Origin: Methanothermococcus thermolithotrophicus DSM 2095
GTDB lineage: Archaea > AGJL01 > Methanococci > Methanococcales > Methanococcaceae
NCBI RefSeq assembly: GCF_946463545.1
Contig: NZ_OX296583.1
Location: 1,277,035 to 1,341,034, forward strand
Length of the DNA: 64,000 nt
Direction of reading: 5' to 3'
The notes below the pieces were generated by a model. It saw only the letters and a list, made by a program, of their open reading frames with translations. It had not been told where the DNA came from and ran no database searches. How positions within the stretch are numbered: position 1 is the stretch's first letter; the number at the start of each line of letters is the position of its first letter. The translations under genes and the position numbers were made by a program. Positions 1-64,000 of the stretch are shown here, piece after piece.

Positions 1-846
1 CCGGGAAGTTGTGGGAAATACATTGACACAAACAATAACGGCATTTGTGACCACAGTGAGCCAGCTCCTACTATGAGCGGAGCTCCGTCAAACATACTGC
101 CAACATTAACAACAAGTGAAGGAGTGATGTCCGAGGATATTATTGATAAATATGTTCCAACGCCAAGCAGTGAGTTGAAAAACTACACTATAAAACAGGT
201 ATGCGAAGAATACAACATAAGTCAGGATTGTTTAATTAATGCTTTAAAATCAAAAATAAATGAAATCAACGAAATGAGCAAGAGCTCTCCATCTGATGAA
301 ATACTGCTTACAGAGGAAATAATTGATGAATACATAACCATATCAGGAAGTGAGTTAAAGAGCTACACCATAAAACAAATTTGCGAAATGTATGGTATAA
401 ATCCAGAGGATTTAAAGAGAAATTTAGGTATAGCAGTAGATGATGATACCACATTCTATACAATTAAAAAAACCTATGGTATATCCCCATCAAAATCCAA
501 AGAGGCAATACTTAAATGTTTAATAGATGATGGAAAAGTCGTTTTGGACACCAACAAGGTTCAAGATTCTATTGATAAAAGTAATCAATTAAAAGAAACA
601 TTAATTAATGAATTAAACGAAGATACCACTTTAAATGAAATTAAAGAAGTTTATGGATTATCCCCAACTGACCTTAAAGAAGCAATACTTAACTGTATGA
701 TTGATGAAGGAATTGTAAGTATAAACCGTACCCAAAGTATCCCTGCTAATGACGATAATTTAAATACTTCTGAATCCATAATTGATAAAATAATAAAATT
801 CCTATTTACGGAAATAAATTTAAAAAATTTGTTTAAATTTAATTAA
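1..846 (+). CDS. C-terminal part of a repeat-rich protein with a Cys/Asp-rich N-terminal motif (5' truncated)
   Basis: The reading frame is open from base 1, so the gene starts before the window and the ATG at 73 is unlikely to be its start. The first codons read CGKYIDTNNNGICDH, a Cys-flanked Asp/Asn-rich motif resembling the Ca-binding D-x-N-x-x-G-x-C-D stretches seen in some methanogen Fe-S membrane proteins (inference). The rest is built of degenerate helical repeats: two copies around YTIKQVCEEYNI and YTIKQICEMYGI, and two shorter copies around TIKKTYGISPSKSKEAILKC and EIKEVYGLSPTDLKEAIL. They look like small helix-turn-helix units. It lies 41 bp before a small membrane protein gene and an ArsR regulator on the same strand, so probably one operon with the NapH-like gene at 1432. 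Function unknown. Confidence 0.7.
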   Translation, partial: PGSCGKYIDTNNNGICDHSEPAPTMSGAPSNILPTLTTSEGVMSEDIIDKYVPTPSSELKNYTIKQVCEEYNISQDCLINALKSKINEINEMSKSSPSDEILLTEEIIDEYITISGSELKSYTIKQICEMYGINPEDLKRNLGIAVDDDTTFYTIKKTYGISPSKSKEAILKCLIDDGKVVLDTNKVQDSIDKSNQLKETLINELNEDTTLNEIKEVYGLSPTDLKEAILNCMIDEGIVSINRTQSIPANDDNLNTSESIIDKIIKFLFTEINLKNLFKFN

Positions 847-887
847 ATTATTTTTACTCACTTTAACTTTTAATTGAGGTGAAGATA

Positions 888-1130
888 ATGTATTATGGTG
901 CTGGAAGTAATCACATGGGAGGAAATACTATGCAATCTATAACCGGACATTTTTTCGGATATGAATGGTATATAGTAATAATACTCTTGGTAGTTATTAT
1001 AATAATGTTGGCATATTTGATATTTAAAAAACCAAGTAGCGATATAGAATTGGCAAAAATAGAGAAGGATACTGTGGAAATAAAAGAAACGGTTAAGGAG
1101 TTGAAGAAAAAATGGGATGAAATCGAGTGA
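888..1130 (+). CDS. small single-TM membrane protein (80 aa)
   Basis: The ATG at 888 follows a good GAGGTGA ribosome-binding site; an in-frame start nine bases earlier lacks one. The protein has a short Gly/Met/His-rich N-terminus (MYYGAGSNHMGG), one strongly hydrophobic helix (about residues 25-47), then a charged, lysine- and glutamate-rich coiled tail. This gives a membrane-anchored protein with a short cytoplasmic coil. It overlaps nothing, and its TGA stop is 4 bp before the ATG of the ArsR-like gene, so the two are translationally close. I do not recognise the family. Context suggests an accessory part of the neighbouring polyferredoxin/redox operon. Confidence 0.65.
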   Translation: MYYGAGSNHMGGNTMQSITGHFFGYEWYIVIILLVVIIIMLAYLIFKKPSSDIELAKIEKDTVEIKETVKELKKKWDEIE

Positions 1131-1134
1131 TTTT

Positions 1135-1416
1135 ATGAATTTGGAAAAAACTGTTAAGATAGGGGATGCACTGTCTAACCCTGTAAGAATTAAAATAATT
1201 CATCTTTTGAATAAAAAACCCATGAATATTTATGAATTGGCAAAAACTCTAAATCTATCGAGACCTGTGATATATGCCCATTTAAAAAAACTGGAAGAAG
1301 CTGATTTAGTGGAAAGTGATTTAATATTGGATGAAGCTAGGGCTAAGAGAATATACAAATCAAAGGAATTTAAATTTTGCATAGACAATGATAAAATAGA
1401 TGGATTTTTTAAGTGA
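1135..1416 (+). CDS. ArsR-family winged-helix transcriptional regulator
   Basis: Small winged-helix DNA-binding protein of about 93 aa. It shows the ArsR signature: GDALSNPVRIKIIHLL, then IYELAKTLNLSRPVIYAHLKKLEEADLV for the recognition helix and the turn into the wing, and a basic wing (DEARAKRIYKS). I chose the ATG at 1135 because GAGTGA lies just upstream; another in-frame ATG at 1117 overlaps the previous gene and has no such site. No cysteine pair typical of metal-sensing ArsR proteins is visible, so the signal is unknown. It sits between a small membrane protein and a NapH-like polyferredoxin gene and probably controls this operon. Confidence 0.8.
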   Translation: MNLEKTVKIGDALSNPVRIKIIHLLNKKPMNIYELAKTLNLSRPVIYAHLKKLEEADLVESDLILDEARAKRIYKSKEFKFCIDNDKIDGFFK

Positions 1417-1431
1417 TATTAAAGTGATATT

Positions 1432-2143
1432 ATGGATAAACTACAAACTGTAAGAAAAATAGTCCAGTCGGCATTTTTTATAAAATTTGTAATCTTATCG
1501 GCGGTTCTTTCAAGCTTCTTCTGCCTGCATTTTTGGATATATTGAGCAATTTATATTGATGGGGAGTATTTATTTTGTTCCCGTTGTAATTGTAATATCA
1601 CTGCTAACAATAATTTTTGGAAGGGTATTTTGCGGTTGGATGTGTCCACTGGGTTTTATTTTTGATTTAACATATCGATTGAGGGTTAAATTATCAGGGT
1701 TAAAAAAACTTCCAGAAGTTCCAAAAAACATTCATAATAAATTAAAATACTTAAAATATGTTATATTGGTGTTATTCATCATATTAACATACCATCTTAC
1801 AACATACGTCTATTGTTCAGTATGTCCTATCGGAGCTCTCACAAACTTATCTGGAACTGTCATTTCATTTGTCGTTCTCATCGGATTTATAATATTGGGA
1901 TTCATATATCCTATGGCATTTTGCAGATATCTCTGTCCAATAGGGGCGTTGTTGGGTATTTTCTCACTGAAACCGGTTTTTAAATTAAAACTTAATAAAG
2001 ACAAATGTGTAAATTGTAAATTGTGTGAGAAAAAATGCCCAGTTCAGATAGAGCTCACTGAAAAAATAGAACAGCATGAATGTATAAGATGCTTTGAATG
2101 TAAAAGCGCCTGTAGAAAAGATGCAGTTAAATTTGGAAGCTAA
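1432..2143 (+). pseudogene. NapH-like membrane polyferredoxin, N-terminus broken by two frameshifts
   Basis: Membrane electron-carrier family with two CxxxCP-type motifs inside TM segments and a C-terminal pair of 4Fe-4S clusters. The intact part (from about 1556) shows GRVFCGWMCPLG, YCSVCPIGALTN, CRYLCPIGALLG, then CVNCKLCEKKCP and CIRCFECKSAC. The natural start is probably the ATG at 1432 (GTGAT site upstream), which encodes MDKLQTVRKIVQSAFFIKF and then runs to TGA at 1543. A second frame (about 1494-1556) encodes LIGGSFKLLLPAFLDILSNL, which is what should follow, and the third frame carries MGSIYFVPVV onward. So two small indels separate the N-terminus from the body. The alternative start at 1556/1559 has no ribosome-binding site. 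This is either a decaying gene or sequence errors. Confidence 0.6.
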
Positions 2144-2205
2144 TTATGAAACCCATATATCATGGTGGTTTTCAAATCCGTAGGAAAAATTAATATAAAT
2201 TTTAT

Positions 2206-4245
2206 TTATTTGTTAGCGATGTTACTTTCTCCAGGAGGTAAAACTCTAAGTATGTCTTCATCGTCCACGTTATACTCTTTAAACTCTTTTTTGAGCTCTT
2301 TAACAAGTTCTCCTTTTTTCTTTTTAAATGGTTTTAAAAGAACCCACTTCTTAAAGCTATTTTTAAGTGTATTTTGCGGTGCAGTTGTTAGTTTTTCTTC
2401 TCCACCGTATTCAACAATTCCAATTCCTAGTTCAAGAGGGACACTTCTTATGAAGTTTCTTTTACCTCTTATCACAAATGCTCCTTTTTTAAGGTATTCC
2501 CCACTTTCTGCAGTTTTTGATATTTGTTCAGGTTTTACCCAATAGACATCTGCACTACCTAAACCCAGTTTCCAGGCTTTTGAATGGGATACTGCAAATT
2601 TTGCAACTTCCTGCAAGGTATCTTCATCCACTTCTTTACCTTCTGTTTTAATGGCAGTAAATGGAGCTCCTTCCATAAGTGTGTGGAAAACTACGTCATC
2701 TTTTTCAAGGTATCTCTTTACGAGTGTTTCGTTTGTAGTTGCATCCTTACCTGCTATTACCAGATACCCGTTTATTACAGTCCATTTGAATTTTTCATAC
2801 CATTTTCTCTGTTTTCTCTCTTTCTTCTTTATACTTTCTTCTTTTTCCTTGAGAGTTTCCATTTCAGTTTCTTCTTTTTTCTTTAATTTGTTAAGTTTTT
2901 CTTCAGATAGTGTTATGGCGATTTTAACCCCTTTTATCTTATTTTTGAATTTTTTAGATTTGCTGTAATAAACATCTGCGTTTTCAAAGGCATTTTTTCT
3001 TATATCGAGTGAAACATTTTTTTCTATATGCTTATTTTCGTAATCAGCCGATAGTTTTAATACAATTTCTCCGTTTTTTTCGTTTATACTTACAACTTTG
3101 CTTAGAATTGGATGTTCTTTGTTCTCCTTAATTATCTTTTTTATATCCTCCCAATCCATTTTTTCTCTTGCTGACTTCAATGTGTTTAGTATTTCATCAA
3201 CTAAGGAATAGTTCGCATATATTAAATCTCCTTTTATCTGGCTTTCTTCTACTTGTTTTTCATATTTTTTAAGGGATTCAATCTGATTTTGTAGTATTCT
3301 CTCCTGTTTTTTTACCATTTTTTGTAATTTTGACTCTTCCTTTTTAATCTCTTTTTTTATTACGAATCCTGAGTAATAATCATCCAAGGCATTTAAAAAC
3401 TCTTCATAGTACTTTTTTTCATAGTTGGGAGGAAGATCTTCATATTTTTTTAATTCTATCGGGCTTATGTCGTGATAATTTCCATCTTTTAGTATTATGT
3501 GGGGCTTTTTTTCGTTGAACACTTTATTAAAAAATGCCTTAGTTCCTTCAAACAATTTTTTTATTTCCTCTTCTGATGGATTTACCGTTTTTTTATCGAC
3601 TTCTGCAGTTTCACATATTTCTTCTGCATAGACTCCCGCCAACCCAAATATTCTTGATACTACCCTAACACATTCTGTGTCCTTGTTTTCTTCCTTTTGG
3701 AATTCATCCTTAAAGAGCTCGTAAGCAATTGAGTATTCTAAATTAAATGGATTTAGATCTCTCTGTGGCGGGAATTTGTATATTTCCTTTGGAACTATTC
3801 TTCTCGTACTCCATCTTTCTATTTTTAATGGTAAAATGATTCTATCCTCTTTGTCGAGTATAATAACGTTTCCTTCTCCAAATAACTCGACTATTAATCT
3901 ATAAAGTGTTTCTCCCCACTGAAACGTGAATATAACTATCCTATCAAAATTATGTTGCTCTATTTTTGTTATTTTTATATTATTCAAGTATTTCCTAAGT
4001 AGCATTGCAAATGATGGAGGATTTTTAGGTTTTTCACGCTCGTACTCGGTCATGGTGATGTATTTGTACTTACCAATACCTATTGCAATCTCTCTTGTCC
4101 CAACTTCAGGAATATGAACCTTTAAAATCAGTTCTTTACCATCCTGGCTGTCTATTAAAAATGCCTTATCCAATTTTCCGTTCACCACCTTTTGGAGCTC
4201 TTTTACGGCAGCATGTATGTCAATGTTGGTCATTTCTGTTTTCAT
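2206..4245 (-). CDS. rqcH: RqcH/Rqc2/NEMF-family ribosome quality-control protein
   Basis: 679 aa, full length for the archaeal NEMF/RqcH family. This family binds the tRNA-loaded 60S/50S subunit after ribosome splitting and, in yeast and bacteria, directs C-terminal tailing of the stalled chain. The N-terminal NFACT-N domain starts NIDIHAAVKELQ, and the conserved Asp-Arg pair of the family is present (D101-R102, HNFDRIV). A long coiled-coil follows (about residues 290-350 and 440-480). The C-terminal NFACT-R/DUF814 domain has WYEKFKWTVINGYLVIAGKD. The start ATG has a clear GGTGAT site. It is divergent from argS across about 210 bp of AT-rich DNA. The role in archaea is inferred from homologues. 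Confidence 0.85.
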   Translation of the reverse strand: MKTEMTNIDIHAAVKELQKVVNGKLDKAFLIDSQDGKELILKVHIPEVGTREIAIGIGKYKYITMTEYEREKPKNPPSFAMLLRKYLNNIKITKIEQHNFDRIVIFTFQWGETLYRLIVELFGEGNVIILDKEDRIILPLKIERWSTRRIVPKEIYKFPPQRDLNPFNLEYSIAYELFKDEFQKEENKDTECVRVVSRIFGLAGVYAEEICETAEVDKKTVNPSEEEIKKLFEGTKAFFNKVFNEKKPHIILKDGNYHDISPIELKKYEDLPPNYEKKYYEEFLNALDDYYSGFVIKKEIKKEESKLQKMVKKQERILQNQIESLKKYEKQVEESQIKGDLIYANYSLVDEILNTLKSAREKMDWEDIKKIIKENKEHPILSKVVSINEKNGEIVLKLSADYENKHIEKNVSLDIRKNAFENADVYYSKSKKFKNKIKGVKIAITLSEEKLNKLKKKEETEMETLKEKEESIKKKERKQRKWYEKFKWTVINGYLVIAGKDATTNETLVKRYLEKDDVVFHTLMEGAPFTAIKTEGKEVDEDTLQEVAKFAVSHSKAWKLGLGSADVYWVKPEQISKTAESGEYLKKGAFVIRGKRNFIRSVPLELGIGIVEYGGEEKLTTAPQNTLKNSFKKWVLLKPFKKKKGELVKELKKEFKEYNVDDEDILRVLPPGESNIANK

Positions 4246-4456
4246 AACATCACCTAGTGATTTAATGATTTTAACATGATAATTTATTAATTATAATTGC
4301 CCTTAATTGTTGATGACAAAACTTTGATTAAGAATGACTAAAATCAAGTGTTTTAAATTCCAATTATGGTAAGGATTATATAAGTATTAAAATAATCAAC
4401 TATAAATTAATGTTAATCATGATATATAGGTAATGGAAACAGTGAGAGGAATTATT

Positions 4457-6172
4457 ATGGAAGTTGAGAAAAGAATACAGGAAACATTGGCAGAAAAAGT
4501 AACCGAATTAACAGGAAAAGAAATGGAAATAAGGCTGGAAGAACCTCCTTCAATCAATATGGGAGATTATTCAACGAATATAGCATTTAGACTTGCAAAA
4601 GATTTAAGAAAGGCTCCAAAGGTTATTGCAGAGGAAATAGCTAATTCACTTGAAATTGACGGAGTGGTAAAAATTGAAGCTCTAAACGGATATATAAACT
4701 TCTTTTTAGACTACAAGGACTTTTCAAAAGAAAATGCTGAAAAAATCTTAGAAGAAAAAGAAAACTTTGGAAAAGGAGAAAACAAAAACAAAAAAGTAAT
4801 ATTGGAACATACATCGGCAAACCCAAACGGTCCTTTCCATATCGGGCATGGTAGAAACATGGTTATAGGAGACAGTTTAAAGAGAATTTTAGATTTTGCA
4901 GGATACGACGTTGAAACACAGTACTATGTAAACGATATGGGAAGACAGGAAGCCATTGTTGTATTTGGAATTGAAAGATTTGAACTAGACAAAAACAAAA
5001 AACCTGACCATGCCATTGGAGAGGTTTATGTAAAGGCAAACAAACTCATAGAAGAAAACCCTGAGCTCGAAGATGATATACTGAACTTGATGAAGAATTA
5101 TGAAGAATCTTCTCAGAAAAATGAGGATAACGATATTGTTAAGAGATTCAAATTTGCAGTTGATTATGCTTTAAGCGGTTTTAAAGAAAGTCTGAAATCC
5201 TTAAATATCGAACACGATAAGTTTGTATGGGAAAGTGATTATGTTAGAAACGGAATGGTCAATGAAGTTATAGAAAAATTAATGGAAACAGGAAAAGTAG
5301 TAAAAGACGATGTATATAGGCTTGATCTTTCAGATTTTGGAATAGAAAAAAAGCTTGTATTGGCCAGATTAAATGGAACAAGTTTGTACTCAACAAGGGA
5401 TATTGCATACCACGTAGATAAAATGAAAAACTGCGATATTGGAATAAATATTTTAGGTGCAGACCACAAATTAACAGCTGAAATGGTAAACGCATCTTTG
5501 AAACTTTTAGGTTATAAAACACCTGAAATCGTATTCTATGAATTTATATCCCTTCCAGAAGGTTCAATGAGTACCAGAAGAGGAAGATTCATAAGCATGG
5601 ACGAATTGTTTATGGAAGCTAAGAAAAGAGCCATTGAAGAGATCAAAAAGAGAGGAATAGCTGATGATGAAGATGAAATCAGTGAGATAGCAAATAAAAT
5701 TGCAGTTGGAGCTGTAAGATACAACATAGTTAGAATATCTCCAGATAAACCAATGGTATTTAGGTGGGATGAAGCTCTTGACTTTGAAAAAGTTGGATGC
5801 CCTGTTATCCAGTATGCTCATGCAAGATGCTGTAGAATTTTAGAGAATGCAGTTGAATCAGAAAAAGAAAACCCTGAAAGTATGGATCTTTTTAACTATG
5901 AATTAAGTGAAGCCGAGAAGATTTTAATCAAACTCCTTTCAAAACTACCAAAAATCGTTGAAAAAGCTGCAGAAGTTAGGAAACCACAGATTGTGGCAAA
6001 CTATGCACTTGATGTTGCCCAGGCATTTAACAAATTCTATGGAAATTGTCCAGTATTGAAAGAAGAGGATATAATTGTGAAATATTCAAGAATAAAAATA
6101 GTAGAAGCAACAAAAATAGTTATAGAAAACACCCTGAACTTATTGGGCATCGAATGTCCTGGAAAGATGTAG
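4457..6172 (+). CDS. argS: arginyl-tRNA synthetase
   Basis: Class I aminoacyl-tRNA synthetase charging tRNA-Arg with arginine. The N-terminal add-1 domain (about residues 1-100) is followed by the HIGH signature in [13 protein letters not shown], the KMSKS-equivalent SMSTRRGR, and the C-terminal anticodon-binding domain ending in the family-typical [19 protein letters not shown] prefer the ATG at 4457, which follows GTGAGAGGA; an in-frame ATG at 4433 is preceded only by a close GGT. It stands alone on the + strand, divergent from the rqcH-like gene. Length (571 aa) is normal for archaeal ArgS. Confidence 0.93.
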
Positions 6173-6208
6173 GATGACTAATTTAAATTTTATTTTTTTG
6201 GTGGTATT

Positions 6209-7630
6209 ATGGATATTGAAAGTAAAGAAAATTATGAATTACTGACCGTTAAGGTTAAGGATTTTGGTGTTATTAAAGAAGGAGAAGTTAAATTAAAACC
6301 TTTAACTATATTTTTTGGAAAAAATAATACTGGAAAAACATATATGGGGTATTTGATTTGGGGATTGGGAAATAATAATGCTAAGTATTTACTCAATATA
6401 AATAAAATTGATGAAAATTTTAAAGATAAAATATTGCCAGAATTAAAAGATATTATGGCTAATTCAAATGAAAATTTAGAAAATAACGAAATTAAAAAAA
6501 AGATAATTGAAATAAACAATTTGAAATATAAAATAAATGATAACTATATCAAACATATATTTGGAGATACTGAATTAAAAATCAATATACCTTATGGAGA
6601 AATTTCTTTAAGTAATATTGTTATTCATGGACAAGATATTATCGAAGATTTAGGGATGTGGAATATTGCAACGGCATTTATAAAATTGTTAGAAATACTA
6701 TTTAAAAAACAATCTAAAAATAGAAATGGAGAATTTGAAACTATAGATTTAGATGAAGATTTAAATTTTTTGATTGAAAATATAGTTTTAAAAAAATTGA
6801 CATTAGAGAGTAAAATTAGAGATAGTTTATTTATTCCAGCATCCAAGAGCGGGTTGGTTTTAGTAAATAAATATCTGGGAAAAGAGGCCATAAGTTCAAC
6901 ATTTGGTGAGGACAATAGAAAGTCAGAGCCATTACCAAAACCAATAGTGGAGTTTATAACTTCACTACCTGCATTTTCAGATAATTATAGTGAAAAAGTA
7001 AATGAGAAATATATTGATATTGTGGAATTTCTTCAAAATAATATTCTAAATGGAAAACTAACTTATGATAAAACTTTAAACAACATATCTTACCAACCAA
7101 ATAATAAAAATATGTCCTTACCACTGCAATATTCATCATCACTGGTTGTTGAAAGTTCCCCATTGATATTATACTTGGCATATTCAAATTATATTGATGA
7201 AGGCACCCTTTTAATCGTTGAAGAGCCAGAGGCACATTTGCATCCCGATGCACAAAGGATTTTTGCACGGGCAATAACTAAATTAATCAACAAAGGCATT
7301 TATGTTTTGTTAATAACACACAGTCCATATATCCTACAACAAATAAATAATAATATGAAATTACATTATTTGGAAAAAACAGATAAAGAAAAGTTAAATG
7401 CATTTTTAAATAGACATGATTATAAAGAAGATGAAATATTAAGTCCTGAAAAAGTTGCACCATATTTATTTGTAGATAAAGGAGATGGTGCTATAATAAA
7501 AGAATTGGAAATTATAGATGATGAGGGAATTTCTTATGAAGCATTTTATCATACATTGCTTGATTTACACAATGAAACAGAAGAGTTAAGAGATTTAATT
7601 GAGGGGGATGATGGAAACTTTGAAGAATGA
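6209..7630 (+). CDS. ABC/SMC-like AAA-type ATPase of a two-gene cassette
   Basis: 473 aa, starting at an ATG behind GGTGGT. The Walker A motif is GKNNTGKT (residues 37-44), preceded by the usual beta-strand KPLTIFFG. Near the C-terminus come Walker B TLLIVEEPEAHLHPDAQ and a switch histidine in VLLITHSPYIL, the AAA_15/AAA_21 layout. There is no long coiled-coil hinge and no TOPRIM domain, so it is not an OLD nuclease. The stretch between the motifs is very lysine/asparagine-rich. The last 20 bases overlap the next gene, so the two products are probably made together. ATPases of this type often power defence or toxin modules (PARIS, Septu, retron-linked ATPases). That role here is inference. 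No GAGCTC site occurs in either gene. Confidence 0.8.
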   Translation: MDIESKENYELLTVKVKDFGVIKEGEVKLKPLTIFFGKNNTGKTYMGYLIWGLGNNNAKYLLNINKIDENFKDKILPELKDIMANSNENLENNEIKKKIIEINNLKYKINDNYIKHIFGDTELKINIPYGEISLSNIVIHGQDIIEDLGMWNIATAFIKLLEILFKKQSKNRNGEFETIDLDEDLNFLIENIVLKKLTLESKIRDSLFIPASKSGLVLVNKYLGKEAISSTFGEDNRKSEPLPKPIVEFITSLPAFSDNYSEKVNEKYIDIVEFLQNNILNGKLTYDKTLNNISYQPNNKNMSLPLQYSSSLVVESSPLILYLAYSNYIDEGTLLIVEEPEAHLHPDAQRIFARAITKLINKGIYVLLITHSPYILQQINNNMKLHYLEKTDKEKLNAFLNRHDYKEDEILSPEKVAPYLFVDKGDGAIIKELEIIDDEGISYEAFYHTLLDLHNETEELRDLIEGDDGNFEE

Positions 7631-8234
7631 AATAGAGAAAATATTTAAAAAGGATTTAATATATAAACCAGAAAGAGTAGATAGCGAAGTAAAGGATAAC
7701 TACACAATTGTTAAAGTTAAAGAAAATGACCCTAAGGCAGATTTTAAAGAATTAAAAATTAAATTTTCAAGAGAAATTAGAATTTTACCTATTATAATTG
7801 ATAAAGACAAATACCACAATGTTTTTAATATTAAAGGGAATAAAAAATGCGAATGTGCAATTTTAGTAAAGGAAAATGATAACTATTATTTAACTCTTGT
7901 AGAAATGAAATCTACACTTAGAAATCTTAGAGTAAGTAATCTTAAAAAAATTAAAGAAAAATTTAAATGTTCTCTTTATGTATCGTTGATTATCTTAAAA
8001 CTTTTTGATATAAATCCAAAAAAATTTTATGGTTTAATCCCACATCCTAAAAAAGAAACAATATCTCCAACAACCTTTGATATTGCAAATAAACATGACA
8101 GTGACGAAAGAGAATTTTTAAAAGAATGGCAAAGTTCAAAATTAGAATTTGAATGGGTATATGGTAACAAAATAACACTACATAAAAAAGAATTTAATAA
8201 CGACTTTATAACTTGGAATGAAATAAACATATAA
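7611..8234 (+). CDS. unrecognised ExK-motif protein, likely effector partner of the upstream ATPase
   Basis: About 207 aa, translated from an ATG at 7611 behind GAGGGGG; two earlier in-frame starts (7599, 7608) sit inside or on the ribosome-binding site. It overlaps the ATPase gene by 20 bp. A central segment, CECAILVKENDNYYLTLVEM followed by K-S-T, has the strand-turn-strand pattern of PD-(D/E)xK folds, with E as the first acidic residue and E-M-K as the E-x-K. Downstream are KKFYGLIPHPKKE and an aromatic C-terminal tail (EFEWVYGNKITLHKK). No known family was recognised. The simplest reading is a nuclease-like or substrate-binding effector gated by the ATPase; this rests on motif shape and gene overlap only. 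Confidence 0.6.
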   Translation: METLKNEIEKIFKKDLIYKPERVDSEVKDNYTIVKVKENDPKADFKELKIKFSREIRILPIIIDKDKYHNVFNIKGNKKCECAILVKENDNYYLTLVEMKSTLRNLRVSNLKKIKEKFKCSLYVSLIILKLFDINPKKFYGLIPHPKKETISPTTFDIANKHDSDEREFLKEWQSSKLEFEWVYGNKITLHKKEFNNDFITWNEINI

Positions 8235-8249
8235 TGGAAATGTGAAACA

Positions 8250-8318
8250 ATGAAAATCCTAATTGATAATAAAGGAAAGGAAAGAGCAAAACACATCATG
8301 CATGAAAAACATGATTAA
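8250..8318 (+). CDS. possible 22-codon small ORF
   Basis: ATG at 8250 runs to TAA at 8318 and encodes MKILIDNKGKERAKHIMHEK plus two residues. It sits in the 94-bp gap between the ATPase cassette and the putative GINS gene, with GTGAAACA just before it. The composition is basic. It could be a small protein, a leader peptide or a gene remnant. No family is recognised and support is weak. Confidence 0.2.
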   Translation: MKILIDNKGKERAKHIMHEKHD

Positions 8319-8328
8319 ACGTGAGAAA

Positions 8329-8829
8329 ATGGATGTTTATGAGGTTTTATTTGAAAAATGCCTGGAATATGAAGTTTTATTGAATGAAAAGAAAATTCCA
8401 CTTTGGAAATTAAAAAAGGAAGATCTTGACAATGTTGATTTTGATTTGCCCTGGGAACATATACAGGATTTGGCTATTTACCTATACGAATTGAAAAGAG
8501 AACAGCAAAAGTCTAAGGAACTTTTAAAGTGCGATATTGATGAAATACTGGTGGGGATGGCTTTTTTGAAGTCTAAAAAATCAGGTTCTTTGATAAGTGA
8601 TGAACTAACTGGAATAAAAACCTGTTTAAATTATTTAAGTGAGCTCATAACTGCAAGGATAAACTGTATAGCGAGATACCATTACTTAATGAAGAATCCT
8701 GGCAACAGAAATATTTTTGATGACGTTATTCTGAAATTTCCACAAAAAAAGGATGTAAAGGTTAAAAATACTGAAGATTTGGAGAAAATAGTATTTAAAC
8801 TTAAAAATCTTGATTTTAACTATGATTAA
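8329..8829 (+). CDS. putative GINS-complex subunit (Gins51/Gins15-like)
   Basis: About 166 aa starting at MDVYEVLFEKCLEYE; the ATG at 8329 follows GTGAGAAA, while upstream in-frame starts have no site. The protein is mostly helical, with a mid-protein segment LPWEHIQDLAIYLYELKREQ and a helix LSELITARINCIARY, followed by a small C-terminal strand domain. This matches the size and pattern of archaeal GINS subunits, which link MCM to primase and GAN/RecJ in the replisome. The next gene downstream is MCM, which supports the call, since GINS and MCM genes are often neighbours in archaea. The assignment is by pattern and context and is not certain. Confidence 0.5.
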   Translation: MDVYEVLFEKCLEYEVLLNEKKIPLWKLKKEDLDNVDFDLPWEHIQDLAIYLYELKREQQKSKELLKCDIDEILVGMAFLKSKKSGSLISDELTGIKTCLNYLSELITARINCIARYHYLMKNPGNRNIFDDVILKFPQKKDVKVKNTEDLEKIVFKLKNLDFNYD

Positions 8830-8852
8830 TAATATGTCATTATTTCCTTGTA

Positions 8853-9160
8853 GTTTCGCTACAGTGGATGGAGCTCGCCCTATTTCATCCGGTGATTGAA
8901 TGAAAACCTAGGGTTTTCATAGCTCACCTTCGCTTCTCGACGAAACCTTCGGTTTCGTGAGTCTCGACAAAAACCAAAGGGTTTTTGTGAGTCAACAAAT
9001 TTCTTTGAAATTTGTCTCTACAGTAAATCCTTCGGATTTACTTCGACACTCAGGTGATTGAACAAAAATCATTTGTGATTTTTGTAGCTCACCTCATTTC
9101 ATTCGGTGATTGGACAAATCCCTACGGAATTTGTAGCTCACCTCATTTCATTCGGTGATA
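8853..9160 (+). repeat. cluster of at least seven small nested hairpin elements
   Basis: A 300-bp field of short palindromes joined by related linkers. Inner stems differ: atgaaaac/gttttcat, gaaacc-TTCG-type/ggtttc, aaaaacc/ggttttt, aaattt/aaattt, taaatc-CTTCG-gattta, acaaaaatca/tgatttttgt, acaaat/atttgt. The flanks repeat as TTCGGTGATTGA before a stem and TAGCTCACC after it, so GGTGA and TCACC form an outer stem around each inner hairpin. Several loops are CTTCGG, a hyperstable RNA tetraloop. The last copy contributes the GGTGAT directly upstream of the mcm start codon. The same family recurs at several other places in the window. Confidence 0.85.
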
Positions 9161-9162
9161 TC

Positions 9163-11295
9163 ATGGATTTTGATGAAGAAGTTTTTCTAAATCTCTATGA
9201 AGATAAATTAAAACAGTACATTAAGGAGTATCTTTCTTCAAACACCATTAAAAACAATATATTCGAATTTGATGTGGAATGTTTTTTAAATAGATTTCCT
9301 GAAGCCTGTGAATTAAACGATCTGATAATTGAAAATCCAAAAAATGTTGAAGAATCCATATTTTACATTTTAAAGGAAGTTTATTTGGAACTATTTGGTG
9401 ATGACGATAGAACAAAAAGGGAGTTGGAAAAAGTACAGATAGCCTTTAAAAATCCACTTGGCTGTGAAAAGAAAATTGAAGATATTAACTCATCAGATAT
9501 TAATAGGCTTACCAAGTTTGAAGGAACCATAATAAAAGCTGCAAAAGTATGTGCTTTGTTAAAAAAAGCCTGTTTTGTATGTAGAAATTGTGGTGAAATA
9601 AGGTATAAAACAATTCATAACTATTTTGAAGATCCAAGGATGTTCTGCAAAAATGAAAACTGTAAAAGTGAGATGAGCCTTGATTTGGACAATTCATCAT
9701 ACATAAACATTCAAGAGCTGGAAATTCAACAACCAATAGATCTAATGAAGAACCCTGATGATCCCCCTAGAAGTATAAGGGTTTTTCTTGAAAACTCGGA
9801 AGGAATATACTCGGGAAGGGTTGATGTTGTAGGAACTGTAATGAAAAAACGTACCAAGCCAAATATGCCTGTTTTTGAGATATATGTGAAGAGTAACTAC
9901 ATAAAACTAAGTGAAAGTTTCCAGAAGATAGAGGTTAGGGACATAATAAACAGACCTGATTTAATCGATACCCTAAATGAGCTCGGTAAAAAAAAGAACA
10001 TAGTTGATATTCTTTCTCAATATCTAATACCTCAAATTAAAGGTTATGATTTGGTTAAAAGGGCAATATTTTTACAGCAGATAAAGGGATGTACTAAATT
10101 CCTCCCTGATGGAACCCAGCTTAGAAAAGATAGCCATATACTTTTGATTACAGATCCAGGAATTGGGAAATCTACAATGCTTAGGAGGATAACAAGATTA
10201 TTCCCACAAAACGCCTACGCATCTGTAACCACTGCAACTGGTGGGGGTTTAACTGCAAACGTTGTTAGGGAAAGTACTGAGATAGGAGATGGCTGGGTTG
10301 TTAAGCCAGGTGTTTTTGTTAGGGCCAATGAGGGAACTGCCTGTATTGATGAATTAACCGTGGACAAAAACGTTATGAAATATATTTTAGAAGCTATGGA
10401 AAGCCAGACGATTCACGTGAATAAAGGAGGTATAAATGTAAAATTACCTGCAAAATGTGCGGTGCTTGCAGCTTGTAACCCTAAACGTGGAAGGTTTGAT
10501 TTAAACATGGGTGTAGTTGAACAGATAGGCATCCCTTCACCGCTTTTGAGTAGATTCGATTTGATATTCCCATTGAAAGACATGCCAAATAGAAAAAGGG
10601 ATGAGGAAATCGCAGAACATATTTTAAACACCCACATTGAAACAGCAGTTAAAGACTATAAGATAATGGGAGCTATCGATATTGATGGTATTACTGTTGA
10701 TGAGAACCTTATAAAGAACTATATAATTTATGCTCGAACCTGTGCTTATTTCGAAGAAAATCATAATTTATTTACTGGTACAGAAGTGGATGAAACCAAG
10801 CTGAAAAATCCTTATTTAACAGATAAGGCCAAGAAGATAATAAAGGACTACTACATAAATATGAGGAAGTTAGGGGAGGGAAACAATCCAATTCCAGTAA
10901 CTGCAAGACAGTTAGAAGCTGCCATAAGACTTTCAGAAATGCATGCAAAAGCGAGACTTGCAAAGAAAGTGGAGGAGAAGGATGCCAAAGCGGCATTAAA
11001 TATTATAGAAGAATGTTTAAAGGAAATTGCATACGACCCAGAAACAGGAAAGTTCGATATAGACAAAGGAATGGGGCAAATGCCAAAATCAAAAGTAGAT
11101 AAAATGGATAAAATCCTGGACATAATACGTGAGCTCTCTGCTTTAAGTGATAACAAACTGGCTCATGAAGATGACATAATAGAAAAGGCGTCTGAATACA
11201 ACATATCTGAAAAAGATGTTGAAGATATTCTTGGAAAATTAAAGAGGAATGCTGAAATATTTTCCCCAAAATATGGATACTACAGGGTTTCATAG
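9163..11295 (+). CDS. mcm: MCM replicative DNA helicase
   Basis: 710-aa MCM of the archaeal hexameric 3'-5' helicase family. The N-terminal domain carries a zinc finger with two Cys pairs (CFVCRNCG near residue 135, and CKNENC near 163). The AAA+ core has Walker A DPGIGKST (about residue 331), Walker B CIDEL, sensor AACNPKRGRFD, and the arginine finger in PLLSRFDLIF (about residue 462). A C-terminal winged helix ends the protein. I chose ATG 9163 because GGTGAT lies 6 bp before it; an upstream in-frame start at 9106 falls inside the hairpin repeats. Methanococcales often carry several MCM paralogues, so this need not be the only one. Its ribosome-binding site is provided by the upstream repeat element. 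Confidence 0.92.
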   Translation: MDFDEEVFLNLYEDKLKQYIKEYLSSNTIKNNIFEFDVECFLNRFPEACELNDLIIENPKNVEESIFYILKEVYLELFGDDDRTKRELEKVQIAFKNPLGCEKKIEDINSSDINRLTKFEGTIIKAAKVCALLKKACFVCRNCGEIRYKTIHNYFEDPRMFCKNENCKSEMSLDLDNSSYINIQELEIQQPIDLMKNPDDPPRSIRVFLENSEGIYSGRVDVVGTVMKKRTKPNMPVFEIYVKSNYIKLSESFQKIEVRDIINRPDLIDTLNELGKKKNIVDILSQYLIPQIKGYDLVKRAIFLQQIKGCTKFLPDGTQLRKDSHILLITDPGIGKSTMLRRITRLFPQNAYASVTTATGGGLTANVVRESTEIGDGWVVKPGVFVRANEGTACIDELTVDKNVMKYILEAMESQTIHVNKGGINVKLPAKCAVLAACNPKRGRFDLNMGVVEQIGIPSPLLSRFDLIFPLKDMPNRKRDEEIAEHILNTHIETAVKDYKIMGAIDIDGITVDENLIKNYIIYARTCAYFEENHNLFTGTEVDETKLKNPYLTDKAKKIIKDYYINMRKLGEGNNPIPVTARQLEAAIRLSEMHAKARLAKKVEEKDAKAALNIIEECLKEIAYDPETGKFDIDKGMGQMPKSKVDKMDKILDIIRELSALSDNKLAHEDDIIEKASEYNISEKDVEDILGKLKRNAEIFSPKYGYYRVS

Positions 11296-11358
11296 TGGCG
11301 AAGCTAACAGAATACGACTATATATTATTTAATCTTAGAAATTTTAGGAGTTGGTAGT

Positions 11359-11763
11359 ATGGAAATTATATCAAAAATAAACGAAGAATTCGATAAACTA
11401 ATTGCACAAAAAGAAAGCAACATAATCACTATGTTGGAAGATTTAGAAGATGAATTTGAAAAAAAGTATGGGGATATGAGTTCACAGACTTCTGAACAAA
11501 TGGAGGAAATACAGGATTTAGAGGATGCACTATGGGATTTTACTGATGAAGTATTTGCACTGGTAAAACATGGAAATGTTCCATCTGAAGCATTTGAAGA
11601 ATTAAAAGAGATATTCAATGAGTACGTGGCAAAGGCGTTTACCGAAGAAATATTCAATGCAGAAGGTCTAACCTTCGAATTGAGAGCGTTTGCTAAAAAA
11701 TACGGAAAATATAAACCAACAGGATTAGCACTTGAAAAAGAGATAAAGGATGTAAAATTTTAA
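11359..11763 (+). CDS. hypothetical acidic helical protein
   Basis: 134 aa starting at an ATG behind AGGAGTTGGTAGT. The N-terminal half is strongly acidic and helical, predicted coiled-coil (NEEFDKLIAQKESNIITMLE, then EDLEDEFEKKYG). The C-terminal half is a mixed helical segment ending YGKYKPTGLALEKEIK. There is no signal peptide or membrane segment. It follows mcm by about 60 bp on the same strand and may share its transcript. The family is not recognised. It is convergent with the next minus-strand gene, with only about 10 bp between the two stops. Confidence 0.6.
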   Translation: MEIISKINEEFDKLIAQKESNIITMLEDLEDEFEKKYGDMSSQTSEQMEEIQDLEDALWDFTDEVFALVKHGNVPSEAFEELKEIFNEYVAKAFTEEIFNAEGLTFELRAFAKKYGKYKPTGLALEKEIKDVKF

Positions 11764-11772
11764 GTGATACAT

Positions 11773-12408
11773 TCAAATAGAATCATTTACCAATTCAGTT
11801 AAGTCCACCAACACTGATAATTTATTTTTTGCCTCTAAAAATGATGTTTCATTCAGTAAATCAAGTATTTGACTGGTGTAACAGTATGTTCCGCCATTTT
11901 CTAAAATTTTTCTAGTTACAAGTAAATTTGACGCATCAAATGGTGTAACGAGCATAAATGGAATTTCATCCTGTCCGATGTATTCTTTTAAAAGTTCCCT
12001 TTTGTGAGGTATTTTATCTCGAAGGTCACGTACTCTTTCCTTTGAGATACATGTTTCTATAAAACCAATATCTCCTTTTTCATTTGCTATAATTATATCG
12101 TATTCTGCCAAACATATCATATCCTTCCAAATAACAAAATCTCCTGTGGGGTTATAATGTAATCCATTCTCAGGTCTGTCTGTTTTATCCCATGTAAAGA
12201 GCATATCGCGCCCTTTTCTGGCAACTTTCAAACCATTAGTTTTTTTAGCAATATTGACAATAGCTTCGTATATTATATATTCGTACCAACGCCCTTTTGT
12301 ATGTAATAACCAAGGTTCGTCTCGAATATGATTGGCTGAATTGGTTAGTATATCTTTTGAAAACTTAAAAGATTCTAATTCTCCTTTAAGAATGTTCATT
12401 ATATTCAT
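11773..12408 (-). CDS. hypothetical protein with a degenerate nuclease-like core
   Basis: 211 aa, no recognised family. The order of elements resembles a PD-(D/E)xK nuclease: an N-terminal helix with KGRWYEYIIYEAI (an acidic residue in the first helix), then LAEYDIIIANEKGDIGFIET (Asp on the first strand), with E-T-C where active nucleases have E-x-K. A conserved-looking basic segment RVRDLRDKIPHKREL follows. The Cys replacing Lys could mean loss of catalysis or a different chemistry. It ends with a helical tail. It is monocistronic, convergent with the acidic protein gene and upstream of cimA on the same strand with a 60-bp gap. Confidence 0.5.
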   Translation of the reverse strand: MNIMNILKGELESFKFSKDILTNSANHIRDEPWLLHTKGRWYEYIIYEAIVNIAKKTNGLKVARKGRDMLFTWDKTDRPENGLHYNPTGDFVIWKDMICLAEYDIIIANEKGDIGFIETCISKERVRDLRDKIPHKRELLKEYIGQDEIPFMLVTPFDASNLLVTRKILENGGTYCYTSQILDLLNETSFLEAKNKLSVLVDLTELVNDSI

Positions 12409-12473
12409 AGAAACACTTTTTGAAAAATTTAAAAAATAAAATAGTAGTTCTTTTTTAAAATAATATATTATGA

Positions 12474-13949
12474 TTACATAAGCAAGTTGATTCCTTCCAT
12501 TAAAGCTTCAACAGATGCTATTATTATGTCCCCATGTGCTTTTTTAACTTCCACAGTTTCACTACCTCTTCTTAAGTTGACGGTAACTTCGATTAAGGCA
12601 TCTGTACCTCCACTAATGGCTTTAACGTTGTAATCTTCAAGTTCTATATCTGCTACGCCACTTAAAGCTTTTCTAACTGCATTAATTGCAGCATCAACTG
12701 GTCCAACACCATAGGAAGATTCTAAAATACCTTCTTTTTTACATTCATCTGCAAACTTCAATTTAATTGATGCCAGTGGCGTTACCTTGTTTCCAGATAT
12801 TACTGTAAGTTCATCCAACAATACTTTTTTCTCTATTTCTACGCCTATTACTTCGTTTATGATGGTTTTTAAGTCCACATCTGAGATGTATTTACCCAAG
12901 TCCCCAAAGTTCTTAATTCTCTCATAAACTTCCTCAAACTGTTCATCAGTTAATTCAATGTTCATCAACTCAAGTTTGTATTTTAATGCAGCTTTTCCAC
13001 TGTGTTTTCCAAGTATAATTCTTCTTTTATTACCTACGAGCTCAGGTGGTATAGGTTCGTAGGTCTGAGTATTTTTAATAAGTCCATCTACGTGAATTCC
13101 TGCCTCATGGGCAAATGCATTGTCTCCAACTATTGCCTTATTTTGAGGCACTGGGAGGTTCATATATTTGGATACCATTCTTGAAGTTTTGTACAGCTTT
13201 TCGGTTTTTACATTTGTTTTGATGTTGTAAAGTGTATGAAGTGCCATTACAACTTCTTCTAAAGATGCATTTCCGGCCCTTTCTCCAGTTCCATTCATGG
13301 CTACGTGGCACTGTTCTGCACCGCCCCTAACTGCTGAAACTGTGTTTGCAGTGGCCATTCCAAAGTCATTGTGACAGTGGACAGATATTGGAATATCTAT
13401 GTTTTCCTTAAGTGTTTTAAATAACTCCATGGATTTTTCTGGTGTTAAGATACCGACGGTATCGCATACACATGCACGATCGGCTTTTAATTCGCTTCCT
13501 TTTTTAAAGAGCTCAATTAAAAAATCTAAATCACTTCTTGTAGCATCTTCAGCAGAGAGCTCTACAATTAGACCATGATCTTTTGCATATTCAATTGCTT
13601 TCAATGCGGCATTTAGTGTTTCTTCAGGAGTTTTCCTTAATTTATATTTCATATGGATATCTGAGGTAGGGACTACTAAATGAATACTATCCACATCACA
13701 CTCTAATGCAGAATCTATATCAACTGTTAAAGCCCTTACAAAGGAGCATATTTCTGCATTTAAATTCTGCTGAGTTATTAACTTTATTGCTTCCCTTTCT
13801 CCTTTTGATGTTATGGCACTTCCTGCTTCTATAACATCCACTCCCAATTCATCTAGTTTTATGGCTAGCTCTAACTTCTGACTTGGAGTTAAAGACACCC
13901 CTGGAGTTTGTTCTCCGTCTCTCAATGTAGTATCAAATATTCTCACCAT
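12474..13949 (-). CDS. cimA: (R)-citramalate synthase
   Basis: About 491 aa of the DRE-TIM metallolyase family, condensing acetyl-CoA with pyruvate to (R)-citramalate, the threonine-independent route to isoleucine. The catalytic DTTLRDGEQTPG begins at residue 5, the metal-binding HCHNDFGMA is present, and so is the C-terminal regulatory domain with SYGVGPVDAAINAVRKAL. The sequence resembles the characterised Methanocaldococcus enzyme more than LeuA or AksA, as I remember them; the three paralogues are hard to separate by eye. Start ATG 13949 has AGTGAT upstream; an in-frame GTG at 13958 overlaps that site. It is divergent from lysC across about 500 bp. Confidence 0.82.
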   Translation of the reverse strand: MVRIFDTTLRDGEQTPGVSLTPSQKLELAIKLDELGVDVIEAGSAITSKGEREAIKLITQQNLNAEICSFVRALTVDIDSALECDVDSIHLVVPTSDIHMKYKLRKTPEETLNAALKAIEYAKDHGLIVELSAEDATRSDLDFLIELFKKGSELKADRACVCDTVGILTPEKSMELFKTLKENIDIPISVHCHNDFGMATANTVSAVRGGAEQCHVAMNGTGERAGNASLEEVVMALHTLYNIKTNVKTEKLYKTSRMVSKYMNLPVPQNKAIVGDNAFAHEAGIHVDGLIKNTQTYEPIPPELVGNKRRIILGKHSGKAALKYKLELMNIELTDEQFEEVYERIKNFGDLGKYISDVDLKTIINEVIGVEIEKKVLLDELTVISGNKVTPLASIKLKFADECKKEGILESSYGVGPVDAAINAVRKALSGVADIELEDYNVKAISGGTDALIEVTVNLRRGSETVEVKKAHGDIIIASVEALMEGINLLM

Positions 13950-15862
<1,913 letters not shown>

Positions 15863-15952
15863 TTAAATTAACAAAATAATTTATTTTCTATTTTTCATCT
15901 GTTTTAATAAAATAAAAAAATAAAATAGTTATATTAAATTTAGAGTATGGAA

Positions 15953-17185
15953 TTAATCTTTAGTTATTAATTCTTCAGGAACAAGTTCTTCTTTTATTCC
16001 TTTTCTACCCTTTGGATGGCTTCTTTCTTTATCTTCTTCTATTTGTTTTTCTACAGATATTAGAGCATCTTTCAATGCTTCTATGAAATCCCATCTTTGT
16101 TTTTCAACTACGAGCTGTAGGTCTTCTCCTTCTGAGATTATTCTTTTTGTTGAAGATAGTTTTGGTCTTCCTTCCCCTACATATAACTTTCTTGGTGTTT
16201 TTACATATACTTTAATTGTATAGTATGGAACTCCACCTTTGTCATGTTCCTTTTTCATGACAATTTTAATCCAGTGTAGTCTTTTTGAGTAGGTCACTAT
16301 CTTTTTAACTTCTGTTGCTATGATTCTTTCTGCCAATTCTTTTAGTTCAACATCAAATTCACCTTGGAGCTCTACTTCAATAGTTGATACTTCTTTTAAC
16401 TCTTTGATGTATTTCATTATGTCCAATCTTGTTACTATGCCCCTCAAAGTATCTTTTTTAACTATTGGAACTCCCCTAATATCGTGTTTTTCCATTAATT
16501 CTGCAACATCTGCAATTGAAGCACTTATGTCTGCAGTTATTAATGGAGAATTCATTATAGTTGATACTGGTTGTGCCATTCGCGGCACTTTTTCCCCTGC
16601 AAATTCGCCAACGGTCATTTTTCTTTTAGGCTTAAAGACTTTTCCAATTATATCATCTTCAGTTACAATACCAACAGGTTTTCCATCTTCATCGAGTACT
16701 ACAAGCCTTCCAATGTTATACTTTTTCATTAAACTTCTCGCTTTACCTATGCTTTCATCTTTATCTATTGTTATGGGGCTTCTTGTCATTATCTTACTAA
16801 CTTTTACGTCTTTTAGTAACTCTGAAGTTGCTGCTCTTTTCATTATGTCGTAGTCAGTTACTATCCCTACCAAATTTCCTTCTTCATCCACAATTGGTGC
16901 AGCTCTTTGCCCACTGTCTATCATCTGACATACGGCCTCCATTGTGGGAACGTCTTGTTTTATACAGTGGGGTTTGAACATTAACTCTGCAACTTTTTCG
17001 TTTAATGAAGTTGCAAGTAGAAGATCGTGTATTGTTACTAAATATATTTCCTTATTTTCGTCTACGATCACCAAATTGTGGAATTTGTTACTTTCCATTA
17101 CCCCTATAGCTTTGGATATTGGAGTCTCAGGAGTTATTGTAACTACTTCCTTTGTTGCTATGTCTATTACTGGTTCTTTCAACAT
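15953..17185 (-). CDS. four-CBS-domain protein with a ribosome-hibernation-factor-like C-terminus
   Basis: 410 aa. Four CBS modules in tandem fill about residues 1-270 (for example TISKAIGVMESNKFHNLVIV, PIVDEEGNLVGIVTDYDIMK, YNIGRLVVLDEDGKPVGIVT, HDIRGVPIVKKDTLRGIVT), which usually bind adenine nucleotides. The C-terminal 130 residues (VELQGEFDVELKELAERIIA onward) have an alternating strand/helix pattern with basic strands such as KIVTYSKRLHWIKIVMKK. By shape this recalls HPF/RaiA ribosome-binding proteins; that is inference. Start ATG 17185 has a strong GGGGGAGA site. It is followed by purQ and the histone gene further along on the same strand, but with a 220-bp gap. Confidence 0.7.
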   Translation of the reverse strand: MLKEPVIDIATKEVVTITPETPISKAIGVMESNKFHNLVIVDENKEIYLVTIHDLLLATSLNEKVAELMFKPHCIKQDVPTMEAVCQMIDSGQRAAPIVDEEGNLVGIVTDYDIMKRAATSELLKDVKVSKIMTRSPITIDKDESIGKARSLMKKYNIGRLVVLDEDGKPVGIVTEDDIIGKVFKPKRKMTVGEFAGEKVPRMAQPVSTIMNSPLITADISASIADVAELMEKHDIRGVPIVKKDTLRGIVTRLDIMKYIKELKEVSTIEVELQGEFDVELKELAERIIATEVKKIVTYSKRLHWIKIVMKKEHDKGGVPYYTIKVYVKTPRKLYVGEGRPKLSSTKRIISEGEDLQLVVEKQRWDFIEALKDALISVEKQIEEDKERSHPKGRKGIKEELVPEELITKD

Positions 17186-17409
17186 CTTTCTCCCCCTAAC
17201 TGTTATACAATATATACTCTGTGATTACTATTTTATATTATTTCCGATATGATTCCTTAATTGGGACTAGGGGGTAAAAACAAAATAGAAAATAGAAAGA
17301 AAAAAATTAAAAATTAAATTGACAAAACATCTAGTATGATTTATTCAAAATAGAAAAAAAGAAATAGAAAATAACATTAAAATAATTAACTACATATTGC
17401 AACTTTGTT

Positions 17410-18093
17410 TTATTTGTAGTTCAGCATTCCTTTAAACATTCTTAAGCCATCATCAGATCCAAGTTCTTTTTCACTGGCCCTTTCTGGATGGGGCATTAAT
17501 AAAACACAGTTGCCTTTTTCATTGCAAACCCCAGCTATGTTGTCTACTGAACCATTTGGGTTGCTGTCTTCTGTGATTTCTCCATTTTCATCACAGTATT
17601 TAAATACAATCATGTTATTTTTGTACATTGTTTGTAGTGTGTCTTCGTCTGTGTAAAATCTACCTTCAGCATGGGCAATAGGTATTTTTAATACTTCTCC
17701 TTTTTCATAGTATTTTGTAAAAGGAGTTTTGTTGTTTTCTACCCTTATATACACCCATTTACATATAAACTTTGAATTTAAATTGTTTGTTAAAGTACCG
17801 TAAGAGAATCCTGCTTCTAAACCAATCTGAGCTCCGTTACAGATTCCTAAAACTGGTTTCCCTTCATCAACCATCTTTTTTAATCCCATTATTACTGGAG
17901 TTTTTGAGCTAATAGCACCAGCTCTTAGGTAATCACCGTAAGAGAATCCGCCGGGAATCACTGCACCATCAAATCCATCTAAATCGGTTTCAGTAAACCA
18001 TACTAATTCTGGTTTTCCACCCGCCAATTCAACTGCATGACACACGTCTTTATCACAGTTGGTACCAAGAAACTTTGTAATTGCAACCTTCAT
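17410..18093 (-). CDS. purQ: phosphoribosylformylglycinamidine synthase, glutaminase subunit
   Basis: 227-aa class I glutamine amidotransferase that supplies ammonia to PurL in step four of purine synthesis. It has the family-typical FSYGDYLRAGAI loop, the nucleophile in GICNGAQIG (Cys), and the His/Glu pair in LMPHPERASE. The start ATG at 18093 follows GGTG. The gene is 23 bp downstream of the histone gene on the same strand, so the two may be co-transcribed. PurS and PurL are not in the window. Confidence 0.93.
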   Translation of the reverse strand: MKVAITKFLGTNCDKDVCHAVELAGGKPELVWFTETDLDGFDGAVIPGGFSYGDYLRAGAISSKTPVIMGLKKMVDEGKPVLGICNGAQIGLEAGFSYGTLTNNLNSKFICKWVYIRVENNKTPFTKYYEKGEVLKIPIAHAEGRFYTDEDTLQTMYKNNMIVFKYCDENGEITEDSNPNGSVDNIAGVCNEKGNCVLLMPHPERASEKELGSDDGLRMFKGMLNYK

Positions 18094-18116
18094 GACTACA
18101 CCTTCATGTAGAGAAT

Positions 18117-18416
18117 TTAAACTCTTTTTAGTTCAGATGCCAATACCTTTAAGAATTCTTTTGTTAGTATATGTACTTTTTCAGTTCTATCAGCAAGTTC
18201 AACGATTTTCACTCTTAGTCTTTCTTCATCACATCGTTCAATGTCTCTTGCCTTAATGGTCTTTCTCTTATCATTTCTAGCATTTTCTTCAGCTAATTTT
18301 GTTGTGGTTACGATTATCTCCTGTAAAATCCCTACCAACATTTCTACAGATTCAGCTGAAATGTTCATATCTGTGTTTTCTTTCATTAATCTTTTAACAG
18401 TTCCTTTTGGTATCAT
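18117..18416 (-). CDS. archaeal histone with C-terminal extension
   Basis: 99 aa. Residues 1-68 form a histone fold (IPKGTVKRLMKEN, SVEMLVGILQEIIVTTTKLA, RKTIKARDIERCDEERLRV). A further 30 residues (VELADRTEKVHILTKEFLK to the end) make an extra helix not found in HMf-type histones of about 67 residues. This organisation matches the M. jannaschii histone MJ1647, whose C-terminal helix drives tetramer formation and DNA bridging (established for that protein; transfer here is inference). GGAGG precedes the ATG. The gene lies 23 bp upstream of purQ. Confidence 0.85.
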   Translation of the reverse strand: MIPKGTVKRLMKENTDMNISAESVEMLVGILQEIIVTTTKLAEENARNDKRKTIKARDIERCDEERLRVKIVELADRTEKVHILTKEFLKVLASELKRV

Positions 18417-18657
18417 TATATGCCTCCATTAAAGTCTTCAAATACATATGTATTATAGTTATTTAAATCTTTTTTAAGTCTTAAGAAAACTAAGTATAGT
18501 TGGTGTGCAATTTTAATTAAGCATATTACATACATCTAAAATTAAAAAACTATCAAATATTGTTTAATTTAAACAAATAAAAACATTAGAATAAATTTTA
18601 TTTATTATTTTATATTTATGTAATGCACATCACCTAAACTAAAATTAAATTTTGGTA

Positions 18658-19719
18658 TTACATGTTCCCGAGTGGGACGATATTATTTTCTTCAAACTCT
18701 ATAAACTCTTCCCAGTGTTTTTTACACTCACAGTTTATATTTAGTATTTCAAGATTTTGTGTAAGTGTGAATTCAGTTAACGCATCCTTTATTTTATAAT
18801 TGCATTTACAATCAAGAGTGTTGTGAGCTCCTCTTTTTGTTGGAATTCCTGATGTATCACACATTATAAGTTTATCAGGATTTTGGCCTTTAACTTCTTT
18901 TAAGATTTCCAAAATACTCCATAAGAAGGGTGGTCTGTACTGATCCTTTTTCCACAGTGTTTCTACCAAAGTTCCTTTGTGGATGGTTGATGGACAGTAG
19001 GATATTCTACTACATCCTAACTCAATACATTGGTTTGCAGAGTTTATAGAATCGATTATTGCCTCTTTTTCAGTTATGAAAGGCGGTTTTATTAAAAGAT
19101 AGGCTTTAATTCCAACGCTGTACTTTTTTGCAGTTTCTATTGCTTTAACTATTTCTTCTCTTGAAACTCCTTTATGGATTGATACATTTCTTATTTTTTC
19201 GTTTAGCGATTCTATACCTACTCCGATTTCAACGTTACAGCTGAGATACTTCCTAATTGTTTCTAAATTTTCATCGGTTATATACTCGGGCCTAGATTCC
19301 ATGGCAACTTCTTTTACACCGAGCTCGCCAATTTTTTTAAGTATATATTCCCTAGCTTCCTTTGGAACTTCAAAGTCATCTAAGAAACTACCTGAAGTGA
19401 ATAATTTAACTGAAAACCCTTCTGGATTTTTATCTATCTGTTCTTTGAATTTGCCCAATGCACTGTTAAATTGATTTATTAAATTCTCAACACTGATTTC
19501 TATCGGGGAGCTGTCCATTAAATAACTACACATTGTACAGCCCCCACTTTCATAAGCCCATCTGCATCCGACAGTTCTTAAAATTATTGTTAAGCTCTTT
19601 CCGAGTGTTTTATCCAAAAATATATCATCCTGAACCCATGTGGCTATTGGTCTGTCTGGATTCGGTTTTTTTCTTCTTTTTAAATGTCTTTCTCGCATAC
19701 TCTTTAAAAATACTTTCAT
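18658..19719 (-). CDS. radical SAM protein of the archaeosine-synthase (RaSEA/TIGR01210) type
   Basis: 353 aa. The cluster-binding region GCRWAYESGGCTMCSYLMD gives the unusual spacing C-x8-C-x2-C of this family, following the TIILRTVGCRW strand. ASRPEY-like and glycine-rich SAM motifs are present as VKLFTSGSFLDD and EVAMESRPEYI. A cysteine-rich C-terminus (CDTSGIPTKRGAHNTLDCKC and NINCECKK) may hold a second metal site. RaSEA converts the ArcS product on tRNA position 15 to archaeosine (established for the Thermococcus enzyme). The ATG follows GAGGAG. It is a single gene, with 240 bp of AT-rich DNA between it and the histone gene. Confidence 0.75.
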   Translation of the reverse strand: MKVFLKSMRERHLKRRKKPNPDRPIATWVQDDIFLDKTLGKSLTIILRTVGCRWAYESGGCTMCSYLMDSSPIEISVENLINQFNSALGKFKEQIDKNPEGFSVKLFTSGSFLDDFEVPKEAREYILKKIGELGVKEVAMESRPEYITDENLETIRKYLSCNVEIGVGIESLNEKIRNVSIHKGVSREEIVKAIETAKKYSVGIKAYLLIKPPFITEKEAIIDSINSANQCIELGCSRISYCPSTIHKGTLVETLWKKDQYRPPFLWSILEILKEVKGQNPDKLIMCDTSGIPTKRGAHNTLDCKCNYKIKDALTEFTLTQNLEILNINCECKKHWEEFIEFEENNIVPLGNM

Positions 19720-19814
19720 TTTTTTCTCCTCAGGTAAATTTAGTGGATAACTCCGTCAAATAAAAACCATCATACATAATACACAATAAATATTTAAAAA
19801 AATAAATAAATTAA

Positions 19815-19905
19815 CCTTCGAGCAGAGCTACGAAGATTTGTAGTTTTGGTAAAACAAGAATCTTAAAACTAAGGTTTTAAATCCTGCCTATTTCATTCAC
19901 TACGA
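19815..19905. repeat. degenerate hairpin-repeat remnant downstream of carB2
   Basis: Contains ACCTTCGAGCAGAGCTACGAAG and TTAAAAC-taag-GTTTTAA, followed by CCTATTTCATTCACTACGAA. The linker words (AGCTAC, ATTTCATTC) match those in the 8853-9160 cluster, so this looks like a decayed member of the same family. It lies between the convergent-side end of carB2 and the start of the radical SAM gene. Confidence 0.55.
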
Positions 19906-19913
19906 ACTAAATA

Positions 19914-21728
19914 TTATCTAACTTCCATTTCATTTAGTGAATAAACACCTAATTCTCCGGTTTTAATGGATTCCATAGCTTTAATTGCTGCATTAGCACC
20001 TTGTAATGTGGTTATGTATGGTATATTAAGTTCAACTGCAGCTCTTCTTATGTAGTATCCATCTGATTTTGCCCTATCTCCTGAAGATGTATTTATTATT
20101 AAATTTATTTCTCCCTTCTGCATCAATTCTAAAATGCTATCCTTCATACCTTCAGATATTTTTTTAACAACCTTTGCATCTATACCATTATTTCTTATGA
20201 TTTCTGCAGTACCTTTCGTAGCAACAATTTCAAATCCTAACTCAGAGAATTTTTTAGCTATCTTAGGTATGTGCTTTTTATCCCTATCTCTTACACTTAT
20301 AAATACTGTGCCAGATGATGGGAGCTCCATGTTTGCAGATAACTGGGCTTTGTAGTATGCCTTACCAAAATCTACATCTATACCTATGGCTTCACCTGTT
20401 GACTTCATTTCAGGGCTTAATACTGGATCTACACCAGTTAATTTCTGGAATGGGAATACTGCTTCTTTAACACTCACATATTTTGGCTTTGCTAAACCTA
20501 CATAGCCTAATTCTTTGAGCTTGTGCCCCATTATAACCTTTGTAGCAATTTTCGCAAGTGGTATTCCTATAGACTTACTTACATACGGAACAGTTCTTGA
20601 AGCTCTTGGGTTTGCCTCGATAATGTAAACTTTTCCATCTTTTATGGCGTACTGTATGTTTATTAAACCAACTACTTTAATTTCTTTAGCTAATTTTGTT
20701 GTATATTCTACGATTTTATCTATTATCTCCTTAGATAGGGTCTGAGATGGAATAACACAGGCACTGTCTCCACTGTGAACTCCTGCTTCTTCTATGTGTT
20801 CCATAATGGCTCCGATGAATACATCTTCACCATCGCATACTGCATCAACATCCACTTCAATTGCATCTTCAAGGAACTTGTCAATTAAAATCGGATGTTC
20901 GGAAGATACCCTTACCGCTTCCCTCATATAGTCTTTTAATTCATCGAGGTTGTAGACAATTTCCATGGCCCTTCCACCGAGAACATAGGAAGGTCTAACT
21001 AAAACAGGATAGCCTATTTTTTCTACGATTTTTATGGCTTCTTCTTCGCTAAATGCTGTAGCTCCTTCAGCCTGTGGAATATCGAGTTTTTTCAATACTC
21101 TTGAGAACTGCTCCCTATTTTCTGCTAAATCGATTGAATGTGGTGAGGTTCCAAGTATATTTACCCCTGCATTGTGTAACTTCATAGCAAGGTTTATTGA
21201 AGTTTGACCACCGAATTGAACAATTACACCAAGTAAATCCCCGTTTTTAGATTCGATATCTATTATGTTCATAATTTCTTCAAATACCAGCGGTTCAAAG
21301 TATAATTTATCGGATGTATCGTAGTCAGTACTTACAGTTTCAGGGTTGTTGTTTACAATAATCGCTTCAATACCCATTTCCTTTAGGGCAAAAATTGCAT
21401 GAACTGTTGAATAGTCAAATTCTACTCCCTGTCCAATTCTTATAGGTCCAGAACCGATTATTATAACTTTTTTTCTGTCTGAAGGTACACTTTCATTCTG
21501 TTCATCGTAAAATAGTCTTTCATAACAGGAATAGTAATAAGGAGTCTTAGCTTCAAATTCTGCTGCACAAGTATCTACTATCTTATAAACTGGTACGATG
21601 TTAAGTTTTTTTCTGAGCTCCCTAATTTCATCTTCAGTTTTTCCCAGCAAATTGGCTAATTGAACATCTGAAAATCCAAGCATTTTGGCCTTCAAAATTA
21701 CTTCCTTTAATTTTTCATTGGCTATCAT
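19914..21728 (-). CDS. carB: carbamoyl phosphate synthase large subunit, C-terminal half
   Basis: About 604 aa. Carries the second ATP-grasp synthetase unit (IIIGSGPIRIGQGVEFDYST, NNNPETVSTDYDTSD, RPSYVLGGRAMEIVY, IEANPRASRTVPYVSKSIG) and the C-terminal MGS-like allosteric domain (GTVFISVRDRDKKHIPKIAK). It phosphorylates carbamate to carbamoyl phosphate for arginine and pyrimidines. The large subunit is encoded as two genes, as in M. jannaschii. Start ATG 21728 follows GAGGGAAATT; an in-frame TTG at 21740 overlaps that site. It is separated from the N-terminal half (same strand, upstream) by about 310 bp filled with hairpin repeats. Confidence 0.92.
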   Translation of the reverse strand: MIANEKLKEVILKAKMLGFSDVQLANLLGKTEDEIRELRKKLNIVPVYKIVDTCAAEFEAKTPYYYSCYERLFYDEQNESVPSDRKKVIIIGSGPIRIGQGVEFDYSTVHAIFALKEMGIEAIIVNNNPETVSTDYDTSDKLYFEPLVFEEIMNIIDIESKNGDLLGVIVQFGGQTSINLAMKLHNAGVNILGTSPHSIDLAENREQFSRVLKKLDIPQAEGATAFSEEEAIKIVEKIGYPVLVRPSYVLGGRAMEIVYNLDELKDYMREAVRVSSEHPILIDKFLEDAIEVDVDAVCDGEDVFIGAIMEHIEEAGVHSGDSACVIPSQTLSKEIIDKIVEYTTKLAKEIKVVGLINIQYAIKDGKVYIIEANPRASRTVPYVSKSIGIPLAKIATKVIMGHKLKELGYVGLAKPKYVSVKEAVFPFQKLTGVDPVLSPEMKSTGEAIGIDVDFGKAYYKAQLSANMELPSSGTVFISVRDRDKKHIPKIAKKFSELGFEIVATKGTAEIIRNNGIDAKVVKKISEGMKDSILELMQKGEINLIINTSSGDRAKSDGYYIRRAAVELNIPYITTLQGANAAIKAMESIKTGELGVYSLNEMEVR

Positions 21729-21804
21729 AATTTCCCTCAAATATTGTATTTAACTCAGATAATAGGAGATTAAAATATTATTTTAAATTAGTCTGATAGT
21801 ATAG

Positions 21805-22010
21805 TCGTTCTGCAATTAAACAAATTCCTTCGGAATTTGTAGCTCTTCGCTTCGCTCCGATTAAGTGATTGTTATATTGAATAGAGACTTTGCATCCCCA
21901 AATATGTCTCTTCACTTCGTGAAGAGGCATCTGGTTTGGGGATTACCGAACGAAGTGAGGTAAGCTACAAAAATCACGAAGTGATTTTTGTTCAATCCAA
22001 CACCTTTTAT
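21805..22010. repeat. hairpin-repeat cluster between the two carB genes
   Basis: Contains ACAAATT-cCTTCGg-AATTTGT followed by AGCTCTTCGCTTCGCTCCGA; a composite 50-nt hairpin at 21894-21943 with outer arms ATCCCCAAA/TTTGGGGAT and inner arms CTCTTCAC/GTGAAGAG around TTC; and ACAAAAATCA-cgaag-TGATTTTTGT in the opposite orientation to the copies near mcm. The word TCGTTCTGCAATTA before it recurs at about 33440. It separates co-oriented carB1 and carB2, so it is probably transcribed and could process or attenuate the message. Confidence 0.8.
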
Positions 22011-22038
22011 AAAGGGGTTGGAAATAAAGGGTTTGGAA

Positions 22039-23478
22039 TTAGATCAATCTAGAAAGTACTTCAAGCTCTTTTTTGGTATCAACAATGTTCTTTATCTTTT
22101 TAATAAAGAACTCATCTATTTTAGTGTATTGACAAATTTCCTCAACTGGCCATCCTTTATCAAGTGCATCCGCTATAACAAAGAGTCTTTCATCAGTAGG
22201 GTTATTTAATATATCCATTATTTCTTCGTTGGTGTAGTCTTTGTCCTTTCCATCTCCAATCAATCCAAATTTACCTACGTCTAAACTTCTAACTGCTTTT
22301 TGGAGAGCTTCTTCCAACGTTCTACCAATTGCCATAACTTCTCCAGTGGATTTCATTGAAGTTCCAAGATGTTTGTCCACTGTTTTAAACTTGTCAAATG
22401 GCCATCTTGGTATCTTAACTACAACGTAGTCCAGTGTAGGTTCAAAGCTTGCAGGAGTTTCTTTTGTAACATCGTTTCTAATTTCGTCAAGGGTCATACC
22501 AATGGCAATCTTAGCTGCAATCTTAGCAATTGGATATCCTGTGGCTTTACTTGCAAGTGCAGAGCTCCTTGAAACCCTTGGGTTTACTTCAATAACTCTG
22601 TATTCGGTCATTTCCTTGTTTACTGCAAATTGAACGTTACAGCCACCTTCTATCTTTAAATGTCTTATAATTTTCAAGGCCGCATTCCTTAACTTTTGGT
22701 GGAATTCATCACTTAGTGTTTGGGATGGGGCAACGACAATACTCTCCCCTGTGTGTACTCCCATAGGGTCTATGTTTTCCATATTACATACAACTATACA
22801 GTTGTCCTTTGAATCCCTCATAATTTCGTATTCAAACTCTTTCCATCCTAATACGCTTTCATCAATTAATACCTGATTAATAATCGAATATTTAAGACCT
22901 TTTTCTGTTATATCAATTAGTTCTTCTTCATTATGTGCTACTCCACCACCTGTTCCACCAAGTGTGAATGCAGGTCTTACTATAACTGGATATCCTAGTT
23001 CTTCCACAGCTTTAAGAGCTTCTTCAATTGAATTAACAGCATAAGATTTTGTTACTGGCTGGTCTATCTCTTCCATAGCTTTGTTGAATAATTCCCTATC
23101 TTCACATGTTTCAATTACGTCTTCCTTTGATCCCAATAATTCAATACCATACTTTTCCAAAGTTCCTCTTCTATAGAGCTCCATTGCAAGGTTTAAACCT
23201 GTCTGACCTCCCATTGTAGGTAGTATTGCATCAGGTCTTTCCTTTTCAATTATCTTTTCCACTATCTTTGGATGGAGTGGCTCGAGATATACCTTATCTG
23301 CAATGTTTGTATCTGTTTGAATAGTTGCAGGGTTTGAGTTAACTAAAATAGTGTATATTCCTTCTTCTTTTAATGATTTACAAGCCTGAGATCCTGAAAA
23401 ATCAAATTCTGCAGCCTGGCCAATTACAATTGGACCAGAACCCAAAATCATGACTTTTTTAATATCTTCTCTTTTCAA
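22039..23478 (-). CDS. carB: carbamoyl phosphate synthase large subunit, N-terminal half
   Basis: About 479 aa holding the first ATP-grasp unit (carboxyphosphate synthetase): [70 protein letters not shown] prefer a TTG start at 23478, because AGGTGGA lies just before it and it gives the usual N-terminus [12 protein letters not shown]; the ATG at 23496 has no ribosome-binding site and the site falls inside that extension. A TATA box at 23526-23537 would place the transcript start about 25-30 nt upstream of this TTG. The C-terminal half lies downstream on the same strand. Confidence 0.92.
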
Positions 23479-23525
23479 AATTCCACCTATGTCCATACTT
23501 TTATCTTAGTGTTGTAATTCTTAAA

Positions 23526-23537
23526 AGTATATAAAAT
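23526..23537 (-). promoter_or_regulatory. probable TATA box of carB1
   Basis: Minus-strand ATTTTATATACT, a good archaeal TATA element, preceded by an A-rich BRE-like stretch. About 25 bp downstream would be the transcript start, a few tens of bases before the TTG start codon at 23478. No other TATA match is as well placed. Confidence 0.5.
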
Positions 23538-23670
23538 TGAAATAATCATGAGTAAAAAGTAGATTGAAGTTGAGTGTTACGTTTGATATAGTGATATACT
23601 GTTATACTTTATATTAATTCCTTTATCCCAACATGAGTATAACAGAGGTTATTTTTAAATGTGTGCCTTG

Positions 23671-23703
23671 CATGTATATGTCCCTACAATATACATGTAG
23701 GGA
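23671..23703. promoter_or_regulatory. two mutually exclusive hairpins between the corrinoid operon and carB
   Basis: CATGTATAT (23671-23679) can pair with ATATACATG (23689-23697). Alternatively TCCCTACA (23681-23688) can pair with TGTAGGGA (23696-23703). The two stems share bases, so only one can form at a time. The element is in the 380-bp gap after the last gene of the corrinoid operon and about 200 bp upstream of carB1. It could be a terminator, an attenuator or an operator dyad. The rest of the gap is AT-rich with no gene seen. Confidence 0.4.
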
Positions 23704-23881
23704 AATTAAAAACGAGGTTATAACTACCATTCTATTGTATTGACATATATTTATACATCACCCATATATGAATTAAACTGATAGTTGACGATAATAATCA
23801 TGGAGCTCTGAATAACATATCAATAAAAAATACCAATAATACATTATAAAAATTAAAAATAAAAGGGTAAAAATGTGATGG

Positions 23882-25621
23882 TCAAAATCCAAGAGCCAAT
23901 ATAAACTCACTTTCAAAATTATCGTGACTACTTAATTCGATATATTTCGTATTTTTTACCAATTCATTAGCTTCATTTCTAATTTTTTTAGATAATAGGG
24001 CCATTATAGTCCCCCTTCCAGCAGCATTATCAATATGTATTATATTATCCAAATCCGGTAAAAGACCTATGGTTTTTGCATTTTCAACATCGATATGGCA
24101 TCCAAATGCTCCAGTAACATATACTTTAGAGATATCTTCTATATCAATCCCATATTCATAACAGAGAATTTTTATTCCTGCATATATTGCTCCTTTTGCA
24201 AGTTGTACTTCCCTAATATCTCCCTGTGTGAAGTAAATAGGATCTTCAATGATAAATTTATTTTCCTTTAAGTTTTCATGTTCTCCAGTAAATCTACCGG
24301 TTTTATCAATTAATCCAGATTTTAAAAATTCAGCTACAATATCTATTATTCCAGACCCGCATATTCCAATTGGAGGCGTTTTATTTCCTATGGTTTCATA
24401 GTATACGTTATTTTCATCTATTTTTACTTTACATACGGCCCCTTCTCTCGCATTTGTTCCATACTCTATGCTAACTCCCTCAAATGCAGGACCTGCTGCA
24501 CATGAACAGGTTAATAACTTTTCTTTATTCCCTAAAACAATTTCCCCATTTGTGCCGATATCTATAAGGAGACTTATATCATCTTTTTTATGCATTTCAG
24601 ATGATAAAATCGCTCCAACCGTGTCTGCCCCAACATAACCTCCTATTATCGGAAGTGTGTAAATGTATGCGTTTCTTAAGTTTAGCCCCAACTCTTTTGC
24701 AGGAAGATATAGTGAGTTTTTAAATGTTGGAACATAAGGATAAGTTGCGAGATTTTTTGGAACTATCCTGTAAAAAAAGTGTATCATGGCGGTATTTCCT
24801 ACAACACTAACTTCATAGATGTTATCCATTTTTATATTATTTTTTGAGCATAATTTTGATATGGAGTTGTTTAATTCAGTTATAAGTGTTTTTTGTAGTA
24901 GAGCTCCGTCGTTGTATGCTATTCTTGAAACAACATCTGCCCCAAATTGTCTCTGGGGGTTTAAAAAAGAGATGGTATCTAAAACAATGCCTCCACACAT
25001 ATCAACAAGATATACAACAACAGATGTTGTCCCAATATCAATTGAAAGTCCGTAAATTCCAGAAAAATCTTTTTCTACATTAACGACCTTATCATCCTTT
25101 AATACTAACGTTACTTCATCAGATAAATCCATGGAATTAAGCTTATTTATCGCATCCAATGTTAAGTTATAGGTAGATGATTCTAATACTGTTGTAGTAA
25201 TTTTATTTATGTCAATATCCGGGTTTATTGAAGACCTCGAATGAAATCCATTAGTATTTTGGAGCTCATCTTCACTTCGTTCGGTGATTGAACAAACTCT
25301 TCGAGTTTGTAGCTCATCTTCACTTCGTTCGATGATATCCTTACAAACTACACCTTGGAAATTTGGAACTTTAATTGATACATCCCCATAAACTTTTGCC
25401 ACACATGCCAGTGCATATCTATCTTCCACAATACTATCCTTATCGATATTTTCTAAACCTTTCTCCACTAAAACTTTACATTTGCTACATTTCCCAGTCC
25501 CACATGGGGCATCAATATACACTCCAGCTTTTATTGCCCCTTCGAGTATTGTGGTTCCTTCTTTAACTTTAATTGATTTTTCAGTTCCATCCTCTTTTAC
25601 GTAAGTAATGTTATACATCAT
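23882..25621 (-). CDS. reductive activator of corrinoid proteins (2Fe-2S ferredoxin + ASKHA ATPase, RACo-like)
   Basis: About 579 aa. The N-terminal plant-type 2Fe-2S domain has Cys spaced C-x4-C-x2-C-x24-C (PCGTGKCSKC, ALACVAK). The C-terminal DUF4445/ASKHA ATPase has GLSIDIGTTSVVVYLV, LLIDIGTNGEIVLG and YVTGAFGCHIDVENAKTIG. Such proteins use ATP to reduce inactive Co(II) corrinoid to Co(I). This domain order is the bacterial RACo type; methanogen RamA instead has C-terminal 4Fe-4S clusters. Between the domains lies an in-frame palindromic repeat coding ERSEDELQ twice, 16 residues apart. Start ATG 25621 follows GGAAGGTGTT and overlaps the upstream gene by 11 bp. It is the last gene of the corrinoid methyltransferase operon. 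Confidence 0.85.
   Translation of the reverse strand: MMYNITYVKEDGTEKSIKVKEGTTILEGAIKAGVYIDAPCGTGKCSKCKVLVEKGLENIDKDSIVEDRYALACVAKVYGDVSIKVPNFQGVVCKDIIERSEDELQTRRVCSITERSEDELQNTNGFHSRSSINPDIDINKITTTVLESSTYNLTLDAINKLNSMDLSDEVTLVLKDDKVVNVEKDFSGIYGLSIDIGTTSVVVYLVDMCGGIVLDTISFLNPQRQFGADVVSRIAYNDGALLQKTLITELNNSISKLCSKNNIKMDNIYEVSVVGNTAMIHFFYRIVPKNLATYPYVPTFKNSLYLPAKELGLNLRNAYIYTLPIIGGYVGADTVGAILSSEMHKKDDISLLIDIGTNGEIVLGNKEKLLTCSCAAGPAFEGVSIEYGTNAREGAVCKVKIDENNVYYETIGNKTPPIGICGSGIIDIVAEFLKSGLIDKTGRFTGEHENLKENKFIIEDPIYFTQGDIREVQLAKGAIYAGIKILCYEYGIDIEDISKVYVTGAFGCHIDVENAKTIGLLPDLDNIIHIDNAAGRGTIMALLSKKIRNEANELVKNTKYIELSSHDNFESEFILALGF
25263..25336 (-). repeat. hairpin repeat element inside the RACo-like gene, in frame
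   Basis: Two copies of AGCTCATCTTCACTTCGTTC (25263 and 25311, period 48 bp) flank the perfect inner stem ACAAACTC-ttc-GAGTTTGT. The GGTGATTGA/TAGCTCA linkers are those of the intergenic elements near mcm. The period is a multiple of three and the element carries no stop in the gene's frame, so it is translated as a 16-residue spacer repeat between the ferredoxin and ATPase domains. Confidence 0.85.
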
Positions 25622-26555
25622 AACACCTTCCATAATGCACTAACGCCTCTAAGTTTTCCTTTGGAGCTCCCACAGGTAAGCTACATCCTGTGGATAATAT
25701 GAAATCCCCACTCTTAGCTTCCATGCATTTCTTTACTTCCTCTTTTACTTTATCTACTTTTGAATAATACATCATTGAAGGATCAATATTTCCAAAAACA
25801 ATTAAGTCGTTAAATACCTCAAAGGCTTTTGAAATGTCTAAATTATCATCAAAGCTTATGATTTTTGTATCTGTTTTCTTAACATCCTCTAATATTGGGT
25901 TAATGTCCCCACACATGTGTAAGATGGGAAAATCACATGCCTTCATTACTTTTTTTATCGGTTTAAAAGCAAATTTTCCATAAAATTCTGGACTAATAAG
26001 GGATGAAGATGCCACAGCATCAACAACAAAAGGGTATGCAATCTCATTTATGTCCTCTATAACAATTTTAGATATCTCAGTAGTTTTTTTAATCAAATCC
26101 TTAGCAAATTTTTCATTTTTTATTAAGTCTATCATAAATCTGTCAATGCCTCTCAAAATTGCTGCAAGAGTAAATGGGGCACTTACGCTTACAAATACGG
26201 TATTATTTTTTGAGTTGCAGTATTCAATTGCCTTTCTGTATTCAGGAATTCTTCCGCCACCTAAATCAATCGTTAAACTATCCACATCAAAATCTTCATT
26301 TACTTTCCCATACCTCTCAGATATACAGCTCCAATTGTACAACCCCATGGCTTCCACTTCAACATATATATCTGAGGAAAGATGAATAATATCATAGCCA
26401 AAATGTTCCTTTGCCTTACAAAGTGCTTTGCCAAAAATTTCCCCATTTCTACAAAAATAGTGCTTCTTACCGCATCCATAAAGTTTTGCAATATAACACC
26501 CACCCATTGGTGCTATCAAAGTTCCCTTTTTAACTTCCTCTTCAATATCAATCAT
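25611..26555 (-). CDS. MtaA/UroD-family methyltransferase (third paralogue in operon)
   Basis: 314 aa of the uroporphyrinogen decarboxylase/MtaA superfamily, which includes zinc-dependent methylcobamide:CoM methyltransferases. The zinc ligands HxC and a later Cys are visible in PILHMCGDINPI and ILSTGCSLPVG. It lacks the usual MTPKERI-type N-terminus and instead begins IDIEEEVKKGTLIAPMGGCY, including a Cys-rich segment (CYIAKLYGCGKKHYFC) not present in the two other paralogues, possibly an extra metal site. ATG 26555 follows GGTGGATT and overlaps the upstream gene by 8 bp. Substrate unknown; the acceptor or donor is presumably the operon's corrinoid protein. Confidence 0.8.
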   Translation of the reverse strand: MIDIEEEVKKGTLIAPMGGCYIAKLYGCGKKHYFCRNGEIFGKALCKAKEHFGYDIIHLSSDIYVEVEAMGLYNWSCISERYGKVNEDFDVDSLTIDLGGGRIPEYRKAIEYCNSKNNTVFVSVSAPFTLAAILRGIDRFMIDLIKNEKFAKDLIKKTTEISKIVIEDINEIAYPFVVDAVASSSLISPEFYGKFAFKPIKKVMKACDFPILHMCGDINPILEDVKKTDTKIISFDDNLDISKAFEVFNDLIVFGNIDPSMMYYSKVDKVKEEVKKCMEAKSGDFILSTGCSLPVGAPKENLEALVHYGRCYDV

Positions 26556-27351
26556 AATCCACCCTCGAGTTAATCAATTTTATAATGTTTTTTTCGGGAG
26601 TATTGGGAAGCAACTCACAGCCTGTCGCTATTATGTGTTGTTTTCCCTTATCTTTTATGATATAATTTATTTGGGAGTCTATGCAGTCATTCAACATATC
26701 CTTAGGTTTTATATTCCCCATCAACACACAATCAAGAGCTCCTACAACATCCAAACTATCCTCAAAACTCAAAACATCTATATCCAATTTTTTCAACTGG
26801 TCAATAATTGGGGTTAATTCGCCACATATATGTAAAAATACCGGAGCCCCATAAGATTTTATAAATTTGAATATTCTTTTTAGATAGGGTATCCCAAATT
26901 CTTCATACATCTTTGGTCCAATGAATGGGGCAGTAGGGTCCCCTAAAAATGGAATTCCTTCATTTTCTATAATTATTCCAATATTTTCTTTGAGATTTTC
27001 CATATAATTGTCCATTTTTGAATGAATTTCTTCTTTTTTTAAATAAAGATTTATCATGAAGTTATCATCAATTGCAGATAGGTATGATATTGGACAGTCC
27101 AAAGCAACAGTTATATAGGTATCTTTTATTTTCCTCCCCAGTATCTTTAAAGTTTCAATTTCTAAACTTACATTTTCATGTATTAACGTGATTAAATCTG
27201 GTTTATATTTCTCATATAAATTTAAATGAAAATTAGACAGTTCTTTGTCTTTGTTCAATGAAAGATTTAAAAAATATGGGCTTATTATGGGGACGGAGGG
27301 AATATTGGCCCCTCCATCAAGAACACTATCAATTCTTTCTTTTGGCGTCAT
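26548..27351 (-). CDS. MtaA/UroD-family methyltransferase (second paralogue in operon)
   Basis: About 267 aa from ATG 27351 behind GGGTG; an in-frame TTG at 27363 overlaps that site. It begins MTPKERIDSVL like MtaA-type enzymes. Zinc ligands are in APVFLHICGELTPI and HIIATGCELLPNTPEKN. It is shorter than typical MtaA (about 340 aa): the middle part between residues 90 and 150 looks reduced. It overlaps the next gene by 8 bp, so translation is coupled. Its role is inferred from the family and operon. Confidence 0.78.
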   Translation of the reverse strand: MTPKERIDSVLDGGANIPSVPIISPYFLNLSLNKDKELSNFHLNLYEKYKPDLITLIHENVSLEIETLKILGRKIKDTYITVALDCPISYLSAIDDNFMINLYLKKEEIHSKMDNYMENLKENIGIIIENEGIPFLGDPTAPFIGPKMYEEFGIPYLKRIFKFIKSYGAPVFLHICGELTPIIDQLKKLDIDVLSFEDSLDVVGALDCVLMGNIKPKDMLNDCIDSQINYIIKDKGKQHIIATGCELLPNTPEKNIIKLINSRVDYD

Positions 27352-27428
27352 AAAAACACCCAATCCATCTTAAAAAAATATGGTTAATATATTGGTGTTG
27401 TTAAATAATGTCTTTATTCATCGGATTT

Positions 27429-28439
27429 TTACTGGATTTTTCCATAAGCTTCTGATGCTTCAACTATTGCTTTTACGTTTTCTTTCTTAGATTCTAATGG
27501 TATTTCACAACCTGATGCAAGAATAAACCCTTTTGGATTATCTGATGCGTATTCTATTGCCTTTTTACATTCATTAACAACATCTTCTTTACTTCCAAGG
27601 TATATGGTGCTTCCAGGATCTATATTTCCAATTATGCCTACTTTTTTACCTACTTTCTCTTTCATTTCTTTTAAATTGACGTTGGCATCAACACTTAAAA
27701 AATCCGCCCCGGTTTCAGCCATAAGCTCATGTATTGGGTTTGAGTCCCCACAAATATGCAATACTGCAGGTAATCCACGTTTGTGTATTTCATCTACAAT
27801 CTCTTTGCATGGATTTAATGCAAACTCCTCATAAAATTTCGGGCTTATTAATGAACCAGATGCTATTGGATCACAAATTAAAGGTATCGCTCCCCTATCC
27901 ATGCATGCATTTATAAATAATTTTGAGGTTTCTGTTGCCAGTTTTATTTCCTCTTTAACAACATCTGGATTCATTACCAAATCCATCATCATACTTTCTG
28001 CTCCGTGAACATTTCCCGTTATTGTAAATGGTCCTGGGACACACATTCCAATAAATACTTCATTTCCAATTTTTTCCACAAGATGCTCAATACATTTTAA
28101 AAATTCAGGCATTCTTCCGTCTTTTTCAGGATCTGGAATGGATATTTCATCAGGGGATATATGTTTTTTGACTACAGGGACATCGTCATCAAAAAACTCC
28201 AATTCACACCCCATAGCCTCAGCTTCTATACTCAAATCCGTTAATATTGTTACCAAATCTGGTTTAATCATATTGTATGTATATTCTATGGATTTAGCCA
28301 ATTTAGTTCCATCTCTTGCAATTTCACTTACTGTATGTCCTGCCATTCTTCCAGCAAAGTTTCCAATAAGTGGGACTGCAGGTACTCTATCAATACCACT
28401 TCCAGTAATCGCCCCTAAAAGTCTTTCTTTTGGAGTCAT
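27429..28439 (-). CDS. MtaA/MtbA/CmuA-type corrinoid methyltransferase (UroD family)
   Basis: 336 aa, full length for methylcobamide:CoM methyltransferases. MTPKERLLGAITGSGIDRVP begins the protein. Zinc ligands are His and Cys in AVLHICGDSNPI and Cys in ILASGCEIPLESKKEN. It also shows GPFTITGNVHGAE, typical of the family. ATG 28439 follows GGTGAA, 11 bp after the corrinoid protein gene. The best candidate in the operon for the step that moves methyl between corrinoid and coenzyme M, or for the substrate:corrinoid step; sequence alone does not say which. Confidence 0.85.
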   Translation of the reverse strand: MTPKERLLGAITGSGIDRVPAVPLIGNFAGRMAGHTVSEIARDGTKLAKSIEYTYNMIKPDLVTILTDLSIEAEAMGCELEFFDDDVPVVKKHISPDEISIPDPEKDGRMPEFLKCIEHLVEKIGNEVFIGMCVPGPFTITGNVHGAESMMMDLVMNPDVVKEEIKLATETSKLFINACMDRGAIPLICDPIASGSLISPKFYEEFALNPCKEIVDEIHKRGLPAVLHICGDSNPIHELMAETGADFLSVDANVNLKEMKEKVGKKVGIIGNIDPGSTIYLGSKEDVVNECKKAIEYASDNPKGFILASGCEIPLESKKENVKAIVEASEAYGKIQ

Positions 28440-28450
28440 TTTTTCACCTA

Positions 28451-29107
28451 TTATTGTTCATTATTTCGTTTTTTATAGAGCTCTTTGGCAACTTTTAACG
28501 CTTCGTTAGCGTTTTCAGTATATGCATCTGCACCTATTTCTTTTGCAAAAGCAGAAGATACCGGACCTCCACCTATCATTACTATAAATTTATCCCTAGC
28601 ACCTTTTTCTTCCAGAATATCAATAACTTTCTTCATATTGTACATCGTGGTTGTCATCATTGTGGACATCATGATTATATCTGCGTTATTTTCTATGGCA
28701 TAATCTACGAATTTTTCACACGGTACATTTCTACCCAAATCATGAACTTCAAAACCCCCCGCTTCTGTCATCATTGCCACAATATTCTTTCCTATTTCAT
28801 GAATATCTCCTTGAATTACCCCTATTACAATCTTAGCAGGAATATTGTCTTCATCTACTTTTACATGTGGTTTCAAGACATCTAGGGCTTTATTCATGGC
28901 ATTTGAGGCCATTAATACCTCTGGAACGAAGTACTCTTTTTTTTCATATTTATCCCCCACCAACTTCATACCTTCACACAATCCATCCATTATAGCCACC
29001 TGTGCAGGAATTTCGGCTTTTAATGCATCATTTGCGGCATTTAAGGCCCCATTTTCATCTAAATTTACAACAGATTCTGCAAGTTTATTTAAAATTTCGG
29101 TACTCAT
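28451..29107 (-). CDS. corrinoid (B12-binding) methyl-carrier protein, MtaC/MtbC-like
   Basis: 218 aa, the length of methyltransferase corrinoid proteins. The N-terminal helical cap domain (about residues 1-88, LKAEIPAQVAIMDGLCEGM and FVPEVLMASNAM) is followed by the Rossmann B12 domain with the D-x-H-x-x-G motif in QGDIHEIGKNIVAMM, where His is the lower cobalt ligand. The loops MSTMMTTTMYNM and VMIGGGPVSSAFAKEIGAD bind the cofactor tail. It is the first gene of a five-gene operon, with GGTGG before its ATG. Carries the methyl group between the operon's methyltransferases. Confidence 0.9.
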   Translation of the reverse strand: MSTEILNKLAESVVNLDENGALNAANDALKAEIPAQVAIMDGLCEGMKLVGDKYEKKEYFVPEVLMASNAMNKALDVLKPHVKVDEDNIPAKIVIGVIQGDIHEIGKNIVAMMTEAGGFEVHDLGRNVPCEKFVDYAIENNADIIMMSTMMTTTMYNMKKVIDILEEKGARDKFIVMIGGGPVSSAFAKEIGADAYTENANEALKVAKELYKKRNNEQ

Positions 29108-29302
29108 CCTACCACCATATTAGATTTTTTAATGAGATGTATAGTTATGTTTTTGGTTATTTGTAATTTTATTTTTTAAATAATTTTCTTTTTATGTATT
29201 CTAATAAAAATATATGGATTAGAAAATCTAATATCAAAATATGGTAACTCATATTGCAGAATAAATCTATTGTAATCAACATATTCTGTGAAAATAGACA
29301 AT

Positions 29303-29332
29303 ACCTATTTCAATAAAAACTATGAAATAGGT
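29303..29332. promoter_or_regulatory. 10-bp inverted repeat in the divergent corrinoid-operon/gltX promoter region
   Basis: ACCTATTTCA and TGAAATAGGT form a perfect 10-bp dyad around a 10-nt loop, in the 350-bp gap between divergent genes. A second small dyad, ATTAGA-aaa-TCTAAT, is at about 29218-29232. Either could be an operator for the corrinoid operon. No gene is seen in the gap. Confidence 0.45.
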
Positions 29333-29458
29333 GATAAATATAAACAAGAATAAACTTTTTGTCTAATTACGATAATCTCCAAAATGTAAAAGTGGAGTGT
29401 GTAAAAACGCATTTACATGATAGTGGTATTTTATCATCAAGTTACATAGGGTGAAACA

Positions 29459-31129
29459 TTGAGAGACGTAGTTATGAAATATCTTCTTCAAAATTCAGTG
29501 AAGTATAATGGAAAACCAAATCCTAAAGCAGTTGTTGGAAAAATACTTGCTGAAAATCCAGATTATAGAAAAAATGCAAAAGAATTATTTAAACTAGCTG
29601 GGGAAATAGCCAAGGAAGTGGAAAGTATCCCATTAGACCAGCAAATTAAAAAATTAGAAGAAATCGCTCCAGAACTACTACATGAAGAAAAGACCGAAAG
29701 AAAAAAGAGGGAACTTGAATTGAAAAACGTTAAAGGTAAAGTTGTAATGAGGTTTGCTCCAAATCCTTCTGGACCTTTGCATTTAGGGCATGCAAGAGCT
29801 GCGGTATTAAACGATTATTTCTCAAAAAAATACGATGGAAAATTAGTTCTAAGGCTCGAAGATACGGACCCAAAAAGAGTACTTCCAGAAGCCTATGACA
29901 TGATAAAAGAAGATTTAGAATGGCTTGGAGTTAAAATAGATGAAGTTGTTGTTCAATCTGAAAGAATGGAAATTTACTATGAATATGGTAGGAAGTTAAT
30001 TGAAATGGGACATGCTTATGTTTGTGAGTGTGATCCTGAGGAATTTAGAGAATTGAGAAGTAAGGGAATAGCATGCAACTGTAGAGATAGGGCGGTGGAA
30101 GAAAATTTAGAGCTCTGGGAAAAAATGTTAAATAGAGAACTTGAAAATGTTGCAGTTAGGTTAAAAACTGACATACAGCACAAAAACCCGTCTATAAGGG
30201 ATTTCCCAATATTTAGAATTGAAAGAACGCCACATCCAAAAACTGGGGACAAATACTGTGTTTATCCATTAATGAACCTATCTGTATCTGTAGATGATCA
30301 TTTACTTGGAATGACTCATGTTTTAAGGGGAAAAGATCACATAGTAAATACAGAAAAGCAGAAGTACATTTTTGATTACTTTGGATGGGAAATGCCCGAA
30401 TATATCCACTACGGTATTTTAAAGATTGAAGGGCCGGTTTTAAGCACTTCAAAAATGCATGCAGGTATTGAAGAAGGAACCTATAAAGGATGGGATGATC
30501 CAAGATTAGGAACTCTAAGGGCCTTAAAGAGAAGGGGAATAAAATCAGAAGCAATATATAAACTAATGACCGAAATAGGAATAAAACAGGCAGATGTTAG
30601 ATTCTCATGGGAAAATCTCTATGCGGCAAATAAGGATATAATAGATAAAGATACAAGGAGATTCTTCTTTGTCTGGAATCCAAAAAAGGTTATTATAGAA
30701 GGTGCTGAAAAAACTGTTTTAAATTTAAGAATGCATCCAGATAGATCAGAGTTTGGAGAAAGGGAGTTAATATTTGACGGAAATATTTATGTCTCAGATG
30801 ATTTGGAGCTCGGAAAAATGTATAGATTGATGGAATTGTTTAATATCGTTGTTGAAAAGATAGAGGACAATACAATTTATGCAAAATACCACAGCGATGA
30901 TTTTAAAATTGCAAGACAGAACAAGGCAAAAATCATCCACTGGATTCCTGTAAAAGATGCAGTAAACGTTAAAGTCATAGATACAGATGCAAATGAGCAC
31001 GTTGGATTTGCAGAAAAGGACTTTAAAGTGGTAGATGTTGACGATATTGTCCAATTTGAAAGATTTGGATTTGTAAGAGTGGATGAAAAGAAAGGCGATG
31101 AAGTAGTTTGCTACTTTGCCCATAAGTAA
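29459..31129 (+). CDS. gltX: glutamyl-tRNA synthetase (archaeal, non-discriminating type)
   Basis: About 556 aa class I synthetase of the archaeal/eukaryal GluRS-GlnRS branch. The HIGH motif is [14 protein letters not shown] and the KMSKS equivalent is [10 protein letters not shown]; the beta-barrel anticodon domain follows ([20 protein letters not shown]). The TTG at 29459 is the likely start because GGGTGA lies 6 bp upstream; a further in-frame ATG at 29474 has no site. With GatB in the window, tRNA-Gln is presumably made by amidation in this organism rather than by a GlnRS (known for methanogens). Confidence 0.93.
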
Positions 31130-31307
31130 AGTTATATTAAAAACAATATGTGTCAATAACTTTTTCTTTTTTAATTTTGTTTAACTAAATAAAATAAATA
31201 GAATATATATTATTTTAAAATTATTTTTATTAACTCATTTTGGTGAAAACTTATAAATAAAGATTTTTATGTATTTTCTATAACCGATAAAGAAAGGGCG
31301 TGGAAAA

Positions 31308-32570
31308 ATGCTTCTAAAAAACTGTAATATAATAAAAAATGGCAATACAATCGAAGCAGATATTTTAATTGAAGATGGGATTATTAAGAAAATCGGAAAA
31401 AATATTGATTATGATGATGAAAAAATCGACTTAAAAAACAAAATAGTTATCGGAGGGGTTATCGATCCCCATGTTCATTTTAGATATGGGCAGGATGAGA
31501 AGGAAGACTTCATTTCAGGAAGTGAGGCTGCAATAAACGGAGGAGTTCCTTTTGTTATCGACATGCCAAATAACAATCCTCCAATAACCACAAAGGAAAC
31601 ATTTTATAAAAAATACAACGAAGGGAAGGAAAAGAGCAAAATAAATATCGAATTTAACTATGGGGTAACTGAAAGTAACTATTTGGAAACCATAAAAGAG
31701 GCAAAATCCTATAAAATTTTCATGGTTAAATCTGTTGGGGATCTGTTTATAAACGATTATAATAAACTAAAAGACATTTTGAACCAGAATAAAACGTTTA
31801 CAATTCATGCAGAGCATAGGGACGTAATAAACGAAAATTCAAAAAAATACGAGTTAAATAGCTGGATCAATCACTGTAAAATAAGGGATAAAAGAAGTGA
31901 AGTTGAGGCAGTAAAAGAGGTTTTAAAGAATTTGGAAGTAATTGATAAGTTAAACGATAAAAAGCCACATATTCATTTTTGTCACATATCCACAAAAGAG
32001 GGACTAAATTTGATCACTGAAGCAAGAAATAGATTTAAGAATGTTAAAATCACGGTTGAAGCCACACCGCACCATATATATTTAAATATAGATAGGGCCG
32101 AAGAGCTAAAAGGAATGGGAAAATTCAATCCGCCATTAAGGACAAAGGAAGATAATAAAGCCCTAATATCTGGAATAGTTAATAAAAACGTTGATATCAT
32201 AGCAACAGACCATGCTCCACATACTTATGAAGAAAAAAACAGGGAAGAAGTAAAAAACTGCCCATCTGGAATTCCAGGAATTGAAACCCTTGTTCCTTTA
32301 ACATTAAATTTGGTAAATAAGGGATTAATATCGATTTTTGATGCTGCGGAGGTTTTATCAGAAAATCCTGCAAAAATTTTTAATATCGACAATGAAATTA
32401 GGGAAGGAAACTATGCAAATTTAACAGTTATTGATTTGAAAAAAGAAATGACTATAAAAGGGGAAGATTTCAAATCAAAGGCAAAATTCACACCATTTGA
32501 AAACTGGAAAGTTAAAGGAGCTCCGGTTTGTACTGTGGTTAATGGTGTTGTTTATAAGGGATATGAATAA
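31308..32570 (+). CDS. pyrC: dihydroorotase
   Basis: 420-aa amidohydrolase that closes carbamoyl aspartate to dihydroorotate in pyrimidine synthesis. Metal ligands are visible in [30 protein letters not shown] and [13 protein letters not shown]; the substrate loop DMPNNNPP is present. GGGCGTGG precedes the ATG. It is transcribed after gltX with a 180-bp AT-rich gap that probably contains its own promoter (TTTATGTATTT-like sequences). Confidence 0.92.
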
Positions 32571-32639
32571 TTTGAATGATATACTATTATATACAATGAC
32601 TTCAATGGGGCTATGGTACTAAATATGATAGGAGGTACC

Positions 32640-33326
32640 ATGAATTGGGCGGATTTGACCATCGAACTATTCCAAATAGGTATTCTAAGCATTGTGTACT
32701 TGGTTATGGCGTATGTTCTTTTTAAAAGAGGATTGAGTCTAAAGGGTGAAGGACTCTTCGAGAATTCTATATATAGGATAACATATGGGTCCATAGCAGG
32801 GATTATATTAGGCACTGCACTGGCAGTTTGGGATATAACTAGGCTTTTATTTACAAATGAAGTGCCGGTATATCTTGCATTAGGTGTTATGTTAGGTTAT
32901 ACGCTCAGTACCGTGGAAAAAATCGCTGGTCCGACCGCAAGAAGTGCCCTAATTGTCACTACGATTGTAGCTGTCATTGTAATATCACTAATAATTGACT
33001 TGGTATTGGGTATGTTCCGTCATTATCATGAACTAAATTTGAACCTTTTCTTAGGGGCATTTATAGGAGTTATTGTAATGTGGATTACAATGTGGATTAC
33101 TGAAATAAAGCTGGATAATATCATAGTATCAAAGGCAGATGCCAAATATAAAAAAGGTAGGTGTTTGGTAAACTCCGGATATAATGACAATAAAGGAATG
33201 GAGTATCTAAATCAGGCATTATATTTGTTAGATGCATATGATGATAATTCTTATATCAATGAAAGATTGGCGAATAATATAAAACTAACACTAGGCAGAT
33301 TAAAATCAAATAAAATTAATTGTTGA
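32640..33326 (+). CDS. integral membrane protein with four to five TM helices
   Basis: About 228 aa from ATG 32640, which has the strongest Shine-Dalgarno in the window (AGGAGGTACC); in-frame starts from 32613 lack it. Hydrophobic helices are at roughly residues 7-28, 44-64, 70-90, 98-120 and 130-150. The C-terminal 65 residues are soluble and TPR-like (NKGMEYLNQALYLLDAYDDN). No family recognised. It follows pyrC by about 70 bp on the same strand, but the functional link is unclear. Confidence 0.65.
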   Translation: MNWADLTIELFQIGILSIVYLVMAYVLFKRGLSLKGEGLFENSIYRITYGSIAGIILGTALAVWDITRLLFTNEVPVYLALGVMLGYTLSTVEKIAGPTARSALIVTTIVAVIVISLIIDLVLGMFRHYHELNLNLFLGAFIGVIVMWITMWITEIKLDNIIVSKADAKYKKGRCLVNSGYNDNKGMEYLNQALYLLDAYDDNSYINERLANNIKLTLGRLKSNKINC

Positions 33327-33700
33327 AAAATGGAAGGTTAAGGAGCTCCGTTATACGTAGTTAATGATGTGATTTACGAAACTTCTTTAAAATAGCACAT
33401 ATATTTTCTAATTTTTATAAGGAAAATATGTTGTTGAATATAATCGTTCTGCAATTATATAATATTTAAAAAATTTAAATTTAAATAAAACCGAAGGTTT
33501 TGCAGCTCTCCGCTTCGCTCCGATTAAATTAATTACATTGTTAACAAATTCTAAATCTAGATTAAGGTATAATTTATAACATCTCATCGCAGAACGACAT
33601 ATATGGGATGGAGAAAAAATTTAAATAATGGAATAGGGATAAAAAATAAAAGAACAATATTGATGAAAATTTAATAAAAATAAATATATTGGTAGAAAAA
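33327..33700. repeat. intergenic region with a hairpin-repeat copy
   Basis: No gene is seen. The copy spans about 33438-33600: TCGTTCTGCAATTA at the left (also found at about 21808), then AAAACC-gaa-GGTTTT followed by GCAGCTCTCCGCTTCGCTCCGA, and GCAGAAC near 33590 that is the inverse of the left-hand GTTCTGC. It belongs to the same hairpin family as the other clusters. A GGAGCTCC lies at 33342. Confidence 0.65.
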
Positions 33701-33880
33701 ATGGAAAACGAACAAAAAGTCATAGATGCTATGAGAAAAGCAGGAAAACCTGTTAGACCAGGGGATGTTGCAAAAGAGACAGGTTTAGAAAGTAAAGAAG
33801 TATCAAAAATTATTAAAAAATTGAAAGAAGAAGGGAAAGTAATATCACCTAAAAGATGTTATTATTCACTATCGGAGTGA
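33701..33880 (+). CDS. small winged-helix DNA-binding protein
   Basis: About 59 aa from ATG 33701 (MENEQKVIDAMRKAG); an in-frame TTG at 33689 is the alternative. It has a compact helix-turn-helix: KPVRPGDVAKETGLESKEVS as helices 2-3 and KIIKKLKEEGKVISPKRCYY as the third helix and wing. Likely a transcription factor or nucleoid protein. The last two codons (S-E) and the TGA stop are part of the downstream 53-bp tandem repeat, so the repeat has defined the present C-terminus. Confidence 0.7.
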   Translation: MENEQKVIDAMRKAGKPVRPGDVAKETGLESKEVSKIIKKLKEEGKVISPKRCYYSLSE

Positions 33881-34095
33881 GCGAAGCGAACGAAGAGCAA
33901 CGAAATGCGAAGCATTTCGTCTAATCGGAGTGAGCGAAGCGAACGAAGAGCAACGAAATGCGAAGCATTTCGTCTAATCGGAGTGAGCGAAGCGAACGTT
34001 ATAAAAACCTAACGGTTTTTAAAACCCTTAACGGGAAGAGCTATGAAAATCCGAAGGATTTTCATTCAATCAGAGCTCACGAAGTGATTTTATCC
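33872..34095. repeat. tandem 53-bp repeats plus further hairpins
   Basis: Two identical 53-bp units start at 33872 and 33925, with a third partial copy from 33978. Each begins TCGGAGTGAGCGAAGCGAAC and contains the hairpin ACGAAATGC-gaa-GCATTTCGT. They run into AAAACC-taac-GGTTTT and GAAAATCC-gaag-GATTTTC stems and end with AGAGCTCACGAAGTGATTTT. The identity of the units points to recent duplication. An open frame through 33958-34206 is a by-product of the repeats. Confidence 0.9.
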
Positions 34096-34177
34096 AATAT
34101 GAGAATAAGTGGGAAAATGAATACAAATAAAAATGTTTATAAAATAATTCGAAAGAATCATGCTTTTTTATATGCTC

Positions 34178-34204
34178 CCATCCTAAAGTGGGGATGGTGT
34201 TTTT
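34178..34204 (+). terminator. probable terminator before the trp operon
   Basis: CCATCC and GGATGG form a short GC-rich stem followed by GTTTTT. It lies between the hairpin repeats and the trp promoter region and would isolate the trp operon from upstream transcription. Confidence 0.4.
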
Positions 34205-34305
34205 AATTAATTAGTGGTAAATGTATATTTAGTAGTAAAATATGTTTTATACCTGATATACTATCTATAATCAATATTTATCCACTCACTAATTTAAATT
34301 TAATA

Positions 34306-34316
34306 ATTTATATAAT
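34306..34316 (+). promoter_or_regulatory. probable TATA box of the trp operon
   Basis: ATTTATATAAT in an AT-only region, about 25-30 bp before the GGTGAT site of trpC. This leaves only a very short leader, so there is no room for a leader-peptide attenuator between promoter and trpC; control would have to act at the promoter. Confidence 0.4.
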
Positions 34317-34341
34317 TAAATATACTTTATATGGTGATATT

Positions 34342-35034
34342 ATGCATTCTATGGCGAAATCAATAATAAACACAAAAAATAATTACAGAAATCCAATAAT
34401 AGCAGAAATAAAGGTCCATTCTCCAAAATATGGTGACATGCTTAAAGGAAGGGATGAAATAGATATTCTTAGAATATACGAAAATGCAGGAGCTGCGGGA
34501 ATATCCTACATCACCGATAAAAAATACTTTAACGGAAACTTTGAAATGTTCAAAAAAATATGTGCATCAACTGAGCTCCCTGTTTTAAGAAAAGATTTTA
34601 TAACCACAAAGGATGAAATTGAAAGAACTGCAGAAGCTGAGGGCGGCGCCATATTAATAATAGCAAGACTTTTAAAGGACGAAACAGCTGAATTTGTTGA
34701 TTACGCCTTAGAACATGGATTAGATACGTTAGTTGAAGTTCATAATAAGGAAGAAATCGATATAGCAAAGGAAACAAATACAACAATGATGGGAGTGAAT
34801 AACAGGGATATAACCAAACTGGAACTTGACGATGGAACCGTATCACTTACAGAACAGTTGTCCGATTTAATTCCAAAGGATGTTATTTTTGTCAGTGAAA
34901 GTGGTATTGCATCTATAAATGATCTAAAAATAGCTTTAAAATATGCAGACGCAGCTCTTATTGGAACAAGTTTTATGAAAGCCGACAACATGGAGGAATT
35001 TGTTAAAAGTTTCGTGGAGGCTAAATTATGCTAA
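34342..35034 (+). CDS. trpC: indole-3-glycerol-phosphate synthase
   Basis: 230 aa, TIM-barrel enzyme that cyclises CdRP to indole-glycerol phosphate. Short archaeal form. Catalytic motifs are PIIAEIKVHSPKYGD (the Lys in the E-x-K strand), LPVLRKDFITTKDEI, VGVNNRDI-type MMGVNNRDITKLELD, and FVSESGIASIND. The ATG follows GGTGAT. It is the first gene of the trp operon and its stop overlaps trpD by 7 bp, so the two are translationally coupled. Confidence 0.92.
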   Translation: MHSMAKSIINTKNNYRNPIIAEIKVHSPKYGDMLKGRDEIDILRIYENAGAAGISYITDKKYFNGNFEMFKKICASTELPVLRKDFITTKDEIERTAEAEGGAILIIARLLKDETAEFVDYALEHGLDTLVEVHNKEEIDIAKETNTTMMGVNNRDITKLELDDGTVSLTEQLSDLIPKDVIFVSESGIASINDLKIALKYADAALIGTSFMKADNMEEFVKSFVEAKLC

Positions 35035-36002
35035 GTAAAATCGTCGATAGAAATGATTTAACTTTTGAAGAGGCTTATGACTTATTTAATCAATTGTTAA
35101 ATGAAAGCGAGGTTAGGATAGGGGCATACCTTGCGGCACTTCAAACTAAAGGATTTACATCTGAGGAAATTGCTGGTTTTGCAAAAGCCATGAGGGACAA
35201 TGCCATTAAGGTAAATTTAGGTAGTGGTGTAGCCGATACATGTGGAACAGGTGGGGATAAATCTTCGACCATAAATGTTAGTACTGCGGTGTCAATCGTA
35301 TTATCTTGCTTCACAAAAGTTGCAAAACATGGAAACGTGTCAATTACTTCTAAAAGTGGTTCTGCAAATGTTCTGGAAGCATTGGGTATTAAAATTGATT
35401 CCACACCTGAGGAAGCTAAACAAATGATCGACAAAACAAACTTCGTATTCCTATTTGCTCCAAAGTACCATCCTGCACTAAAAAAGATAATGCCTGTAAG
35501 AAAGGAGCTCGGTATAAAAACAATATTCAATATACTTGGACCCCTTGCCAATCCTGCAAGCCCTGATTATCAAATTGTAGGTGTTAATTCTTTGGATTTA
35601 GTTGAAAAAGTTGCAGAATCGCTAAAATTACTCGGAGTTAAAAAGGCCCTTGTGGTTTATGGAAACGGCCTTGATGAATTAAATCCAAACGATTACTCAA
35701 CAGTATGTGAAGTTGTAGGAAATAAACCATTAAACACCTATAAAATATCTCCAGAGGATTTTGGAATAGAAAGATCAAAACCAATACCATGCGGAAGTCC
35801 AGAAGAGAGTGCAAAGAGAATAATTGATGTGTTTTCAGGAAAAATTAACGAAGATAGGAATTTTATAGTATTAAATGCTTCTGCAGCACTCTATGCATCA
35901 GAAATAGCATCAGATTATTCAGAAGCCGTTGAAATGGTAAAGAATGCTATTGACGATGGAACAGTATTAAATAAGCTTGCAGAGATTCAAAATTACAAAT
36001 GA
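35028..36002 (+). CDS. trpD: anthranilate phosphoribosyltransferase
   Basis: 324 aa; transfers phosphoribose from PRPP to anthranilate. Signature motifs: VADTCGTGGDKSSTINVSTA (PRPP loop), VAKHGNVSITSKSGSANVLEALG, and PVRKELGIKTIFNILGPLANP. The GTGGAGG site for its ATG is inside the end of trpC. Normal length and no missing motif. Confidence 0.94.
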   Translation: MLSKIVDRNDLTFEEAYDLFNQLLNESEVRIGAYLAALQTKGFTSEEIAGFAKAMRDNAIKVNLGSGVADTCGTGGDKSSTINVSTAVSIVLSCFTKVAKHGNVSITSKSGSANVLEALGIKIDSTPEEAKQMIDKTNFVFLFAPKYHPALKKIMPVRKELGIKTIFNILGPLANPASPDYQIVGVNSLDLVEKVAESLKLLGVKKALVVYGNGLDELNPNDYSTVCEVVGNKPLNTYKISPEDFGIERSKPIPCGSPEESAKRIIDVFSGKINEDRNFIVLNASAALYASEIASDYSEAVEMVKNAIDDGTVLNKLAEIQNYK

Positions 36003-36022
36003 ACAAAAGATAATGGGATAAT

Positions 36023-37408
36023 ATGAAATTATTTAGGCAAAAATTTGACTATATTGATCCGTTGAAACTGTACAACGTTTTAAGAGAAGAAGGGGAATAT
36101 CCGTTTATTTTAGAGTCAAGGGATAAACATCCTTCAAAGGCGAGATATACCTACATATCTTCAAATCCGGAATTTGTCGTAAATGTAAAAAATAATACAA
36201 AAATAGACAATACCACAGTTTCAAAGGAAAAAAATCCATTTAAGGCCTTAAAGTACATTTTTGAATCAGAGATAAAAGGGGATGAAAATAATAAAACTAA
36301 AACTAATGAAATAACCAATATTGAAGTAAATGAAAGATTTACCGGCGGTTTCTTAGGATACTTCTCCTACGATACAATACACAACTATATCGGCGGAGAT
36401 ATTGAAGAACCTTCTGTATTTGGATACTACGACCATGTTTACGTTTACGACCATATTTTAAACAGGTACTACTACCTGACACTTAACAACTCTAAGGAAG
36501 AAATGAATAACGCTGAAAAGATTGTTGAAAAGGCAAAAAAATCAAATATAATGGATGAAAAAGGCGGAACAGAAATTGTTGGATGCGATGCAGGTAGAGA
36601 AGATTTTATGAAAATGGTAGAAAAAACCAAGGATTATATCTACGCAGGGGATGCATTTCAGGTAGTTATATCAAGGGAATATCAGTTAAAAAGTGATTAT
36701 TCAGCATTTAAGATATATAGAAACCTTAGGGAACTTAATCCAAGTCCATACATGTTTTTACTGGAATTTGAAAAGGATGTAGTAGGAGCTTCTCCTGAAA
36801 CTATGGCTTCTGTTGAAGACAATATCCTTAAAATAAATCCAATTGCAGGAACCACAACTGTTGGGAAAACGGAAGAAGAAAATAGAGAACTTGCGGAAAA
36901 ACTTCTAAACGATGAAAAAGAAAGAGCAGAACATATGATGCTCGTTGATTTGGCGAGAAATGATGTTAGAAAGGTGTCTAGATCAGGAACCGTTGAACTT
37001 AAAAGATTCTTTGAAGTTGTGAGATACAGTCATGTTCAGCACATAGAAAGCGAAGTTATAGGGGAACTAAAGGACAATGCCACAATGTTTGATGCGATAG
37101 AAGCTTCATTCCCAGCCGGGACTTTAACAGGAGCTCCGAAATATAGGGCCATGGAGATAATAGATGAACTGGAAAAATCACGAAGAAAAATCTATGGCGG
37201 AGCTGTGGGATACTTTTCACTTAGCAATCATGCAGATACTGCAATAGCCATAAGAATGACAGAAATAGGCAAAGATAGAGTTTGCAGGGTAAGGGCAGGA
37301 GCAGGAATAGTGGCCGATTCAGTCCCAGAGAATGAATATATTGAAACAGAAAGAAAAATGGCGGCTGTGATGCGTGCATTAGAGGTGGAACATGATATTG
37401 ATAAGTAA
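36023..37408 (+). CDS. trpE: anthranilate synthase component I
   Basis: 461 aa chorismate-utilising enzyme. Motifs: the tryptophan-feedback region near PFILESRDKHPSKARYTY, the core ASPETMASV, NPIAGTTTVGKTEEEN, EHMMLVDLARNDVRKVS, and FPAGTLTGAPKYRAMEI. Presence of the LES-type feedback motif suggests end-product inhibition by tryptophan (known for the family). It lies 20 bp after trpD and 12 bp before trpG. Confidence 0.94.
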   Translation: MKLFRQKFDYIDPLKLYNVLREEGEYPFILESRDKHPSKARYTYISSNPEFVVNVKNNTKIDNTTVSKEKNPFKALKYIFESEIKGDENNKTKTNEITNIEVNERFTGGFLGYFSYDTIHNYIGGDIEEPSVFGYYDHVYVYDHILNRYYYLTLNNSKEEMNNAEKIVEKAKKSNIMDEKGGTEIVGCDAGREDFMKMVEKTKDYIYAGDAFQVVISREYQLKSDYSAFKIYRNLRELNPSPYMFLLEFEKDVVGASPETMASVEDNILKINPIAGTTTVGKTEEENRELAEKLLNDEKERAEHMMLVDLARNDVRKVSRSGTVELKRFFEVVRYSHVQHIESEVIGELKDNATMFDAIEASFPAGTLTGAPKYRAMEIIDELEKSRRKIYGGAVGYFSLSNHADTAIAIRMTEIGKDRVCRVRAGAGIVADSVPENEYIETERKMAAVMRALEVEHDIDK

Positions 37409-37420
37409 ATTGGTGAGACG

Positions 37421-38008
37421 ATGATTTTAATAATAGATAATAAGGATTCGTTTGTATGGAATTTGGCAGAATATGCATCCATTTATGATAAAATAAAGGT
37501 TGTTCCAAACACCATAACCCTTGAAGAGGTAAAAAAAATAAATCCTGATGGGATAATAATTTCACCAGGTCCTGGTTCTCCAGATAATAAAAGGGATGTT
37601 GAAAACTGCCCTGAAATTATAATGAACATGGACGTTCCAATATTGGGCGTTTGTTTAGGTCATCAAATAATAGCTCACATATTTGGGGGAAAAGTCGATA
37701 GAATACCACCAGTTCATGGTAAATCAAGTTTAATCAAACATGACGGAAAAACCATATTTAAGGATATTAAAAACCCATTGGAAGTTGGAAGATACCATTC
37801 TCTTGCAGTCCTTGAAGTTCCAGAGGATTTTGAAGTTTCTGCCGTAACAATCGATACAGATAAAGAAGTTGTCATGGGAATAAGGCATAAAAAAAGACCT
37901 ATTGAAGGGGTTCAGTTCCATCCCGAAAGTGTATTGACTGAATGGGAAAATAAAGAGGGTTTAAAGATTATTAAAAATTTTATAGATGGGGCATTGGATT
38001 ACAAATAA
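37421..38008 (+). CDS. trpG: anthranilate synthase glutaminase subunit
   Basis: 195-aa class I amidotransferase giving ammonia to TrpE. Motifs: IIDNKDSFVWNL, SPGPGSPDNKRD, nucleophile Cys in LGVCLGHQIIAH, HGKSSLI, and the His-Glu pair in EGVQFHPESVLTE. GGTGAGACG precedes the ATG. The usual partner order trpE-trpG is kept; the next coding segment is not a trp gene. Confidence 0.94.
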   Translation: MILIIDNKDSFVWNLAEYASIYDKIKVVPNTITLEEVKKINPDGIIISPGPGSPDNKRDVENCPEIIMNMDVPILGVCLGHQIIAHIFGGKVDRIPPVHGKSSLIKHDGKTIFKDIKNPLEVGRYHSLAVLEVPEDFEVSAVTIDTDKEVVMGIRHKKRPIEGVQFHPESVLTEWENKEGLKIIKNFIDGALDYK

Positions 38009-38023
38009 TAAATTGGTGGTATT

Positions 38024-39241
<1,218 letters not shown>

Positions 39242-39248
39242 TGAGATT

Positions 39249-39881
39249 ATGTTTATTAAAATATGTGGTATTAAATCACATGATGAACTAAAAATAGTTG
39301 AAAAATATGCAGATGCCACAGGGGTAATTGTGGAATCTGAATCTAAAAGAACTATAGACCTTGATAAGGCTAAAGAGTTGATAGAAACGTCTAAAATCCC
39401 TGTATTTACAGTTTCCACATTAAGCGATTTTGAAGGCTGGGCAAATGTGATAAAAGAAACTGGGACAAAATATATTCAAATTCACTCAAACATGAAACCT
39501 ACCGATGTTGAAAGAATAAAAGACGAATACGATGTTTTTATAATGAAGGCATTTAAAGTACCTAAGATGAGCTCAGCTCCTGAAAAAGATGCTGAAGATT
39601 TGATAAATGAAATAGAAGAATACAACGATATCGTTGATAGAGTTTTACTTGATACAGGTAAAGGTTGCGGTATCACACACGACCATAGAATAAGTAAAAT
39701 GGTTTGTGAAAAGTTTAATGTGGTACTGGCAGGCGGTTTAAATCCTGAAAATGTGATGGAAATCACAGAATACGTTCAACCATTTGGTGTCGATGTATCA
39801 AGTGGTGTTGAAAAAGATAATAAAAAAGATGAAGATTTAATAAAATCATTTGTTAAAAATTTAAACATCAATAAAATATAA
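39249..39881 (+). CDS. trpF: phosphoribosylanthranilate isomerase
   Basis: 210-aa TIM barrel catalysing the Amadori rearrangement of PRA. Motifs: FIKICGIKSHDEL (catalytic Cys), VFTVSTLSDF, the Asp region VLLDTGKGCGITHDH, and VLAGGLNPENV, FGVDVSSGVE. The ATG follows AGTGAGATT. It is separated from trpG by the broken resolvase-like gene. Confidence 0.92.
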   Translation: MFIKICGIKSHDELKIVEKYADATGVIVESESKRTIDLDKAKELIETSKIPVFTVSTLSDFEGWANVIKETGTKYIQIHSNMKPTDVERIKDEYDVFIMKAFKVPKMSSAPEKDAEDLINEIEEYNDIVDRVLLDTGKGCGITHDHRISKMVCEKFNVVLAGGLNPENVMEITEYVQPFGVDVSSGVEKDNKKDEDLIKSFVKNLNINKI

Positions 39882-39903
39882 AATATTATTTTGGTGATAA
39901 AAA

Positions 39904-41073
39904 ATGGAATTAAGATTTGGAGAATACGGAGGGCAGTATGTCCCAGAGGTACTTATGCCATCATTAAAGGAATTGGAAAAGGCGTATAAAGAATATAAAG
40001 ATGATCCAGAGTTTAAAGAAGAGCTCGACTATTACTTAAAAAAATATGCTGGAAGAGAAACACCACTATACTTTGCTGAAAATCTTACAAAAAAGATTGG
40101 TGGAGCTAAGATATATTTAAAAAGAGAGGATTTATTACTCGGTGGAGCTCACAAAATAAACAACAGTCTTGGTCAGGCACTTTTGGCAAAAAAAATGGGA
40201 AAAACACGATTAATAGCTGAGACCGGTGCAGGAGAGCATGGATTATCAACTGCAATGGTCGGGGCATTGTTTGGAATGAAGGCAAGAATTTACATGGGAG
40301 CAATAGATGTTGAAAGACAGAAGTTAAACGTTTATAAAATGAAGTTGCACGGTGCAGAGGTCTATCCAGTAGAATCTGGTTCAAAAACATTGAAGGATGC
40401 CATAAATGAAGCATTGAGAGACTGGGTAGAAACATTTGAAGACACACACTACTTAATAGGTTCTGTTGTTGGACCGTACCCTTATCCATCAATAGTTAGG
40501 GATTTCCAGTCAGTTATAGGAAGAGAGGCAAAACAGCAAATACTTGAAGCAGAAGGAAGGCTTCCAGACTGTATTGTTGCCTGCGTAGGTGGGGGCAGTA
40601 ACTCTATAGGAATATTTAATGAATTTAAAAACGATAAAGAAGTTAAATTAATTGGTGTAGAAGCAGCTGGAGAAGGGCTTGACACTGAAAAACATGCGGC
40701 TTCATTACTTAGGGGTAGAAAAGGAATACTACACGGTATGTTCTCATACTTCTTACAGGATGAAGATGGACAAATTAAACCAACATACAGCGTCTCTGCT
40801 GGACTCGATTATCCTGGCGTAGGTCCTGAGCATGCATACCTTAAAGATATCGGAAGAGTGGAGTATGCTGGAATAACTGATGAAGAGGCATTAAATGCAT
40901 TTTTAGAACTTTCAAGAACAGAAGGAATAATACCTGCTCTTGAATCATCTCACGCCGTTGCCCATGGTATGAAAGTGGCAAAAGAAATGGATAAAGATGA
41001 AATTGTAATAGTAAACCTTTCAGGAAGGGGAGATAAGGACTTACACACGGTTATGAAGTATATTAAATTTTAA
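39904..41073 (+). CDS. trpB: tryptophan synthase beta chain
   Basis: 389-aa PLP enzyme (TrpB1 type, with a TrpA partner). PLP lysine in [19 protein letters not shown], substrate loop [17 protein letters not shown], glycine-rich phosphate loop [12 protein letters not shown] and C-terminal [30 protein letters not shown] precedes the ATG. Confidence 0.95.
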
Positions 41074-41120
41074 TTAGGATACGAATAAAATAAAAATAAA
41101 ATAAACATGGGAGTGATTGT

Positions 41121-41891
41121 ATGGAAAAAAAATTGGTTAGTTTTATAGTTGCAGGAGACCCAAATCCAGAGGCAACATTAAAATTTATGAACGCTTTGAG
41201 CAAATATTCCGATATAATAGAGCTCGGTATTCCGTTCAGTGACCCGATGGCAGATGGAGAAACAATTCAAAAAGCAGATATTAGAGCATTAAATGGTGGA
41301 ATGAGAGTTTCCAAAGTTTTTGACATTATAAAAGAGTTTAGAAAAAATTCAGATACTCCAGTAGTTGTGATGACATACTACAATCCTATATTCAGTATGG
41401 GCGTAGAAAACTTTATAAAAAAATTAAAAGAAGTTGGTGGCAACGGTTTAATAGCTGTTGATTTACCTGTTGAAGATTCAGAGGAATATCTTAATATCTG
41501 CAAAAAGTACGGTATCGATACAGTGTTCCTTGCTGCACCAAATACATCAGAGGATAGACTTAAAAAGATTGATGAAGCGAGCTCTATGTTTATATATTTG
41601 GTTTCAGTTTATGGGACCACTGGAGCTAGGGACGATGTTTCCGATCTTGCATTGGATTTCTTAAATAGGACCAAAAAACTCTGTAAAAATCCCGTTTATG
41701 TTGGATTTGGAATATCAAAAGGAGAACATGCTAAAAAATTCATTGAAAACGGTGCTGACGGTGTTGTTGTAGGAAGTGCCTATGTAAGGATAATTGAAGA
41801 ATATGGAGATTCAGAAGAAGCCGTTAAAAAACTTGAAGAAAAGGCAAAGGAATTAAAAGAAGGAGTTATAGAAGGGAGCAAAGCGAACTAA
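41121..41891 (+). CDS. trpA: tryptophan synthase alpha chain
   Basis: 256-aa TIM barrel cleaving indole-glycerol phosphate. Catalytic Glu in [19 protein letters not shown], Asp in [14 protein letters not shown], phosphate loop [10 protein letters not shown] and [29 protein letters not shown] precedes the ATG. The last residues (EGSKAN) are encoded by GGGAGCAAAGCGAAC, close to the GTGAGCGAAGCGAAC of the hairpin repeats, so a repeat remnant may have set the present C-terminus. Confidence 0.94.
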
Positions 41892-41898
41892 AATTATA

Positions 41899-41913
41899 AA
41901 AATCCAAGATTTT
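41899..41913. terminator. bidirectional terminator between convergent trpA and nreA
   Basis: AAAATC-caa-GATTTT, a short perfect dyad in the 23-bp gap between the two stops, giving A/T runs on both strands. Probably ends both transcripts. Confidence 0.4.
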
Positions 41914-41914
41914 A

Positions 41915-43138
41915 TTAGTTGAGATATGCATCCAATATTGCCTGTCTTTTTCTATTTTTTAAAATTTTACTTTTTGATGTATAACCTTCTAAAGGAGCTC
42001 TTAAGAATTTTTTAACATTATTTAATGCATTGTTTAAATTATCAAATTTCCCTATAGGATTCTCTAAGGCTTTTTTAACTCCCGTCCTAATCTGCCAAAC
42101 TCCAACTGGAGCATAGTATTTTGGGGTAACTTCTCTGAATATCAAAACTTTAGACTGTCTTTTTCTCTTCCTAAGGTGTTCAAGTACACTTAAACGTGAA
42201 GCATAGAACGCCCCCGTAGTTTCTTTGGCATAATCTTTTATTCCTTTAATGTCTTCAAAATCACCCAAAACCCGTGGATTTTTAGATCCAAATAATGATC
42301 CATTAAGCCATACTTCCAGTAACTCAAACGAATATTGATCAGGCATTAAAAGAACGGTATATCTATTTCCAAGGAATTCATAGAAATAAAGTTCATAGTT
42401 GTTAATATATGGACGTCCTAAAACTTCTTTTTTTAGATTTTTTCCAAGCATATCCTGAATTGCGGTTATGCTCCATCTGGTAGGTACCAGTTTTTTGTTT
42501 AATCCAAGTAATCCTGCTGAAAGTAATTTAATTATGTAGTATTCATCAAATCCTGCATTGTAAAGTGAAATAACGGCTTCACTGGCTTTAAAGTCATCGT
42601 TAACTATATATTCACTTTTATTAGGTATTTTTGGATTCTCTGAAATTTTAAATTTTAAGAGCTCCCCTCTTGGCCCGAGTGGTGGGGCAAATTCGCTTGG
42701 AACTACATTTAATGATGGTTTATGTTTAAGAGTAATTTCACTGTCCACAGGTTTTATTGCCATTGAGAGCTCCTGAATATCACTTAAATAACTGGAGTTT
42801 TTATTTACATTAACATTTGCAGTAGCCTGTCCCATAACTAACATTGATCTATACTCCAAAATATTTTCAATACTTGCATTTTCCCATTTTAGTGGATTGT
42901 CTAAATGGGATGTATTTCCCTCAACTGGTGGTACCATAGGACCAATTCTAACTTTAGGATAGCCGAATTCTCCAACAAATATTGATGGTGGAGAAGCTCC
43001 AAATATCTCTTTTTTGTTGAGGATACTTTTAGTATTTTTAACTATTCTGAATCTCTCTAAAATTGGACATTTTGGTCTCCCACAAATCTGTTTTCGACCC
43101 TTGCAATATGAGCAGACTTTTGATTTAAATAGTTCCAT
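41915..43138 (-). CDS. nreA: NreA-type DNA repair protein
   Basis: 407 aa. N-terminal zinc-binding segment VCSYCKGRKQICGRPKCPI is the hallmark of the archaeal Nre family, followed by PPSIFVGEFGYPKVRIGPMVPP and the YNAGFDEYYIIKLLSAGLLG core. The C-terminus QAILDAYL is PIP-box-like, fitting the known PCNA binding of NreA in Haloferax (established there, inferred here). Takes part in DNA damage tolerance. GGGGATTTT precedes the ATG. Convergent with trpA. Confidence 0.82.
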   Translation of the reverse strand: MELFKSKVCSYCKGRKQICGRPKCPILERFRIVKNTKSILNKKEIFGASPPSIFVGEFGYPKVRIGPMVPPVEGNTSHLDNPLKWENASIENILEYRSMLVMGQATANVNVNKNSSYLSDIQELSMAIKPVDSEITLKHKPSLNVVPSEFAPPLGPRGELLKFKISENPKIPNKSEYIVNDDFKASEAVISLYNAGFDEYYIIKLLSAGLLGLNKKLVPTRWSITAIQDMLGKNLKKEVLGRPYINNYELYFYEFLGNRYTVLLMPDQYSFELLEVWLNGSLFGSKNPRVLGDFEDIKGIKDYAKETTGAFYASRLSVLEHLRKRKRQSKVLIFREVTPKYYAPVGVWQIRTGVKKALENPIGKFDNLNNALNNVKKFLRAPLEGYTSKSKILKNRKRQAILDAYLN

Positions 43139-43235
43139 AAAATCCCCGTTAAAGTGTATAAATTAGTTATCCGTAAAAATTTAGTTAAATAAAAAATAAA
43201 ATAAATAAAAATAAAAAATTATTTGAATCTATTGT

Positions 43236-44645
43236 TTATTTATCAAGTTTCTTTTTAAGAATTTCTACAACCATTTTAGGTTCAGCTCTTCCCCTAGTTA
43301 GTTTCATAACTTGCCCCATCAGGAAGTTTAAGGCTACTTTATTTCCACCTAAGTAATCTTCAACAGCTTTAGGATTGTTCTTTATCGCTTCATCACAGGC
43401 ATTTTCAAGTGCACTGTCATCGGTGATTACAGTTAATCCAAGTTCTTCAATTATTTGTTTTGGAGTTTTTTCTCCCCTGTGATCTACGAGTATTTCTATG
43501 ACTTTTTTACCTATTTTCTGGCTGATAGTTTTGTTCTTTATTAGTTCGATGAGCTCTATTAAATGTTCTGGCTTTAAATTACTTTCAAAGAAGTCTATTT
43601 TGTTGTATGCTAAAACCCTTCTTAACTCATTTCTTATCCAAATGACCGCAAGATTTATACTTTCCTTATCGCATCCTAACTCATTAACTACTTTTTCAAA
43701 TACATCTGCCAACTCTAAATCAGAAACTAAAACCTTTGCATCGCCTTCTTTTATCCCATACTGCTCAACGAATCTTTTTTCTTTGTTCATTGGGGTTTCA
43801 GGCATTTCAGATTCAACTTCTTTTACCCACTTTTCATCGATTACAATAGGCTGAAGGTCTGGGTCAGGGATATATCTATAATCGTCTGCAGTTTCCTTGC
43901 TTCTCATACCTTTTGTAATCATTTGGCTTTCCATAAATGCCCTTGTTTCTCTTTTTATTTCTCCGCCCCTTCTAATGACGTTTTTCTGTCTAATAAATTC
44001 ATATTTTAATACTTTATAAACACCCTTGATGGAGTTTACGTTTTTTACTTCAACCCTATTCCCTTGAATTCCTTTGTAATTGACAGATATGTTTACATCG
44101 GCCCTCATTGTACCTTCTCCTCTTAAACGGCCGATGTATCTAAACAATCTCATGAGCTGTTTCAAGAATTCTCTGGCTTCTTCTGGATTTTTCATATCTG
44201 GTTCTGTAACAATCTCTATAAGGGGTGTACCGCTCCTGTTGTAATCTACAATACCTAAATCTGGTTTGTACTGCCCAGGGTCTTCTTCAAGGTGAACTTC
44301 TGTAATTCCAACACCTAAAAAGTTCCCATTTACTCCAATGGGCACTGAAGTTTTTTGATATCCGCTTGGTAAGTCTGGATATGCATAGTGCTTCCTTTGG
44401 AAGTATATATCTTTGTCCAGGACTATCTCACAGTTTAACATTCTTGCAACCATTATTGCAGTATCTATGGCTTTTTTGTTTGGAGGCATTGGTTTTGCTC
44501 CAGGATGTCCAATACAAACTGGACATATGTTCGTGTTTGGGGCAACATCCTTGTAGTTGGTAGGACATCTACAAAATAATTTTGAGTCTGTATCAACTTG
44601 GACGTGAATTTCAAGACCGCACTTCATAGATACGTCTTCACTCAT
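43236..44645 (-). CDS. gatB: Asp/Glu-tRNA amidotransferase subunit B
   Basis: About 469 aa. Kinase/transamidation core with MKCGLEIHVQVDTDSKLFC, CRCPTNYKDVAPNTNICPVC and GHPGAKP, the RKHYAYPDLPSGYQ loop, and EIVTEPDMKNPEEAREFLKQ. The C-terminal YqeY-like tail ends FLMGQVMKLTRGRAEPKMV. The enzyme converts Asp-tRNA-Asn to Asn-tRNA-Asn in methanogens. ATG 44645 is preferred over 44648 for spacing to GGTGA. GatA and GatC are not in the window. Confidence 0.93.
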   Translation of the reverse strand: MSEDVSMKCGLEIHVQVDTDSKLFCRCPTNYKDVAPNTNICPVCIGHPGAKPMPPNKKAIDTAIMVARMLNCEIVLDKDIYFQRKHYAYPDLPSGYQKTSVPIGVNGNFLGVGITEVHLEEDPGQYKPDLGIVDYNRSGTPLIEIVTEPDMKNPEEAREFLKQLMRLFRYIGRLRGEGTMRADVNISVNYKGIQGNRVEVKNVNSIKGVYKVLKYEFIRQKNVIRRGGEIKRETRAFMESQMITKGMRSKETADDYRYIPDPDLQPIVIDEKWVKEVESEMPETPMNKEKRFVEQYGIKEGDAKVLVSDLELADVFEKVVNELGCDKESINLAVIWIRNELRRVLAYNKIDFFESNLKPEHLIELIELIKNKTISQKIGKKVIEILVDHRGEKTPKQIIEELGLTVITDDSALENACDEAIKNNPKAVEDYLGGNKVALNFLMGQVMKLTRGRAEPKMVVEILKKKLDK

Positions 44646-44869
44646 CATTTCACCTTTAAATATAATAGATTATACTAATATTGAGTATATGAGGTATAAC
44701 GACATACCATTGTATAATACAGTATAATATGCTATATTATTATCATATAACATATTATATAATATATTGATTTTCAAATTTTACGAAACTCGACAAATCT
44801 TTGATTTAGTTGAAAATCTGGATTGTTCGACTCTCGATTCAATTGTTTCAATGTTTCGATAAAAAGATT
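44646..44869. other. AT-rich intergenic region between hisG and gatB
   Basis: No gene. Left half holds a weakly repeat-like stretch CGAAACTCGACAAATC... with GACTCTCGATTC, reminiscent of linkers in the 8853-9160 cluster (TCTCGAC), but no clear stem. Right half is nearly pure A/T and would hold the gatB promoter. Confidence 0.3.
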
Positions 44870-45736
44870 TTAAAGTATCCTTTCAATGGGTAGTACTAAA
44901 ATATCTCTTGCTCCAAGTTCCTCCAACTTAGATACTGTTGTGAATACCTGATTTTCATCGATTACTACATGAATGGCAACCATATTATCATTAGATAAAA
45001 CTTCTGAAATTGTTGGACCACTCATTCCAGGGATAATCTGTTTTATTTCATTTACCTTTTCTTTTGGGGCATTCATCATAATTAGCCTTTTGGTTTCTGC
45101 ATAAAGAACGCTCTTTATCCCATTGATTATTTGATTTATTTTCATTCTCTTTTTTGGATCATTCATACTGTCTTTATTTGCTATAAGTCTTGTTGTGGAT
45201 GAAACTATTTCTTCGATTATTTTCAGCCTATTTAATTTAAGTGTGGTTCCAGTGGATGTTAAATCACTTATTAAGTCTGCCACACCGATAAATGGAGCAA
45301 TTTCAGTAGCTCCACTTAATTCGATTATTTCCAAATTAAGTCCCTTCTTCATCAAGTATTTCCTTGTTAAATTAGGGAATTCTGTTGCTATTTTCATTCC
45401 ATCTTTTAGATCATTAATGGAATTGATTTCTGAATTTTCTGGAGCAGCCAGTACCAGCCTGGCTTTTCCAAAGTTAAAATCAAGTGCATGTTCTATTCTG
45501 TCTTCGACGCCCCTTTCTAAAATTAAGTCATAACCTGTAACTCCAATATCTGCCACACCATCTGCAACAAATTCTGGGATATCCTTCGCCCTTGCGAACA
45601 TTACATTTATTTCATCGTCAACAGTTTGGGCAAATAAGCTTCTTCCGTGAACAGTTATTTTTAGTCCTGCTTTTTCTAAAATTTCATTTACTGGTCCTGA
45701 GATTCTTCCTTTGTTGGGTAATGCAAATAAAATCAA
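44870..45736 (-). CDS. hisG: ATP phosphoribosyltransferase (long form)
   Basis: 288 aa, first enzyme of histidine synthesis, long form with C-terminal regulatory domain. Motifs: [45 protein letters not shown]-type [19 protein letters not shown], and the C-terminal [10 protein letters not shown] and [18 protein letters not shown] regulatory strands. The TTG at 45736 is the likely start, preceded by GGTGGT. Monocistronic. Confidence 0.93.
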
Positions 45737-46043
45737 AATACCACCTATAATAATGTAAAACTTATATTGTGTTTCAATGACATATATATGTAATGAAATT
45801 ATATAGTATACTAATATTTTAGTAGTTTATTTAAGAATCCTGTAGTAATGTTGAATCATATATCAAAGGTATGTAGGTTCGACACAAATTAAAAGTTTTC
45901 GATATCTACTGTAGGTTGATAGAACAAAGGACAAAAACAATGTCAATATAATTAATTTTCCAATTTAGTAGTTTGTATAAAATTTTATATAATATGAACT
46001 TTTAACTTAATTTAATCAAATAATAAGGGTAAAAGGGGACATA
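45737..46043. other. intergenic region between divergent hisG and UPF0058 gene
   Basis: No gene seen. AT-rich, with the word TGTAGGTT twice (about 45871 and 45913). Promoters for both divergent genes are expected here. Confidence 0.3.
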
Positions 46044-46403
46044 ATGCACAAAGAACAACTTATGGAATTACATCAATTTTTTGTCCATGTCTTTAGGGAG
46101 ATGGTGCCTGAAGACTACAAATGTGAATATTTAGAAATATATAAAGAGTTAGATGTAATGCCCCATCACATTCACAAGTTAAAGACCGAACAAAGAGCTG
46201 CTATTTTTTTGCTTTCTGCATGTATCGCAGATTATTTATCAAAGATTGACGAAAATATTCCTGAGAATTTATCAAAAAGACTAGCTGAGAATGCATTTAA
46301 GTACGTGAATATTAAACCAAAGAAGGCTAAAAAGAGTAATAGCCATAAATGCACAGTCTCAGTTTCACCTAAAGACAAAAGAAATATTAGAAATACTGTG
46401 TAA
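46044..46403 (+). CDS. UPF0058-family protein
   Basis: 119 aa. Begins MHKEQLMELHQFFVHVF, the characteristic start of the small archaeal UPF0058 family, with a helical body (LKTEQRAAIFLLSACIADYL) and a basic tail with one cysteine. AGGGGACATA precedes the ATG. Function unknown. It lies 67 bp upstream of cca on the same strand. Confidence 0.7.
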   Translation: MHKEQLMELHQFFVHVFREMVPEDYKCEYLEIYKELDVMPHHIHKLKTEQRAAIFLLSACIADYLSKIDENIPENLSKRLAENAFKYVNIKPKKAKKSNSHKCTVSVSPKDKRNIRNTV

Positions 46404-46470
46404 ATATCTTTTGTGAATATTTCTATTTTTACATATTGAACTACACAATATTCTTTTTTGGAGGGATAAT

Positions 46471-47880
46471 TTGAAAGAAGATGGTGGGGATTCTCCATAT
46501 TATGATATGTGCCACAGACAAAATTTACAGACACGTTCAAAAACCGAAGATATTCAAAAATATCAGCAAATTCAACATATACTTGAAGAAGTTTTAAAAG
46601 ATATAAGTCCAGATAACAAAGAAAAAACTGAACTAAGAGAGTTTTCAAACAAGGTTATCGAAGAGCTGAAAAAGATATTAGAATATCCTGCAATTGACAT
46701 AGTGCAGGTAGGTTCAACAGCAAGGGATTCAAATTTAAAAAACGATTACGATATTGATATATTTATAAGATTTGAAAAAAATACCGAAAAAGAACAGCTA
46801 AAAGAAATTGGACTAGAGCTCGGAAAAAAAGTAGTGGAAAAATTAAATGGAAAACATTGGATAGAGTATGCTGAACATCCATATATCTCTGCAGAAGTGG
46901 ATAAATACTCCCTTGACATTGTCCCGTGTTATAAGATTGACTGGAATGAGAAAATAATTTCTGCCGTGGATAGGACACCATTACACAATGAATTTTTAAA
47001 GGAAAGGCTTGAGAAAAGAAACCTATGCGATGACGTAAGACTCTTGAAAAAGTTTTTAAAAGGAATTGGAATATATGGTTCTGATTTAAAAACCAAAGGT
47101 TTTTCAGGATACCTTTGCGAGCTCCTTATAATTCATTACAATGGATTTATCAACCTCTTAAAGAATGCCAAGGACTGGAAGATAGGGCAGAAGATAATAT
47201 TGGAAGATATATTTAAAATTTACAACTTGGATGAGGATTATAAATTTAAAAAGTTTAATGATCCCCTCATAGTTTACGATCCTGTGGATCTAAATAGGAA
47301 CGTAGCAGCAGCATTGAGTAAAGAAAACCTCTGTAAATTTATATTCTATTCACATCAGTTCCTGGAGAACCCATCCAAAGACTTTTTCTACGATTACCGC
47401 GGAAAGTTAAGAGATATACTCAATGATAGAGAGAAGGGTCTTTTGATCACATTGAAAATTAATAGAAACAAGGATATAGTTGATGATGTCATATATCCAC
47501 AAATGGATAAACTTCAAAAAAGTATCAATAAAGTTCTTAAAGAAAACGACTTTGAATTTTTGAGATACTGCAACTATGCAGATGACGATTTCTGTTACTT
47601 ATCATGGGAATTTTTAATTTATGAACTTCCAAATGTAAAAATCAATGAAGGCCCACCGGTTTTTGATAAAGAAAGAGTGAATAAATTTATAAAAAAGAAC
47701 GATAAATATTTTATCAAGAACTGCAAGGTGTGTGCCTATACAACCAGAAAATATAAAAATGTCCATAGCTTATTCAATGATATGATTAATGGAAAGTTAA
47801 AGGGATTTATTTCATATCCCAAATATGTACATCCGGAAAATGCAATTCTTCAACAGGGTATATTCATAGACCGAAATTAA
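46471..47880 (+). CDS. cca: CCA-adding tRNA nucleotidyltransferase (archaeal class I)
   Basis: About 469 aa; adds or repairs the 3' CCA of tRNAs. The nucleotidyltransferase signature is QVGSTARDSNLKNDYDIDIF, with the two catalytic Asp in D-x-D; the third carboxylate lies in SLDIVPCYKI. The central LKGIGIYGSDLKTKGFSGYL loop and a C-terminal body are typical. Start is TTG 46471 behind GGAGGGAT; this adds about 25 residues before the usual archaeal N-terminus, so a later start is possible. Confidence 0.92.
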   Translation: MKEDGGDSPYYDMCHRQNLQTRSKTEDIQKYQQIQHILEEVLKDISPDNKEKTELREFSNKVIEELKKILEYPAIDIVQVGSTARDSNLKNDYDIDIFIRFEKNTEKEQLKEIGLELGKKVVEKLNGKHWIEYAEHPYISAEVDKYSLDIVPCYKIDWNEKIISAVDRTPLHNEFLKERLEKRNLCDDVRLLKKFLKGIGIYGSDLKTKGFSGYLCELLIIHYNGFINLLKNAKDWKIGQKIILEDIFKIYNLDEDYKFKKFNDPLIVYDPVDLNRNVAAALSKENLCKFIFYSHQFLENPSKDFFYDYRGKLRDILNDREKGLLITLKINRNKDIVDDVIYPQMDKLQKSINKVLKENDFEFLRYCNYADDDFCYLSWEFLIYELPNVKINEGPPVFDKERVNKFIKKNDKYFIKNCKVCAYTTRKYKNVHSLFNDMINGKLKGFISYPKYVHPENAILQQGIFIDRN

Positions 47881-47935
47881 ATCCCATTGAAAAATTAATT
47901 AATGATTATTTCAAATATTCTTTTTTAGTGGAAGT

Positions 47936-49357
47936 ATGGAGAGCAGTACTTTAATAAAAAAATGTAACGAATTTTTGGACAGGTTGTCGAAATTTAAAGA
48001 TGAATTAATTATGTTAGATGGTAGTGTAAATAACGATTTGATTGCAAAATTAGAGGATAATTTACAGACTTTAGAATGTTTTAAAGAAAAAATGGAACTT
48101 AAAGGCTTTGATACTCCGTTTATAGGTGTTGGAAGACTAAAAGGTAGTGATGAAGACGATATATACGACATAATGAATTATACCACGTACTTGAGAAGAA
48201 TTGTAGATGAAAAGAAAGGAGCTCTTGAAAGGGTAAGGTATGCAATAGTGGCCCATAAAATAGCACTGGGAAATATACTTGATGAGATTGGGAACAAGGA
48301 AATAATTTATTTACTACCTTACGATGGGTCCTATAAGGAATCATTGACTAATTTACCATCCTTTTTTATAAAAACATACAAGAAAATTTTAAATATTTTT
48401 GAATCCGAAGGCAAGGGAGTCATAAGTTCAACAACTCTTTCTTTGATAGTTGTAGAAAATGGGAAAAGAAAGTTCAAAAGGGTAAAAACAGAAGAACAAG
48501 ACTATGAAAGATACATAAGGGAAAACTACGAAGATGCGATAATCACATCAATAAAGAGGAATTATTCAAAAAACAAGCTTCTAAATGACCAGTATGTAAA
48601 AAAAATACTGGCGTTAGCCTATTTAGTTACTTACCGGGAAGAAATAGAAATTGAGATAGAAAAAAAGTTAAGGAAAGTATTATCCAAAAGTCAGAGGAAG
48701 TTAATCAGTAAATACAAGGAAATTATGGAGAGTTTAGGCGGAGAACATTTTGAAGGAGGAATTATTGACGTTAGGGTCTTAGATGAGTTGAAACTAAAAG
48801 AATTAAAAGCCAGAGAAGAGCTGGAAAAATTAGGACTTTATAAAAATGGTAAACCAATAGAAGAACTTAGGATATCATTGGACGTTGAAAAAAATATAAC
48901 GGAAGATATATGTTTAAAAATATCTTTAAAATACCTCTCATTGGATTTATTTAACTACTATCTACATAAAACACCTGATGAAAGAACCCGTTCAAATATG
49001 TTTCCTTCAATACTCGTTACTCCATCAAAAGCCCATTTAAAATGGATGAATATAGAAGGAATAGATGCAAAAAATGTCCTTGACTTGAAGTTTTTATTTG
49101 AAAAGGAGCTCCCAAAGTACAACATACCTTTAAAAAATATTGGTGGAGTAGCCCTGTACTTAATCCATGACTGGGATGCTGTAGAAAGATTTGGATTTAA
49201 AAAGGAAGATATTGAAGAAGTATTAAGAAATATGGCCCCTATTGAAAACGTTAAGTCGATTTTAAAGGAAAAAGTGGATATTAAAAAATTAGAAAGTTAC
49301 AACGAGATTAAGAAGGAAAAGACTAAGAAATTCTTGAATTTACTTGGAAAAATTTAA
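47936..49357 (+). CDS. methanogen-conserved hypothetical protein (possibly DUF530)
   Basis: 473 aa, soluble, mostly helical. A weak N-terminal coiled-coil (about residues 1-50) is followed by a mixed region with IGVGRLKGSDEDDIYDIMNY, and a C-terminal part with LVTPSKAHLKWMNIEGIDAK and GGVALYLIHDWDAVERFGF. Length and general pattern suggest the methanogen DUF530 family, from memory and with low certainty. GGAAGT precedes the ATG. It lies between cca and cbiB on the same strand, about 20 bp before cbiB. Function unknown. Confidence 0.6.
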   Translation: MESSTLIKKCNEFLDRLSKFKDELIMLDGSVNNDLIAKLEDNLQTLECFKEKMELKGFDTPFIGVGRLKGSDEDDIYDIMNYTTYLRRIVDEKKGALERVRYAIVAHKIALGNILDEIGNKEIIYLLPYDGSYKESLTNLPSFFIKTYKKILNIFESEGKGVISSTTLSLIVVENGKRKFKRVKTEEQDYERYIRENYEDAIITSIKRNYSKNKLLNDQYVKKILALAYLVTYREEIEIEIEKKLRKVLSKSQRKLISKYKEIMESLGGEHFEGGIIDVRVLDELKLKELKAREELEKLGLYKNGKPIEELRISLDVEKNITEDICLKISLKYLSLDLFNYYLHKTPDERTRSNMFPSILVTPSKAHLKWMNIEGIDAKNVLDLKFLFEKELPKYNIPLKNIGGVALYLIHDWDAVERFGFKKEDIEEVLRNMAPIENVKSILKEKVDIKKLESYNEIKKEKTKKFLNLLGKI

Positions 49358-49376
49358 ATAATTTATTTGTGATAGC

Positions 49377-50315
49377 ATGTTAAATCCTATTTTATTAATA
49401 TTAACTATAGTATTTGATAGGATATTGGGGGAGCTCCCTGAAAAAATACACCCTGTTGTAATGATGGGAAATTTAATTTATTTTTTTGAGAATAAAATAT
49501 TTAAATCAACTAATTCTGAGTTTAAAACTAAAGATTTTGTTTTAGGTATATTCACTGTTTTTAGCGTTTTAGCTATTGTTTTTATTGCATCTTACTGTGC
49601 TGAACTGCTTATAAACAAAATACCTGATAATTACTATTTTATAAAATATGTTATCTATTCATTTATTCTATCTACAACGATAGGATACAAATCATTGATG
49701 GATTTTTCAAAAAAGCCAATAGATTATTTAAATAATGGAGATTTAGAAAATGCGAGAAAATCTGTTCAATGCATTGTAAGTAGAAATGTTTCAGAGCTCG
49801 ACGAAGAGCATATTTTATCTGCATCAATTGAAAGTGCATCTGAAAATATAACCGATAGTATCGTAGCTCCTTTGTTTTATGCTATTTTGTTTGGTCTCCC
49901 TGGTGCGTTTATATACCGAGCTGTGAATACGATGGACGCCATGATAGGATATAAAAATAAAAAGTATTATTACTATGGAAAATTCGCAGCTCGTTTAGAC
50001 GATGTATTGAATTTTATCCCATCCCGTATTGCTGGAATTCTTTTAATTATCTCTGCACCGCTTTATGGAGGAAGTGCAAAAAAAGCATTTATTGGATTTT
50101 TAAAGGAAGGGCATAAAACACCGTCTCCAAACTCTGGATACACAATGGCCACAATAGCAAATGCTTTGAATATGACTCTGGAAAAAATAGGGTATTATAG
50201 ATTAGGTACTGGAAAAATAACTGTTGAAAAGGCATACAAATCCTTAAAAGCTATTGATGTTGATGTTTTTGTGTTTATTTTAGTTTATATTATGGTTTAC
50301 TTCCAAACCTTTTAG
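49377..50315 (+). CDS. cbiB: adenosylcobinamide-phosphate synthase (CbiB/CobD)
   Basis: 312-aa integral membrane enzyme joining aminopropanol (phosphate) to cobyric acid in cobamide synthesis. Motifs: FDRILGELPEKIHPVVMMGN, the IVSRNVSELDEEHILSASIE loop, SENITDSIVAPLFYAILFG and RAVNTMDAMIGYKNKKY, with HKTPSPNSGYTMATIANAL. Several TM helices. GTGATAGC precedes the ATG. Its last codons (F-Q-T-F-stop) lie in one arm and the loop of a 12-bp hairpin at 50302-50328. Confidence 0.92.
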   Translation: MLNPILLILTIVFDRILGELPEKIHPVVMMGNLIYFFENKIFKSTNSEFKTKDFVLGIFTVFSVLAIVFIASYCAELLINKIPDNYYFIKYVIYSFILSTTIGYKSLMDFSKKPIDYLNNGDLENARKSVQCIVSRNVSELDEEHILSASIESASENITDSIVAPLFYAILFGLPGAFIYRAVNTMDAMIGYKNKKYYYYGKFAARLDDVLNFIPSRIAGILLIISAPLYGGSAKKAFIGFLKEGHKTPSPNSGYTMATIANALNMTLEKIGYYRLGTGKITVEKAYKSLKAIDVDVFVFILVYIMVYFQTF

Positions 50316-50409
50316 AAAAAGGTTTGGATTCCAAAACCAGATACCTACTCAACTTCGTTGAGTAGGTATATAAAACCTAACGTTTTACTACTTAAATTCC
50401 TTCGAATTT
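50302..50409. repeat. row of four hairpins from the cbiB stop to the distal CRISPR repeat
   Basis: 50302-50328: TCCAAACCTTTT-aga-AAAAGGTTTGGA, overlapping the cbiB stop and possibly its terminator. 50341-50369: ATACCTACTCAAC-ttc-GTTGAGTAGGTAT (13 bp). 50372-50386: AAAAC-ctaac-GTTTT. 50394-50409: AAATTC-cttc-GAATTT, which abuts and replaces the 5' half of the last CRISPR repeat. Loop words TTCG, CTTCG and CCTAACG are those of the hairpin family elsewhere in the window. Confidence 0.85.
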
Positions 50410-50410
50410 G

Positions 50411-50886
50411 ATGGTCTGATTTTAACGCTCAAAAGGCATTATTAAAATATGTTAAAACTAAATAATTTCCTCCCACTATGGTCTGATTTTAACATAAGCA
50501 CATGTCACAAGTGATTGTAGCAATAGCTGCAATTTCCATCCCACAATGGTCTTATTTTAACTGTAAAAAAGAGGTAAAACTACTAGCTGATGAGCTACTA
50601 TTTCCATCCCACAATGGTCTTATTTTAACGCAGATATAGTATCTGCATCAACTTCAATGATTGATTTCCATCCCACTATGGTCTTATTTTAACACCGTTT
50701 TACCACTCTAAAAACATTTTTACGTTATTTCCATCCCACTATGGTCTTATTTTAACCCCTGTCATATAAATGAAATTGATTACATTATAAAAGATTTCCA
50801 TCCCACTATGGTCTTATTTTAACACTGAAAAAATAGACGAGGTAATAGGTAAAGAAATTTCCATCCCACTATGGTCTTATTTTAAC
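50411..50886 (-). CRISPR. CRISPR array, seven spacers, transcribed leftward
   Basis: Repeats of 30 nt; on the minus strand they begin GTTAAAATAAGACC and end GTGGGATGGAAAT, the methanococcal type. Repeat positions: 50857, 50794, 50727, 50664, 50600, 50532 (30 nt each), 50465 (29 nt, one base missing), and a truncated copy 50411-50426. Spacers are 33-38 nt. The right-hand (leader-side) repeats are identical; those at 50532 and 50600 differ by one base; the two at the left end keep a different base (GTTAAAATCAGACC) and degrade, marking the distal end. The array is downstream of the Csm operon on the same strand. Confidence 0.96.
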
Positions 50887-51271
50887 AGTTGAGAATTTTC
50901 CTTATTTCCCTATAAAGAAAGTTGTATCTTCCCTTATTTAAAACTTTTTATCTCGAACCTATGATCTGGAGCTCTATATATAAAGACGTGCGACTAGTTG
51001 TTTGGTTTTATTTTCTAAAATAAAGAACATGCAGTTGCACAAACTAAAAAATAAACAATATTTGTAAGGAAAACATGATAAAACTAACCATGATACTTAA
51101 ACTAAGCTAGATCTTAATAAATCCTAACATCTAAATATATAAAAAAATCATAAAACGTGGTCGGTTCGAGACGGTCTATTTATCCTTAAAATCAAAATTA
51201 AAAAACATATAAACTATAGAATTAAAAAATATGGATAACTACGAGGATAACTATTAAGAAATAAAAAAATA
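50887..51271 (-). promoter_or_regulatory. CRISPR leader region
   Basis: 385 bp between the first repeat and the stop of the Csm6-like gene, with no ORF worth calling. It is AT-rich apart from GTGGTCGGTTCGAGACGGTC at about 51157-51176. The leader is placed here because intact repeats are on this side and degenerate ones on the other. It should contain the array promoter, but no single TATA box stands out. Confidence 0.6.
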
Positions 51272-52801
51272 TTATAAGTTATTTATTATTTCATTGTTTA
51301 ATTTATCAAATATATTTATTTCATCCTTGTTTACGATATTGAAGAATTCTGATTTAATACTTTTGAAATACTTATTAATATCTTCATTAATTCCATTGAG
51401 TTTTAACATATGTCTTATTTTTTCATTATTTATACCTTCAAAACCATGGGCCACTATTGTTGTATGCCTTAGGTTGTTATAGTTCTTTTTATACATTTTT
51501 TGTATTTTTTCATAGGTCCTGAGCTCACTTGAATAGTATCCATATAAATAACCTATCAATTTCTTGTAAGTTGGAGTATTTATACAAATATTATATTCCA
51601 CTTTACCGTTGCGTGTTATTATATTTCCACTTCTATCCTTCTTTTTGCAGTTTTCTTCGATAAAACTCCTTAGTTTTGATACGCCCTTATGATTTACAGG
51701 CTTGTTAAATTTAATTCCATTTGACAAATATCTTAAATAACTTCTAATTTTATTGTTTAAGTCCTCCACACCAATATTTTTAACATTAACAAACCCAGAT
51801 GGTGGATTGTTTCCCAATTTATAACTAATTTCAGTTTTCGTTTTTTCAAACCACTTTAAAACAAAATACTGGCCCATAGCCTCCTCCAATCTATAAACCC
51901 TTGCTAAAAAGTTCGCATAGTTTCCATTTTTTAATTCAATTTCCATATTGTCCAAAAGTTCAAGGATAAGATATTCTAACTTTTTAATCGTGTTACTCTC
52001 ATTCCTTAGTTTCTTTAATCTCTCCTCATTGTAGTATTTTACTGCATTATCGAAATCAAAATTTAATCGGTAATTTAAGTGTTTAATTAACTTTAAAACT
52101 TCTTCATCATCTTCATAATATTTTTTAAATGACAATGCACCAGTATAATTGTAATTCCTAATTAAATCTTTTACTTTTTCTTTTATTATTCTATTTTCAA
52201 AGAACCCCATATTTGCTGGACTAACTTCTCCATTAACAACCTCTGCAACTTCTGTTTTATTCTTAAATAGCGATGCTAATCTTATTGCTTCTTTACTTGT
52301 TGGGACGCCACCACTTATTTCAAATATTAATTTATCAAATTTTTTATAGTTATTATTGATTATTTCGTGTATATGATTAAACCATCTCTCTAAATTTGAT
52401 GCATCAAATTTAGCAACCTTGATTTCAACCTTATTTAAATATCCTTTTTTTTCTAAAACTTTTTTAATAATTTCTGCTTCAATAAATGTATCTCCTTTTT
52501 TAAATCTTTCATCAATATTTTCATCTTGTTGATTTGTTGGAATTAAAATAATTTTTTCTATGTGTTTATTTAAACAGGACTGTATGATTGGTAAAGTTAT
52601 ATGATCTTGTATATGGTTATATTTTTCAAGGATTTTACGGGTATTATCCAAAAAATTACCTTTTTTAATATATAATTCATTAGAGTCCAAATCGTTGTTT
52701 TTATCTAATATATCTCCCAAGGTTTCTTTTAATTTATGCTCAAACTCTTTTTTAAACTGTATATCCCTATTCCCTAATGTGCAAATTAGACAAATTCCCA
52801 T
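51272..52801 (-). CDS. Csm6-like CARF-HEPN ribonuclease (second copy)
   Basis: 509 aa. The N-terminal CARF domain starts ICLICTLGNRDIQF and has the ligand-binding loop LIFEISGGVPTSKEAIRLA. The C-terminal HEPN domain has the R-x6-H motif in NLRHTTIVAHGFEG, the RNase active site. Such proteins are activated by cyclic oligoadenylate from Cas10 and cut RNA without sequence guidance (established for Csm6). It is 36 bp after the first Csm6-like gene; sequence similarity between the two is modest, so they may answer to different ring sizes. Confidence 0.82.
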   Translation of the reverse strand: MGICLICTLGNRDIQFKKEFEHKLKETLGDILDKNNDLDSNELYIKKGNFLDNTRKILEKYNHIQDHITLPIIQSCLNKHIEKIILIPTNQQDENIDERFKKGDTFIEAEIIKKVLEKKGYLNKVEIKVAKFDASNLERWFNHIHEIINNNYKKFDKLIFEISGGVPTSKEAIRLASLFKNKTEVAEVVNGEVSPANMGFFENRIIKEKVKDLIRNYNYTGALSFKKYYEDDEEVLKLIKHLNYRLNFDFDNAVKYYNEERLKKLRNESNTIKKLEYLILELLDNMEIELKNGNYANFLARVYRLEEAMGQYFVLKWFEKTKTEISYKLGNNPPSGFVNVKNIGVEDLNNKIRSYLRYLSNGIKFNKPVNHKGVSKLRSFIEENCKKKDRSGNIITRNGKVEYNICINTPTYKKLIGYLYGYYSSELRTYEKIQKMYKKNYNNLRHTTIVAHGFEGINNEKIRHMLKLNGINEDINKYFKSIKSEFFNIVNKDEINIFDKLNNEIINNL

Positions 52802-52837
52802 TATATCACTTTTAAATATGGTAAAAATAGAGAAAGT

Positions 52838-54325
52838 TTATATAAATATATTAATCAGTTTTTTTACAAGACGTATATCTTCTATAATTTCGTTTTCATT
52901 GGACTTATCTTCGTTGTATAGTTCAATTATATTCTTTTTAGAAACCCCCATAAATCCATGTGCTATAATTGATTTATTTCGCAAATCTGCTAAACTTTCT
53001 ACTTTTTCCAATTTTTTAGGGGCTTTTTTAGTTTTATTATTTTTATTCAATTTATCCATTATATTATGGATCTTTTTGTATTTTTCAAGCCCTTTATTTT
53101 CTATTAAATACCCTACTAAATGAAACAGTGAATGTCTATTAACTCCCTTATCGATTTTTACTTTTTTCTTAGTCAAATAGTCTTTTATATCAGGATTTTC
53201 ATTTAATAGCTCTTCATATTCATAAAATCTACTATCTCCATTGATATTCTTTTTATCCATAGATTTATTGAATTCTTTTTCAACGATCGTTTTCAATACC
53301 GCCTCTTCCAATCTAAATAACCTGCCTACAAAATCTACATAGTCTCCATTTTTCCATTTACTTTCTATACTGTCTATTAATAAATTAATTAGTAATTTAT
53401 ATTTTTCAGTAGTTTCTTTTAAATCATTGGTAGATTCATCACTTTCTAATTTCCTTAATAACTCTATTTCTCGTCTAATGTCTCTTCTATTTTCTATATT
53501 GGCTTTATTGAAAGCCTCATTAAGTTCATCAATTGCTTGTTCAAAATCAAATAAATTTTTAAAATGCAGAGCTCTTAATTTATGATATTCCCAATCTTCG
53601 ATAATCTCATGTTCTTTCCCAACTTCAGATGCCAATAGATACATTTCTGATTCTTTATATGCGTTATAGTCCTCATTTTTAAATTTTTTAAATAATATCT
53701 TCCCAATATCATTTTCCTGTGGTTTTTTACCTTGTGGCTTGTATAATATCTTTGTTTTTGTTTCCCATTTTAGTATTCCATTTATTATAAGACTTGATAT
53801 TTGGGCAGGAGTTCCCCCAGTTATTCCAAGATATACATCATCATAATGATCATCTAATCTGCTAAGAAGTTTAGAATATTCTTCAAGCATTACTGCATAG
53901 TCAGATGGGTTTTTATTTACTTTAATGATTTCAACATTACCTTCTAATTTTGGGTATTTCCTTATTAACCATTCTTTGATTATTTCAGCGGAATAATATG
54001 TATCTTGGTCATGTGAATTATCCTGCATTGTTGCTAACAGTTTAATGTTCAGTTCATCATACAGTTCGCATATAATTTTTATTTTATCTTTAATTAAAAT
54101 TGGTTCCAAGTCCAACTTTTCATGAGCTCCGCTTAAATATAACTCTCCTGTGAATTCAAAAAAACTTTTAGAATTCAGATATTTCTCTGTTATTTCATTG
54201 TATGTTTTGTTACATTTCTCACGAAGTTTTTTGGATTTTTCTATATTCTTATTATCAAATAACGCAACTTCTCCATATCCTAAATCCCTATTACCCACAT
54301 TTGATAAAAACAGTGCTTTATTCAT
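52838..54325 (-). CDS. csm6: Csm6-like CARF-HEPN ribonuclease (first copy)
   Basis: 495 aa. CARF start KALFLSNVGNRDLGYGE with loop VYLGITGGTPAQISSLI. HEPN motif DLRNKSIIAHGFMG (R-x6-H) near residue 450. The ATG overlaps the csm5 stop by four bases, so it is part of the Csm operon and translationally coupled. Role: auxiliary RNase triggered by cyclic oligoadenylate during type III interference. Confidence 0.85.
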   Translation of the reverse strand: MNKALFLSNVGNRDLGYGEVALFDNKNIEKSKKLREKCNKTYNEITEKYLNSKSFFEFTGELYLSGAHEKLDLEPILIKDKIKIICELYDELNIKLLATMQDNSHDQDTYYSAEIIKEWLIRKYPKLEGNVEIIKVNKNPSDYAVMLEEYSKLLSRLDDHYDDVYLGITGGTPAQISSLIINGILKWETKTKILYKPQGKKPQENDIGKILFKKFKNEDYNAYKESEMYLLASEVGKEHEIIEDWEYHKLRALHFKNLFDFEQAIDELNEAFNKANIENRRDIRREIELLRKLESDESTNDLKETTEKYKLLINLLIDSIESKWKNGDYVDFVGRLFRLEEAVLKTIVEKEFNKSMDKKNINGDSRFYEYEELLNENPDIKDYLTKKKVKIDKGVNRHSLFHLVGYLIENKGLEKYKKIHNIMDKLNKNNKTKKAPKKLEKVESLADLRNKSIIAHGFMGVSKKNIIELYNEDKSNENEIIEDIRLVKKLINIFI

Positions 54326-55437
54326 TTTATCCCTTCAATTTTTATCCATCCCATAGGTATTTCTTTTTTAGAATCAATTACACGCGTTCGTGGGAATTCT
54401 ATATAGTCGTTTACAGGCTGAACTAAGAATTTACCTGTCCTTTTATCTTTCCCTTTTTTCAGCGGGAGTATTCTTTTTATTAAATTTAAATCCTTGTTAT
54501 GCTTCCATAATAATAAATAAATGGTTTTAGACAAAAATCCGCTTCCAGAACCTAATAATAAATAAAATGCATTGTTATTGTTTAAGTCATTTAAAATTTT
54601 GTTTTTATAAAAATCCTTTAAACCCTGTGGTAAATACCTATTTTTCATTTCAAATTGAATAATCGTTCTTGTAAGATTGTTACACATGTTTTTTATTTCT
54701 TCAAAATTGTTTGGAAAACCTTTTTTTATTGTTAATTCAATGGTAAATTCAGAACCTTTTTTCAATGCTTCCTTACATTCCTTATTTCCGTATATATTTG
54801 ATTTATTTTTTCTTTTATATTCTATATTGTATCTTCTTGTTTCGATAAATTCGAAATTATTGGAATCTATAAAATCGCTGTCGGTAATTAACAAATATTT
54901 AAAGAAATCATCTTTAATTTTACCTATGGCATTCTCTACAACAGCACTTCCTTTTTTATTGTTGTATATTCCTCTATCTTTTAAAATACTAACTAATTTA
55001 TCAATATTTTTATCATAATAATCAAAAATATATGCTGTTCTTATGGCCCCCTTTAGTGAGCTCCCAGGAACGTAGTATTTTCCATTCTGATTTATGAATT
55101 TTTTAATCTGCACACTTGCATCTTCTTTAATTTTGCAGTCAATTTCTTTTAAAATGAACTTATCAGGATATATATTTATACTTTCATAGGCCTCTTTTAC
55201 GCCAATTTCCATTCTATTGTTCCCCATGTTAGATTTTATTAATTTTACCAACTCATCTATTTTATTTGCGTCATCTAAACTTTCCAATAACCTTCCCATA
55301 TCGATTATTTTTGCCTTACTACCTTCAATATAATAATCCAAATTGGTATAAAAATCCCCACATCCTATGTTTAAATGAGATAATGTAGTAATCTTTAAAG
55401 TTTTTTTAGTGGAGTTATTTTGTTCAAATATATTCAT
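54322..55437 (-). CDS. csm5: type III-A effector subunit Csm5
   Basis: About 371 aa RAMP protein capping the 3' end of the crRNA in the Csm complex. The first RRM-like fold has HLNIGCGDFYTNLDYYIEGS, and the glycine loop is KYYVPGSSLKGAIRTAYIF. The C-terminal part carries LLLGSGSGFLSKTIY. ATG 55437 follows a run of six G; an in-frame start at 55461 lies upstream of that site. It overlaps csm4 by 14 bp and the csm6-like gene by 4 bp. Confidence 0.88.
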   Translation of the reverse strand: MNIFEQNNSTKKTLKITTLSHLNIGCGDFYTNLDYYIEGSKAKIIDMGRLLESLDDANKIDELVKLIKSNMGNNRMEIGVKEAYESINIYPDKFILKEIDCKIKEDASVQIKKFINQNGKYYVPGSSLKGAIRTAYIFDYYDKNIDKLVSILKDRGIYNNKKGSAVVENAIGKIKDDFFKYLLITDSDFIDSNNFEFIETRRYNIEYKRKNKSNIYGNKECKEALKKGSEFTIELTIKKGFPNNFEEIKNMCNNLTRTIIQFEMKNRYLPQGLKDFYKNKILNDLNNNNAFYLLLGSGSGFLSKTIYLLLWKHNKDLNLIKRILPLKKGKDKRTGKFLVQPVNDYIEFPRTRVIDSKKEIPMGWIKIEGIK

Positions 55438-56560
55438 AAATTCCCCCCTTGTCCAATTCATAAGATACTATTGGAATTAAAATAGGTCGTCCGTTCAATA
55501 CAATTTCATGTTCAACAGTATCCGGTTTTAAATCTAAAACTTGCCCTTCAACTGATTTTTCACATATTGAACCTTCCGTCAATGCATAAACATTCTTTTT
55601 TAGTTTTGTAATATGTTCCATATTTGATGACGAATAAATATATCCACCTATTTTAATTAACTGATAACTGTTAAAGTTTTCAAATTCATTTTCTTTTGGA
55701 ATAGTTATTGATAATACCGCATTCTTTTCTTTTGAAATGTATGTTTTGTTTTTTTGTTGATAGTTCTTACCCAATAATTTATTATCTATGCTTAAATCCT
55801 CGTTAAATTCATCTATAATTATGTCTTTAAAAATTCCTGCTCCAATACTTCGTTTTCCTCCCAATCCTTCGTCTTTCATTAACCGTATTGACGCCCTGAT
55901 TTTTTTTACTAATTCCCCGTCAATGTCATTAAAATCAGCTAAAAAGTAAAATCCCACTATCTTATCATCTTTTCTAAGTGGTTTTATAAATTCAATGGCA
56001 TATAATTGCCCTTTTTCACTATCTTCCAATGTAATCCCTTTTATTCTATCAATTGAAACCTTTTGCTCTATTATATTTTTAAACAAATTCATATTTTCAG
56101 GTTTATTATAACCGAACTTCTTTTTTTCATCCTCGGTTATTAAATATTCTTTTCCTATCGTTATCTTTTTCAATGTCTTTTCGTTATGTTTTTTAAGAGC
56201 CCCTATTGAAATGAATTTGATTTTTTTGAAATCCTTTGGTTTTTCTTCAATATCCTCCTGTGTATCTTTATCAAACCCGAGCATTACCATAGGTTTAGGG
56301 ATAAATAATATCTCATCTTCAATTTCTGAACCATTTTTATTTTTAAATTTATATATTGCAGGAAATAACGAAGATATTTTTAATTTTTTTATTTCTTCCC
56401 CATATTTATTAAATTCATCAACCCCATATAGCTTAATAAAGTTATTAACCATTGCAGAAAATAAACTGTTGGAATGAAATACTACGGAGCTCTCTGATAA
56501 ATCACCCTCTCCAAAATGGTATTTACTATTTTTATTTGGAATAAGTTTTACAATGTGCAT
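55424..56560 (-). CDS. csm4: type III-A effector subunit Csm4
   Basis: About 378 aa RAMP that holds the crRNA 5' handle and contacts Cas10. N-terminal MHIVKLIPNKNSKYHFGEGD, surface-anchoring LFSAMVNNFIKLYG, and the glycine-rich loop MKDEGLGGKRSIGAGIF. ATG 56560 follows GGTGGGATT; an ATG at 56575 overlaps that site. 34 bp after csm3. Confidence 0.88.
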   Translation of the reverse strand: MHIVKLIPNKNSKYHFGEGDLSESSVVFHSNSLFSAMVNNFIKLYGVDEFNKYGEEIKKLKISSLFPAIYKFKNKNGSEIEDEILFIPKPMVMLGFDKDTQEDIEEKPKDFKKIKFISIGALKKHNEKTLKKITIGKEYLITEDEKKKFGYNKPENMNLFKNIIEQKVSIDRIKGITLEDSEKGQLYAIEFIKPLRKDDKIVGFYFLADFNDIDGELVKKIRASIRLMKDEGLGGKRSIGAGIFKDIIIDEFNEDLSIDNKLLGKNYQQKNKTYISKEKNAVLSITIPKENEFENFNSYQLIKIGGYIYSSSNMEHITKLKKNVYALTEGSICEKSVEGQVLDLKPDTVEHEIVLNGRPILIPIVSYELDKGGIYEYI

Positions 56561-56594
56561 AATCCCACCAATCATTATAAAAATAAAAAATAAT

Positions 56595-57320
56595 TTAAAA
56601 GTTAATGCTATTCATCAAGTTATCTAAGTCGTTAGTTTTTTCAGGAGTTAGCTCTATTTCATTTACTGTCCCTTCATAATATTCTTTTGGCCTATATTTT
56701 GCACGCATTTCTTTGAATTTTATTTTACCGTACCCTCTTGAACCGCTTCCCCCTAAATAATCGTCCTCCAATAGTTTCATACCTTCAATGAATTTTTTAA
56801 TTAATTCCTTATCACCATCTTTGTAGATGTTAAAAATTACTTCATATTCAAACTCAGTTCCAGCAACTACTCTTTCAATAAATCTTGGATGTTGTGCTGT
56901 TCCCTTTACCCTATCTATTACATTCTCGGGTTTTGTTTCTAGATAGTCATAAATGGTCTTTCCATCATCTAGTTTCAAATAAGCATCTCTTAGAATTGCC
57001 CTTGGTGGTTCTTTTATATTATCTGATTTATGCGGTCCGAAAAGCATACAAATATGGCAATCTGTTTTTCCACAATTGCACGGTTGTGCTTCGTTTTTAT
57101 TTGTAGTAATATATTTACCATCCTTAACTTCCAGTAGACTTCTAATTTTTCCTTTTAAAGAACTTCCAGGGATAAATACTTTCCCGTTTTTATCCCTAAT
57201 TACTGGATTATCGGAACCCCCTATTTTTAAGGTTTCTGCGGTCCCCCCTATATGTAATCCTGTTTTTGTCTCAATTTTACCCATTATTATTAGTTTTCCT
57301 TTTAATGTTATGCTATTCAT
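56595..57320 (-). CDS. csm3: type III-A backbone subunit Csm3 (target RNase)
   Basis: 241 aa RAMP forming the filament that cuts target RNA every six nucleotides. The catalytic Asp is conserved: D37 in KIGGSDNPVIRD aligns with the catalytic Asp33 of Streptococcus Csm3. TKTGLHIGG and FIPGSSLKGKIRSLLE are the RAMP motifs. A four-Cys segment CNCGKTDCHIC is a zinc site. GGGGGAT precedes the ATG. 18 bp after csm2. Confidence 0.93.
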   Translation of the reverse strand: MNSITLKGKLIIMGKIETKTGLHIGGTAETLKIGGSDNPVIRDKNGKVFIPGSSLKGKIRSLLEVKDGKYITTNKNEAQPCNCGKTDCHICMLFGPHKSDNIKEPPRAILRDAYLKLDDGKTIYDYLETKPENVIDRVKGTAQHPRFIERVVAGTEFEYEVIFNIYKDGDKELIKKFIEGMKLLEDDYLGGSGSRGYGKIKFKEMRAKYRPKEYYEGTVNEIELTPEKTNDLDNLMNSINF

Positions 57321-57338
57321 ATTTTATCCCCCTATGTT

Positions 57339-57815
57339 TTAATTAGATTTAGTGTATTTTTTATGGTATGCCACAACAGCCTCAAAGAATGTTTTGAAAT
57401 TTTCAAAATGATTATCATTGTTCCTATCTATTTTATCCAATATCCTGCTTATTTCATTATTGAATAATTCTAACGCCTTTCTCTTGTCGGACTTTTCATT
57501 TTCTTTACTTGCATGATATGTCATTTTTGGTTTTAATAGCATTAATTTTAAATACCATTTATCATCTTTTGATTCCTTAATTTGAACAACATAGTCATAA
57601 AAGTCCCTCAATTTTGAAGATGAAATTCGTTCAATCCTTTTTTTTCCACTAATTAAATCCCCAATTTCTTCTGCCAATTCATCGGATTTTTTAATTAATA
57701 TTCCTATGTTTTTAGGTTTTAAATCCAATATATTTTCAATATCTTCATCCGATAAGATTCTTCGTTCATTCTGATTTCCAGGATTTTGATAATTTTTATT
57801 TTTCTGCTTTCCCAT
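57339..57815 (-). CDS. csm2: type III-A small subunit Csm2
   Basis: About 158 aa, helical, basic; forms the belly filament of the Csm complex next to Csm3. I chose ATG 57815 (MGKQKNKNYQN), which follows GGGGGAGGTAATTTT; in-frame starts upstream lie in the end of cas10. The conserved core is LRDFYDYVVQIKES and the C-terminal helix FFEAVVAYHKKY. Identification depends on position as much as sequence, as Csm2 is poorly conserved. Confidence 0.8.
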   Translation of the reverse strand: MGKQKNKNYQNPGNQNERRILSDEDIENILDLKPKNIGILIKKSDELAEEIGDLISGKKRIERISSSKLRDFYDYVVQIKESKDDKWYLKLMLLKPKMTYHASKENEKSDKRKALELFNNEISRILDKIDRNNDNHFENFKTFFEAVVAYHKKYTKSN

Positions 57816-57849
57816 AAAATTACCTCCCCCTTTAAATTTAACATTTGGA

Positions 57850-60378
57850 TTATTTGCCCAATTCATTGTTGACACCCTCCTCATTTCTTGATTTTAATTC
57901 TGCAATTCTTGAAGCAATTATTATATCGTTGAAGTTAATTTCTTCTAATTTTTCCACATCACATTTTCTAATTTTATTTTCAATATCGTTTAGATAATTA
58001 TCTATAAACTCCACATTATTATCCAACCCCTCTTCTTTTTTAGAATAGTTTCTATAAAGATAATATTTCATTCTCCATAGATAGGGAATATTGATTCTGA
58101 TTTCAGTTTCAGGAGTATTTTTTCTTAGTGCTTTTCTTAGGTTTATGGAAGTCTTCTGAACTAACTGAACCACTCTTTTTTTACCTAATTTATCTATTGC
58201 ATTTACAAACTCTTCTTCTAATTTTTTCTCATCTTCAATTTTATTCCAATTCAAAGAATGGCCAAAAATACTTACTGAATTTTTCTCCTTTTCCCCTCCA
58301 TCAATTTTTACCTTATTCTCCTTTGCGTTCTCCAGCTCTTCCTCTGCTAAATAGACTCCTTTTCTGTATTCAAATTTTGGACTTACTAAAACTACCCCCG
58401 CACTTAATGTAATATCTTCATTTTCACAAACAAACTTTTTAAAGTCGTCCCTGATTTGCTTTGCCAAATCCCACACTTTATCCCATGCACCAACTATTAA
58501 TGTATCATCACCTCCCGAATAGGTCAAATAAATAGAGTTTTTATATTCATCACTTGATTTGATTAGATAAGGAATATAACCTGTAAAAAACAAAGTCAGC
58601 ATAGAGCTCAGTGTGCTTAATCTCGATATTGTTGCCCCGTTTCCTAAACCTTTTGTGATTATTTTACCTAAGTTATCTACATCCATCTTTAAAATGGCTA
58701 TTTTGTTTGTTCCAGTTCTTTTTTTTGCATCCTCCCCCAATTCAGAGAAATCTTTTATATCTTTATCATCTAATGGAAATGCAATGCTCCAGATCTTATA
58801 TGGAATTTTTAGCTCTCCGTCCTTTGGTAGGTTATACCCCTCATTTTCAAATTTAATTAATTTATAAAATTCCTTTAGTGAAGGTAATTCATTAAAAAAT
58901 TTGGTTTTTTTGAATATTTTTGAATGATTATCTGAGTTATAATTGATCGTTCCTTCTTTTTCGAATTTCTTCAAAAAATTAGTTATCTCTATAAATGAAG
59001 CACAGTTTTCACATATTTTTATATGGTTATCCAATTCATTTGGATTCTTCATCTCGTTTTTACAGATTGGACATCTCTTACTCTCATCCCCATTTCCTTT
59101 TGGATTAAACAACTCCATTCCTTTGTAACTAAACTTTTTCATCTTCTTTTTAGAAGTGGCTTCTGTTGATTCCTTCCATTTATATGGAATTCCAATTTTT
59201 ATGTCTTCATCCATACAATCCATTAAAAAATCAATAGGCCTTAAATCCACCTTTCCAATTGCCACATACAAATCTGCACCGAATTTTTCAAATAATATGT
59301 CGTTTATTTTTTCTTCAAAATCTGCTACTTTTTTACCATCAACGTTGTATGATAGGATGTAAAAGTGCCCCCCTCCGTAAAATAATATATTTGTTATTGG
59401 TAAGTCTAATTCTTGAATAACATATTTAGCACAGAGCTCGGTTAAAAAGTCCAAATAAAAACTCCTACCTTTGAGGGATTTATTTGCCCCTTTCGATGTA
59501 ATATTAAATATAAAATCTTGAACTCCTGAAATATCCCCGTGGATTAATGAAAATAGGTCTTTATTACTGTATTTAATACCATTTTTTAATAATTTTCCAA
59601 TTTTACTTATTTTTTCCGGTTTTCCCCCATATTTATCTTTAATTTCTTTTATTTTAGTTGCTTCTTTATTCAGAGTATTTAAAAGATTTTCAATATCTTC
59701 TTCATTGATTTTTTCATTTTTATATAAACTGCATGCAATAGCACAGGTAGTTTTTGAATGGTCAAATAACGAAACATCTGGCAGATATCCTTTTATCTCT
59801 TTTCCAGACTTCCAATATGTTGCAGATGGAATACACCAGGTATATTTTTGCATAAGTTGACATAACCTTTCAAAATTGTTAACATGACCCAATTCATTTA
59901 AAAAATCTTCTTTTAATTCATTATAGCTTCTATTTGGTGACAAATATATTGCCGTTTTTGATACATTTAAAGGTTTTAAATCGTATTTCTGTGAATCTTC
60001 ATAATTTTTTATTTTATGGTTGCCTAATGAAATACTTTCAAAAATGGACATTAAATATTGGCTGTTTCTATTGTAGCAATCTGTTTCTTTATCCATGGTT
60101 CTTCGTTCTCCACTACTTAACCAATCGGCTAATCTAACTATTGATATAATGCCCTTTTTTATATTGTCATGATGTTTTTCCACAATATCTAAAGCTATTT
60201 TAATCTCATCTTTACCTAAATTTTCTAAAATTGGGATGTTATTCCTATGGTTTTCTAAAAATTCGATTCCAAATTTTCCATGAGTTTTTTTATTTGGATA
60301 AGTATCTGCTCTCTGGATAAATTTTCCAATATCATGCAATAATGCACCAATTTTTAATGCTTCATACTCAGGATTCAT
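57850..60378 (-). CDS. cas10: Cas10/Csm1, signature subunit of the type III-A CRISPR complex
   Basis: 842 aa. N-terminal HD nuclease motif is GALLHDIGKF (H15-D16). Zinc finger CPICKNEMKNPNEL with later CENC. The GGDD palm motif for cyclic-oligoadenylate synthesis is intact in YLTYSGGDDTLIVGAWD. FSLIHGDISGVQDFIFNI is typical of the first palm domain. With both HD and GGDD present, the protein should cut ssDNA and signal to Csm6 (known for homologues). ATG 60378 follows GGGGGG. First gene of the operon; about 170 bp of AT-rich DNA upstream holds the promoter. Confidence 0.94.
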   Translation of the reverse strand: MNPEYEALKIGALLHDIGKFIQRADTYPNKKTHGKFGIEFLENHRNNIPILENLGKDEIKIALDIVEKHHDNIKKGIISIVRLADWLSSGERRTMDKETDCYNRNSQYLMSIFESISLGNHKIKNYEDSQKYDLKPLNVSKTAIYLSPNRSYNELKEDFLNELGHVNNFERLCQLMQKYTWCIPSATYWKSGKEIKGYLPDVSLFDHSKTTCAIACSLYKNEKINEEDIENLLNTLNKEATKIKEIKDKYGGKPEKISKIGKLLKNGIKYSNKDLFSLIHGDISGVQDFIFNITSKGANKSLKGRSFYLDFLTELCAKYVIQELDLPITNILFYGGGHFYILSYNVDGKKVADFEEKINDILFEKFGADLYVAIGKVDLRPIDFLMDCMDEDIKIGIPYKWKESTEATSKKKMKKFSYKGMELFNPKGNGDESKRCPICKNEMKNPNELDNHIKICENCASFIEITNFLKKFEKEGTINYNSDNHSKIFKKTKFFNELPSLKEFYKLIKFENEGYNLPKDGELKIPYKIWSIAFPLDDKDIKDFSELGEDAKKRTGTNKIAILKMDVDNLGKIITKGLGNGATISRLSTLSSMLTLFFTGYIPYLIKSSDEYKNSIYLTYSGGDDTLIVGAWDKVWDLAKQIRDDFKKFVCENEDITLSAGVVLVSPKFEYRKGVYLAEEELENAKENKVKIDGGEKEKNSVSIFGHSLNWNKIEDEKKLEEEFVNAIDKLGKKRVVQLVQKTSINLRKALRKNTPETEIRINIPYLWRMKYYLYRNYSKKEEGLDNNVEFIDNYLNDIENKIRKCDVEKLEEINFNDIIIASRIAELKSRNEEGVNNELGK

Positions 60379-60551
60379 TATTCCCCCCGCAATATTTAAA
60401 AAATAATATAATGTTGAATATATTAATATTTATTAATTTCGATTTAATTTTTAAAAAATATAACCTTCTAACTATTTTAGATAATGTTGTTGAAAATAGC
60501 AATAAAAATTAAAAAAATAAAAAAGAGACGATAAAAAGAAATTTATATTAA

Positions 60552-60947
60552 TTATTTGTTTATAACTCTTGTTATTTTGTATCTTCCAACAGCTTCAAAG
60601 TATTCTACTTCGTTACCGCTGTCGATACCTTCTACATCATCTGGCATTGGGAGCTCTAATGTTTCGTATGTTTCTAAGTCCATAATTTGTACCAAATCTC
60701 CCATAACTGCTAAAACTTGTCCTTTTCTTTTGTCAATAATTGGAACATCAATTCTTGAGGAAGATGGCCCAACGTGTTCTTTTTTAACAGGTTCAAATAT
60801 ACCCATTGCTGTGAGTCTTACTTTAGCTCCACCGTGTTTTCCAGGTTTTGAGTGTGTAGTACTTACAATTCTACAAGGTACGTTGTCAATAATTACATAC
60901 TGACCTTCTTTTAATGAACCTAATTCAACAGGTTTTGTTCCAGGCAT
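60552..60947 (-). CDS. eif5A: translation factor aIF5A
   Basis: 131 aa. The N-terminal domain carries the hypusine loop STTHSKPGKHGGAKVRL, in which the Lys of G-K-H-G is modified to (deoxy)hypusine; the OB-fold C-domain follows. It relieves ribosome stalling at poly-Pro and other sites. The start is ATG 60947 (MPGTKPVELGSLK) behind AGGTGAT; an in-frame start 48 bp upstream has no site and would add a Lys/Asn-rich tail. Upstream of the Csm operon, on the same strand, with a separate promoter likely. Confidence 0.95.
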   Translation of the reverse strand: MPGTKPVELGSLKEGQYVIIDNVPCRIVSTTHSKPGKHGGAKVRLTAMGIFEPVKKEHVGPSSSRIDVPIIDKRKGQVLAVMGDLVQIMDLETYETLELPMPDDVEGIDSGNEVEYFEAVGRYKITRVINK

Positions 60948-61131
60948 CCTATCACCTAAATCATATTTTTTGTTTGATTTATTTTTTTTACACATTCAAT
61001 AGTTTCATATTATATATAAATTTTTTTAAACTCGATAAACTATTAAAGATTTAATTATGGGCCAATAAATCCGTAAAGGATCGTTTCGATTTCTGATATT
61101 TTTTGTTACTATTGGGTTTTTAAGTACCTAT

Positions 61132-61884
61132 TCACATATATTTGTCCATATAGCCTCTTGGAGTAACCATCTTATCGCATATGACTTTTGTATTGGTGTT
61201 CCCGACAATAACTGTTGTTTTCATATCTATGTAAGACATATAATTATCCATATTGTTTAAAATATCCTTTAACGATGTTATTTTGTATTCTTCATCATTC
61301 CTTCCTGCATTTTTAACTATGCCTATTGTATAGTCTACATTTCTTTTATCAGAGTATTCTTTTATTAGTTCTAAAGTTTTCAAAAATGGTTCTTTTCTTG
61401 ATTTGCTAAGTGGGTTGTAAATTGCAATTACAAAATCTCCTTCCAATGCAAACTTGACTCTTTTTAAAATTACATCCAATGGAGTTAGAAGGTCACTTAA
61501 ACTTATGACTGCAAAATCATGATTTAAAGGAGCTCCCAGAATAGAAGAACACACACTGGCAGAAGTTAAACCACTTACAACATTTATTTCAACATTGTAG
61601 TTGTTTTTTTCATTTAATTCATAAGCCAGAGATGCCAGTCCATAAATTGTTGCATCTCCACTTGAAACTAATGCAACATCTTTATCTTTTGCTTCATTTA
61701 ATGCATACTCAACTCTATCTATTTCTTTCTTCATTCCAGTTGTATATATTGGTTTTTCGAATCTTTCTATAAATTCCTTGTAACCCTTATAACAAACTAT
61801 TAAATCTACAGATTTTAATACATCTTCAGCCTGTTTGGTAAAATATTCTTCGTTTCCAGGACCGATGCCAACGACATAAAGCAT
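61132..61884 (-). CDS. cbiH: cobalt-precorrin-3B C17-methyltransferase
   Basis: 250-aa SAM-dependent tetrapyrrole methylase. The N-terminus LYVVGIGPGNEEYFT, the glycine-rich ALVSSGDATIYGLASLAYEL and VISLSDLLTPLDVILKRV match CbiH/CobJ, which contracts the corrin ring in anaerobic B12 synthesis. GTGATATT precedes the ATG. Monocistronic, with the C/D sRNA upstream on the same strand. Confidence 0.9.
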   Translation of the reverse strand: MLYVVGIGPGNEEYFTKQAEDVLKSVDLIVCYKGYKEFIERFEKPIYTTGMKKEIDRVEYALNEAKDKDVALVSSGDATIYGLASLAYELNEKNNYNVEINVVSGLTSASVCSSILGAPLNHDFAVISLSDLLTPLDVILKRVKFALEGDFVIAIYNPLSKSRKEPFLKTLELIKEYSDKRNVDYTIGIVKNAGRNDEEYKITSLKDILNNMDNYMSYIDMKTTVIVGNTNTKVICDKMVTPRGYMDKYM

Positions 61885-61927
61885 AATATCACTTAAAATA
61901 AAATATATAACATAATAATATGGTAGC

Positions 61928-62023
61928 TGTGTCAGACAGTGCTGATATCGTCATCCCAAGGTAATAACTAATTAATAGTTATATACTTACCTTAGTCAGT
62001 GGGGGTAACTCTCATCATCCACA
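61928..62023 (-). ncRNA. box C/D guide sRNA with two 12-nt guides
   Basis: Minus strand. A terminal stem TGTG (62023-62020) / CACA (61931-61928) closes the molecule. Box C GATGATGA (62019-62012), guide GAGTTACCCCCA (12 nt), box D' CTGA (61999-61996). Then CTAAGGTAA...TTACCTTGG, a long internal stem. Then box C' GATGACGA (61955-61948), guide TATCAGCACTGT (12 nt), box D CTGA (61935-61932). Both guides have exactly the 12-nt archaeal spacing. The gene lies between cbiH and pspC. Predicted to direct 2'-O-methylation of rRNA or tRNA; I did not identify the targets. Confidence 0.8.
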
Positions 62024-62085
62024 TTAGAACATATAAAAATAAAATATTTAAAGTATATGGTTCTTGAGTTATTGACGATATGATT

Positions 62086-62337
62086 TTAATTAGTTTTAGC
62101 TGATTTCATCGTTGTGGTTTTTTCATCATCTGAAATTGGTTTTTTAGGTATAATGAAGCATGCTATTATGTATAGGAGGATTCCCGCACCCCAACATAAC
62201 GATATAAACACCCATATTAATCTAACAATTACGGGATCTATATTTAAATACCCACCTATCCCGCCACAAACACCACATAATACCTTATCCTTCTCTGACT
62301 TATAGAGTCTCTTTTTAACACCATTACATGTTTCCAT
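62086..62337 (-). CDS. PspC-domain membrane protein
   Basis: About 83 aa. KRLYKSEKDKVLCGVCGGIG and YLNIDPVIVRLIWVFIS are the PspC signature, followed by a second hydrophobic helix (GAGILLYIIACFIIP). Small membrane stress protein of unknown precise role in archaea. The ATG at 62337 follows GGTGATC; an in-frame ATG-like start at 62346 overlaps that site. An inverted repeat lies just upstream of its start. Confidence 0.85.
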   Translation of the reverse strand: METCNGVKKRLYKSEKDKVLCGVCGGIGGYLNIDPVIVRLIWVFISLCWGAGILLYIIACFIIPKKPISDDEKTTTMKSAKTN

Positions 62338-62355
62338 GAAGATCACCTTGTTCAG

Positions 62356-62412
62356 TGAAGTTATTTCAAAAGAAAAGATTTAAATAGATTAATGTATTTT
62401 GAGATAACTTCA
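62356..62412. promoter_or_regulatory. 16-bp inverted repeat in the pspC promoter
   Basis: TGAAGTTATTTCAAAA (62356-62371) and TTTTGAGATAACTTCA (62397-62412) pair at 15 of 16 positions, with a TATA-like ATTTAAATAG in the 25 bp between. About 20 bp upstream of the pspC start codon. Well placed as an operator around the promoter. Confidence 0.5.
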
Positions 62413-62514
62413 ATAATTATTTAAAATAAAAAGTATTAGTTATAATGAATAGTTATAACGCATATACATTACTTTATTCTTTTAATCGTTTATATTTATT
62501 GGAGAGGTGAAATT

Positions 62515-63378
62515 GTGATACTTTTAGATGAGAACACAAGAGCCATAGTTCAGGGAATTACCGGGAAGCAAGGTAAATTTCACACGAAACAGATGTTGGA
62601 ATGTGGAACAAACATAGTGGCGGGAGTAACTCCAGGAAAAAAAGGAGAGGAAGTCTATGGAATTCCAGTTTATGATACTGTTGCTGAAGCAGTTGAAAAA
62701 CATGATGCAAATGCTTCTGTGATATTTGTTCCCGCCCCATTTGCAAAAGATGCAGCTCTTGAAGCAATTGATGCTGGAGTAGAATTAGTTACCATTATAA
62801 CCGAGCACATACCTATCCATGATTCAATGGATATTGTAAATTATGGGAAAAAACACGGAACTAAAATCATTGGACCGAACACCCCAGGTTTAGCATCACC
62901 AAAAGTTGGAAAATTAGGTATTATTCCTATGAATATATTAAAAGAAGGGAACGTAGGAATGGTCTCAAGAAGTGGTACATTGACCTATGAAATTGCAAGC
63001 CAGTTAACAAGTAATGGATACGGCCAGTCAACCTGTGTAGGAATAGGTGGTGATCCAGTAACTGGGCTGAGATACTTGGAGATATTGGAAATGTTTGAAA
63101 ACGATAAGGACACCGATGTAGTTGTTATGATAGGTGAGATTGGAGGTAGCGATGAAGAAAGAGCTGCAGAGTACGTTAGTAAAATGAAAAAACCTGTTGT
63201 AGCATACATTGCAGGACAATCAGCTCCAGAAGGGAAAAAAATGGGCCACGCTGGTGCGATAATTGAAAGGGGAGTGGGTACTGCAGATAGTAAAATGAAG
63301 GCTTTAAAAAGTGCGGGAGCGGAAGTTGTCAGAAGAATTTCAGAAATTCCTGCAGTGCTGAAGGATTTAGGATTATAA
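62515..63378 (+). CDS. sucD: succinyl-CoA ligase alpha subunit
   Basis: 287 aa. Nucleotide-fold [19 protein letters not shown], the CoA-binding [16 protein letters not shown]-type [16 protein letters not shown], and the phospho-histidine in [16 protein letters not shown]. Interconverts succinate and succinyl-CoA in the incomplete reductive TCA pathway of methanogens. GTG start at 62515 behind GGAGAGGTGA. SucB/C partner is not in the window. Confidence 0.92.
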
Positions 63379-63479
63379 TTTTTATGCAATTATTACAAAA
63401 AAATATTGCAGCATTACAACATATAATATTATATTAATTTTTTTATTATCTATTATTTTAAGTTTTAAAAAGTGAAATT

Positions 63480-64000
63480 ATGACTGATTTAATAATTTGT
63501 GAAAAGCCTAATGTTGCTAAGAAGATAGCAGATGCATTAGGAAGACCTAAGAAAAAATCCTCCAACGGTGTCCCTTACTATGAGTTGGAAAGAAATGGGA
63601 AGAAAATATTGGTGGCGTCTGCAGTAGGTCATTTGTACACATTGGAGGAAAAAGGAAAAGAAAACAGAAAGTTTGGAGAATATCCGGTTTTTGATATCGA
63701 CTGGGTACCTGCATCTGTTGAAGAGAATAAAAAATACGTTCAAAAGTATATAAATGTTCTAAAAAAACTTTCAAAAGAAGCTGATGATTTCTATATTGCG
63801 TCGGATTGGGATATTGAAGGGGAATTAATAGGTTACCATGCTTTATACTATTGTTGCGGTAAGAAGAATGCAAAAAGGATGAGATTTTCAAGCCTTACTA
63901 AAAAAGAAATTGTTAAAGCCTATGAAAATCCAGATGAAATTGATTTTGGGCTTGTGGATGCAGGAGATAGCAGGCATAAGGTAGATTGGTATTTTGGTAT
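63480..64000 (+). CDS. topA: DNA topoisomerase I, N-terminal part (runs off the window)
   Basis: 173 codons before the window ends. TOPRIM domain: LIICEKPNVAKKIADALG with the catalytic Glu, VASAVGHLYTLEE, and ADDFYIASDWDIEGELIGYH with the D-x-D type acidic pair. Start of the type IA core HKVDWYFGI follows. ATG 63480 follows AGTGAAATT. Relaxes negative supercoils. Confidence 0.93.
   Translation, partial: MTDLIICEKPNVAKKIADALGRPKKKSSNGVPYYELERNGKKILVASAVGHLYTLEEKGKENRKFGEYPVFDIDWVPASVEENKKYVQKYINVLKKLSKEADDFYIASDWDIEGELIGYHALYYCCGKKNAKRMRFSSLTKKEIVKAYENPDEIDFGLVDAGDSRHKVDWYFG

Follow-up and report, generated by a model that had tools for sequence, protein, structure and literature searches.

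A conserved box C/D guide sRNA of Methanothermococcus thermolithotrophicus with a predicted internal kink-turn in place of a K-loop

In 25 archaeal genomes, Grosjean et al. (2008, PMC2584109) predicted a family of box C/D sRNAs for Gm1950 of H. marismortui, a mapped modification at E. coli position 1909; both the target and the guide family considered here are therefore already known. In a review (PMC11542601, Table 1 and text) this residue is given as the equivalent of E. coli Gm2251; the placement at 1909 agrees with our mapping, in which E. coli numbering was taken from comparison with the E. coli 23S rRNA. The C'/D' motifs of archaeal sRNAs fold as an internal k-turn or k-loop (Hofler et al. 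2021, PMC8413462), so a design with two K-turns is a recognised alternative. An engineered example is also in use: in st-sR26, the apical K-loop of P. furiosus sR26 was exchanged for a K-turn to stabilise the RNP, which assembles and methylates with its oligomeric state unchanged (Graziadei et al. 2020, PMC7089733). The mechanism proposed below is therefore not new. The need of archaeal C/D RNPs for a K-loop, and the effect of this element on mono-/di-RNP assembly, have so far been argued from engineered RNAs.

We analysed a stretch of 64,000 nucleotides from the genome of M. thermolithotrophicus DSM 2095 (hereafter, the window), and identified a candidate sRNA gene on its minus strand (Table 1). 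We propose, with a probability of roughly 0.9, that it specifies a double-guide box C/D sRNA for methylation of 23S rRNA at G1992 and U1939, with an internal kink-turn instead of a K-loop. The reading is supported by the boxes, the complementarity of guides and targets (including a joint change of both), the conservation of the gene across the order, and the covariation of the linker stem.

Table 1. Features of the sRNA locus in window coordinates, arranged in minus-strand order after the first line.
Feature	Positions	Strand	Basis
Gene for box C/D guide sRNA, 96 nt with both halves of the terminal stem	61928..62023	-	boxes read; homologues in Methanococcales
TATA-like box TTTAAATA	62045..62052	-	sequence; promoter role inferred
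5' half of terminal stem, TGTG (partner CACA at 61931-61928)	62020..62023	-	sequence
First bulge nucleotide of K-turn (G)	62019	-	sequence
Box C, ATGATGA	62012..62018	-	exact RUGAUGA consensus
D' guide GAGTTACCCCCA	62000..62011	-	best rRNA match in 5/5 genomes tested
Box D', CTGA	61996..61999	-	sequence
D'-C' linker, 41 nt	61955..61995	-	comparison, shuffles, folding
Box C', ATGACGA (differs from RUGAUGA at one position)	61948..61954	-	sequence
D guide TATCAGCACTGT	61936..61947	-	rRNA match; guide and target change together in G028
Box D, CTGA	61932..61935	-	sequence
3' half of terminal stem, CACA	61928..61931	-	sequence
GCTACC directly 3' of terminal stem	61922..61927	-	sequence comparison with relatives

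The boxes C, D', C' and D occur in the order typical of archaeal box C/D sRNAs and are enclosed by a terminal stem, which is short at 4 bp; the C-D' and C'-D spacings are 12 and 12 nt, as in other sRNAs of this type (about 12 nt). Boxes and stem lie exactly where the first-pass annotation of this DNA had put them, and the whole element, boxes included, is conserved in relatives. An Rfam search over the window returned no match at gathering scores. By archaeal promoter rules, the TATA-like TTTAAATA is spaced such that transcription would start at the 5' end of the sRNA. The single-copy gene lies in AT-rich DNA between two minus-strand genes named by eye, one that looks like cobJ/cbiH (61132-61884) and another that is small and PspC-like (62086-62346). 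Such an intergenic, AT-rich setting might suit a DNA-level inverted repeat, a terminator or a coding fragment that merely mimics an sRNA. We consider this negligible, as no ORF of at least 60 aa overlaps the locus, no terminator-like site was seen in the region, the boxes are conserved and the guides are complementary to rRNA. We conclude that 61928-62023 is a genuine, conserved box C/D sRNA gene of a known family. Elsewhere in the window, an ORF of 842 aa (57850-60378, minus strand) has an HD-like N-terminus and a GGDD motif and by eye resembles Cas10/Csm1 of a type III CRISPR system.

Both guides match the 23S rRNA of their own genome. The D' guide GAGTTACCCCCA pairs over 10 nt with CGGGGGTAACTA, which predicts 2'-O-methylation of G1992, the equivalent of E. 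coli G1909 at the base of helix 69 and thus the target of the Gm1909 (H. marismortui Gm1950) guide family. The D guide TATCAGCACTGT forms 11 pairs, one of them G-U, with CCAGTGCTGGTA, predicting 2'-O-methylation of U1939 (E. coli U1841), 53 nt upstream of G1992; no mapped methylation at U1841 was found in the literature. At both sites the fifth nucleotide from D or D' forms a Watson-Crick pair with the target. The first-pass annotation, which had called for a search for rRNA and tRNA targets, spoke of two exact 12-nt guides; this is right for the spacers, which are 12 nt long, but not for the pairing with 23S, which is shorter and in one case includes a G-U. In all five genomes tested, each guide finds its best rRNA match at the same position of 23S. 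The exact 12-mer TGGGGGTAACTC has no second occurrence in the genome. A compensated change is seen in G028, with GTGCCGG in the rRNA and CGGCACTG in the guide. An imperfect C' box and the short terminal stem could point to a degenerate or orphaned copy that has lost its role in methylation; we regard this as highly improbable, as the gene is single-copy, its guides are conserved throughout the order and each of them has its match in 23S. Compared with the Gm1950/Gm1909 family (PMC2584109), the RNA shares the target nucleotide but has a 41-nt hairpin where linkers are mostly 3-11 nt, and the D guide differs between orders.

The D'-C' linker reads CTAAGGTAA-GTATA-TAACTA-TTAAT-TAGTTA-TTACCTTGG-G, and is paired rather than short and open as in K-loop sRNAs. 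An outer helix of 9 bp touches D' directly and an inner helix of 6 bp (TAACTA/TAGTTA) is capped by the 5-nt loop TTAAT, the two being set apart by a one-sided 5-nt bulge, GTATA, that divides the stem into about 9 + 6 bp. The last linker nucleotide, G at 61955, is unpaired and leaves exactly one nucleotide between helix and C', so that this G and the A-U of C' would form the 3-nt bulge of a canonical kink-turn. All parts of such a motif can be read from the sequence: a stem I of 9 bp, the bulge G-A-U and the tandem G-A pairs that follow. A box-abutting stem of this length arose in 0.05-0.25% of mono- and dinucleotide shuffles of the linker, and the linker folds with a z-score of -3.4. The comparison with relatives described below supports a linker that acts as a box-abutting helix and gives the internal motif a full kink-turn. 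In the plain minimum free energy fold of the whole RNA the linker hairpin is recovered, but the two guides are paired to one another, since folding software of this kind has no model for K-turns; we set this fold aside as uninformative. In the first-pass annotation the linker of about 40 nt was drawn as a long, rigid stem that abuts the boxes and makes the internal motif a full K-turn. The outer 9 bp pair as it claimed and the K-turn register is borne out by the relatives described below, but "rigid" is too strong: because the GTATA bulge separates the outer and inner helices, the linker is better described as a paired hairpin than as one rigid rod.

DNA searches found the sRNA in nearly every Methanococcales genome searched, and the same sucD gene adjoins the orthologues in some genera. 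One exception is G004, of the same family as the window genome, which gave no clear homologue (best E 0.086) though its relatives have one. The D'-guide core AGTTACCCCC recurs in more than 100 euryarchaeal loci, mostly of Methanomicrobiales, with others in Methanosarcinales and Haloquadratum. Most family members have linkers of 3-11 nt, including those of Methanocaldococcus and Methanotorris-type genomes. Hairpin linkers of 17-41 nt occur in the window genome, in genomes assigned to Methanococcus and in three further Methanococcaceae (G009, G015 and G019). Methanomicrobium carries a hairpin linker of 25-26 nt with 10 bp, which we consider to have arisen independently of those in Methanococcaceae, and Methanocorpusculum-type loci have 3-bp stems with GAAA or GCAA loops.

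All family linkers of at least 17 nt differ in sequence, yet pair over at least 5 bp beside D' and leave one nucleotide before C'; the position of C' had been chosen from its box score, independently of any pairing in the linker. Among ten distinct linkers, 50 of 50 standard pairs are kept, with 23 cells changed on both sides, which answers the proposal of the first-pass annotation to look for compensatory changes in relatives. Shuffled controls were paired at 57% on average and none of 500 equalled the real alignment, a comparison limited by the relatedness of the rows. Sliding the partner by 1-3 columns, a control that retains this relatedness, lowered pairing to 23-58%. The inner part of the hairpin is not conserved, and linker sequence and length vary freely; by this alignment, the conserved feature is the helix beside the boxes in K-turn register, not the hairpin tip. 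One could suppose that this is an ordinary K-loop sRNA with a tolerated neutral insertion, the hairpin being incidental and the internal motif still a K-loop, given that most relatives have 3-11-nt linkers, that the linker varies so freely and that inverted repeats arise easily in AT-rich DNA. We judge this unlikely: a neutral insertion would not keep its pairing in one register, with 23 two-sided changes, through such divergence, nor leave one nucleotide before C' each time.

We thus favour two kink-turns, and predict that L7Ae would bind one at each end of the RNA, in place of one K-turn and one K-loop, the internal site being stabilised by the linker helix. Nop5 and fibrillarin would then assemble as usual, and fibrillarin, with Nop5 and L7Ae, would 2'-O-methylate G1992 through the D' guide and be directed by the D guide to U1939. 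We infer transcription, assembly, methylation at both sites and the stabilising role of the helix. By its predicted fold, the RNA is a natural counterpart of st-sR26. Both have K-turns at each end and a helix abutting D' and C'; st-sR26 is man-made with a short stem and a GAAA loop, whereas the present RNA is natural with 9 bp, a bulge and 6 bp, and the Methanocorpusculum-type loci are natural 3-bp GNRA versions. It also resembles the archaeal sRNAs in which a helix flanking C'/D' gives an internal k-turn (PMC8413462), although the accessible part of that paper describes no lineage with long hairpins, no covariation and no series from K-loop to K-turn.

The hairpin might alternatively be kept for another role, such as protection from nucleases, processing or circularisation, a preference for mono- over di-RNPs, or the binding of a further protein, with the K-turn as a by-product. 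Its length, from 17 to 41 nt in this family and up to 57 nt in another, and the lack of conservation of its inner part would fit such a role. RNAs without an internal loop have also been described to form mixed mono- and di-sRNPs, and a loop-containing natural sRNA di-sRNPs only (review PMC3608112). Against it, the conserved portion is the box-adjacent helix in K-turn register and not the tip, and the K-turn of st-sR26 had no effect on oligomeric state (PMC7089733). We therefore see another primary role as a lesser, though not trivial, possibility and retain the internal kink-turn as the preferred reading.

In all hairpin-linker Methanococcales checked, loop 9 of L7Ae reads EVPTS (L290 in the window genome), as it does in G017, which has a 14-nt linker. 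K-loop Methanococcales have EVAAS, EVSAS or EVATS. By alignment, the proline of EVPTS seems to correspond to P96 of Snu13, in the loop to which K-loop binding is attributed. Loop 9 and linker type are concordant in 23 of 24 Methanococcales rows, which represent only about three changes on the tree and are not significant. We tentatively speculate that in one branch of the Methanococcales kink-turn hairpins replaced the K-loops of several C/D sRNAs alongside a change of L7Ae from EVAAS to EVPTS, by co-evolution, and that GCTACC may add a third contact to 23S beside the target, although we hold this combined scenario to be rather doubtful. If true, this co-evolution of guide RNA and protein, with its eukaryote-like proline, would parallel the archaeal-to-eukaryotic shift. 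Among the rows compared, the 3' tail GCTACC accompanies the hairpin type and, of the K-loop rows, only the related G017; it is complementary to the only GGTAGC of 23S (2012-2017, 20 nt downstream of G1992), which at six nucleotides is weak evidence. We rejected a place for it in a longer terminal stem, its partner being inconsistent across species. Loop 9 as sole cause of the hairpins was likewise rejected, given the few changes on the tree, a Methanomicrobium hairpin whose loop 9 is identical to that of some K-loop relatives, and sRNAs with 3-5-nt linkers that persist in genomes having the proline. In G004, L7Ae loop 9 reads EVSTA.

The accessible literature yielded no natural lineage of long hairpins in which linkers grade from K-loop to K-turn. 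What is new here is this natural series, together with a suggestive, statistically unproven match to the proline in L7Ae loop 9. The methanogens provide a natural matched series, in which one guide with the same targets has linkers of 4 to 41 nt, and it includes the genetically tractable M. maripaludis, so that both the internal stem and L7Ae loop 9 can be tested for their roles in vivo.

Pattern searches of seven genomes, with a homologue search, yielded seven recurring sRNA families. Our pattern search of G005, which we take to be M. maripaludis C5, gave seven family-type candidates, with the ortholog of the present sRNA among them. RNA-seq detected seven C/D sRNAs in M. maripaludis C5 (PMC4644070). 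As the counts are equal, the ortholog is very probably expressed in that strain, provided that G005 is indeed its genome. Methanococcus genomes have three further families with hairpin linkers, namely one whose D guide would, by deduction, direct methylation of C34 in a CAU-anticodon tRNA, the GTCATCCC family (L337, L345, L339) and the GTGCCGACTTCA family with 3-4 bp (L308, L303); the corresponding linkers in G006 and G028 measure 3-10 nt. In L303 the stem is 3 bp long and capped by a TTCG loop. The first-pass annotation had implied a rare structure; this is overstated, as the guide family is published, internal k-turns are recognised and more than one sRNA family of the clade repeatedly carries hairpin linkers, and we rate the rarity as moderate.

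A second sRNA of the window genome (L209/L211; G000:C1:1135185-1135289, plus strand) has a structured linker of 46 nt, and its D guide ACCGTATGAGCT would direct methylation to C34 of a CAU-anticodon tRNA. It is presumably of the sR-tMet type, which guides Cm34 of elongator tRNA-Met. This type occurs in the order and, like the present sRNA, has hairpin linkers in Methanococcus; it differs in its guides and target, and its hairpin, which abuts the boxes in some Methanococcus genomes, is not closed beside them in the window genome.
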